Assembly: GCA_020833005.1 (NCBI GenBank)
Contig: JAJHRD010000012.1
Span: 1 to 37,997 of the forward strand
Direction: 5' to 3'
Length of the DNA stretch: 37,997 nucleotides
From: Candidatus Methanomethylicota archaeon
GTDB taxonomy: Archaea > Thermoproteota > Methanomethylicia > Culexarchaeales > Culexarchaeaceae
A model generated the notes under the pieces. It did no database searches. It was not told where the DNA came from and saw only the letters and a list, made by a program, of their open reading frames with translations. Positions 1 through 37,997 of the stretch are shown here, piece after piece (the stretch's first letter is position 1; each line of letters starts with the position of its first letter). A program made the translations under genes and the position numbers.

Positions 1-165
1 GACATACAAAAGGATACTACGCTCTACATATACGTAATAGATGCCGAAGCACAAAAATACACGCTAATATACATTCCAAACATAAAGTGGGGGGAGCCTA
101 AGAAGATTGAGGAAAAGAAGATAAGTAAGAGTGGCGGGGAACCCCCACCAACACTATATAGGTAG
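1..165 (+). CDS. C-terminal end of an unknown protein (cut by window edge)
   Basis: Reading frame 1 is open from the first base to a TAG at 163-165 and gives 54 residues. It has a hydrophobic beta-rich stretch (LYIYVIDAE, then YTLIYIPNIKW) followed by a polar, lysine-rich tail and a proline-rich end. Too little is visible to name a family. The next gene begins ten bases after the stop, so the two are probably co-transcribed. The start lies outside the window. Confidence 0.6.
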   Translation, partial: DIQKDTTLYIYVIDAEAQKYTLIYIPNIKWGEPKKIEEKKISKSGGEPPPTLYR

Positions 166-174
166 GTGAAACCC

Positions 175-357
175 ATGCCAGCATTAAAAGAACTCATAAC
201 ACCATTCACAGCACTAGCAATATCCCTAACACCATTCCTCATATACATATTGAATTCTAGGAACATAGTTGGTGATATGGAGATGCTAATAATAGACCTA
301 ATAGTGATAGGGGCTGGATCAATAATACTCCACATACAAACAAGGAAGAAGGGGTAG
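175..357 (+). CDS. Small two-helix membrane protein, unknown
   Basis: About 60 residues with two hydrophobic segments (roughly residues 6-25 and 37-55) and a basic KKG tail, so it is probably a small integral membrane protein. I chose ATG 175 because AGGTGA at 164-169 sits five bases upstream as a ribosome binding site; a GTG at 166 is an in-frame alternative directly after the upstream stop. It follows the cut gene closely and is likely in the same operon. I do not recognise the family. It converges on the TGS GTPase gene, with both stop codons inside a short dyad at 355-370. Confidence 0.55.
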   Translation: MPALKELITPFTALAISLTPFLIYILNSRNIVGDMEMLIIDLIVIGAGSIILHIQTRKKG

Positions 358-370
358 ATGAACTCATCTA
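355..370. other. 16-bp dyad spanning both convergent stop codons
   Basis: TAGATGA at 355-361 and TCATCTA at 364-370 are perfect inverted arms around a two-base centre. The dyad contains the TAG stop (355-357) of the small membrane protein and the TGA stop (364-366 on the minus strand) of the TGS GTPase. It could be a chance result of two stops meeting or a bidirectional 3'-end structure. No long T-tract follows it. Confidence 0.35.
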
Positions 371-1527
371 GTCCTTATCTCCACAACATCACCATCATTT
401 AAAACATGATCAGGGCCAACCCTCTCCCCATCAAACTTAACAGAGGAACCCCAAACCCTTGCATAACTAAAATTATTATATAATTGGCTGTGGATTATCC
501 TAGCCACATCAATAACCCTAAACCCCTTCGGAACAACAAGAGGCTTCTTAGATGGGCTGCCACCAACCTCCTTAGTATAAACCCTAATGACGTTAAGCAT
601 ACCATAAATCTCAGACTTCAATTTCAAGAGGTCTAATGGAGGATTTACACATGAAAATGGGATAACCTTAACCAAACCCCCCAAAGACTTCTCAAGTTTA
701 ACCAAGTTATCCATCGAACCCTCAACATCAATCTTATTGGCTATTACTATGGAAGGCTTGTATACTATGCTGGAATCCATGTAACGCTCCACATCACTTA
801 AACTAACATCACCCCAAATTTTCACAAATGCATTATTAAACCCATAGGATTTAAATAGTTCAACTATATCCTTAACATCGCAATCCTTCAAAATTCCACT
901 ACAAAAAACCTGTATACCACCAGAAGGCCTCTTCTCAACTTCAATCCTAACATTGGGTTTCTTCAAAGTTATCTTGGCACCCTTAATCTTCTCGAAAATG
1001 AACTTTAAACTCTCAATGGGATCTCTAGATAAATCCACAACGAACACTATTCCATCAGCATTTCTACATAAGCTTAAGGCAGGATTTAACCATGGAACAC
1101 CAACGGATATTGCTGGAACCTCCACCAACTGAACTTGAACATCCAAATATTCCATCATCCCAGGAATGGGATTCCTAGTTGTAAATGGTGTTGAACCAAT
1201 GGTGGGTTTAGCATTTGTTAGTAGGGAGAGTAGAGAGCTTTTACCGGTAAGGGTATCGCCAACGAGGACTATTTGCCCAGCCCCTTCCCTCTTAACTGAA
1301 AATCTAATTCCACTAGAGGATTTTGCACGCTTCCTCTCCCTCTCCTCCAACTCCCTCTTAAGCTTAGCTAGAGTCCTCTTCAAGTTCCTCCTAAGCTTCT
1401 CAGTACCCTTATGCTCTGGGATCGCTGATATTAAAGCTTCAAGTTTAGCTATCTTCTCAGGTATGCTCTTAGCTTCCTGATACTCCCTCATCAAAGCCTT
1501 TGCTTGTGGTGGAAGATTTGTAACCAT
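364..1527 (-). CDS. TGS-domain GTPase of the DRG/Obg-related family
   Basis: 387 residues. Residues 1-70 are a helical, lysine/arginine-rich region with the IPEHKGTE segment typical of DRG-type proteins. The GTPase core follows: P-loop GDTLTGKS (about 90-97), a TTRNPIPGMM switch region resembling TTR.P.PGMM of DRG proteins, and NKID (about 264-267) for guanine recognition. The last 60 residues are a TGS domain (from LVVPKGFRVID to DGDVVEIRTR). DRG-family GTPases associate with ribosomes or RNA, and a translation-linked role is inferred here. The G3 segment reads VEVPA where the family normally has DxPG, so the acidic residue is Glu and the glycine is missing. Start is ATG 1527. The gene stands alone on the minus strand. 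Confidence 0.88.
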   Translation of the reverse strand: MVTNLPPQAKALMREYQEAKSIPEKIAKLEALISAIPEHKGTEKLRRNLKRTLAKLKRELEERERKRAKSSSGIRFSVKREGAGQIVLVGDTLTGKSSLLSLLTNAKPTIGSTPFTTRNPIPGMMEYLDVQVQLVEVPAISVGVPWLNPALSLCRNADGIVFVVDLSRDPIESLKFIFEKIKGAKITLKKPNVRIEVEKRPSGGIQVFCSGILKDCDVKDIVELFKSYGFNNAFVKIWGDVSLSDVERYMDSSIVYKPSIVIANKIDVEGSMDNLVKLEKSLGGLVKVIPFSCVNPPLDLLKLKSEIYGMLNVIRVYTKEVGGSPSKKPLVVPKGFRVIDVARIIHSQLYNNFSYARVWGSSVKFDGERVGPDHVLNDGDVVEIRTR

Positions 1528-1581
1528 AGTTTAACACATTGAAGAGGAATCTACCAAAAATATATTGTGGATTGGGATAGA

Positions 1582-2547
1582 TTAATTCTTCTCTTCACGG
1601 AATATTGCTGCTATGGGTTTATCTAGACCTTCATACATCAAAGCTCTACCCATCCCATTAGTGTTAAAGTCAAAGCCTAATCCACCATTCTTGTCAACAG
1701 CTATTATTCCAGCAGTACCAGGCCCAAATTTATCTGTGATGCGTTTAATAGCTAATTTACATGCATCTTGAGCTTGAAAACCCATTCTCATCAAATCACA
1801 ACAAAGCCTAGACAAATTTAATCTGGCAATGAACTCTCCAGTCCCGGTAGCTGCAGAAGCTCCTGCATCGTTATCCGCATAAAAACCGCATCCCACGAGG
1901 GGTACATCCCCTATCCTACCTGGAAACTTAAGCCAGTAACCCCCCGTGGATACCGCTGAAGCCACATTCCCCTCAGAATCTATTGCCACAGCACCAACAG
2001 TATCATGCAAATCAAAGATACCCCTCCCCTTCAATATCATTTCTCTAAGTTTACTCATCCGAGACCCTTCACCTCTAATCCAACTCTCATACATCTCCTT
2101 AAAACGCTTCAACTTCTCCTCACTCACAATATTATCTAGGAGCTCCAATCCATAGAGTTCTGCAAGTTTCTCAGCCCACTCTCCAGCAATAAATATGTGA
2201 TCCGTATTCTCCATGATCTTCCTAGCCAATGAAACTGGATTCTTAACTCTCCTAAGAAGGGCTGTGGCTCCAACACGGAGATCCCTACCATCCATTATTC
2301 CAGCATCCATCTCCACAATGCCGTTAATTGTTAGAACGGAGCCTAAACCAGCATTAAAGAATCCACATGACTCCATATATCTCACAGCTGCCTCAACGGC
2401 GTCAAGAGCCCCCTTGGAAATTGCATTATACCCCTCCATTACAGCTCTACTTAAATGTTCAAGCCTCATGGACAATACCTCATCACTTAACCCCCTATAG
2501 CTTCCAGCACCCCCATGAATCAATACTGCAGGCCTAACCTTTTTCAT
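1582..2547 (-). CDS. Isoaspartyl peptidase / plant-type L-asparaginase (Ntn hydrolase)
   Basis: 321 residues, the usual length for the asparaginase-2 family. Visible marks are HGGAG near the N terminus (11-15), the GLGSVLT segment (67-73), and HDTVGAVA at 181-188, in which Thr183 should become the N-terminal nucleophile after autocleavage. GRIGDVPL and ATGTGE follow as substrate-loop and oxyanion regions. The enzyme hydrolyses L-asparagine or isoaspartyl dipeptides in the cytoplasm; isoaspartyl clearance is a plausible need in a thermophile. Its ATG start overlaps the stop of the upstream zinc-ribbon gene by four bases, which indicates a two-gene operon and translational coupling. Confidence 0.93.
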   Translation of the reverse strand: MKKVRPAVLIHGGAGSYRGLSDEVLSMRLEHLSRAVMEGYNAISKGALDAVEAAVRYMESCGFFNAGLGSVLTINGIVEMDAGIMDGRDLRVGATALLRRVKNPVSLARKIMENTDHIFIAGEWAEKLAELYGLELLDNIVSEEKLKRFKEMYESWIRGEGSRMSKLREMILKGRGIFDLHDTVGAVAIDSEGNVASAVSTGGYWLKFPGRIGDVPLVGCGFYADNDAGASAATGTGEFIARLNLSRLCCDLMRMGFQAQDACKLAIKRITDKFGPGTAGIIAVDKNGGLGFDFNTNGMGRALMYEGLDKPIAAIFREEKN

Positions 2548-2903
2548 GGAAACCCCCCACTTGACTCAAATAATTCACTCCAAGAGGATGCATTAACAGT
2601 TTTAACATCCTTAATGCCAATCACACCCCTACCCATAACTATTAAATCATACATTAATCTACATTTAAAGCACACCATCAAAACATTGACATTAACATCT
2701 TTCTTACTTTTCAAATTGGCAACGCTAAATCTGTATAGCTCCAATGGGGAACCACACTTCTCACATTTCACACTTCTAAGGTCATTTAATGCTACTAGGA
2801 GATCCCTATAATACAATACGCACCACCCCTCCAAACAATTTAAGTTTAGGATTGCAATAGGACATGTATCTGGAGCTATAATATGAAGTTTTTCATTAAA
2901 CAA
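2544..2903 (-). CDS. Unknown protein with a zinc-ribbon
   Basis: 119 residues from a TTG start at 2903. A CEKCG pair (about residue 47) and a CFKC pair (about 78) are separated by about 30 residues, the layout of a zinc ribbon. The rest is hydrophobic with no known motif. It is translationally coupled to the asparaginase gene through a four-base overlap. A TATA-like ATTTAAATA at 2919-2927 lies about 22 bases upstream, so TTG 2903 is consistent with a leaderless message. I cannot assign a function. Confidence 0.6.
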   Translation of the reverse strand: MFNEKLHIIAPDTCPIAILNLNCLEGWCVLYYRDLLVALNDLRSVKCEKCGSPLELYRFSVANLKSKKDVNVNVLMVCFKCRLMYDLIVMGRGVIGIKDVKTVNASSWSELFESSGGFP

Positions 2904-2930
2904 TGAGCATTTTGCTCAATTTAAATATCA
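2904..2930 (-). promoter_or_regulatory. Promoter with a 15-bp dyad between TATA box and start
   Basis: The TATA-like element ATTTAAATA (2919-2927) serves the minus-strand zinc-ribbon/asparaginase operon. Between it and the TTG start lies TGAGCA-TTT-TGCTCA (2904-2918), a perfect 6+3+6 inverted repeat. This position, between TATA and transcription start, is typical for archaeal repressor operators. No protein is identified as its binder. Confidence 0.45.
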
Positions 2931-2971
2931 TGGAAACATTCACCCATCCCTCTAGTGATGATATGTGTGGG

Positions 2972-2986
2972 ATTTATATATTTAAA
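2972..2986 (+). promoter_or_regulatory. TATA element of the 3001 gene
   Basis: ATTTATATATTTAAA at 2972-2986 is centred about 25 bases before TTG 3001 and GTG 3004, as expected for a leaderless archaeal transcript. It lies in a 97-base divergent gap shared with the zinc-ribbon gene. Confidence 0.6.
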
Positions 2987-3000
2987 TTGGTAGAGAGAGA

Positions 3001-3399
3001 TTGGTGAAAGTTTTGGTTGAAGAGTTGGCGGAGCTAATCGTCGAACTACCCACAGAGGATGAGAGGAGGAAGGCTGATATGCTTAGAATGCTACATGAAA
3101 ACAAAATTGTATATAGAATTGAGGGGTCATACCTAATCGTTGAAGGATTTGGATTGGAAATGGTTTTTGAAGATGATGATAGGGAATTCTTCATAAAATA
3201 TGAAGTTAAATTGGATAGGGGGAGGATTATAAAGTGGGTTTATGCGAAAATGGATGAACCAAACGTTTACTATAGGATTAAGGCGATACATTGCCCATCG
3301 AGTAGTGGGTATATTAAGGCTTTGAAGAGGAGGGGGATACCCTCCAATTGTATAAGGATGGCTTCAGAGGTTTTGAGGGATAGTGAAATTAGGGCTTAA
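3001..3399 (+). CDS. Unknown 132-residue soluble protein
   Basis: The N terminus is strongly acidic and helical (VEELAELIVELPTEDERRK), followed by alternating beta-like stretches and a basic C terminus with a Cys at CPSSSGY and one at SNCIR. There is no signal peptide or membrane segment. Starts TTG 3001 and GTG 3004 are both compatible with the TATA element at 2972-2986; GTG 3004 gives the same protein minus one residue. The 3' end overlaps the 3' end of the HerA-like gene by 11 bases in convergent orientation. Family not recognised. Confidence 0.6.
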   Translation: MVKVLVEELAELIVELPTEDERRKADMLRMLHENKIVYRIEGSYLIVEGFGLEMVFEDDDREFFIKYEVKLDRGRIIKWVYAKMDEPNVYYRIKAIHCPSSSGYIKALKRRGIPSNCIRMASEVLRDSEIRA

Positions 3400-6370
3400 G
3401 GCAAAGTTTACATCCAGTCTTATATCTGAATAGACGTTTAACTGTAATTATACATGATTCACAAACCCTTCTACCACAATTTGGGCATACCTTAACATGG
3501 TTAGTGCAAACCTCTCTACCACACGATGGACATTTATATACATGCTTATCACATATAATCCTACCACAAATACTGCAAACATGCTTCTCCTCATCAGTAC
3601 AGAATTCTGCACCACATATACTGCACTTCCAAACATGATCTTTACAAACAACCCTACCGCAAACACTACATTTGTGGATGCAGTCTCTACATAATGGTTT
3701 ACCACAAATTTCACAGTGAACTATGCTTTCACCACAAACTTCCCTCCCACAATCACCACATTTGGAGAGATGCTCAAGGTAGTGGATTTCACAATACGAT
3801 TTACTGCAATCATCACATACATGTATATGCTCACTGCAATATGCAACTTCAGAAACGCATTTCACACAATGCTTAACACAATCAGAACAAAGCTTCTTCC
3901 CACATATGGAGCATGTATATGATTTCTCATTAACGCAGAAAATTCTTCCACAAACATCACATTTAAATGAATGTTCAGGACATATTGTGGCCTCGCAAGC
4001 ACTACACTTCAATGAATGCCCACTGCACAATGGTGATAAACATATATTGCAAAATTCAAGTGAATTTAGGTTGGTTATTTGAGAGCCGCATACATCACAT
4101 TTCCCATAAACCCCAACACTATTATACCCATTCCAATGTAAACTCAAATTCCTCTCTAAATCCTTAAGGGAAATCTTAACAGTTCCATCAAATATGGGAA
4201 CCCATATGAGCCTAACATACTCCACATCCACATCCTTCCCACCCAAATTTATGACTACAGTTTTAAATTCACCCAAATCTTCAAATTCACTCTTCAACCT
4301 CCTCAACTCATCATTCATCTCCCTCTTAAGATCCTCAACAACCTTCTCCCTATACTCCAATTCAGAGTTAGATTCAGAAACCATCTTATTCAACTTTGAA
4401 AGCTTATCCTCCAAACTCTGAATCTTTGATGAAATGGAAATATACTCCCTTGAAGATGGATCAAGACCCCTCAACTTACTCTTCAAATCATTAATTGTGG
4501 AGATAAGCCTCTTCGCAGATTGAACCTTAACCTTAATGTCATCCCTAAGCGACTTTATTATGGCGTTATGTTTGGATATCTTAGCCTCATACTTCTCCAC
4601 AACCTTCCTACACTTGGAATCGAAAATCTCTTTACCAGCCTCCCTAAGCCTACTCTTAAACTCCTCCAAATCTTCATTACACTTAGAGTAAACTTTGAAT
4701 TTTGTGGAGTAATGTAGCTTGTAAGATAATTTTAATGATAGAAACTTCTTAAAATCCTTTACAATCTTCTCATACGAATTTAAACTCGATAAATCGATGT
4801 CCGGATTACGATAATTGATCTTATCAAAATTTGATGGCGATACAGATAATTCACTTTCATCGAAGGATTCAACGTCATAAGCCCTACTGGAATTGTAATC
4901 CAATTCCCCAGAAACATTTGATAATGGTATGAAAGCCCTATACTCATCGCTAAACTCCACATTGGGTTTAGAACGCTTAACATTAACAATGGCCTTAATA
5001 TCCAAAGCTGGATAATAGTTCAAAATAACACCATTAAAATCGAATTTAAATGGAAATCTACTGTACAGATTTGATGATACGAACTTCAAATCAAACTTAA
5101 CTGGTAGATGATATTGATTTATGAGTGGTGAAACCTTCGGTTTAGCTACAACCTCAACGGCTTTTGGAATTGCACCAAGCTTCATTAACCCCCTCCACTT
5201 AACCTCAGCATTCCTCAAAGAATCCTCCGAAATATAGTCGAGGGGGTTGAAGCCTGCTCCACCATGAATAGTCTCCCTACACCTAACCCTAACAATGTAT
5301 GGCACTTTATCCACAGCTTCACCAGTAACTATGCACTCACCAATTCCAAGCCAAACTATGCTATCCTCCCAACCCCTACCAAGACCTCCACTCTCCACAG
5401 CTATGGATATATCGTTGGGGTCTGAGAGTCTATGTATAATCCAAGTTCCACTTAAACTTCGAACTGTGGTGTCGAGGAGTTGAGGTCTCTGAGATATTAC
5501 TATGAGATTTGCACCAAACTTCCTCCCCTCCTGCGAGAACCTCCTCAAAACTATTTGGGATTCAGACTTCTCCCTACCAACAAACCTATGGGCTTCATCC
5601 AAAACCAAGTAGAATGGTGGAATCCTCCTAGCTATAGCTGCATCCAGAAGTTTATTAACCACCGATGCCACTATGGACACTTGATCATCTGAATCCAGCC
5701 CCCTCAAATTGATTATAACACACTTACCAGTGAGCACTAGATCCTCAGCGGAAACCTCACCTAAATATGATATATCGATATTTGCAGCCGCATTAAACTT
5801 CTTATCACCGAACTCTATTATCCTATCCACATAGCTAACTGGGTTAACACCGAATTCCATGCATCCAGATTTGGCTGCAACCTTTAAACTGGAGTATTCC
5901 CCATGAACATCAATTATTATTATTGGGATGTCCTTCTTCAAAAGCTCCTCAATCAAAACGCCAGCAGTATAGGATTTCCCGGAGCCAGGCTTACCCACAA
6001 CGAAAATCCTATTCAAACGATCCACTGGAATATAAACTTTAACATTATAATTCCTCAACATACCAAGATATACGGATTTGGAGTAATCTGCCGTTAAACC
6101 AAGAGTTACACGTATATTATCTTCAGAAGCCGCGTAAACCTCTAAGCCAACCTTAAGCGGAGTATCTGGAGGTCTACCAAGACATGTACATGAAGCATAG
6201 AGGGTTTCACCCTCACGCCTAAGACTCTTAACGAAGAAGACATGCCAACGATCATCATGGTAAACCTCCACAAAATCATTATTCCTAACAGTCCCAATAC
6301 ATTTAAATTCAAATTCAGATGTGGATGGTGAACCAACAACTATGCCAATAGGTTTACGCTCAACCAACAA
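3389..6370 (-). CDS. HerA-type ATPase fused to a coiled coil and a 15-module zinc-knuckle array
   Basis: 993 residues. Residues 1-95 form a beta-rich HAS-barrel-like domain. Residues 110-360 are the HerA/FtsK-type ATPase: Walker A GKPGSGKS (126-133), DVHGEYS (154-160), Walker B YLVLDEAH (254-261) and a sensor-like ISQRPQLLD (292-300). Residues 380-560 have no recognised motif. Residues 565-700 are a charged heptad-rich coiled coil. Residues 758-990 contain fifteen CxxC pairs, mostly 15 residues apart, with the recurring pattern CxxCGRxxCxxH. HerA ATPases are hexameric DNA translocases, usually paired with the nuclease NurA, and no nurA is visible here. Start is TTG 6370 (TTG 6367 also possible), with a TATA-like tract near 6404. 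DNA translocation is inferred; the zinc array could bind DNA, RNA or protein. Confidence 0.85.
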   Translation of the reverse strand: MLVERKPIGIVVGSPSTSEFEFKCIGTVRNNDFVEVYHDDRWHVFFVKSLRREGETLYASCTCLGRPPDTPLKVGLEVYAASEDNIRVTLGLTADYSKSVYLGMLRNYNVKVYIPVDRLNRIFVVGKPGSGKSYTAGVLIEELLKKDIPIIIIDVHGEYSSLKVAAKSGCMEFGVNPVSYVDRIIEFGDKKFNAAANIDISYLGEVSAEDLVLTGKCVIINLRGLDSDDQVSIVASVVNKLLDAAIARRIPPFYLVLDEAHRFVGREKSESQIVLRRFSQEGRKFGANLIVISQRPQLLDTTVRSLSGTWIIHRLSDPNDISIAVESGGLGRGWEDSIVWLGIGECIVTGEAVDKVPYIVRVRCRETIHGGAGFNPLDYISEDSLRNAEVKWRGLMKLGAIPKAVEVVAKPKVSPLINQYHLPVKFDLKFVSSNLYSRFPFKFDFNGVILNYYPALDIKAIVNVKRSKPNVEFSDEYRAFIPLSNVSGELDYNSSRAYDVESFDESELSVSPSNFDKINYRNPDIDLSSLNSYEKIVKDFKKFLSLKLSYKLHYSTKFKVYSKCNEDLEEFKSRLREAGKEIFDSKCRKVVEKYEAKISKHNAIIKSLRDDIKVKVQSAKRLISTINDLKSKLRGLDPSSREYISISSKIQSLEDKLSKLNKMVSESNSELEYREKVVEDLKREMNDELRRLKSEFEDLGEFKTVVINLGGKDVDVEYVRLIWVPIFDGTVKISLKDLERNLSLHWNGYNSVGVYGKCDVCGSQITNLNSLEFCNICLSPLCSGHSLKCSACEATICPEHSFKCDVCGRIFCVNEKSYTCSICGKKLCSDCVKHCVKCVSEVAYCSEHIHVCDDCSKSYCEIHYLEHLSKCGDCGREVCGESIVHCEICGKPLCRDCIHKCSVCGRVVCKDHVWKCSICGAEFCTDEEKHVCSICGRIICDKHVYKCPSCGREVCTNHVKVCPNCGRRVCESCIITVKRLFRYKTGCKLCLKP

Positions 6371-6393
6371 AGACCACTAAAAACTATTATGGG

Positions 6394-6415
6394 GAAAGTT
6401 TAATTTAACACTTTC
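6394..6415. promoter_or_regulatory. Inverted repeat flanking the TATA region of the HerA-like gene
   Basis: GAAAGT (6394-6399) and ACTTTC (6410-6415) flank TTAATTTAAC. The AT-rich centre lies about 34 bases before TTG 6370 and could be the TATA box of the minus-strand HerA-like gene, leaving a short leader. The 90-base gap is shared with the divergent DUF1614 gene. Six-base arms are short enough to be chance. Confidence 0.3.
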
Positions 6416-6460
6416 ACAACATGAATGGAAAGAATTATCTAAATGAAGTAGACTCATAGA

Positions 6461-7198
6461 ATGGAGAGGAAATTTGGGATGGGTGTAAGTGTAGTCTACA
6501 GGCCTACAACATGGAGTTACATAGCAACACTACTACTCATAACCATAACTTTAACCATAATCTCACTAAGCTCAATACAAGTCTTCACAGAGGGGTTGAT
6601 GATGCCACCACAAATAGCCATAATTGCATTCTACATATCCCTACTGGGCAGCGCCATAAACATACCACTAACATACATAAAAACAGTGGAATATGGATTA
6701 TGCTATCAAGAAATAAACATTTTTGGCATAAGATGGTTTCTACCATCCATCGGCCTTAGGGAGAGGAAAACACTAATAGCGATAAATCTTGGTGGAGCAA
6801 TAATACCATTAGCCATATCCACATACATTCTAACACGGCTACCCCAAACAGTAAACGTTTACATGAAGATAGCCATAGCCACAATAATAATATCCATAAC
6901 CGTCAACAAGCTATCTAGGATTATACCTGGATTTGGCATAGCAGTCCCAGGATTCATACCACCACTAATAACCGCACTAACATCAATAGCCATATCAATG
7001 ATTCCACCAAAATGCAACCCAGCATTCATAGCCTATATAAGTGGGACGCTTGGAACACTCATAGGTGCAGACCTAATGAACATGAATAGGATACCGGAGC
7101 TAGGTGCAAGCATGGTTAGTATAGGTGGAGCTGGAACATTCGATGGAATATACCTAACTGGAATAGTAGCTGTAGCCCTAACCCTAATGCTAATATAG
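6461..7198 (+). CDS. DUF1614 family membrane protein
   Basis: 245 residues with about seven hydrophobic segments starting at residue 18. The C terminus has the SIGGAGTFDGIYLTG signature I associate with archaeal DUF1614 proteins, after an acidic/asparagine stretch (GADLMNMNRIP). An earlier GFGIAVPGFIPPL segment is also family-like. Its biochemical role is unknown; conserved polar residues in membrane segments suggest a transporter or membrane enzyme, which is inference. Start is ATG 6461. It precedes the flavin oxidoreductase by 21 bases, so the two are probably one transcription unit. Confidence 0.85.
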   Translation: MERKFGMGVSVVYRPTTWSYIATLLLITITLTIISLSSIQVFTEGLMMPPQIAIIAFYISLLGSAINIPLTYIKTVEYGLCYQEINIFGIRWFLPSIGLRERKTLIAINLGGAIIPLAISTYILTRLPQTVNVYMKIAIATIIISITVNKLSRIIPGFGIAVPGFIPPLITALTSIAISMIPPKCNPAFIAYISGTLGTLIGADLMNMNRIPELGASMVSIGGAGTFDGIYLTGIVAVALTLMLI

Positions 7199-7219
7199 AT
7201 GATGAAACAACAAAGTTAA

Positions 7220-8227
7220 ATGGGTATGGAAATGGATCTTGGGACACCAATAGAGATTAGGGGGGTTAAGGTTAGGAATAGGATTGTACTGCCACCCATG
7301 GCCACAGAACTGGCAACAGTCAATGGTGAAGTAACTGAGGATATCATAAAACATTATGATGAGAGGAGTAGGGGGCCTGGAATAGTTATAGTGGAACACT
7401 CCTACGTGGCGTTGAATGGGAAGGTTAGCCAAAGACAACTTGGAATATACAGCGAAAAACTAGTTGAGGGGCTTAGAAGACTTGCAGAGACAATAAGGGG
7501 GAATGGAGCTATAGCAATAATACAATTAAATCATGGAGGTGGAAGATCATCATCAAAGATAACTGGAGAGAAACCCATAGCACCATCAGCAATAAAACTT
7601 GAGGGGTGGACTGAAGAACCTAGGGAGATGACCCTAAAAGACTTCATTGAAGTTAAAGAAGCATTCAAAAGAGCTGCAGATATAGCTGTGAAGGCGGGAT
7701 TCCATGGAGTTGAAATACATGGAGCACATGGATTCCTACTAAACCAATTCACATCACCAATAACCAATAGACGCCTAGACGCATATGGAGGAACCTTCGA
7801 AAAGAGGATTAAATTCCCATTGGAAATAGTGGAGGAGGTTAGGAGGGTTATTGGAGGGGGGAGGATACTATCATATAGGATTGGAGCTGATGACATGATG
7901 CCGGGGGGAGTAACCATAGAGGAATCCATGAAATTTGCAGTGAAACTTGAAGAATGCGGGGTTGACGTTATAAATGTTTCAGGGGGGTTATGCGGTTCCA
8001 GACCCCAAAATCTAACAGGTCAAGGATACTTCATCCCCCTAGCTGAAAAGATAAAATCTAAGGTTAAAATACCAGTAATAGGGGTTGGGGGGATAAGAGA
8101 TCCAGATTACGCCAACAACTTAATTAAAAGTGGAAGAGTGGATTTAGTTGCAGTTGGAAGAGCCATGCTTGAAGATCCAAAATGGGCGGAGAAAGCTCTA
8201 GAGAAGATTAAATCAAAAACTACTTAA
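7220..8227 (+). CDS. NADH:flavin oxidoreductase, Old Yellow Enzyme family
   Basis: 335 residues forming a single FMN-binding TIM barrel. Visible family marks are NRIVLPPMAT (20-29), the IQLNHGGGR loop (101-109), the long VEIHGAHGFLLNQF segment with two active-site histidines (H167, H170), the RRLDAYGG loop, and the phosphate-binding GVGGI plus AVGRAML segments at the C terminus. The cysteine-rich Fe-S and FAD/NAD domains of 2,4-dienoyl-CoA reductases are absent, so this is the short form that reduces activated C=C bonds with NAD(P)H. The substrate is unknown. ATG 7220 is chosen; ATG 7226 is an alternative. The last eight bases overlap the convergent iscU-like gene. Confidence 0.92.
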   Translation: MGMEMDLGTPIEIRGVKVRNRIVLPPMATELATVNGEVTEDIIKHYDERSRGPGIVIVEHSYVALNGKVSQRQLGIYSEKLVEGLRRLAETIRGNGAIAIIQLNHGGGRSSSKITGEKPIAPSAIKLEGWTEEPREMTLKDFIEVKEAFKRAADIAVKAGFHGVEIHGAHGFLLNQFTSPITNRRLDAYGGTFEKRIKFPLEIVEEVRRVIGGGRILSYRIGADDMMPGGVTIEESMKFAVKLEECGVDVINVSGGLCGSRPQNLTGQGYFIPLAEKIKSKVKIPVIGVGGIRDPDYANNLIKSGRVDLVAVGRAMLEDPKWAEKALEKIKSKTT

Positions 8228-8720
8228 GCGATTGAACCCTCTTGGACAATTGCTCCATAAGCTTCTCTTCCTCAATGGCATGCCTCTCTTCAAGGGTTAA
8301 ATCCTCTGGAAGCCAGCTTGGCTTATCCTTCCTACCCTCAAAATACTTTCTAATAGCTCTCCTCAAAGCACCCACAGCCAGAACTCCACAATGATATTTA
8401 ACGCTTGGTAGTCCTCCCAACTCTTCAGTTATAGTTTTCCAATCAATATTCCAAGCCTCTTCAAGACTCTTACCCTTAATCATCTCAGTCATTATGCTTG
8501 CAGCAGCAATGTTAGCTGCACAACCATAACTCTCGAAACTAGCCTTCTCAATGGTTTTACCATCACTTGAAAGTTTAATGTATATTGCAATCATATCTCC
8601 ACAAGCCAAGCTACCCGCAGTTCCATGTATCTCTGCATCCGGTATTGCCCCAAGATTCTTAGGATTCCTAAATAACTCCAAAACCTTTGGGGAATATATT
8701 AATGGTATTCTACTGGACAA
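8220..8720 (-). CDS. iscU: IscU/NifU-type Fe-S cluster scaffold
   Basis: 166 residues with all three scaffold cysteines: C40 in ACGD, C67 in YGCAAN and C111 in YHCG, plus the Asp after the first Cys and the His before the third. These residues assemble a transient 2Fe-2S cluster from sulfur supplied by a cysteine desulfurase. The gene follows the desulfurase gene by six bases and shares its promoter. A charged helical tail (about 131-166) extends past the usual IscU core. The N terminus (IYSPKVLELFRNPKNLG) is typical. It converges with the flavin oxidoreductase gene. Confidence 0.93.
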   Translation of the reverse strand: MSSRIPLIYSPKVLELFRNPKNLGAIPDAEIHGTAGSLACGDMIAIYIKLSSDGKTIEKASFESYGCAANIAAASIMTEMIKGKSLEEAWNIDWKTITEELGGLPSVKYHCGVLAVGALRRAIRKYFEGRKDKPSWLPEDLTLEERHAIEEEKLMEQLSKRVQSLK

Positions 8721-8726
8721 ACTCCA

Positions 8727-9965
8727 TCACCCCGATTTAAATGGGCTAATAGATCTAACCCTACCCACAGCTTTAGGGATATTCTCCAAAACGTATTTTA
8801 TGTCATCAGAACTATGCATTGGCGTAACCTTCATCAATATACTTCCATGAGCCTCTTCAAACCTCCTACCAATGGCTATTAGGACGTGGCTTGGCTGAAG
8901 AATCCTACTGGTACATGCACTACCACTTGAAACGTATATCCCCCTCAAACTAAGCTCCACAGTTAAAGCTTCACCTTCACAATATATGAAGCTTATGTTA
9001 ACATTATCTGAAACCCTACGCCCCCCTCTAGGACCATTAAGTATGGAGTGATCCACCGAGTTTAGAATTCCATCTATGAGCATATCCCTAAACCCCATCA
9101 TCTTAGAATTAAATTCACTAAAATTATTCATCATAACCTCCACAGCCTTAGCGAAACCACATATTGCTGGAACATTCTCCAATCCAGGCCAAAGCCTCTG
9201 CGTACTTAACTGACCATAAAGTATTGGTTCAAGGTTCAATCCATCCCTAACATATAGGCATGCAGCCCCCTTAGGGCCGAAAACCTTATGACTACTGAAA
9301 CTAGCTAAATCCACACCCAAATCCTTTAAGTTAAATTTAACTCTACCAAGAGCATCCACAGCATCCGTGTGTAAAACTATATTCTCATCACGATCCTTAA
9401 CAACCTCAACAATCCCCCTCAAATCCTGTATAACGCCAATCTCATGATTAACCATCCCCACACTAACCATAAGAGTATTGGAATCTATAAGCGAGGATAA
9501 AGCATCTAAATCCACAAACCCCTCACCATCCACAGGTATCTTAACCACTTCAAAACCATATTTAGCCAAACTCTCAGCTGCATGAATTACACTTAAATGC
9601 TCAATACTTGAAACGAGAATCTTCCTCCTAGAAGAATCTCCATGAGCCTTTGCAAAACCTAAGACAGCCAAATTATTGGCTTCAGTTCCACTATGGAGGT
9701 AAACTATTTCATCTGAATTGCATCCTAAAGCCCTAGATATAACCTCTGAGGATTTAACTAGAACTTCATAAGACTCCCAACCAACCTTATGCGTTATAGA
9801 TGGATGACCATAACCATAAGAAACATAACAATCAACCATAGCTTTAAGAGCCTCGGGAAATATTAACCCAGAATTCTCAGAATCCAAATAAACCTCCCTA
9901 GGTGGAATCCCATGAAGCTTAATTAAATCCTCAGCATCACGTTTAATTTCACTACCCATAAACAC
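8727..9965 (-). CDS. nifS: Cysteine desulfurase, NifS/IscS class
   Basis: 412 residues of PLP-dependent aminotransferase fold V. HSGTEANN (91-98) binds the cofactor phosphate, H123 stacks on PLP, D201 holds the ring nitrogen, K227 in SSHKVFGPKG forms the Schiff base, and C351 in SSGSACTS is the persulfide cysteine on a class I mobile loop. It removes sulfur from cysteine for the adjacent IscU. The N-terminal YLDSENSG replaces the usual YLDNNATT. GTG 9965 and ATG 9959 are both in frame; a TATA tract at about 9985-9997 is placed for a leaderless start at either. Confidence 0.93.
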   Translation of the reverse strand: MFMGSEIKRDAEDLIKLHGIPPREVYLDSENSGLIFPEALKAMVDCYVSYGYGHPSITHKVGWESYEVLVKSSEVISRALGCNSDEIVYLHSGTEANNLAVLGFAKAHGDSSRRKILVSSIEHLSVIHAAESLAKYGFEVVKIPVDGEGFVDLDALSSLIDSNTLMVSVGMVNHEIGVIQDLRGIVEVVKDRDENIVLHTDAVDALGRVKFNLKDLGVDLASFSSHKVFGPKGAACLYVRDGLNLEPILYGQLSTQRLWPGLENVPAICGFAKAVEVMMNNFSEFNSKMMGFRDMLIDGILNSVDHSILNGPRGGRRVSDNVNISFIYCEGEALTVELSLRGIYVSSGSACTSRILQPSHVLIAIGRRFEEAHGSILMKVTPMHSSDDIKYVLENIPKAVGRVRSISPFKSG

Positions 9966-9984
9966 ATACCAAATAACAATAGTA

Positions 9985-10013
9985 ATAATTAAATAAAAAT
10001 GTTACCAAACATT
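9985..10013. promoter_or_regulatory. Shared nifS/sufS divergent promoter with a 16-bp dyad
   Basis: Only 66 bases separate the two desulfurase genes. An AT-rich tract (AATTAAATAAAAAT, 9987-10000) can act as TATA element for both directions: about 26 bases from the nifS start and about 36 from ATG 10032 of sufS. Next to it is AATGTT-ACCA-AACATT (9998-10013), a perfect 6+4+6 dyad, upstream of the nifS TATA and between TATA and start for sufS. A shared Fe-S or sulfur regulator could bind there; this is inference. Confidence 0.5.
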
Positions 10014-10031
10014 ATTTAGAGATGAGTATAA

Positions 10032-11288
10032 ATGTTGAATGTAGAGGAGATAAGGAAAGACTTCCCAATACTCTCAAGGGAGATTAATGGTAAGAGGCTA
10101 ATATACTTCGACAATGCAGCCACAACACAGAAACCAGTACAAGTGATAAATAGGATTATGGAATTCTACATGAAAAACCATGCAAACATACATAGAGGTA
10201 TACATACATTAAGTCAAGAAGCATCACAACTATACGAGGAAGCTAGAGAAACGATTGCAAAGATGATAAATGCAGATCCAAGGGAGATAGTATTCACAAA
10301 GAATACCACTGAAGCCATAAACATAATAGCATATACATGGGCTTTGAGAAAGTTGAAGAGTGGAGATGAAATAATAACATCATTAATGGAGCATCATAGC
10401 AACATAACACCATGGATAACACTATCACAATTAATAGGGGTGAAAGTGAAGTTCATAGGGGTAAATGCAGATGGAAAACTAAAGATGGAAGATATACCAA
10501 AACTAATAAACAAAAGGACAAAGCTAATAACGATAACACATGCCTCCAACGTCCTCGGAACAATAAACGACGTGAAAGGGATAGTGAAGATAGCACATGA
10601 AAATGGAATTCCAGTAGCAGTGGATGCGGCACAATCAGCACCACACATACCAATAAACGTGAAGAATATGGATTGCGAATTCCTAGCCTTCAGCGGACAC
10701 AAAATGCTTGGACCATCAGGAACAGGAGTCCTATACATTAAAAGCGAAATACTCAAGGAAATTGAACCAACAGTTAGTGGTGGAGGGACAATAAAGAATG
10801 TTAAATGGATTCCGGAAATGGGGACATGCAAAATAGATTGGGGGGAGGGGCCTGAAAAGCTGGAAGCTGGAACACCAAACATAGCTGGAGTAATAGGGCT
10901 TGGTGAAGCAGCCAAATACCTAATGAAGATAGGGTTGGAGGAAGTTGAGAGACATGAGAGGATGCTGGTGGAAGAAACCATGAAAGGGTTGATGGAAATA
11001 GGGGATGTCAAAATTTATGGACCGAAAAATCCAAATGAAAGGGTTGGTATAGTGGCATTCAACATCAATGGATTAAACCCACATCAAACAGCACTAATAC
11101 TAGACCAATATGGAATAGCAGTGAGAAGCGGATTCCACTGCGCAGAACCAATACACCAAATAATTGGAGCAGAGGAGGGGAGTGTAAGGGCAAGCTACTA
11201 CATATACAACACAAAACCAGAAGTGGAAGAAATGCTCAATGTAATTAGGGAGATGGTGGAGATGAAGAGGAATGGAGAAGTACGTTAA
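10032..11288 (+). CDS. sufS: Cysteine desulfurase, SufS/CsdA class
   Basis: 418 residues. FDNAATTQKP (26-35) and H.NIHRGIHTLS are SufS signatures. H121/H122 stack on PLP, D198 binds the pyridine nitrogen, K224 in SGHKMLGPSG is the Schiff-base lysine, and C370 in RSGFHCAEP is the catalytic cysteine on the short class II loop. It yields protein-bound persulfide and alanine from cysteine. No sufB, sufC or sufD is in the window; instead it leads an operon with an 86-residue unknown and an AlaX-like protein. Its 3' end overlaps the next gene by 17 bases. The sulfur may serve tRNA thiolation rather than Fe-S assembly, which is inference from the neighbours. Confidence 0.93.
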   Translation: MLNVEEIRKDFPILSREINGKRLIYFDNAATTQKPVQVINRIMEFYMKNHANIHRGIHTLSQEASQLYEEARETIAKMINADPREIVFTKNTTEAINIIAYTWALRKLKSGDEIITSLMEHHSNITPWITLSQLIGVKVKFIGVNADGKLKMEDIPKLINKRTKLITITHASNVLGTINDVKGIVKIAHENGIPVAVDAAQSAPHIPINVKNMDCEFLAFSGHKMLGPSGTGVLYIKSEILKEIEPTVSGGGTIKNVKWIPEMGTCKIDWGEGPEKLEAGTPNIAGVIGLGEAAKYLMKIGLEEVERHERMLVEETMKGLMEIGDVKIYGPKNPNERVGIVAFNINGLNPHQTALILDQYGIAVRSGFHCAEPIHQIIGAEEGSVRASYYIYNTKPEVEEMLNVIREMVEMKRNGEVR

Positions 11289-11532
11289 ACAAATCATAAA
11301 GGCATGTGGAAAGGAAGCAGACTACATAGTTGTATTGAAAATGGACAAAACGATGGAAGCCATGGAGAAATTGAAGAATGAACTAAAGGAGGCAATGGAT
11401 TTCGGAGGACTATACATTAAGGGGAAATTCAATGGAACTGAACTAAACATATTCAGAACGGGGAAAATACTTATTAGAGGAATTGAAAGCGAAGAAGATT
11501 TAAAGAGAATTCTAAACAAAATCTTCAGCTAG
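11272..11532 (+). CDS. Small unknown protein coupled to sufS
   Basis: 86 residues, charged, with a pattern of helix, strands (GGLYIKGKFNGTELNIFRTGKILIRGI) and a final amphipathic helix (EEDLKRILNKIF). This resembles a half TBP-like or KH-sized alpha/beta unit, but no family is recognised. One cysteine (C12) sits in a helical N terminus. The ATG start lies 17 bases inside sufS, indicating translational coupling, and the AlaX-like gene follows 14 bases later. It may be a sulfur-transfer or RNA-binding partner of SufS; that is speculation. Confidence 0.6.
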   Translation: MEKYVKQIIKACGKEADYIVVLKMDKTMEAMEKLKNELKEAMDFGGLYIKGKFNGTELNIFRTGKILIRGIESEEDLKRILNKIFS

Positions 11533-11546
11533 GGAGATGAATAGAA

Positions 11547-12002
11547 TTGCAAGAAGAAGTGGAAGTTAAAACCCACACAGCACTACACGTATTGAAGGGA
11601 GCTGTTAGAAAGGTTTTGGGAGCTAAATGGACTGCAAGCGTATACGTTAAAGGGAATCATGGAAGATTAACAGTTCAATATGATAGGAAACCAACACAAG
11701 AAGAATTGAAGAGGATAGAGGAATTAGCAAACAAGAAGGTTTTGGAGAATGTGCCAGTGAAGGTTATTGAAATGGATAGAGGTGAAGCGGAAAGAGTTTT
11801 TGGAGATGAAATGTACGATCTATTCCCAGTACCAGAAGATGTGAAGACCTTATCCATAGTCATAATAGAAGATTGGAATATAAATGCATGCAACAAGATG
11901 CATACAAAAACCACAGGGGAAATTGGTTACATAAAGATAGAAGATGCGAGATTTAGACCTTCAAAGAAGCTTCTAGAAATAAGTTTCAATGTAACTTCAT
12001 GA
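11547..12002 (+). CDS. AlaX-like stand-alone tRNA-editing domain protein
   Basis: 151 residues. The HTALH motif (10-14) and a CNKMH motif followed by TKTTGEIG near residue 112 match the HxxxH and CxxxH zinc motifs of the second additional domain in AlaRS, ThrRS and free-standing AlaX proteins. These hydrolyse mischarged tRNA, classically Ser-tRNA(Ala). The normal CGGTH is changed to CNKMH while the metal ligands remain. The N-terminal glycine-rich AlaX region is absent, so it is a short AlaX-S type. The TTG start at 11547 is supported because the nearby ATG 11537 frame stops after ten codons; GGGAGATGA upstream may be its ribosome binding site. Confidence 0.75.
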
Positions 12003-12096
12003 TTTCAGATTATAAGCATCTTTCAATGTGAAGTTAGAGAATATTTTGAAATTAACTGGCCATACGCCATCACAGAATACCCAGTTTATATTAAAC

Positions 12097-12363
12097 TTAG
12101 TATGGCTCAATTATCTCTATTTCAGCTTCTTTAACTCCTGGAACTGATTCAGCAGCCTTCTTAACGCTTAGAATCAAGTATCTTGCAAGTGGACACATGA
12201 AGGATGGAACTGTTAAACTCATCTTTATTTTAACTTTACCCTCAGAGATTATGGATACATCCTTTATAAGCCCCATATCCACAACGCTCAATCCAACTTC
12301 TGGATCTATAACCTCCTTAAGCTTATCCATAATTGCAGACACCAAAATTTCATTCCCACTCAA
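12097..12363 (-). CDS. MIP18/DUF59 (SufT-like) Fe-S assembly protein
   Basis: 88 residues, close to the minimal MIP18 domain. It carries the family marks IDPEVGLSVVDMGLI (18-32) and a T..S..CPL segment with Cys59. Members act late in Fe-S protein maturation in many organisms, and the neighbourhood of NifS, IscU and SufS fits. The start is TTG 12363. A TATA-like TTTAATTATATGC near 12398 (minus strand) would put transcription a few bases upstream. It converges with the AlaX-like gene across a 94-base gap in which I see no RNA gene. Confidence 0.9.
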   Translation of the reverse strand: MSGNEILVSAIMDKLKEVIDPEVGLSVVDMGLIKDVSIISEGKVKIKMSLTVPSFMCPLARYLILSVKKAAESVPGVKEAEIEIIEPY

Positions 12364-12421
12364 GAAATATGCACCAACACATCATTTGGATTTGCATATA
12401 ATTAAATGTTTCCAAAGCCCC

Positions 12422-15292
12422 CTAGAACCCCCTTCTAAGAGCCTTCCTCTCAGCTTCCATAATCTTCTCATAAAATGCATCTGAAGCTTCCTTGAAGGAT
12501 TCAAGTATTGGTTTAACTGTTCTAGCGTTAAGTCCTCTACCGGCAAGGGCTATTGCAGCCAACTTCCCATACTCGGATATTAGCTTAGCATTCTCAATTG
12601 CTTCTTCAACGATCCTCCTCTCCTCGGAGTTAAGTTTAGATCCACGTTTACCCACAATACTCTTTACAATATCTTCATCAACATCAAGTGGTGCAATGAG
12701 CTTTGAACCACAAACTTCACATTTAACTTCTACATCCAAATCATTTATCCTAATAGGCTTCCACCAATCCCAATTCTCAACACAAACGAAGAATCTAACT
12801 TCATTTAGCAATCTTGCCTTAGTGGCTTCAATTAGAACTCTCCTCAACCTTTCAGGTGGGATTATCTCACTTCTCATGGATATCTTCTCCAATCCAATTC
12901 TAGATGTGGGCGATAAATCTTCAACCTCGAAGCATTTAAGCTCCCTAACCCCTGAAGATAGATCCTTAAGGAATGATTGAGCAGTATTCACATCTATATC
13001 CATGGACAAATACTCTTTCAAAGCCTCCTCATATATAACTGACCCCTTAAACAACTCCACAAGTCTACGCATACCAATACTGGCTGCATCCATATCCTTC
13101 GATATAGCTCCAAACCTCCTCGCAACATGCATAAGCCTATACTTGAATAAGCCAGACCTCTCAGCCAGCCTAATAGACCTCTCCCTAACGTCAGATTCAC
13201 TCAACCTAATTATTAAATCCCTAACATCCTCAACTTTCACATCCTCAGAAGCTTTAACCACAATCCTATATGGATCCTCCTGAATCTCCACAGAATGCCC
13301 TAAAAGCTCAGATAATGCATCCCCCAAAACCCTTGATAAAGCCCTATTGGCTAGATGGCCTAGATGAGTTGTTAAAATTATGAGTTCACCCCACTTCTCC
13401 AAAGTTACAACCCTATCGCTTGGAACTGGAAGCCCCCTCTTAACTTGCTCAAAAACATGATTTAAAGCCCTCTTAAGAGACTCCAGCTCCACAGGATACT
13501 TCCCAGCCAACTCCATTACAACATCATCCAATGAAGCTCCAGAGCGAAGTCTAGATTCAACGTAACCCCTAACCCTACCAACTTCTTGAGCCACAGCATA
13601 GGGGACTGGAATCTCCTCCCCAACCCAACTTGGAATAGCGCCAGTTGGATCACTATCTGGAGCCACATATATCCTATCACCAACAACCTCCTTAATCTTC
13701 CATAAACTCCCCCTGAAAACTATCTTCCTCCCTGGATCACCATACTCTGAAACGAAAACCTCATCTAGGAAACCTATGGGCACATTATCCTCAACATTCA
13801 CAACCAAATACTTCTTCTCATCAGGTATCATGGATAGATTTTCGAAGAAGTATTCATATACACTCCTACTATTCCTAGGTGCAAGTACAACGCCATCTTC
13901 GAAGGAAACCCATGCAAGTCTAGGATACCTATTATGCATATAATTTAAAACTGATATGAGATCATCCCTACATATATTGGAGTATGGGTATGAACCTTTA
14001 AGTACATCTAGAATTTCATCGAAACTCCACCTCTTCCTATACATTAATAATGAAGCTATTTGATGACATAGGACATCGAAGGATTTCTCAGGAACCTTAA
14101 CTGGCTCAAGCTCTTCATTCAATGCAGCTCTACATATAACCATAGCTTCAAGGGTGTCTTCAGGGTCAGCTGTAACTATAACCCCATTGGAAACTCTACC
14201 AACACCATGACCAGCTCTACCAACCCTCTGAATCAACCTAGTAACTTGCCTAGGAGACATGTACTGTATGACTAGATCTATCCTACCCACATCTATTCCA
14301 AGTTCAAGGGATGATGTGCATACAAGCCCCTTCAAATCCCCATTCTTAAGCCCCCTCTCAGCTGCAACCCTAGATGGTTTAGATAGCGATCCATGATGAA
14401 CGCCAATTGGAAAATCTATATCCCAAACCTTAAACCTAGAAGCCAAAACCTCAGCAATAGCTCTAGTATTAACGAATAATAGAACTGAATTGTAATTCTC
14501 AATAAGCCTCCTTATAAACCTCAACCTAGCAGATACATCTGGATGAGTATAAAGTTTCGCGGCTAACTCATAATCCTCCTGTGAAGGTTCTGGGAAGACA
14601 ACTTTAAGCTTCATAAGCTTAACCGCTGAAATCTTAACGATCTCCACCCCCCTACCATTACCCACAAGAAACCTCCCCACAATTTCAGGGCTACCTATAG
14701 TTGCAGATAAACCAACAATTTGGAAGTCATGCCCTATAAGCTTCCTCAAACGCTCCAAAGCCACTGAAAGCTGAACTCCACGCTTATCTTCAGCAAGCTC
14801 ATGAACTTCATCCACAACAACCCATCTCAATGTCGATAAACCCCTACGGAGAACCCTCCCAGCCAAAATTATCTGTAGAGTTTCAGGGGTTGTGATCAAT
14901 AGGTCTGGGGGCATCCTAGCTTGAGCAACCCTCTCAGACTGCTCAGTATCACCATGCCTAACAGCAACTCTAAAACCAAGCTCCCTACCCCACCACTCCA
15001 ACCTCTCAAGTAAATCCCTATTAAGAGCCCTAAGGGGGGTTATGTATAAAGCCTTAACACCTTGACCCTGCAAACCACACATCATACTAAATATGGGTAG
15101 CATTGCAGCCTCAGTTTTACCTGAAGCCGTTGGGGCTATTAGGAGGACATTCCTACCCTCAAGTATCAATGGTATAGCCTTCTCCTGAGGTTCAGTGGGG
15201 GATGTAAACCCCCTCTTCTCCAAAGCCCTCCTAACGGGTAAAGCCAGTAGATTGAATGCCCCCTTAAGCTCAGCCATAACCATCAAAACCAT
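12422..15292 (-). CDS. lhr: Lhr-family DEAD/DEAH-box helicase
   Basis: 956 residues. RecA1 has a Q-motif-like FTSPTEPQ (29-36), Walker A APTASGKT (53-60), TPLRAL, TTPETLQ, DEVH (161-164) and SAT (196-198). RecA2 carries GVHHGSLS, CTSSLELGIDVG and QRVGRAGHG. The long C-terminal part matches the winged-helix and Lhr-core regions, followed by a CEVC pair (858-861) near the end. Lhr proteins are 3'-5' helicases linked to DNA repair or RNA processing; with one CxxC near the end it resembles the archaeal aLhr2 group, which is tentative. ATG 15292 is used; ATG 15277 (MAELK) is plausible because a TATA-like ATAAATTTAT lies at 15294-15303. Confidence 0.9.
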   Translation of the reverse strand: MVLMVMAELKGAFNLLALPVRRALEKRGFTSPTEPQEKAIPLILEGRNVLLIAPTASGKTEAAMLPIFSMMCGLQGQGVKALYITPLRALNRDLLERLEWWGRELGFRVAVRHGDTEQSERVAQARMPPDLLITTPETLQIILAGRVLRRGLSTLRWVVVDEVHELAEDKRGVQLSVALERLRKLIGHDFQIVGLSATIGSPEIVGRFLVGNGRGVEIVKISAVKLMKLKVVFPEPSQEDYELAAKLYTHPDVSARLRFIRRLIENYNSVLLFVNTRAIAEVLASRFKVWDIDFPIGVHHGSLSKPSRVAAERGLKNGDLKGLVCTSSLELGIDVGRIDLVIQYMSPRQVTRLIQRVGRAGHGVGRVSNGVIVTADPEDTLEAMVICRAALNEELEPVKVPEKSFDVLCHQIASLLMYRKRWSFDEILDVLKGSYPYSNICRDDLISVLNYMHNRYPRLAWVSFEDGVVLAPRNSRSVYEYFFENLSMIPDEKKYLVVNVEDNVPIGFLDEVFVSEYGDPGRKIVFRGSLWKIKEVVGDRIYVAPDSDPTGAIPSWVGEEIPVPYAVAQEVGRVRGYVESRLRSGASLDDVVMELAGKYPVELESLKRALNHVFEQVKRGLPVPSDRVVTLEKWGELIILTTHLGHLANRALSRVLGDALSELLGHSVEIQEDPYRIVVKASEDVKVEDVRDLIIRLSESDVRERSIRLAERSGLFKYRLMHVARRFGAISKDMDAASIGMRRLVELFKGSVIYEEALKEYLSMDIDVNTAQSFLKDLSSGVRELKCFEVEDLSPTSRIGLEKISMRSEIIPPERLRRVLIEATKARLLNEVRFFVCVENWDWWKPIRINDLDVEVKCEVCGSKLIAPLDVDEDIVKSIVGKRGSKLNSEERRIVEEAIENAKLISEYGKLAAIALAGRGLNARTVKPILESFKEASDAFYEKIMEAERKALRRGF

Positions 15293-15310
15293 TATAAATT
15301 TATGTGAACC

Positions 15311-15472
15311 CTACTTCCCCTTAACAAAAATGGTGTAACCACAATATCCACAAGCAAATCTATCACTATGTTTAGCCATAACCTTACCACACTTAGGGCA
15401 AGTCCTACCAATGAAGCTTATCTTACCAGTCTTGTAATCAAATGTATAAAGTTTATGTCGCTCAGCCACCAC
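15311..15472 (-). CDS. rps27ae: Ribosomal protein eS31 (S27ae)
   Basis: A 53-residue zinc-ribbon protein. It begins MVAERHKLYTFD, followed by FIGRTCPKCGK, then KHSDRFACGYCGYT and a KGK end. The two CxxC pairs with the H.DR..CG.CGYT segment are the hallmark of archaeal S27ae, a small-subunit protein near the decoding site. I chose GTG 15472 because GAGGTG at 15478-15483 (minus strand) lies five bases upstream as a Shine-Dalgarno; in-frame GTGs at 15469 and 15478 are alternatives. A TATA-like ATTTTTATAA is near 15508-15520. The usual S24e partner is not adjacent. Confidence 0.9.
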   Translation of the reverse strand: MVAERHKLYTFDYKTGKISFIGRTCPKCGKVMAKHSDRFACGYCGYTIFVKGK

Positions 15473-15585
15473 AAACACACCTCAATAGGTTAAGTGAGAA
15501 TACTTATAAAAATTTTACTTACCCAATATCATCAAAACAACATCATTTATTAGTTAAAGAGGGGTAATTATATTTAGAAGTAGAG

Positions 15586-16260
15586 ATGTACCCATATATC
15601 CAAGCTAAATGCACAGAAGATGCAAAGATATATGCAGTAATAAGCTATGGGCTAAGCTCCAACACATACATAATAGAAAGCCATGAGGAAACAGCAATAA
15701 TAGACGTTGGATATGGACCCCCACACTCAAACATAATTGAAACCTTAAAGGAACTTAAAATATCCACCGAAAATGTTGGGAAGGTGCTAATAACACATAG
15801 ACATAGAGACCACACAAGAGACATAAAGAGGTTAATGGAGGGAAACGATGACGTAAAGATATACATACATAAGAATGATAGGGACATAGTGGTGGAAAGC
15901 CTAAAGATAGGAAAAGACAGGGTATACACATTATATGGAGATGAAGAAGTAAATGTGGGGAAAGCAAAAATCAAAGTTATACACACCCCTGGACACACCT
16001 CAGGAAGCATATGCTTCCAATACCATGAAACCCTATTCACAGGAGACCTAGTATTCGCAAATGGAGAATATGGGAGAACAGACCTACCCACAGGAAACCA
16101 CAGGGAACTGGTTAAAAGCCTAGAAAAGATACTCACATTAAACATAAATGCAATGCTCCCAGGACACGGCGAAATATTACTTAAAGAAGCGAAAAGCCAC
16201 ATAAAACTGGCATTAAAGAATGCCATGAGAAAACAAACAATGAAACGTGAAAATAATTAA
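15586..16260 (+). CDS. Metallo-beta-lactamase fold hydrolase (glyoxalase II-like)
   Basis: 224 residues. The metal ligands are present in order: HRHRDH (H71, H73, D75, H76), HTPGHTSGS (H137), FTGDLVF (D154) and LPGHGE (H194), giving a binuclear site. The length and GRTDLPTGN loop after the bridging Asp resemble glyoxalase II-like or persulfide dioxygenase-like thioester hydrolases. Substrate cannot be read from the sequence. Start is ATG 15586. The large permease gene follows after 41 bases, with its own TATA-like GGTTATAAG at 16262-16270. Confidence 0.88.
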   Translation: MYPYIQAKCTEDAKIYAVISYGLSSNTYIIESHEETAIIDVGYGPPHSNIIETLKELKISTENVGKVLITHRHRDHTRDIKRLMEGNDDVKIYIHKNDRDIVVESLKIGKDRVYTLYGDEEVNVGKAKIKVIHTPGHTSGSICFQYHETLFTGDLVFANGEYGRTDLPTGNHRELVKSLEKILTLNINAMLPGHGEILLKEAKSHIKLALKNAMRKQTMKRENN

Positions 16261-16301
16261 AGGTTATAAGTAGAGTGCAGTAAAATTGTGGATGGATTGA
16301 A

Positions 16302-19121
16302 ATGGGGAAAGCTACGGAGAAGCTGATCACAATATTGATAATGTTAATGGCATTAACGGCCATAATAAACGCCATAAGCAATGTGAAGGCTGAAGAAAAC
16401 TTCAAAGTCTCAATTAAGGTGGTGGATAGTAGGGGGGAACCAATAGGAAATGCAAAAATATACATATACAAGATTACAACACAGAAAACACTCAGCTTCT
16501 ACCAGAAACTGACCCTGGAATCTGGATCAAAAGAGGTGACATTACCTCAAGGATCATACACGATATATGCAAAGGCAGATAAACCTGAAACCCCAACAAT
16601 AGATTACGTCATAGGATATAGAAGCCTAGATGTTCATGGAAACACTGAATTAACAATAACCCTAATCGATGCAGCAGAAATAAGGGTTTACGGTGAATGC
16701 CTAGATGCGAAAAGCGATTCGAAAGGGAGAATAAGCATATACAGCGTCCCATCAGTAACTGGAATTGAAATAAATGGAACAAGAATTCTTGACAGTTTCG
16801 GGGAGGGGGCTGGATCCATACCCCTAGAAATAGATAGCAACCTAATACTAGTACCAGCAAACATGTATGTAAACGTGGTGACAGAAGTCTCATACTCAGC
16901 TGGTGCTGGAAGATATGTATACACCAAGAAATATAACTTAACTGGAGGGTCAATAAAGCTTAATGCAGGGGATAAGCTAATCATAGAACTTCAAAATGTA
17001 AGTTTAAGTGAAAGCCTAATCGAGGTAAAGGATGCATTAAATAAAACTGTAAAGAACATAGAGAAGGCGGAGGCAGATGGATTCTACCTATCAATATATA
17101 GATCGAAGATCCCATACATAGAGGGGTTAATAATCAATGGAGAAGTATCACTGAAAGCTAAGAGATATGATGAATGCTACTCAAACCTTAGGGAAGCAAT
17201 ACTAACAATGGAAAACATAAACAGTGGAATAGCACAATTATATACTGAAGCAACAGGCTCAGCAATACTAATAATAATTCTACTGGCATTTGCATCCACA
17301 ATAATTGGATTAGTGATTTTTGATAAAGAGGTTTACAGCATAATAGCCTCAGTAGCATCATACATGGCATTAACATACATATTCAAACTACTATACCCTG
17401 GAATAAATGCATTAAACCAGAATACATTAAACATGTACATGGCAATCTCATACATAGCGGTAACAGCCATAATGACACTACCAAGACATACAAGGGAGGG
17501 GGAGGGGGCATCCCTAATAAGCCTAATATCATCAATAGCTTCAATAGCAAAGAGGAATCTTAAGAGGAGGAAGCTTAGAAGCACATTAACAATAATATCC
17601 ATAATGATCATTGTAGGTGGATTCATAGCCTTAACATCAGTTTCAACATCGGAAAGCCTAACAATATCATCAAGAATTGCGGGGAATGAGCCGGAGGGGA
17701 TAATAGTGTATAGAGGGGTTGGCGACCTTAAATACAGCAAATTCTCAGCCATAAGTGAGGGGATTATAGAATCATACTCAATAAATTTGAAGAGCAATGA
17801 ATACTCATTCAAACTTGAAAGTCAAGCTAAATTAAACCCAATAGAAGTAGCAATAAACCCATACACACCACAAAAACTAAGCATATATGGTGCAATAGCC
17901 TTCACAAACCCATCAGACCCAATAATAGGGGAGATACTCAAAAACCTAAAGGGGAAACTACCATCAAAGAGTGGGGAAATAGCGTTAACAATGGATGCAG
18001 CAAAAACATTGAACGTAGATATCGGCGGGAAGATAATCCTAATTAATAGTGGGAAAACCATGACGGTAACTGGCATACTCAACAATGAATTCAAATCCAT
18101 AGTGGATTATGATGACAGAACACTCACACCTGGAAAACTCGTCATGATAACAGGTGGAGAGGAGGTTAGAATAGAACTCATGGATTGTGAATCATCAGAA
18201 ATAGTGATGGTCTCAGCGGAAGATGCAAAAACATTCACATTACTACCCGCAAGACTATACGTGAAGATCAAGGATAGCGAGGAAGCAATATCACTATCAA
18301 AACGCATAGCACTATCAGGAGACTATATAGTTAAAACCGTAACCTCTGGAAGAGTTTACACCATGCAATACAAGAGCTACATGGATATAAGGGGGTTTGA
18401 AGCCATGTTAACCCTAGCAATATCAATATCAAATGTGGGTATAGTTATGCTTGCATCAGTTTATGAGAGGAGGAATGAAGTCACCATACTCTCAGCCATA
18501 GGCTTAAATCCAAGCCACATAACAGCAATATTCGCCTTTGAAGCGGCAATAATGGGGTTGATTGCAGGTGGATTGGGATACATGATTGGATTATCATTCT
18601 ACAAGCTCTCACAAACATTAAACCTAACAATAGAAGTATACCCAAAAATTTCATCAAACTGGGCTATAGCCACAATAATAGTGGCTGGGGCAACTGCAGT
18701 CATAGGAGCCATACCAGCATTAAAATCCTCCATAATAGTTACACCATCAAAATTAATGAGGTGGAAGGCTGACTACAAACCTGAAGGCATTGAGAAACCA
18801 TGGGAATTCATGATACCAGTAAGGGTAATGGAAACTGAAGTGGAATCAATGATCGAATACACCATGAGAAAACTCAAAGAGACAACTGGAGTTGAGAGGC
18901 TTAGGAGGGAAGAGGGGTGGAATATAAAGTTCAGTTATAGGATTGGTCAGGGAACCATAGGGTCCTCTGGATCAATAAACCACATAAAGATATATGTGGA
19001 GGGAGGGGAAGTTAAAATCAAACTAATGGTTCAACCATATGGAGAAAACTTGGAGAAACATGCATATGAAGTAGCTAAGTTAATTAGGGAGATAATGATA
19101 AGGTGGAGGAGTGGAATCTAA
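16302..19121 (+). CDS. Giant FtsX/MacB-type permease with exported N-terminal domains
   Basis: 939 residues. Residues 1-30 are a signal peptide ending near NVKA. Residues 31-310 are extracytoplasmic: a beta-rich carboxypeptidase-regulatory-like unit (KVVDSRGEPIGNAKIYIY), a second beta region and a helical stretch. Residues 318-395 contain about three membrane segments. At 415-450 an RNLKRRKLRSTLTIISIMIIVGG segment marks the first FtsX helix, then a MacB-like periplasmic domain to about 700, then three FtsX helices (705-815), and a cytoplasmic tail of about 110 residues. Such permeases need an ABC ATPase, yet none is adjacent. The signal peptidase gene starts on the next base after the stop. 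Likely an exporter or mechanotransmission protein. Confidence 0.82.
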   Translation: MGKATEKLITILIMLMALTAIINAISNVKAEENFKVSIKVVDSRGEPIGNAKIYIYKITTQKTLSFYQKLTLESGSKEVTLPQGSYTIYAKADKPETPTIDYVIGYRSLDVHGNTELTITLIDAAEIRVYGECLDAKSDSKGRISIYSVPSVTGIEINGTRILDSFGEGAGSIPLEIDSNLILVPANMYVNVVTEVSYSAGAGRYVYTKKYNLTGGSIKLNAGDKLIIELQNVSLSESLIEVKDALNKTVKNIEKAEADGFYLSIYRSKIPYIEGLIINGEVSLKAKRYDECYSNLREAILTMENINSGIAQLYTEATGSAILIIILLAFASTIIGLVIFDKEVYSIIASVASYMALTYIFKLLYPGINALNQNTLNMYMAISYIAVTAIMTLPRHTREGEGASLISLISSIASIAKRNLKRRKLRSTLTIISIMIIVGGFIALTSVSTSESLTISSRIAGNEPEGIIVYRGVGDLKYSKFSAISEGIIESYSINLKSNEYSFKLESQAKLNPIEVAINPYTPQKLSIYGAIAFTNPSDPIIGEILKNLKGKLPSKSGEIALTMDAAKTLNVDIGGKIILINSGKTMTVTGILNNEFKSIVDYDDRTLTPGKLVMITGGEEVRIELMDCESSEIVMVSAEDAKTFTLLPARLYVKIKDSEEAISLSKRIALSGDYIVKTVTSGRVYTMQYKSYMDIRGFEAMLTLAISISNVGIVMLASVYERRNEVTILSAIGLNPSHITAIFAFEAAIMGLIAGGLGYMIGLSFYKLSQTLNLTIEVYPKISSNWAIATIIVAGATAVIGAIPALKSSIIVTPSKLMRWKADYKPEGIEKPWEFMIPVRVMETEVESMIEYTMRKLKETTGVERLRREEGWNIKFSYRIGQGTIGSSGSINHIKIYVEGGEVKIKLMVQPYGENLEKHAYEVAKLIREIMIRWRSGI

Positions 19122-19643
19122 ATGGGGGCTAAGGATAGAAGGGGGATAAGTAAGAGGGATATAATTGGATACATAGCGCTAATAGCATTGGCAATCATAA
19201 TCTCGAGAGGGATATATTACGCTGCAGGATTCATTCTAAACGTTCCCACACCATTCCTCGTAGTGGCTTCTGGAAGCATGGAACCAACATTAAAAGTTGG
19301 AGATATAATAATCATTAGGGGGGTGAATCCAGAAGACTTGAAGGTTGGGGACATAATAGTATTCAACCCGCCACAACCATACTATAATGGAGTCCCATGG
19401 GTTCATAGGATAATAAGCATACAGAAGGTTGGCAATGAAATATACTTTAAAACGAGGGGGGATGCCAATGCATATCCAGACCCATTCACATTAACCAAGA
19501 GCAATATAGTTGGCGTAATGATAGGTAGAATACCATACCTAGGCCTCATATCACTAAACCTATGGCAATGGCTTATACCAGCAATGGTGATAATTGCAAT
19601 AATAATTGTATTGAAGATTATTTCAGAGAGTGGAAGGAAATAG
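19122..19643 (+). CDS. Signal peptidase I, archaeal/ER type (S26B)
   Basis: 173 residues. An N-terminal membrane anchor (14-34) is followed by the catalytic ASGSMEPTL box with the nucleophilic Ser, the WVHRII box whose His replaces the bacterial Lys, and RGDANAYPD with the Asp box. A second hydrophobic helix lies at the C terminus (about 145-166). It removes signal peptides from Sec substrates on the outer face of the membrane. The ATG immediately follows the TAA of the FtsX-like gene, so both are translated from one message. Substrates in this window include the small secreted peptide at 36585. Confidence 0.93.
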   Translation: MGAKDRRGISKRDIIGYIALIALAIIISRGIYYAAGFILNVPTPFLVVASGSMEPTLKVGDIIIIRGVNPEDLKVGDIIVFNPPQPYYNGVPWVHRIISIQKVGNEIYFKTRGDANAYPDPFTLTKSNIVGVMIGRIPYLGLISLNLWQWLIPAMVIIAIIIVLKIISESGRK

Positions 19644-19653
19644 GTGAATTAAT

Positions 19654-19699
19654 AAAATATATAAATTGCTCCACTAGATATATCATGGTGCAAATTTGA
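19654..19699 (+). promoter_or_regulatory. TBP promoter with a four-codon mini-ORF
   Basis: AAATATATAAA (about 19655-19665) is a strong TATA box. Transcription 26 bases downstream would begin at about 19686, where ATG GTG CAA ATT TGA (19685-19699) forms a minimal ORF ending one base before the TBP ATG at 19701. Whether it is translated is unknown. Confidence 0.45.
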
Positions 19700-19700
19700 G

Positions 19701-20252
19701 ATGAGTAGCAAACCCATCGTTAGAATAGAGAACGTAGTTGCATCAGTCATATTAAACCAATACATAGACTTGGAAGCAATAACGAAGAATATTCCATCAG
19801 TGGACTACAATCCAGAACAATTCCCAGGACTAGTTTTCAGATTGGATAAACCTAAAACTGCAACCCTCATATTCAGTTCCGGGAAGATGGTATGCACAGG
19901 GGCTAAATCGGAGAAGGATGTTAAGAAGGCTATAAAGAAGATAATAGCAACACTTAAAGCTAAGGGGATAAACATTGTTGGAAAACCAAAGATAACAATA
20001 CAGAACATAGTTGCATCAGCCAATATAAAGATGAACATAAACCTAGAGAAGGCAGCATTAACCCTTGAAAACGTAATGTATGAGCCGGAGCAATTCCCAG
20101 GCCTAATATACAGGTTGAATGAACCTAAAGTTGTGCTACTACTATTCAGTTCCGGGAAGATGGTATGCACTGGAGCAAAGAAGGAGGAGCAAGTCTACGA
20201 AGCAGTGAAGAAGGTTACAGAAAAACTCATCGAATTGAAGTTAACCTACTAG
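19701..20252 (+). CDS. tbp: TATA-binding protein
   Basis: 183 residues made of two direct repeats, as in all TBPs. Each repeat has a (V/I)ENVVAS or IQNIVAS start, a (P)EQFPGL(V/I)(F/Y)RL centre and the [12 protein letters not shown] segment, at about residues 8-90 and 98-180. It binds the TATA box and recruits TFB and RNA polymerase. There is no long acidic tail, which many archaeal TBPs have. ATG 19701 is the only sensible start. The 3' end overlaps the pyrE stop by four bases in convergent orientation. The gene stands alone under its own TATA box. Confidence 0.97.
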
Positions 20253-20890
20253 CCAACCCCCCTAACATAACTCAATATTTTATTGTACAATTCACCGCTA
20301 ATTAAGCCGTGATCGAGGAGGATTCTAGCAGCATCTGAAATCTTGATGAGGCTATGGAGCTTAATCCCCATCTTCATCAATTTGGCTTCAGCCCCCTGCT
20401 CCCTATCCACCAAAACCACAGCATCCTCAACCCTACCACCCATGGATATTATGGATTGAGCTGTAAGCATAAGGCTCTCACCAGTTGTGGCAACATCATC
20501 TATCATTACAACCCTATCATTGACATTCAAAACCCCCTCAACAATCCTACCCCTACCATGCCCCCTCTCAACCTCCTTCCTCACATATATCAATGGCTTC
20601 CTAAACCTATATGCAAGCATAGTTGCAAAGGGGATGCCTGCTGTGGGGACCCCTGCAATCCTATCAAAGGATCCAACCTCATTGGCTAAAATTTCATAAT
20701 ATGCATCACAAACCCTTATGAAATCATCTGGATATGATGGGATAACCCTCAAATCAATGTAGTATGGACTCTTCAAACCGGAAGTTAATGTGAATTCGCC
20801 GAAAAGTATTGCATTAAGCTTAAAAAGCCTCTTAACAATATCCTCAGCCAACCCCCTCTTCAAAGAAGCCCAATCCAATAAAACCCTCAA
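20249..20890 (-). CDS. pyrE: Orotate phosphoribosyltransferase
   Basis: 213 residues. The PRPP-binding loop [13 protein letters not shown] and the upstream [10 protein letters not shown] and [13 protein letters not shown] segments identify OPRTase, which converts orotate and PRPP to OMP in pyrimidine synthesis. [13 protein letters not shown] near residue 37 is the substrate region. The TTG at 20890 is a likely leaderless start because CCTTTAAATCC at about 20911-20921 (minus strand) lies 26 bases upstream. No other pyr gene is beside it. It converges on TBP. Confidence 0.95.
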
Positions 20891-20943
20891 AAATTCTAAT
20901 GGAAGGGGGATTTAAAGGTTTCCATGAAAATATGGATTCAAGG

Positions 20944-22011
20944 CTAATAGTAGAAGGATGTGAAGCATAGGAGTATTATTGCTGGAACTAGGATTAAACC
21001 CAAAACCCTACGCTTGAAACTAAGTGGTGAAACATCATCCAATGGACCTGGATGCCCCCTATATATCTGCATGAAAAGAGCCAGCAAAGCCATCAATAGG
21101 AAACCTGAAAACATGAGGATGAGCACACCAATATATGCAATAACCTTATAATACTTCTCACCAAATATGGCTCTGGAAACGTGACCACCATCAAGCTGTG
21201 AAATTGGCATTAAATTTATGAATGTAACGAGGAAGCCTATCCAACCTGCAAATGCAACGGGATGCAACAATAGATCGTACTTAGCGAAATCAGATGGCCT
21301 GAAAACTTGAACAAGGAAATCGAAGATGGCTGGTACGGGAATATAAACACCATAAATCATACCCTTCGGGATAATGTAGGATAATCTAAGCCCAAGAATC
21401 GATACAAGCACTGCAGCCGAGAAACCAATTAGGGGGCCGCTTAAACCAACATCGAAAAGTTGATCCCTATTAACCATGGGAGACCTCTGAACTATTATCG
21501 CCCCCATAGTTCCACCTATCTCAGGGGGTCCTGGAATGAAGTATGGGAAGCTTGTCTCAACATCATGTATCTTAGATGCAATTTTATGTCCAAACTCATG
21601 AAGTCCAGCTACAGCTAAAAGGCATAGGACATATAGAGCTATGTTTAGAGGTACATTGCGCTTCGGATCCACAATATCAAATGATAAGCTTGTAACTTGT
21701 AGGTATCCACTGTAAGTTATGGTGGCTAGAGTTGCCAAAAACAATACTATGGCGGCAATTCTATTGCTCCCACCAAACCCACCCTCAAACCTGAACACTC
21801 TAAGGAAGATTTTACCATCATGCTTCCTCAATGTTGGAAGATAGCCGGAACCCTTCATGCAATCATATAGAGATTTAAACTTCAACTTAAGATCTGGGGT
21901 TGGAGATATTATGAACGTGGGAACCCCGAATTGTATAGAGAAATCTTCAACGTTGAAAAACCTCCTAACTAGAGCTTCAATGGAAGTTACATCAACCATG
22001 GATTCTGCCAT
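20944..22011 (-). CDS. Site-2 protease-type M50 metalloprotease
   Basis: 355 residues with about six to seven membrane segments. The zinc site is HEFGH (138-142) inside a membrane helix, and the third ligand is D274 in SQLDGGH. A GGTMGAII loop and NRDQLFDVGLSGPLIGF follow the HEFGH helix, as in archaeal M50 proteins. The N-terminal 80 residues form a soluble cytosolic domain. It cleaves membrane-spanning substrates, for example regulators, in the lipid bilayer; its target is unknown. ATG 22011 is used, with a TATA-like ATATTTTTAGG about 39 bases upstream giving a short leader. Confidence 0.92.
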   Translation of the reverse strand: MAESMVDVTSIEALVRRFFNVEDFSIQFGVPTFIISPTPDLKLKFKSLYDCMKGSGYLPTLRKHDGKIFLRVFRFEGGFGGSNRIAAIVLFLATLATITYSGYLQVTSLSFDIVDPKRNVPLNIALYVLCLLAVAGLHEFGHKIASKIHDVETSFPYFIPGPPEIGGTMGAIIVQRSPMVNRDQLFDVGLSGPLIGFSAAVLVSILGLRLSYIIPKGMIYGVYIPVPAIFDFLVQVFRPSDFAKYDLLLHPVAFAGWIGFLVTFINLMPISQLDGGHVSRAIFGEKYYKVIAYIGVLILMFSGFLLMALLALFMQIYRGHPGPLDDVSPLSFKRRVLGLILVPAIILLCFTSFYY

Positions 22012-22084
22012 AAACCATCAACTACAATCATGAACAGTAAAACCTAAAAATATTTCCATAATAAATTGGTCTTAGGGAATACTA

Positions 22085-22561
22085 TTGTCTAAAGCAAAGT
22101 ACACCATAAGGATGGTTGAATTGAAAGATATACCAGTGGTCATGGATATAAATATGAAGTGCCTACCAGAAAACTACACGCAATCCTTCTTCATACAACA
22201 CTACAAGAAGTTTCCAAAAGCATTCCTTGTGGCTGAAGTTGAGGGGAGGGTTGTGGGATACATAATGTGTAGGGTGGAGCATGGAATTTCAAACTTCAAA
22301 TTCACATTGACAAAGAAGGGGCATGTAATATCCATAGCAGTACTACCAGAGTATAGGAGGATGGGGATAGGATACAACTTAATGGTTAAGGGGATGGAGG
22401 CATTGAAGGAGTATGGAGCTACAGAAGTATATTTGGAAGTTAGGGTTAGCAATTATCCAGCCATACACCTATATGAGAAACTAAACTATGTAATAGTGAA
22501 TAGGATTCATGGATACTATGCTGATGGAGAAGATGCATATGTAATGGCTAGACCACTATGA
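22085..22561 (+). CDS. GNAT N-acetyltransferase, archaeal Ard1/RimI type
   Basis: 158 residues. Acetyl-CoA binding is shown by SIAVLPEYRRMGIG (V.PxxRxxGxG/A) and the downstream YLEVRVSNYPAIHLYEKL segment, the typical motif of N-terminal acetyltransferases. The N terminus RMVELKDIPVVMDINMKCLPENY resembles the Sulfolobus Ard1 group, which acetylates alpha-amino groups of proteins. The start is TTG 22085; ATAATAAATTGG at about 22055-22068 lies 24-27 bases upstream, which suits a leaderless start. Its 3' end overlaps the convergent pcp gene by six bases. Confidence 0.92.
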   Translation: MSKAKYTIRMVELKDIPVVMDINMKCLPENYTQSFFIQHYKKFPKAFLVAEVEGRVVGYIMCRVEHGISNFKFTLTKKGHVISIAVLPEYRRMGIGYNLMVKGMEALKEYGATEVYLEVRVSNYPAIHLYEKLNYVIVNRIHGYYADGEDAYVMARPL

Positions 22562-23179
22562 TAATGAAACTTCCAAAGCCAATCTAACAGCTCTAAGAAC
22601 CTCATTGAAAGCCATGGATGGTGGAGGTTCACCCCTAACATCACCAATAACCTTACCAGCAGCTTGCTCCAAGGTATATGGAATATGCATAAACCCTGCC
22701 CTACCATCAACTTCGAAAACTTTCATGAAATGAAGCCCAAGATACATAACACAATTACATAGATATGTCCCCGCAGTATTGGATACTGCAGCCGGAATCC
22801 CAGATTCCAAGAGACGCTTAACAATAGCCTTAATGGGGAGAGTTGAGAAGTATGCCGCAGGCCCCCCTGGAATTATGGGTTCATCCACAGGATTGAAACC
22901 ATCATTATCTGGACCTGAATCCATAACGTTCAATGCAACCCTCTCCACACGTATAAATGATGATCTTGGTGCAAGTCCTAAACTGAGCAAAACCCTAGGC
23001 TTAAACCTCGAAACATAACCTTCCAATAAACCCTTAACCCTAACATATGATACTGGAAGAACCACGCCCACAACATCTTCACCCATAATCTTCAATCCAT
23101 CCATAACCTTAGCTATCTCACCAGATGGATTATAATTCTCCTTACCATAAGGCTCAAACCCAGTTACCAATACAACCAT
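22556..23179 (-). CDS. pcp: Pyroglutamyl-peptidase I
   Basis: 207 residues from ATG 23179 (MVVLVTGFEPYG), the normal beginning of this family; the frame is open to 23194 but a TATA-like CATTTATGTTT near 23200 favours the shorter protein. The catalytic triad is visible as Glu in IRVERVALN, Cys in TAGTYLCNC and His in GFMHIPY. It removes N-terminal pyroglutamate from peptides. The GFEPYG and YNPSGE segments form the substrate pocket. It follows speD in the same orientation with a 77-base gap to the upstream gene, and has its own promoter-like sequence. Confidence 0.94.
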   Translation of the reverse strand: MVVLVTGFEPYGKENYNPSGEIAKVMDGLKIMGEDVVGVVLPVSYVRVKGLLEGYVSRFKPRVLLSLGLAPRSSFIRVERVALNVMDSGPDNDGFNPVDEPIIPGGPAAYFSTLPIKAIVKRLLESGIPAAVSNTAGTYLCNCVMYLGLHFMKVFEVDGRAGFMHIPYTLEQAAGKVIGDVRGEPPPSMAFNEVLRAVRLALEVSLS

Positions 23180-23256
23180 AACCATCAAACCCAAACATAA
23201 ATGTGGAGTGGGTAAAATAGAAAAAAGTTTCCATTAAGATGATTCTGCTTCACTGG

Positions 23257-23634
23257 TTAATCAGCGGATATTGAACTTCTATCAGCATAATACTTCTTAA
23301 CATACTTAGGCTTCAATTTTGAAGCAATATAATTGAATGCAACTTCCGGATCACTCTTCTCACCACAAGTGTAAACATCCAGCGTTGCATATGAATATTC
23401 AGTCCAAGTATGTATGGCTATATGGCTTTCCACAACCAAAACTATAACTGAAACTCCACCCTTCTCTCCACCAAACTTCCAAGACTTAACATCCCAAACA
23501 GTCATATTCGCCATCTTCGCAGCTTCAACAGCCACATCCCTCAAAAACTTCTCATCAGATAGAACATTGACATCGCAATCGTATAAATTGCCGTAGACAT
23601 GCTTTCCAATTATCACCTTAGCCTTTTCCACCAT
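23257..23634 (-). CDS. speD: Pyruvoyl-dependent S-adenosylmethionine decarboxylase
   Basis: About 125 residues. The self-cleavage site is the Glu-Ser pair in VVESHIAIHTW: that Ser becomes the pyruvoyl group. His in IAIHTW and Cys in VYTCG complete the active site. GKHVYGNLYDCD near the N terminus is also characteristic. The product, decarboxylated SAM, donates aminopropyl groups for spermidine. Crenarchaeal paralogues with the same fold are arginine decarboxylases and cannot be excluded. ATG 23634 fits family length and a TTTAAATATT element near 23672-23682; an in-frame ATG at 23667 would add 11 residues and place the gene seven bases after rpoK, as an operon. Confidence 0.9.
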   Translation of the reverse strand: MVEKAKVIIGKHVYGNLYDCDVNVLSDEKFLRDVAVEAAKMANMTVWDVKSWKFGGEKGGVSVIVLVVESHIAIHTWTEYSYATLDVYTCGEKSDPEVAFNYIASKLKPKYVKKYYADRSSISAD

Positions 23635-23674
23635 TTCCCTATCTTCAGATAAAAGTGCAATACACATTTAATAT

Positions 23675-24013
23675 TTAAACCTTTTTATTTTTGCCACCCA
23701 TAAGCCATGATAATGGGATATCCTGCCAAGACCCATCAGGCTTAACCCTCCTAATAGTCAGCGGTAAAACCCCCCTCTCCAACTCCATTATTGCAATATC
23801 TATTGATGAAAACTTCCCACCCTCAACATTTATGAGTATTGGAGCCCCCAAAGCTATCTGTAAAGCCCTAGCCCCAATGATCCTAGCCTTCTCATATGAA
23901 GTCAACCTTGGGGGGCCCACAAATATCTTTGGGGTAGAGCTTTGAACATCACTGAAAGACGGTTGAGAATCGCAAACAGAAAACAACGCCACACCACACC
24001 CCAAGCAAATCAA
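23675..24013 (-). CDS. rpoK: RNA polymerase subunit K (Rpo6/omega family)
   Basis: 112 residues by the longest frame. VGPPRLTSYEKARIIGARALQIALGAPILI and the end MELERGVLPLTIRRVKPDGSW.DIPL.WL match archaeal RpoK, which stabilises the RNA polymerase clamp. The first 31 residues (MICLGCGVALFSVC...) are cysteine-rich and do not look like a normal RpoK N terminus. A TATA-like AATAAATATTAATATA at about 24037-24052 (minus strand) supports TTG 24013; a GTG at 23920 would give the core protein alone. speD lies downstream, and a membrane protein diverges from the same gap. Confidence 0.93.
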   Translation of the reverse strand: MICLGCGVALFSVCDSQPSFSDVQSSTPKIFVGPPRLTSYEKARIIGARALQIALGAPILINVEGGKFSSIDIAIMELERGVLPLTIRRVKPDGSWQDIPLSWLMGGKNKKV

Positions 24014-24065
24014 AGAATTAAAAATAGTTTTGAAGTATATTAATATTTATTTATTTCCTCCAAAA

Positions 24066-24296
24066 ATGGATTCAGCGAAATTGTGTGATATAGATATGGG
24101 TTGGGGGGATGACTGGGAAATCGTAATCTCAACAATAATTCTAATTGCAATATCAATGACGCTCATAACCCTCAGAATTATTGGAAAACCAGTATTTGAA
24201 ATATCCTTCGAAACCCTAGTAATACATGTAGCAACCATAGTGGCCATAGCATCATGCATATACATAATCATTTCAAAGAGGAGGAAACAAATATAA
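24066..24296 (+). CDS. Small membrane protein, unknown
   Basis: 76 residues from ATG 24066: an acidic, tryptophan-containing N terminus (CDIDMGWGDDWE), two hydrophobic helices and a basic KRRKQI end. A TTG at 24030 would add 12 residues but would sit inside the TATA-like tract TATTAATATTTATTTA (24038-24053), so ATG 24066 is preferred. It heads a run of three small membrane-protein genes ending at 24970. Family not recognised. Confidence 0.6.
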   Translation: MDSAKLCDIDMGWGDDWEIVISTIILIAISMTLITLRIIGKPVFEISFETLVIHVATIVAIASCIYIIISKRRKQI

Positions 24297-24320
24297 CCCC
24301 ACAAATCATCTTATGATTTG

Positions 24321-24572
24321 ATGATGCCAGAACTATACTATGCTGGAATAGCACTAATAATGTTGGGTATAATCATAATAGTGATTGGAATGATGCTGAC
24401 GATCTTAAGGGGGAGGGGTGGGGGAGTGGAGGGAGGAGGGGTGGTGCTAATAGGCCCAATCCCAATAGTAATTGGGACAAGTAGCAGGGTTATTAAGGTA
24501 ATGCTGATAGTGACGATAATAATGATGGTATTCATAATAGCACTCATGATGTTATGGGTGAAATTATGGTGA
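24321..24572 (+). CDS. DUF131 family membrane protein
   Basis: About 83 residues. Two hydrophobic helices flank a short loop with VEGGGVVLIGPIPIVIG, the signature of archaeal DUF131 proteins. The function is unknown for the family. TTG 24318, ATG 24321 and ATG 24324 are consecutive in-frame options. It is 24 bases after the preceding small membrane gene and overlaps the next gene by seven bases, so the three genes are probably one operon. Confidence 0.8.
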   Translation: MMPELYYAGIALIMLGIIIIVIGMMLTILRGRGGGVEGGGVVLIGPIPIVIGTSSRVIKVMLIVTIIMMVFIIALMMLWVKLW

Positions 24573-24970
24573 AATGCGAAATATGTGGAATTGGGGATGC
24601 AAAATATGTTTGCAGTAAATGTGGGAGGAGAGTATGCGGGGAATGCTTCAACATACAATTCTGGATGTGTAGGGAATGCATGGGTAAAAGCTACCCCACA
24701 TACGTTGAGGGGTGGAGGGTGGCTGACACATTAATGAAGACATTCACAATAGGATTCATAGTAATCCTAATTGGAATAATTCTAATAATGCTATCGCAAA
24801 TAATGATTGGAGGAGCTTTTGGAGGGATAATAATATTCCCATTCATACCAATAATATTCTTCCAGAAATTGGAGGGGGCAACGGCAATACTATTCACATT
24901 ACTCATGATGATTGCAATGATAATTATAATTGTAATATGGATGTACTTGACTAGGAAAATACTTACATAA
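24566..24970 (+). CDS. Membrane protein with an N-terminal B-box-like zinc knuckle
   Basis: 134 residues from ATG 24566. The first 40 residues hold CEICG, CSKCGRRVCGEC and CREC, eight cysteine positions expected to bind two zinc ions in a cytoplasmic B-box-like knuckle. Two hydrophobic blocks follow (about 55-105 and 110-130), giving three or four membrane helices. GGGTGA at 24555-24560 is a reasonable binding site for ATG 24566; ATG 24554 is an alternative. The knuckle resembles modules of the HerA-like zinc array at 3389. It overlaps the DUF131 gene. Function unknown. Confidence 0.7.
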   Translation: MVKCEICGIGDAKYVCSKCGRRVCGECFNIQFWMCRECMGKSYPTYVEGWRVADTLMKTFTIGFIVILIGIILIMLSQIMIGGAFGGIIIFPFIPIIFFQKLEGATAILFTLLMMIAMIIIIVIWMYLTRKILT

Positions 24971-24982
24971 AAAAATGGAAAT

Positions 24983-25462
24983 TCACCTATAATATAAGTA
25001 GATTTTATGACTGCTCCACTCATCATGAATAACTTCAACCTTGACAGGCCTCCACCCTGGAATCTCAAAATCATGTGATACAACCCTAGTTCCAGGTCTA
25101 AGCTCCCTCTCAAGCTTAGGTCTTAAACGTTCATTAACACTTGTCAATAGGTATAATGTAACAACATCAGCATCACTTATATTAACATCGAAGAAGTTTC
25201 CATGAATAACCCTAACCCTACCCTGAAGATTCTCAGCAATAATCCTATCCTCAATCTGCTTAACAAGTTGAGGCCTAATCTCAATACCCACAGCCCTAGC
25301 CTTAAACTCCTTAGCAGCAATGAAAAGTATCCTACCATCCCCTGCACCAAGATCATAGACAAGTTCATCAGGCTTAACATTACAGAGCTGAAGCATCCTC
25401 CTAACCACATTCTCAGGGGTTGAAACGAAGGGGACATCATAATGATACGTCCAAACCACCAA
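24983..25462 (-). CDS. Protein-lysine methyltransferase of the aKMT family
   Basis: 159 residues. A VPFVSTPENVVRRML N terminus, the SAM-binding DLGAGDGR (37-44), the acidic GIEIRP strand end (E61), GNFFDVNISDADVVTLYLL and the C-terminal GTRVVSHDFEIPGW closely follow the Sulfolobus aKMT4 sequence as I remember it. aKMT methylates exposed lysines on many chromatin and metabolic proteins and may aid thermostability. TTG 25462 or GTG 25459 starts a leaderless message, with a TTTATATCC element about 26 bases upstream. It faces the small membrane-protein operon. Confidence 0.88.
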   Translation of the reverse strand: MVVWTYHYDVPFVSTPENVVRRMLQLCNVKPDELVYDLGAGDGRILFIAAKEFKARAVGIEIRPQLVKQIEDRIIAENLQGRVRVIHGNFFDVNISDADVVTLYLLTSVNERLRPKLERELRPGTRVVSHDFEIPGWRPVKVEVIHDEWSSHKIYLYYR

Positions 25463-25562
25463 AACATAAAGTAAGAATATGTGGGATATAAAGATAATTC
25501 ACATGGAGGTTATACGTAAACCCTTAAATGTAGATTACTCAAAAGGATTTAATGAAAGTTAA

Positions 25563-25979
25563 ATGGTTAAAAGAGATTTAATGGAGAAATTGGAGCGAAT
25601 AGAATACTTACTGGAATACTTATCTAGGGAGATTGAAACGATAAAGAGGGTTTTGGGGATTGGTGGAGGGATATTCACAATTCTGGAAGGTGGAATAGAA
25701 ACGTACAAAACTGCAACATCAGAATACAAGAGGATAATAAGCTTTGAGAAGATGATTAGAAACATGAAAATGGACAATATATCAAAGGAAATACTGAGAA
25801 TCCTAGCTTATACAGGTCCAATGAATATAACACAAATAACCATGGAGCTAAAGAGGAGGAGGGGGAAAGCTTCAAGACTCACAGTAACCCAAAAGCTAAA
25901 GAAGCTTATGGAAATTGGTATTGTAACTGAGGAAGCTAGGGGGAGGGAGAAGCTCTACCACTACAAAACAGAATCTTGA
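25563..25979 (+). CDS. Coiled-coil plus winged-helix transcriptional regulator
   Basis: 138 residues. The first 30 residues are a charged helix (LMEKLERIEYLLEYLSREIETIKRV) suited to dimerisation, then a glycine-rich hinge. Residues 78-135 form a winged helix: ISKEILRILAYTGPMNITQITMEL, a recognition helix around SRLTVTQKLKKLMEIG and the wing VTEEARGREKLYHY. It is an MarR/PadR-like regulator in layout, without a clear family. ATG 25563 is used. Target genes may include the unknown cluster downstream, across a 115-base gap. Confidence 0.7.
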   Translation: MVKRDLMEKLERIEYLLEYLSREIETIKRVLGIGGGIFTILEGGIETYKTATSEYKRIISFEKMIRNMKMDNISKEILRILAYTGPMNITQITMELKRRRGKASRLTVTQKLKKLMEIGIVTEEARGREKLYHYKTES

Positions 25980-26094
25980 GAAAATAAACCTAGAATAACA
26001 TGGGAAAAGTCCAATAAAATATTAGAAAATGATCAATCCAACATGGAAAACTTAATCACATTAAACATTGGAAATGTATTTGGAGGTGAAATAA

Positions 26095-26478
26095 TTGGCT
26101 AAGGAGGGGGAAGTATCTGAAGATGTGGCTGAATTGAGGGAAGTATTAAACGTAATATCAGAATTCATAGATAAACTCCCAAAAATACTAAACGAATTAA
26201 TATCAGCACTATACGCAGCAGATATAGGTGAAAAGCTTGGTAAAAGCGTTGGAGAATACTACAAGAAGTTGAAGGAAAGCGGAATACCAGATGATGTGGC
26301 AATAAAACTCACAGAAGCATACGCAAGGGAAGCACAAACACCAATGAAGATACTCGGAGAACTAATATCAAGATTCGGTGGAGGTAGAGGTTTGAAGGAA
26401 GAATTAGAAGAATTGAGGAAGAGGAGATTGGAAGAATCAAAGGAGAAGAGGAGAGGAGAGGAAACTGAGAAAAGTTAA
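26095..26478 (+). CDS. Unknown helical protein with GIPDDVA motif
   Basis: 127 residues, nearly all helical. The central part (30-95) is amphipathic with YYKKLKESGIPDDVAIKL (56-72), and the last 30 residues are a very charged coiled-coil-like tail (KEELEELRKRR to the end). A strong ribosome binding site, GGAGGTGA at 26082-26089, lies five bases before TTG 26095, which settles the start. The next gene begins after 25 bases and shares the GIP motif, suggesting that the two proteins interact or descend from one module. I do not recognise the family. Confidence 0.65.
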   Translation: MAKEGEVSEDVAELREVLNVISEFIDKLPKILNELISALYAADIGEKLGKSVGEYYKKLKESGIPDDVAIKLTEAYAREAQTPMKILGELISRFGGGRGLKEELEELRKRRLEESKEKRRGEETEKS

Positions 26479-26503
26479 CGTGAAGAATGTGGAGTAATGA
26501 ATT

Positions 26504-26800
26504 ATGAATAAAATCCTAGCGAGAATTGGAATAACATTAACACTAGTATACATGATAATAAAGTTGATGTTAAACGTAACGATAATGTTTATGGAACTCT
26601 ATGAAGCAAAATTGAAAATAAAATTTAAAACAAAAATATATGAGTGGAAGCTAAGTAGAAAACTTGAAGAATACGGGATTCCAAGGGAAGTTTCAAAGAG
26701 GATTTCAAAAAACATTTACAAGGGGGATGTTGAAGCATTAAATAATTTAATGAGTTTAAGGGGGATTATGAAATTAATGCGTAAACAAACACATATATAG
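26504..26800 (+). CDS. Unknown single-pass membrane protein with GIP motif
   Basis: 98 residues. One hydrophobic N-terminal helix (6-30) is followed by a basic cytoplasmic segment (KLKIKFKTKIYEWKLSRK) and then KLEEYGIPREVSKRISK, which matches the KLKESGIPDDVAIKLTE segment of the preceding protein in position and pattern. A membrane anchor plus the shared motif suggests it tethers the upstream protein to the membrane; this is inference. ATG 26504. No family recognised. Confidence 0.6.
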   Translation: MNKILARIGITLTLVYMIIKLMLNVTIMFMELYEAKLKIKFKTKIYEWKLSRKLEEYGIPREVSKRISKNIYKGDVEALNNLMSLRGIMKLMRKQTHI

Positions 26801-26821
26801 GGGGCTAACACTATTAGTGAG

Positions 26822-27253
26822 TTGAGGAAGTGGAGAATGTATAGGGGTAAACCCGCAATAATACAAAACATAGAATCCTGGGTTGATGCACAAAAGAAGT
26901 TCCTAGAATATGTAAGTAAAAGTGAAAAGGAACTTGAAAATGCAGATAGACTATCACTGGTAATAGCCTCAAGGGCAGCATGTGCACAGATATCAAGAAC
27001 GATAAAGGGGTTTGATGCATGGCTTCAAAACCCACTAATAATAGGGCTAATGCCACCTGAAATGATAAAGGAAGTTCAAGAGAAACTTTGGGCAATAATG
27101 AAAGAGCTAACTGAATTCGACATACAACACACCGCGAAATACGGGGAACATTTAAAGAAGGTTTTGGAGCAAGGTAAAATCATACCGCCAATACCATTGG
27201 AAGAGGGGGAGGAAGAGGAGGAGCAGAGGCAGAGGCTAACATATATGAGGTAG
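26822..27253 (+). CDS. Helical protein, possibly DUF2153-like
   Basis: 143 residues. It is mostly helical, with WVDAQKKFLEYVSKSEKELENADRLSL, then ASRAACAQISRTIKGFDAWLQNPLIIGLMP, a helix to HTAKYGEHLKKVLEQG and an acidic tail. This resembles my memory of crenarchaeal DUF2153 proteins (a WLQ(N/D)P motif and a closing HT.K segment), but I cannot confirm it. TTG 26822 is the open frame's start; ATG 26837 is an alternative that keeps all the conserved-looking part. It lies 22 bases after the membrane protein and is likely in the same operon. Confidence 0.6.
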   Translation: MRKWRMYRGKPAIIQNIESWVDAQKKFLEYVSKSEKELENADRLSLVIASRAACAQISRTIKGFDAWLQNPLIIGLMPPEMIKEVQEKLWAIMKELTEFDIQHTAKYGEHLKKVLEQGKIIPPIPLEEGEEEEEQRQRLTYMR

Positions 27254-27257
27254 ATCA

Positions 27258-27608
27258 CTAATTCTCCCTAGAAATCCTAATTTCACCACCAGAAATAATG
27301 ACTGTTAAAATATCACCCAACTCAGGTTTAGGCTCAAGTCTATCCCATTCATCCTCAGTAAGCCATATAGTTAAACGTGGAAGCTGAAAGGATGTTGAAA
27401 GTGGAATTGGCATCATCCTCAAAACCTGCTGCATAATTGGAAGAACATCCTTAGCCAAATCAGAATCCTGAGAAGAATAGAATACTGGTGGAGGCGACTC
27501 CTGCTCCTCCACTAAATCAATCCTAAACATCTTCTCACCATTAGGAGCTCTAACAACATTCTTCCCAGCCACAGAAGCTTTAAACTTAACTTCCAAAACA
27601 ATCCCCAA
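27258..27608 (-). CDS. Unknown archaeal protein with C-terminal LTEDEWDRL motif
   Basis: About 116 residues. Features: GKNVVRAPNGEKMFRIDLVEEQESPPP, then helix DLAKDVLPIMQQVLRMMP, and PRLTIWLTEDEWDRLEPKPELGDIL with a short beta end. The beta-helix-beta pattern with PRLTIWLTE(D/E)EW recalls arcadin-1-type proteins of crenactin operons as I remember them; no crenactin gene is visible. TATATAAG at 27628-27635 (minus strand) puts transcription near 27604, so TTG 27608 or TTG 27596 are better starts than TTG 27626. It converges with the DUF2153-like gene across four bases. Confidence 0.55.
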   Translation of the reverse strand: MGIVLEVKFKASVAGKNVVRAPNGEKMFRIDLVEEQESPPPVFYSSQDSDLAKDVLPIMQQVLRMMPIPLSTSFQLPRLTIWLTEDEWDRLEPKPELGDILTVIISGGEIRISREN

Positions 27609-27719
27609 ACATATAGTGTGGCACAAGTATATAAGTGGTTTGCTAACTATACCATGGAAAATTTAATATACATTACTGAAAACGTTTAAGTGAAACAAAT
27701 TATGCATGGTGAATGGTGA

Positions 27720-28559
27720 ATGATTAAGATGAACCAGATATTGGATAAGAGGGAACTTGCACCTGGAATAAAGGAGATGGTGATTTATAATCCAAATATA
27801 GCTTCGAAGGTTAAGGCTGGACAATTCATAGTTGTAAGGGTTTGCGAAGAGGGGGAGAGGATACCACTAAATGTGGTGGATTGGGATGGGGGGAGGGGGA
27901 CATTGAAAATAGTATTCCAAGAGGTGGGGGTATCAACACATAAACTTGGAAAGCTTGGAATTGGAGATTTGATAATGGATGTTGTAGGGCCTCTTGGAAA
28001 CCCCTCAGAGATAAGCCTATTCGGAACAGTGATATGTGTGGGTGAGGGTGTAAGAATATCTGCAATATATCCAGTAGCTAGAGAACTGAAGAAGGCTGGA
28101 AACAAGGTTATATCGATAATTGGTGCTAAAAGCAAAGAGCTACTGATATATATGGAGGAAATGAGGGGGGTTAGCGATGAACTAAGAATAACGACGGATG
28201 ATGGTTCGGAGGGGAGGAGGGGGCTTGTATCAGATGAGTTGAGGGATATCCTTGAAAGTGGATTGAAAATTGATAGAATTGTAATTGTAGGCTCTGCAAT
28301 GACTATGAAAATGTGTACAGAAGTAACTAAGCTATACCATATAAAGACTATTGCAAGTTTAAACCCAATAATGATATGTGGAATGGGGATGTGTGGAGCA
28401 TGTAGAGTGGAAGTTGCTGGGAAAACTAGATTTACATGCATTGAAGGACCGGAATTCGATGCACATCAAGTGAATTTCGATGTGCTAATGATGAGGTTAA
28501 ATGCATATAAAACTGAAGAGCAAATGGCATTAAAAAGGTTCCTTGAGGGGGGAGGGTGA
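27720..28559 (+). CDS. Nfn/SudB-type ferredoxin:NADP oxidoreductase small subunit
   Basis: 279 residues of FNR fold. GERIPLNVVDWD (46-56) binds FAD. The 2Fe-2S ligands are C220, C225, C228 and C240 (ICGMGMCGACR then FTCIEGPEFDAHQVNFD). It forms a complex with the next gene to move electrons among ferredoxin, NADH and NADPH by flavin-based bifurcation, or to reduce sulfur as in SudAB. The nucleotide motif near 108-114 reads GEGVRIS where homologues I know have GGGVG(I)AP. The TTTAAT stretch at 27662 may be its TATA box. It overlaps the TTG of the next frame but the next start is probably ATG 28564. Confidence 0.87.
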   Translation: MIKMNQILDKRELAPGIKEMVIYNPNIASKVKAGQFIVVRVCEEGERIPLNVVDWDGGRGTLKIVFQEVGVSTHKLGKLGIGDLIMDVVGPLGNPSEISLFGTVICVGEGVRISAIYPVARELKKAGNKVISIIGAKSKELLIYMEEMRGVSDELRITTDDGSEGRRGLVSDELRDILESGLKIDRIVIVGSAMTMKMCTEVTKLYHIKTIASLNPIMICGMGMCGACRVEVAGKTRFTCIEGPEFDAHQVNFDVLMMRLNAYKTEEQMALKRFLEGGG

Positions 28560-28563
28560 GGAT

Positions 28564-29958
28564 ATGCCAGTTAAGAAGAGGGTTGAAATGAGAAAGCTTC
28601 CAGTGGAGGAGAGAATTAAAAGCTTCAATGAAGTTATGCTTGGATTAACAGAAGAGCAGGCAATTGAAGAAGCTAAGAGATGTTTACAATGCCCAAATCA
28701 TCCATGTATGGAAGGTTGCCCATTAAACACGGAGATACCAAAATTCATAAAGAAGATAGCTGAAAGAGACTTCCTATCAGCATATAAGATCATAAAGGAG
28801 AAGAATCCCATACCAGCAATAACTGGGAGGGTTTGCCCGCAAGAAGTGCGATGCGAAGCAAAATGCACATTACAAAGGGTTGGAGAACCAATAGCCATAG
28901 GAGCTTTAGAAAGATTTGTGGCAGATTGGGCTATGAGGGAAGGTGTAATAAAAGAGGAGGTAACGAAAGCCCCATCAAACAATATAAGGGTGGCAGTGGT
29001 AGGGTCTGGACCTTCAGGTATAACTGTGGCTGCAAACCTAGCTAAACTTGGATATGAAGTAACAATATTTGAAGCACTGCAAAAGCCAGGTGGATTGCTG
29101 ATATATGGGATACCTGAATTCAAATTGCCAAAGAAGGTTGTGGAATGCGAGATAGATCATTTAAAGCATTTGGGGGTAGACATACAGACAAATGTAGTTA
29201 TTGGAAGAACTTACACGATTAAAGAATTATTCCAAAATGGTTATAGAGCAATATTCCTTGGAATAGGTTTGGGGATGCCCAGATTCCTAAACATACCCGG
29301 AGAAAATCTAGTAAACATATATACAGCCAACGAAATCCTCATAAGAACAAACTTGATGAAAGCATACCTATTCCCAAAATATGATACACCCATAAAGGTT
29401 GGAGATATAGTTGCAGTTGTAGGTGGGGGGAATGTGGCAATGGATGCCGCTAGAACTGCAATTAGACTTGGAGCTAAAGAAGTATACATAGTTTATAGGA
29501 GGAGTGAAGAAGAGATGCCTGCATGGAAGAAGGAGTTGATAAATGCAAAGGAGGAGGGGGTAAAACTGCAATTACTCACACAACCAATAAGATTCATTGG
29601 AGATAAAGATGGAAGAGTTACGGGGATGGAATGCCTAAAAATGCAGCTTGGAGAACCTGATGCCAGCGGTAGGAGGAGGCCAATACCAATAAAGGGTTCT
29701 GAATTCATATTTAAAGCGGATACAGTGATAATAGCCGTAGGATACCGCCCAAACCCACTAATACAAAACACAACACCAGAGATAAAGGTGAATGAAGAGG
29801 GATGCATAATAGTGGATAAACATTGTAGAGCAAGCATGAATGGAGTATACGCTGCTGGAGACATAATCCTCGGGGAAGCTACAGTGGCGGAGGCTATAGG
29901 TACAGGTAGAATAGCCTCCACAACAATACACCAAGATATAAGGGAAGGAAGAATATGA
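28564..29958 (+). CDS. Nfn/SudA/GltD-like large subunit (NADPH oxidoreductase)
   Basis: 464 residues from ATG 28564, with GGAGGGTGAGG upstream as ribosome binding site; a TTG at 28543 would add seven. The N-terminal 4Fe-4S domain has CLQCPNHPCMEGCPLN and CPQEVRCEAKC. GSGPSG begins the FAD fold, GIPEFKLPKKVVE and GVDIQTN follow, then GGGNVAMD in the NADPH fold, and YAAGDI at the end. This matches NfnB, SudA and the GltD family. It receives electrons from the small subunit. No GltB glutamate synthase partner is near, so Nfn or sulfide dehydrogenase is preferred. Confidence 0.92.
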   Translation: MPVKKRVEMRKLPVEERIKSFNEVMLGLTEEQAIEEAKRCLQCPNHPCMEGCPLNTEIPKFIKKIAERDFLSAYKIIKEKNPIPAITGRVCPQEVRCEAKCTLQRVGEPIAIGALERFVADWAMREGVIKEEVTKAPSNNIRVAVVGSGPSGITVAANLAKLGYEVTIFEALQKPGGLLIYGIPEFKLPKKVVECEIDHLKHLGVDIQTNVVIGRTYTIKELFQNGYRAIFLGIGLGMPRFLNIPGENLVNIYTANEILIRTNLMKAYLFPKYDTPIKVGDIVAVVGGGNVAMDAARTAIRLGAKEVYIVYRRSEEEMPAWKKELINAKEEGVKLQLLTQPIRFIGDKDGRVTGMECLKMQLGEPDASGRRRPIPIKGSEFIFKADTVIIAVGYRPNPLIQNTTPEIKVNEEGCIIVDKHCRASMNGVYAAGDIILGEATVAEAIGTGRIASTTIHQDIREGRI

Positions 29959-30001
29959 AAAATAAAATTTTAAATTAAAAATGGGGGTTGAAGTAAACCT
30001 T

Positions 30002-31381
30002 CTAGAATGGCTTCATACTTAAAAGCTCTTCCTCACTGGGTGGAGGTCTAATTAAGCCAGCCTTCCATAAAGCTTCAAGAGACCTTCTAGCTTCACCAAT
30101 TATTCTTGAAGCCCTCTCCCAAAGCTCATTCCTACTCAACTTAACCCTAGCCACACCTTGCTCAATGGACTTCAAAGCACATGCCACAGCCTCCTCAACA
30201 TAAACTTCCCAATCCTCCATGGTTGGTAGAATGTAATCTTCATGGAGCCCCTTCCTCTCAGCATAACTTGCCAATGCATATGCAGCTGCCACACACATCT
30301 CATCAGTCACAGTTCTAGCCTTAACATCCAAGACACCTCTAAATATTGCTGGGAATCCAAGTGAATTGTTAACTTGATTTGGGAAGTCTGATCTACCTGT
30401 ACCGACAATTCTAGCTCCAGCCTCCTTAGCCTCCCAAGGCCATATCTCTGGAATTGGGTTTGCACAAGCCAGTACTATGGCGTCATTTGCCATCTCCCTA
30501 ACCCACTCCTTCTTAATAACTCCAGGTCCAGGTCTACTTGCAGCTATACATACATCAGCCCCCTTCAAAGCTTCAGGTATACCTCCACTAAGCCCTTCAG
30601 CGTTACTCTTCAAAGCCCACTTCCACTTCCATGGATCATTCTCCTTCTCCAATATATCCTTCCTACTCTGATTCAATATCCCCTTACTATCCACAAGTAT
30701 TATGTTTCCAGGTTTAGCACCTGCAAGTTCAAGGACATCTGCAGTTTTAATGTTGGCTGCACCTGCCCCCACTAAAACTATCTTCACTTCACTAAGCTTC
30801 TTACCCACAAGCTTCAAAGCATTAATGACTGCAGCTAGGACTACTGTGGCTGTCCCCTGCTGATCATCATGCCATACTGGTATGTTGAGCTTCTCCCTAG
30901 CCTTCTCCAAAACATAGAAGCATTTAGGCTTCTCAATATCCTCCAAATTTATCCCGCCGAAAGATGGCTCTATTAATTGCAGGAATTCTATTAGCTTATC
31001 TGGATCCTTAGTGTTAACGCATAATGGGAATGCATCAACCCCACCAAGATACTTGAATAGTAAAGCTTTACCCTCCATCACTGGCATTGCAGCTAATGGG
31101 CCAATATCACCTAAACCCAAAACCCTAGTTCCATCACTAACCACAGCCACATAATTCCACCTATTAGTATACTCGAAGCTGTATAGGTCTGGATTCTCCT
31201 GAATCTTCCTACATGCAGCTGCAACTCCAGGCGTATACCATATGGAGAAGTCATCTAGGGTTCTAACTGGAACTTTAGGCATAACTTGAAGTTTACCCTC
31301 ATAGAACTTATGTAGTTGCGGCGCTATAAGTGAAGGTTTCTGAGCTCTCTCCAAAAGCTTCTTAACATCCACCTCAACCAC
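30002..31381 (-). CDS. Malic enzyme (malate dehydrogenase, decarboxylating)
   Basis: 459 residues. WYTPGVAAACRKI is the malate-binding Tyr region, and EDIEKPK with WHDDQQGTATVVLAA holds the metal site. VGAGAANIKTADVLELAG is the NAD(P) fold, followed by ASRPGPGVI and CANPIPEIWP. It converts malate to pyruvate plus CO2 with NAD(P)H, linking central carbon to the adjacent Nfn pair's redox pool; the link is inferred. GTG 31381 is chosen because GAGGTG lies six bases upstream; the frame extends to 31402. It faces nfnB, and diverges from thioredoxin. Confidence 0.94.
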   Translation of the reverse strand: MVEVDVKKLLERAQKPSLIAPQLHKFYEGKLQVMPKVPVRTLDDFSIWYTPGVAAACRKIQENPDLYSFEYTNRWNYVAVVSDGTRVLGLGDIGPLAAMPVMEGKALLFKYLGGVDAFPLCVNTKDPDKLIEFLQLIEPSFGGINLEDIEKPKCFYVLEKAREKLNIPVWHDDQQGTATVVLAAVINALKLVGKKLSEVKIVLVGAGAANIKTADVLELAGAKPGNIILVDSKGILNQSRKDILEKENDPWKWKWALKSNAEGLSGGIPEALKGADVCIAASRPGPGVIKKEWVREMANDAIVLACANPIPEIWPWEAKEAGARIVGTGRSDFPNQVNNSLGFPAIFRGVLDVKARTVTDEMCVAAAYALASYAERKGLHEDYILPTMEDWEVYVEEAVACALKSIEQGVARVKLSRNELWERASRIIGEARRSLEALWKAGLIRPPPSEEELLSMKPF

Positions 31382-31404
31382 AAAATACACCTCAATAAAC
31401 ACGT

Positions 31405-31464
31405 AGGGTAAATATATCTTTAAACTTTTCCATACACTAGTAGAATGATAAAATATATTACCCT
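31405..31464. promoter_or_regulatory. Inverted AGGGTAA repeats in the malic enzyme/thioredoxin gap
   Basis: AGGGTAAATATAT (31405-31417) includes the TATA-like tract of malic enzyme, and AATATATTACCCT (31452-31464) is its inverted near-copy, just upstream of the thioredoxin TATA-like GAAATATAATAG (31466-31477). The seven-base arms AGGGTAA/TTACCCT are exact, with 45-odd bases between centres. Confidence 0.35.
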
Positions 31465-31502
31465 TGAAATATAATAGTTAAAACAACTTTTGGGGGATGT
31501 GA

Positions 31503-31898
31503 ATGAGTGAAGATGAGGAGCTAAATAGGATAATTGAGAAGAAGATTAGGGAAATTATGAAGCGTGGAAGGGGGGAGGTGGAAGTTGAAGTGGAGTTTGA
31601 CAAAGACAGTTTAAGGGATGCTCTAAGTAAATGTGGAATCTTGGTTGTGGATTTCTGGGCTCAATGGTGTGGACCATGCCAAATATACAGTAGGATATTC
31701 AAGGCTGTAGCTGAGAAGCTTAAGGGGAAAGCATGCTTTGGAAGGGTTAATGTGGATAGAAACCCAGAATTGGCAGACAAGTATAGGATATATGCCGTTC
31801 CAACAACAATAATATTCATAAACGGTGAACCTGTGGAAACAATAGTTGGATTAGTGACGGAAGAAGAGTTGATGAGTAAAATAGAGAAGTACCTATAA
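31503..31898 (+). CDS. Thioredoxin
   Basis: 131 residues. FWAQWCGPCQ carries the redox Cys56 and Cys59, and the cis-proline is in AVPTT. A charged 40-residue N-terminal extension, with helical EDEELNRIIEKKIREIMKRG, precedes the thioredoxin domain and is not part of the core fold; it may dock the protein on a partner. It keeps cytoplasmic disulfides reduced. ATG 31503 lies about 26 bases after a TATA-like tract, consistent with a leaderless message. No thioredoxin reductase gene is adjacent. Confidence 0.94.
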   Translation: MSEDEELNRIIEKKIREIMKRGRGEVEVEVEFDKDSLRDALSKCGILVVDFWAQWCGPCQIYSRIFKAVAEKLKGKACFGRVNVDRNPELADKYRIYAVPTTIIFINGEPVETIVGLVTEEELMSKIEKYL

Positions 31899-31934
31899 AT
31901 ATTCTTCCAATAAATAATATTTTTGGAGTAGAAT

Positions 31935-32423
31935 ATGCAGTTGAAGTTGGAAGTTGTAGATTTAATTGTACCTGAAGGATGCAATATAATACTTGGTCAA
32001 AGCCACTTCATAAAGACAGTTGAAGACTTATATGAAGCAATGATGAATTCAACACCAAACGTAAAGTTTGGATTGGCATTCTGCGAATCCTCAGGTCCAT
32101 GCCTAATTAGACATGATGGGAATGATGAGGAGCTTAGGAAAGTGGCAATAGAAAATGCATTGAAACTTTCAGCTGGACACTGCTTCATAATAGTCATGAG
32201 AAATGCATACCCAATAAACGTTCTAGATAGGGTTAAAGCTGTACCAGAAGTGGTAAACATATATTGTGCCACAGCAAACCCAGTTCAAGTGATAATTGGT
32301 GAAACTGAGCAGGGGAGGGCAATACTTGGAGTTGTGGATGGAGCCAAAAGTAAGGGTGTTGAGGGGGATAAGGAAATTGAAGAGAGGAAGCAATTCCTAA
32401 GGAAGATAGGGTATAAAAGGTAA
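31935..32423 (+). CDS. Adenosine-specific kinase (DUF355 family)
   Basis: 162 residues, the usual length. [59 protein letters not shown] and the CATANPV and [10 protein letters not shown] segments match DUF355, represented by the Pyrobaculum PAE2307 protein described as an adenosine-specific kinase. It lies 36 bases after thioredoxin in the same direction. The two conserved cysteines and His at LIRHDG are retained. Role in purine salvage is inferred from the family. Confidence 0.9.
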
Positions 32424-32433
32424 ATGCGAAGTT

Positions 32434-32916
32434 TTAGAGGAACTTCTTCAAAACCTCAAAAGTACTCTTGATATGTTGCGATATAACCTTAGTTTCAGAT
32501 AGGATTGGCATGAAATTCGTATCACCAAACCATCTTGGAACAACATGGAAATGTAAATGCTCAACACCAGCACCAGCAGCCCTACCAATATTAACGCCAA
32601 TATTAAATCCATCTGGAGATAAAGCCCTCTTCAAAACATCAATGGATAGGGATATGAAATCCATAATCTCCATAGACTCCTCAACAGTTAAATCATTTGG
32701 GTATATGATATGCCTATATGGTGCAATCATCAAATGACCATTATTATATGGGTAAGCATTCAAAACTATAAATGAATATTTACCACGCTTCAAAATGAAC
32801 AATTCATCATCACGATTGGATTTAGCATATGAACATAGGAAGCACTCAACATTCTTTGGTGCGGAAATATACACCATCCTCCAAGGAGCCCAAAGATTCC
32901 TCAAACACTCCACCAA
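32434..32916 (-). CDS. HIT family hydrolase
   Basis: 160 residues. The histidine triad is EHLHFHVVPRW (H120, H122, H124), preceded by NIGVNIGRAAGAG. A CFLC pair (26-29) with the NGHLMIAPYRHI segment is typical of Ap4A-hydrolase or adenylyl-hydrolase HIT proteins that bind zinc. It probably cleaves dinucleoside polyphosphates or nucleotidyl conjugates. ATG 32916 fits a TATA-like TTAATTTATAG at about 32938-32948 on the minus strand, that is a leaderless start. It shares a 41-base divergent gap with the HD gene. Confidence 0.92.
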   Translation of the reverse strand: MVECLRNLWAPWRMVYISAPKNVECFLCSYAKSNRDDELFILKRGKYSFIVLNAYPYNNGHLMIAPYRHIIYPNDLTVEESMEIMDFISLSIDVLKRALSPDGFNIGVNIGRAAGAGVEHLHFHVVPRWFGDTNFMPILSETKVISQHIKSTFEVLKKFL

Positions 32917-32957
32917 TCAACATATATTATCGATGAAGGCTATAAATTAATTTGTGA
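32917..32957. promoter_or_regulatory. Divergent HIT/HD promoter
   Basis: TATAAATTAATT (32941-32952) reads as the TATA box for the minus-strand HIT gene, and CATATATTATCG (32921-32932) as that for the plus-strand HD gene. Both starts lie about 26-32 bases from their elements, so transcripts overlap in only 41 bases. Confidence 0.5.
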
Positions 32958-33740
32958 ATGGTGATGGTTGAGGTAAATCAAAACCTAATAAGGAAGAACA
33001 TCACTGGTGGAAGACTTCAAATGGTTTATAGAATGCTTGAAGAGGATTTGGAAATACAAACACTACTGAAGATGTCAAATATAATGGCTGTGGGTAGGAT
33101 GAGGTATAATGATCATGGACCAGTACACTCAAGAATAACCTCGGGAACTGCACTGGAAATACTGAGGATAATTGGGAAGTATAGGAAGCCAAACATGATC
33201 TCAGATCATGGAATGGAAATGGAAGATGCGGAGATAGTGGTATTGCTTGGCGCATACCTACATGATATTGGAAACTCCATACATAGAATACAACACCCAC
33301 AACATGGATGCTACATAGTCGACGCACCACTAAACAGAATACTTGGAAAAGTTTACAGTAGAATTGAAGATAGAGTTAAAGTTAAATGTGAAGTGCTACA
33401 CTGCATATACTCAAGCGATGATGAAATACAATGCTTAAGCCTTGAAGCTGGCGTAGTTAAAGTTGCAGATGGACTAGACATGGCTGAGGGGAGGGCTAGA
33501 ATACCATACGATTTGGGAAAGAGGGATATACATGCACTATCAGCACTGGCAATAAAGAGGGTTGAAGTAAGCGAGGGGGGATCAAAACCATTAAAGATAA
33601 GGGTTTACATGGAAAATCCAGCTGGAATATTCCAAGTTCAAAACGTTCTAATGAAGAAGATAGCTACATCTGGAATTGGAGACTTAATTGAACTAACAGC
33701 ACTGGACATGAATGGAAGGGTTATTATGGGAGGGAGCTAG
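32958..33740 (+). CDS. HD-domain phosphohydrolase
   Basis: 260 residues. Metal ligands are visible as DHGPVH (52-57), LHDIGNSIH (H102, D103) and VKVADGLDMAEG (the last Asp), the order of an HD domain. ISDHGMEMEDAE follows the first box. The C-terminal part (residues 190-260) is an added alpha/beta domain with a VYMENPAGIFQVQNVL segment. HD enzymes hydrolyse nucleotides, cyclic dinucleotides or other phosphoesters; the substrate is not evident. ATG 32958. Its last 17 bases overlap the convergent threonine synthase-type gene. Confidence 0.88.
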   Translation: MVMVEVNQNLIRKNITGGRLQMVYRMLEEDLEIQTLLKMSNIMAVGRMRYNDHGPVHSRITSGTALEILRIIGKYRKPNMISDHGMEMEDAEIVVLLGAYLHDIGNSIHRIQHPQHGCYIVDAPLNRILGKVYSRIEDRVKVKCEVLHCIYSSDDEIQCLSLEAGVVKVADGLDMAEGRARIPYDLGKRDIHALSALAIKRVEVSEGGSKPLKIRVYMENPAGIFQVQNVLMKKIATSGIGDLIELTALDMNGRVIMGGS

Positions 33741-34926
33741 CATCCCTGGGGAGTAATGGAAGTTTCGAAACGTCCAAGTCATATAAGTCTAGATACTTCA
33801 AACCACTACCAGTAAAGTATAGTAGAATCCTATCGGAGGGGTCGAAGAGCCCTTCATTGGCAATATGCTTCAAAGCAGCATGGGAAGCTGCAGCTTCAGG
33901 GCAAATGAAGAATCCACGTCTAGCTAGAATCTTCATGGATTCAATTATCTCATCATCACCCACAGCCAATGCGAAGCCACCACTATCCCTAATAGCCCTC
34001 AAAATTAGGTAGCTTGCATATGGTTTTGGAACTCTAAGTCCAGCTGCAATGGTATTTGCGTTAGGCCAAGCCTCAGAAACTTCAGGGGCACCATCCATGA
34101 AAGCCTTAACTAGAGGCATACATCCAGTGGATTGAACTAGAATGAGCCTTGGAGCCCTCTCAATCCATCCAAGCTCGATGAGTTCATTAAACCCCTTCCA
34201 AAGCCCAATAACACCCTCACCACCACCAGTTGGGAATATTATGGCTTCAGGTGGATCCCAATCAAATTGCTCAGAAATCTCATATGCCATAAGCTTATAA
34301 CCCTCAAACCTATAAGGCTGCTTATTAGTGGAAACATCAAACCACCCATACTTATCCCTAAGCCTAGAAACTATTGATGCACAATCATTTATCAATCCAT
34401 CAACCAGATACACCCTAGCACCCATATAAACACACTCCCTCAAAGTGCTTATGGGAGCATCCTTAGGCATGAATGTGTAAACCTCCAAACCAGCCCTAGA
34501 ACCATAAGCTGAAAGGGCTGCAGCAGCATTACCAGCACTGGGAATTGCAACTTTCGAGACGCCCAAACTCCTCAAAACTGAGACTGCAAGGGCCATACCC
34601 CTAGCCTTAAAAGTTCCAGTGGGGAGTCTACCATCATCCTTAAATGAGACGTTATGGAAGCCATAGGCAATATCCCCATCAAGATTAACGATAGGAGTAA
34701 AAGGTTCACCAAGAGAAACTATATCGCTGGAGCTCTTAAGAGGCGTAAACTCCAAATACTTCCAGAAACTATCAAACCTACCAGCAAAAACATCCCTACC
34801 AAAACCAATCCTAGAGAAATCATACTTGTAAAGCAGAGCACCACCACACTTAAAACAAACATTAATAGGCTTATCAGCAGGATAAACGGAGCCACAACCA
34901 CTACAAACAATAGTGGAATCCAGCAT
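33724..34926 (-). CDS. thrC: Threonine synthase-type PLP enzyme
   Basis: 400 residues from ATG 34926, which a TTATATATA element (about 34955-34963, minus strand) places as a leaderless start; a longer open frame reaches 35013. A zinc ribbon CSGC..CFKC (8-27) begins it, as in archaeal threonine synthases. LPTGTFKARG (101-110) holds the PLP lysine K107, with PSAGNAAAA and FPTGGGEG as phosphate and substrate loops. The usual PTGSFKDRG is changed at two positions, so a related lyase such as cysteate synthase is possible. The expected reaction is O-phosphohomoserine to threonine. Confidence 0.83.
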   Translation of the reverse strand: MLDSTIVCSGCGSVYPADKPINVCFKCGGALLYKYDFSRIGFGRDVFAGRFDSFWKYLEFTPLKSSSDIVSLGEPFTPIVNLDGDIAYGFHNVSFKDDGRLPTGTFKARGMALAVSVLRSLGVSKVAIPSAGNAAAALSAYGSRAGLEVYTFMPKDAPISTLRECVYMGARVYLVDGLINDCASIVSRLRDKYGWFDVSTNKQPYRFEGYKLMAYEISEQFDWDPPEAIIFPTGGGEGVIGLWKGFNELIELGWIERAPRLILVQSTGCMPLVKAFMDGAPEVSEAWPNANTIAAGLRVPKPYASYLILRAIRDSGGFALAVGDDEIIESMKILARRGFFICPEAAASHAALKHIANEGLFDPSDRILLYFTGSGLKYLDLYDLDVSKLPLLPRDASSLP

Positions 34927-35019
34927 TGAAATCACGATAAATGAATAAAACAAACAATATATATAACGGTTTCCCACAAATGAATATTCAAATACTCCAA
35001 CAACAATACACAATAATGT

Positions 35020-35289
35020 ATGGATAAAAGGGTAAGTTTAAGGGTAAATGAGGAATTATGGAGGAAAGCTAAGATCCTCGCAACCATAAGAGGTGTAACA
35101 CTGAAATCCATGATAGAAGAACTTTTAGAAAGAGAGATAGAAGCGGAGGAAATTCTGAAAGATGAAACAAGCATATCAGAAGAAGACATCAACCTCCTAA
35201 TGAAAAGGAGGATTGAGGGTAAGCACCCATTCACAATAATCAGCAATAAGAGTGCTGTGGAACTCGTGAGGGAGGTCAGAGGTCAATAA
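35020..35289 (+). CDS. Ribbon-helix-helix protein (antitoxin-like)
   Basis: 89 residues. KRVSLRVNEELWRKAKILATIRGVTLKSMIEELLEREI is a ribbon-helix-helix DNA-binding fold of the CopG/VapB sort. The C-terminal half (SISEEDINLLMKRRIEGKHPF) is the kind of region that neutralises a PIN toxin. ATG 35020. The usual toxin gene does not follow; instead the overlap region contains a short PIN-like remnant. A TGAATATTCA palindrome at 34981-34990 in the gap to thrC might be its operator. Confidence 0.75.
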   Translation: MDKRVSLRVNEELWRKAKILATIRGVTLKSMIEELLEREIEAEEILKDETSISEEDINLLMKRRIEGKHPFTIISNKSAVELVREVRGQ

Positions 35290-35368
35290 AACATACATTG
35301 ATGTTACGACAATATCATTTCCTAGTATTTATCATAAGGGAAAAGGTTATGGGTATTCAAGTAGTTAA
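35282..35368 (+). pseudogene. Possible remnant of a PIN-domain toxin
   Basis: A 28-codon open stretch, overlapping the antitoxin-like gene by eight bases, reads KTYIDVTTISFPSIYHKGK and ends at TAA 35366-35368. The YID..TIS.P pattern resembles the first strand and catalytic Asp of PIN toxins. There is no start codon at its head and no further PIN motif in any frame before the next gene at 35376. Probably a decayed vapC; it could also be coincidence. Confidence 0.35.
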
Positions 35369-35375
35369 TTCTTAA

Positions 35376-35789
35376 ATGGTAATTATGGTGAAGATAACCA
35401 TTAATGTTGATGATGATCTGTGGAGATTATTTAGCTTAATAGTAATGCGTGAAAGGGGGAGGGGGAAGAGGAATGAAGTTATCGTTGAGCTAATAAAGGA
35501 TTATGTTGAGCGAAGTGGCTTGCCTACTAATGAGAAACAACTTGAATATATTTTGCAAATTGAGGAGGAGAAGAAAGTTTTCCTGAAGATTAAAGACAAA
35601 CTTGCCAAAGACCCACAATATGATGGGAAGTATGTGGCAATATTCAAAGGCGCCATCGTGGGATGTGATGATGATAAAGGGAGGCTTGCTGAAAACGTAT
35701 ACAAGAAGTATGGATATGTTCCAATCTATATTGATAAAGTAGCTCCAGGAGAAAGGGTTGTGGAAGCACCATCACCAGAGCTTAAATGA
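35376..35789 (+). CDS. Ribbon-helix-helix protein with DUF5678-like C-terminal domain
   Basis: 137 residues. The first 50 residues (VKITINVDDDLWRLFSLIVMRERGRGKRNEVIVELIKDYVERSG) are a ribbon-helix-helix-like DNA-binding unit. A charged linker follows, and residues 85-125 (KYVAIFKGAIVGCDDDKGRLAENVYKKYGYVPIYI) match the DUF5678 style of short alpha/beta domain. Two such DNA-binding genes in a row suggest a defence or plasmid-derived island. ATG 35376 is used; ATG 35385 is an alternative. Family assignment is from memory. Confidence 0.65.
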   Translation: MVIMVKITINVDDDLWRLFSLIVMRERGRGKRNEVIVELIKDYVERSGLPTNEKQLEYILQIEEEKKVFLKIKDKLAKDPQYDGKYVAIFKGAIVGCDDDKGRLAENVYKKYGYVPIYIDKVAPGERVVEAPSPELK

Positions 35790-35889
35790 AAATACCCACT
35801 TACCCAAGAGCTGATTAATCTAAATGTAAATTTAATTCAAATAATGATTTGAAAATATACGAGTTGCTAGTTATTTGGTAGTTTTGAAG
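35790..35889. other. Gap between convergent genes
   Basis: One hundred AT-rich bases between the ribbon-helix-helix gene and the exported-protein gene on the other strand. I see no RNA gene, repeat or open frame of interest. Confidence 0.5.
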
Positions 35890-36375
35890 TCAGTTTGTGG
35901 AGACTTTATAGTTTATTATGCTGTTTGAGTTTAGTTTGGATAGTGTGAATGTGAATTCCATGCCATTTTTAGCTCCCTGCATACATATGATTATGTAGAT
36001 TGTGGATTTCCCAAGGATTATTGTTGTGAAATCATTTGGAGGCGTACAGCTTGGGTTTATACCTAAATCATACTCAAAACTTGAGCACCTAAAAACCTTA
36101 ACCCCACTAATACTTTTAACCGATAAACCATTAACACTTATGTCCATGAGCTTAATGGCTTCAACACCATCATTAACGATCTTAAATGTGAAAGTGCTTG
36201 TATTGCTTGACGGGTCATATGTGGAGTTTACGAGCTGAACACTTAAAGAGCCAACACCACCAAAACGATATGTATAAACTATGGAGTTAACCCAACCCAT
36301 AAGGGAGAATACGATAAGAGATAATGTTAAAAGTACACTAATAGAGTAGGGGATACTGAAAATTTTAAGGGTCAC
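35890..36375 (-). CDS. Membrane-anchored exported protein, pilin/archaellin-like layout
   Basis: 161 residues from GTG 36375. One hydrophobic N-terminal helix (about 9-30) is followed by a beta-rich Ser/Thr/Asn-rich extracellular domain (SLSVQLVNSTYDPSSNTSTFTFKIVNDG) with three cysteines. The arrangement is that of archaeal pilin-like or Ig-like surface proteins, but no clear class III peptidase site is visible. ACTATATAAAG at 36396-36406 lies 26 bases before GTG 36375, so this leaderless start is preferred over TTG 36396. It has a dense promoter region with a 16-bp palindrome. Confidence 0.65.
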   Translation of the reverse strand: MTLKIFSIPYSISVLLTLSLIVFSLMGWVNSIVYTYRFGGVGSLSVQLVNSTYDPSSNTSTFTFKIVNDGVEAIKLMDISVNGLSVKSISGVKVFRCSSFEYDLGINPSCTPPNDFTTIILGKSTIYIIICMQGAKNGMEFTFTLSKLNSNSIINYKVSTN

Positions 36376-36386
36376 ATGCAAAAATA

Positions 36387-36434
36387 TGGTAAACAACTAT
36401 ATAAAGCTTACCAAAAAATTGCATATATATGCAA
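36387..36434. promoter_or_regulatory. Operator-like promoter region of the exported-protein gene
   Basis: The TATA box (CTATATAAA, 36397-36405) lies inside the inverted repeat TGGTAA (36387-36392) / TTACCA (36408-36413). Six bases further upstream is TTGCATATATATGCAA (36419-36434), a perfect 16-bp palindrome. The layout is that of a promoter controlled by one or two dimeric regulators; the Lrp-like protein at 36897 is a candidate binder. Confidence 0.5.
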
Positions 36435-36581
36435 ACAATATAACAAAAATATATTGAAAAAGAGAGAAAATAGCAAGATATAAACAACAGAAATACATGA
36501 TATGCTTAAGAATTTGGAGTAATCTTGCAAGAGAAGCCAATAAAATAGTAAGATTTATATGTAAATTGGATGTAAATTTAA
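36435..36581. promoter_or_regulatory. AT-rich divergent intergenic region with a promoter for the secreted peptide
   Basis: GATTTATATGTAAA (36552-36565) is a TATA-like element about 26 bases before GTG 36582/ATG 36585. The rest of this 147-base stretch is A-rich with no open frame or obvious RNA; a loose inverted TGCTTAAG-type element near 36502 is not convincing. Confidence 0.5.
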
Positions 36582-36584
36582 GTG

Positions 36585-36833
36585 ATGGGCATGCAGAAAA
36601 CTGGAATCCTTGAAAGAAAAGCTCTAATACTATTAAGCCTAACAATACTAACACTAATACTGACAACAACATTAGCTACACCAACCCTAGCCAAAATGGA
36701 AGTGATATCGGTAGAAAAAGACGAGAATGGGAAAACTTGGGTTACAATAGCAATATATAATGGTAAGGGAAAACTCGTAAAAATAGTAAAATTTGATCCA
36801 CCGGGCTGGGATCCAGGATTTCCAAACGAATAG
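36585..36833 (+). CDS. Small secreted peptide with signal sequence
   Basis: 82 residues. ERKALILLSLTILTLILTTTLATPTLA is a classic signal peptide with a likely cleavage after TLA, leaving a mature peptide of about 46 residues (KMEVISVEKDENG, then WVTIAIYNGKGKLV and a PPGWDPGFPNE end) without cysteines. The TATA-like element at 36552-36565 suits a leaderless start at GTG 36582 or ATG 36585. It sits between the exported-protein gene and the Lrp-like regulator, 64 bases before it. I do not recognise a family. Signalling, adhesion or toxin roles are all possible and unproven. Confidence 0.6.
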   Translation: MGMQKTGILERKALILLSLTILTLILTTTLATPTLAKMEVISVEKDENGKTWVTIAIYNGKGKLVKIVKFDPPGWDPGFPNE

Positions 36834-36836
36834 ACT

Positions 36837-36879
36837 AGAGCATCTAGAGCTACCAGAGCCCGTTAGAGCATGTGAGAGC
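36837..36879 (+). repeat. Five AGAGC repeats at 9-10 bp spacing before the regulator gene
   Basis: AGAGC occurs at 36837, 36846, 36855, 36865 and 36875, giving steps of 9, 9, 10 and 10 bases, close to one DNA turn. The block fills the gap between the secreted-peptide stop and the regulator start and is GC-richer than its flanks. It could be a phased operator on DNA, or a structured or protein-binding element in the mRNA leader. Confidence 0.75.
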
Positions 36880-36896
36880 TATGGTGGTGAACTGAA

Positions 36897-37970
36897 GTGC
36901 AGGAACTCGATGAAATAGATTACAGGATACTTACAGCCTTAGGGAGAAATCCTTTAGCAACAATAACGGAGCTAAGTAAGGAAACTGGAGTTAATGTAAA
37001 AACTTTATCAAAAAGATTACAACAATTAATACAGAGTAAAGTAATACGTAGCATTTCAGCACAAATATCCCCATCTGCATTAGGACAAGAGCCAGTAATA
37101 ATATTCATGAATACAAAGTGGAAAAATGTACCGATAATCGAGAAAGTTGGAGAATTACATCCGTATACGAGGTTTAGTGTGAGGTGTCTTGGAGCATTCA
37201 ATGGTTTAATGAATATATTTATGATGCCCAAAAACAGTTTAGGATATTTATTAGAGCTTTTTGATAAGTTGCGCGAATTAGGCTTAATTGACGATTACAT
37301 ATACTTTACCTCTTTAGCTAAATGGATTTGGAGGGACAATGACTTCACATATTATGATGTGAAGAAGGATGAATGGACGTTCGATTGGGATGATTGGGGT
37401 AAATATGTGGAATCTTTGAAGGGACCAGCTGAATTAGAGGCATATCCACCATCAATACTACATAAGTTGGATAAATCTGATATGGTTTTACTGAGAGAGC
37501 TCAGCAAGAATGCTAGAGCTAAGTTTAAGGATTTAAGTGAGAAGCTTAAGATTCCGGAGTATCAGATTAGTAGGAGGATAAAGCTATATCTTGATAGTGG
37601 AATTATTGAGGGGTTCAGAGTATTGGTATATTCGAAGGCTTCAAACCTGTTTAACCAATTCATATTCAAATGTAGATGCCCGGTTGCTACGACAGCTAGA
37701 TTTGCAATGGCGGTTAAGAAGCTCCCCTTCCAATTAACATTCATGCCCACACAAGAAGGATTCACACTAATAATATTCCTACCACCATTGGGAGTCTCGT
37801 ATCTTGGTGAGATATTACAAAAGAATGTGGATGATGTGAAGCTCATGTGGGCAGATTATAGGACGAGCAGGAGATACTGGTTCTATGGGGAAACATTCAA
37901 GGATGGTGTTTGGCAAGCTGATAGGAAGATGCTCGTAGACGACATATTAATGGAGTTAAGGGTGAAGTGA
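36897..37970 (+). CDS. Double-HTH Lrp/AsnC-like transcriptional regulator
   Basis: 357 residues, about twice a normal Lrp. The first winged helix is ELDEIDYRILTALGRNP...TELSKETGVNVKTLSKRLQQL (2-45), followed by a RAM-like sensor region (66-140). A second one, HKLDKSDMVLLRELSKNARAKFKDLSEKLKIPEYQISRRI (about 188-230), is followed by a second alpha/beta domain. An aspartate/tryptophan-rich linker (WTFDWDDWGKYV) joins the halves. The GTG 36897 start has no clear TATA box, so the gene is probably read through from the secreted-peptide promoter. Likely local target: its own leader and the divergent exported-protein promoter. Confidence 0.82.
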   Translation: MQELDEIDYRILTALGRNPLATITELSKETGVNVKTLSKRLQQLIQSKVIRSISAQISPSALGQEPVIIFMNTKWKNVPIIEKVGELHPYTRFSVRCLGAFNGLMNIFMMPKNSLGYLLELFDKLRELGLIDDYIYFTSLAKWIWRDNDFTYYDVKKDEWTFDWDDWGKYVESLKGPAELEAYPPSILHKLDKSDMVLLRELSKNARAKFKDLSEKLKIPEYQISRRIKLYLDSGIIEGFRVLVYSKASNLFNQFIFKCRCPVATTARFAMAVKKLPFQLTFMPTQEGFTLIIFLPPLGVSYLGEILQKNVDDVKLMWADYRTSRRYWFYGETFKDGVWQADRKMLVDDILMELRVK

Positions 37971-37997
37971 AAAACAAACAATTAAAAATAATTTTTT

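Follow-up and report, generated by a model that had tools for sequence, protein, structure and literature searches.

A HerA-type ATPase of Culexarchaeia carrying a coiled-coil hairpin and a predicted ladder of interlocked zinc sites

The closest described relatives of the protein reported here are the canonical HerA translocases, which combine a HAS barrel with a RecA core, possess a helix bundle (in D. radiodurans HerA it forms the putative entrance for DNA; PMC9960219), and are encoded in linkage with nurA, mre11 or rad50. HerA motors also serve in anti-phage systems (Sir2-HerA, DUF4297-HerA and others), where an effector gene lies adjacent; none is recognised beside the gene studied here. 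The protein shares with canonical HerA the HAS barrel and a RecA core with the same motifs, including DxHGEY after Walker A, but it has some 600 extra residues comprising a split β-domain, a coiled coil and a zinc ladder. Because most of the helix bundle is missing, the gene is unlinked to nurA, and the match to the NCBIfam HerA models, NF040937 included, falls far below the cut-off (82 bits against 800), we conclude that the protein is not canonical HerA but belongs to the FtsK-HerA kind and bears a module that has not been described.

The gene lies in a stretch of 37,997 nucleotides (the window) from a Candidatus Methanomethylicota archaeon, a heat-loving member of the Culexarchaeia whose closest named genome is that of Candidatus Culexarchaeum nevadense (88% identity); the host class is read from this name as the Methanomethylicia of GTDB. 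It is a minus-strand open reading frame of 993 codons with a TTG start and no internal stops, whereas the plus strand over the same interval is closed by stops. The gene and its parts are as follows.

3389..6370, minus strand: whole gene, 993 residues, TTG start (single open frame; full-length orthologues).
6080..6370, minus strand: HAS barrel, residues 1-97 (β-strands in the model; aligns with HerA structures across the N-terminal half).
5246..6079, minus strand: HerA-type RecA core, residues 98-375 (Pfam DUF87/HerA central domain, PF01935, E 6e-17; invariant residues).
4673..5143, minus strand: split β-domain, part 1, residues 410-566 (strands and a helix in the model; its own HMM matches the type B proteins described below).
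4277..4672, minus strand: antiparallel coiled-coil hairpin, residues 567-698 (model helices 568-633 and 641-697).
4100..4276, minus strand: split β-domain, part 2, residues 699-757 (model strands within 702-747; invariant columns).
3392..4099, minus strand: zinc ladder, residues 758-993 (ligand positions, unit count, internal repeat; pLDDT 89.6 when modelled alone).

The AlphaFold2 model, a monomer built on 31 orthologues, has a mean pLDDT of 85, and the invariant residues in the second part of the β-domain are W723, P725, N747, G753 and G756 in the orthologue alignment. A preliminary description had read the interval as a HerA ATPase and a coiled coil followed, within a single chain, by an array of zinc-binding pairs. 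This holds: the frame is uninterrupted and its orthologues are full-length with matching ladder spacing, while Pfam, the PDB fold match and the modelled hairpin account for the constituent parts. Orthologues down to 37% identity remain open over their full length, with unchanged ladder spacing and nearly every ladder cysteine invariant or nearly so, and the array is therefore neither a chance occurrence nor a frameshift fusion. A chimera in which the array belongs to a separate gene is likewise excluded by open, full-length orthologues in more than 25 genomes.

The best PDB fold match of the model is S. solfataricus HerA (4d2i, E 3e-25), which also represents the top PDB match by sequence; the T. 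kodakarensis HerA-NurA complex (9x1m) is among the best fold matches too. The core contains Walker A (GKPGSGKS, 126-133), Walker B (DEAH, 258-261) and the further motifs QEGRKFGA (280-287) and QRPQLLD (294-300). Across 31 orthologues there is little or no variation in Walker A, Walker B and the QRP region; the protein is very probably an active HerA-type motor. Where HerA carries a helix bundle of about 114 residues, the studied protein has about 46, mostly loop (PDB alignment, DSSP), leaving a gap of about 70 residues relative to 4d2i. In an ATPase tree obtained by a quick method from a small sample, the family groups with canonical HerA (SH-aLRT 87), apart from the type B and type C proteins; support for the two groupings spans 87-99.

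NurA, which had been reported as missing, is indeed absent beside the gene, and no linkage to nurA, mre11 or rad50 was found in 21 neighbourhoods; the genome nevertheless encodes NurA twice, each copy near another HerA. Membership of a HerA-NurA repair operon is thus ruled out by the neighbourhoods, the NurA-linked HerA genes being different ones. At one of these loci (G000:C14) HerA is accompanied by NurA and a Rad50-like gene. The other (G000:C43, L143:903-10852) is unlike it: three genes share one direction, those for HerA, for a protein of 1463 residues with weak coiled-coil matches, and for NurA; farther upstream lies a TGT-domain gene, and the locus possibly serves defence.

The array at the C-terminus consists of 15 CxxC pairs that alternate with 13 CxxH, CxxC or CxxE pairs (one with S), and these 28 pairs correspond to 14 four-ligand sites. 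The earlier count, fifteen CxxC pairs within 233 residues, is correct if only the leading pairs are taken, C758 to C990; when every CxxC is counted there are 18, three of the 13 interleaved pairs being CxxC as well. The steps between them, earlier described as mostly of 15 residues, are mostly 15-16 and range over 15-19, the last being 25. In every array counted of the studied family (type A), and in every full type C array, a lone CxxC caps the N-terminus whatever the length, and the C-terminus too bears one or more such caps, the C-terminal number being one in all counted arrays except L031. Indeed, L031 and L032 (genus g20) have about four fewer ladder units and still keep both end caps. 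Lone caps at both ends are expected if each pair is completed by the following unit, and not if every 15-residue unit forms a knuckle of its own. Fifteen independent zinc knuckles, as first proposed, are therefore disfavoured, and the pattern fits an interlocked ladder of up to 14 sites in which, we infer, one zinc is held jointly by a CxxC and the CxxH that comes after the next CxxC, in a cross-brace resembling those of FYVE and RING fingers. In some rungs the fourth ligand is replaced by E, S, A, D or K, and the true number of zincs per chain may therefore be 10-14.

The local resemblance to FYVE and other cross-brace fingers (PF01363; 1vfy, 1dvp) extends to the spacing CxxCG..FC as well as to the predicted pairing, but those fingers hold only two zincs. 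FYVE-like local matches also appear in the Pfam search. By fold, the full ladder has no match in the PDB below E 0.001 (best E 0.07), and its best local matches, none of them significant, are to RBR, FYVE, PHD and LIM structures. When the ladder is shifted against itself by 112 residues, 14 cysteines coincide, and this shift gives one of the two best non-cysteine scores among shifts with at least 10 cysteine matches; the internal repeat thus indicates that duplication of a half of seven units probably contributed to the origin of the ladder. The ladder's net charge stays low, between -5 and +12, which counts against a strongly basic DNA-binding array and favours a mainly rigid docking or sensing arm over a classical DNA-binding finger array.

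Neither the family nor the ladder is described in Pfam, NCBIfam, PADLOC or the open literature that we searched, although an earlier mention may exist; these three databases hold no model for the ladder, and no solved structure covers it. The preliminary description had known of no system with this domain order, and our searches of these sources agree.

Of 40 genomes of the host class, 29 carry the gene, as do 18 of the 21 good ones, at one locus each (the copies in G008 and G019 are split across contig ends). The profile search too failed to find it in G013, G032 and G033, which are among the good ones, so that it is not universally essential. Five genomes of a second class possess it with the ladder conserved. 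In the gene tree the families f1, f6, f9 and f16 are each monophyletic, as is the host order, and on this evidence inheritance is vertical, following the species tree. Across 21 neighbourhoods, in which genes were identified by reading rather than by profile, the flanking genes vary by family and read as core genes, among them a homocitrate-synthase-like gene, a nucleoside phosphorylase, Alba, UPP synthase, a tRNA methyltransferase and the Lhr helicase; within the window, the neighbours are ordinary by Pfam. The Lhr helicase adjoins the gene in one family and lies a few genes off in Culexarchaeales, a link that is suggestive only, and no partner gene is constant across families. A search of 2.9 million viral contigs gave no relative, and phages gave only one partial match, at 15%, to a terminase. 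A viral or plasmid origin was rejected, since the viral contigs yielded no relative and the phages and plasmids none of full length.

A search of 398 genomes of the phylum, made with a profile built on the C-terminal half, revealed parts of the module on other archaeal proteins and showed that β-domain, coiled coil and ladder have been shuffled among them. Type B proteins (L096-L100, L106, L108-L110) are DUF87 ATPases of about 800 residues that resemble the studied protein in the split β-domain and the coiled coil but lack the ladder; the HMM of β-domain part 1 matches five of them with domain E-values of 1e-12 to 1e-15 and others more weakly. Type C proteins (L101, L102, L103, L105, L111, L113) are HerA-like ATPases of about 900 residues that repeat the order of ATPase, coiled coil and capped zinc ladder seen in the studied protein. 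They differ in belonging to another ATPase branch (the DPKGD type), in showing no HAS barrel, in a large insertion, in a ladder of only about 4-7 sites (degenerate in L101) and in their neighbours. In type D (L104, L107, L112) the ladder is again shared, with E-values of 1e-14 to 1e-23, but a restriction-endonuclease domain, Mrr_cat, replaces the motor; in L104 this domain is recognised only by its resemblance to L107. Similarity arising from the coiled coil alone was excluded, separate HMMs of the β-domain (type B) and of the ladder (types C and D) each giving matches. A large secreted, apparently membrane-anchored coiled-coil protein (L118:11523-14399) is encoded directly upstream of a type C ATPase, and such a gene is found upstream of type C in three genomes (L118, L119 and L136).

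Types B and C form one group in the ATPase tree while the studied family falls with canonical HerA, and the same tail is thus found on two motor branches. The statement that known HerA proteins lack such arrays is accordingly not supported, as the second archaeal HerA-like branch has shorter ladders (L102, L103, L105, L111 and L113, with the degenerate one in L101). The co-occurrence of the array with HerA ATPases, which the preliminary description had proposed to examine, is seen on both branches, and the array extends to Mrr nucleases.

A recurrent trio occurs on haloarchaeal plasmids, in which a gene for a coiled coil and ladder stands between an SNF2 gene and a restriction-endonuclease gene. 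It is found on a Halocatena salina plasmid (L138:3595-8123; SNF2 DrmD-like by PADLOC, a likeness tested for Halocatena alone, and Mrr_cat by Pfam), in Haloferax lucentense (L137:3602-10070; Mrr_cat by Pfam) and in Halorhabdus tiamatea (L140:1768-7804; restriction endonuclease), while Halorientalis has only the pair of ladder gene and SNF2 gene. This arrangement looks like an unannotated defence operon. In Haloferax, L137:5383-9120 is an open frame of 1245 residues with several tens of CxxC/CxxH rungs, over which the annotation places only short hypothetical proteins on the opposite strand. Ladders thus range from about 4 to several tens of rungs, and their carriers and partners include two HerA branches, Mrr nucleases and SNF2 proteins. 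It is tempting to speculate that the coiled coil and capped ladder form a general archaeal zinc-stapled rod, fitted to unrelated motors and nucleases and captured here by a HerA-derived core translocase of chromosome maintenance, an idea that we put at somewhat short of an even chance.

For the studied gene itself, we give about even credence to a chromosomal, vertically inherited housekeeping role as a HerA-type dsDNA translocase whose coiled coil and ladder would act as docking or sensing arms. The single copy, the presence in 18 of the 21 good genomes, the vertical tree, the core-gene neighbours and the lack of viral relatives all argue for housekeeping, and we lean towards such a role rather than one in defence. 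Against it stand the related ladders that lie near SNF2 and Mrr genes on haloarchaeal plasmids, and the ladder-Mrr nuclease fusions seen elsewhere; for the module as a whole, these associations point to defence. The main rival is therefore a standing defence translocase, in which the ring would thread foreign DNA while the coiled coil and ladder detect invaders or bring in a nuclease from a remote gene. The PADLOC HerA models do match the ATPase, and capture-type defence often uses HerA or FtsK motors (PMC12839542). However, no nuclease, methylase, other defence gene or effector is recognised adjacent in the 21 neighbourhoods, the gene is single-copy and vertically inherited, and its ladder rungs are strictly conserved, unlike fast-evolving sensors. 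We consider this explanation rather unlikely. The suggestion of the preliminary description that a defence function is possible thus draws nothing from the gene's own setting, although the plasmid relatives do look defence-like, and chromosome handling or repair, its other proposals, appear to fit the distribution better.

Weak similarity of the ATPase to CedD and to conjugative ATPases raises the further prospect of a DNA-export or cell-envelope ATPase (CedB/TraD-like) with arms that dock on membrane proteins. A DUF1614 gene lies divergently upstream of the studied gene, and the secreted coiled-coil proteins encoded upstream of type C relatives would agree with such a role. Yet no transmembrane segment was noted in the studied chain, its ATPase groups with canonical HerA and not with types B and C, and no pilus or transfer genes were recognised in the 21 neighbourhoods, so that we regard export as improbable. 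It is very unlikely that the ladder, joined to a translocase, works as a RING-like ligase for ubiquitin or a small modifier: the resemblances to RBR, FYVE and PHD folds that would favour it are the non-significant ones given above, and no E1- or E2-like gene was noticed nearby.

Under the housekeeping reading, six chains would form a ring that pumps dsDNA with ATP, as expected from the HerA core. The HAS barrels would line one mouth of the pore, and the helix bundle that HerA has at the other mouth is largely missing. Each chain would continue into the β-domain with a coiled-coil arm of about 10 nm, and then into a rod in which up to 14 zinc sites interlock, and which would be mainly a rigid arm for docking partner proteins or sensing structures. 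The task of the whole may be to move or remodel chromosomal DNA in repair, replication or segregation, independently of NurA.

Taken together, our findings delineate a protein family, as yet without a name, that is encoded by most of the sampled members of a single archaeal class, together with a zinc-rod module for which there is neither a solved structure nor a model in Pfam, NCBIfam or PADLOC. The family offers a clear test case, with one gene, one chain and about 14 zincs predicted. Should the rod serve DNA motors and nucleases by docking their partners, it would link the upkeep of archaeal genomes with several uncharacterised defence-like operons. Since it recurs in other archaea on proteins that cut or move DNA, the rod seems to be a so far undescribed component of archaeal DNA machines.
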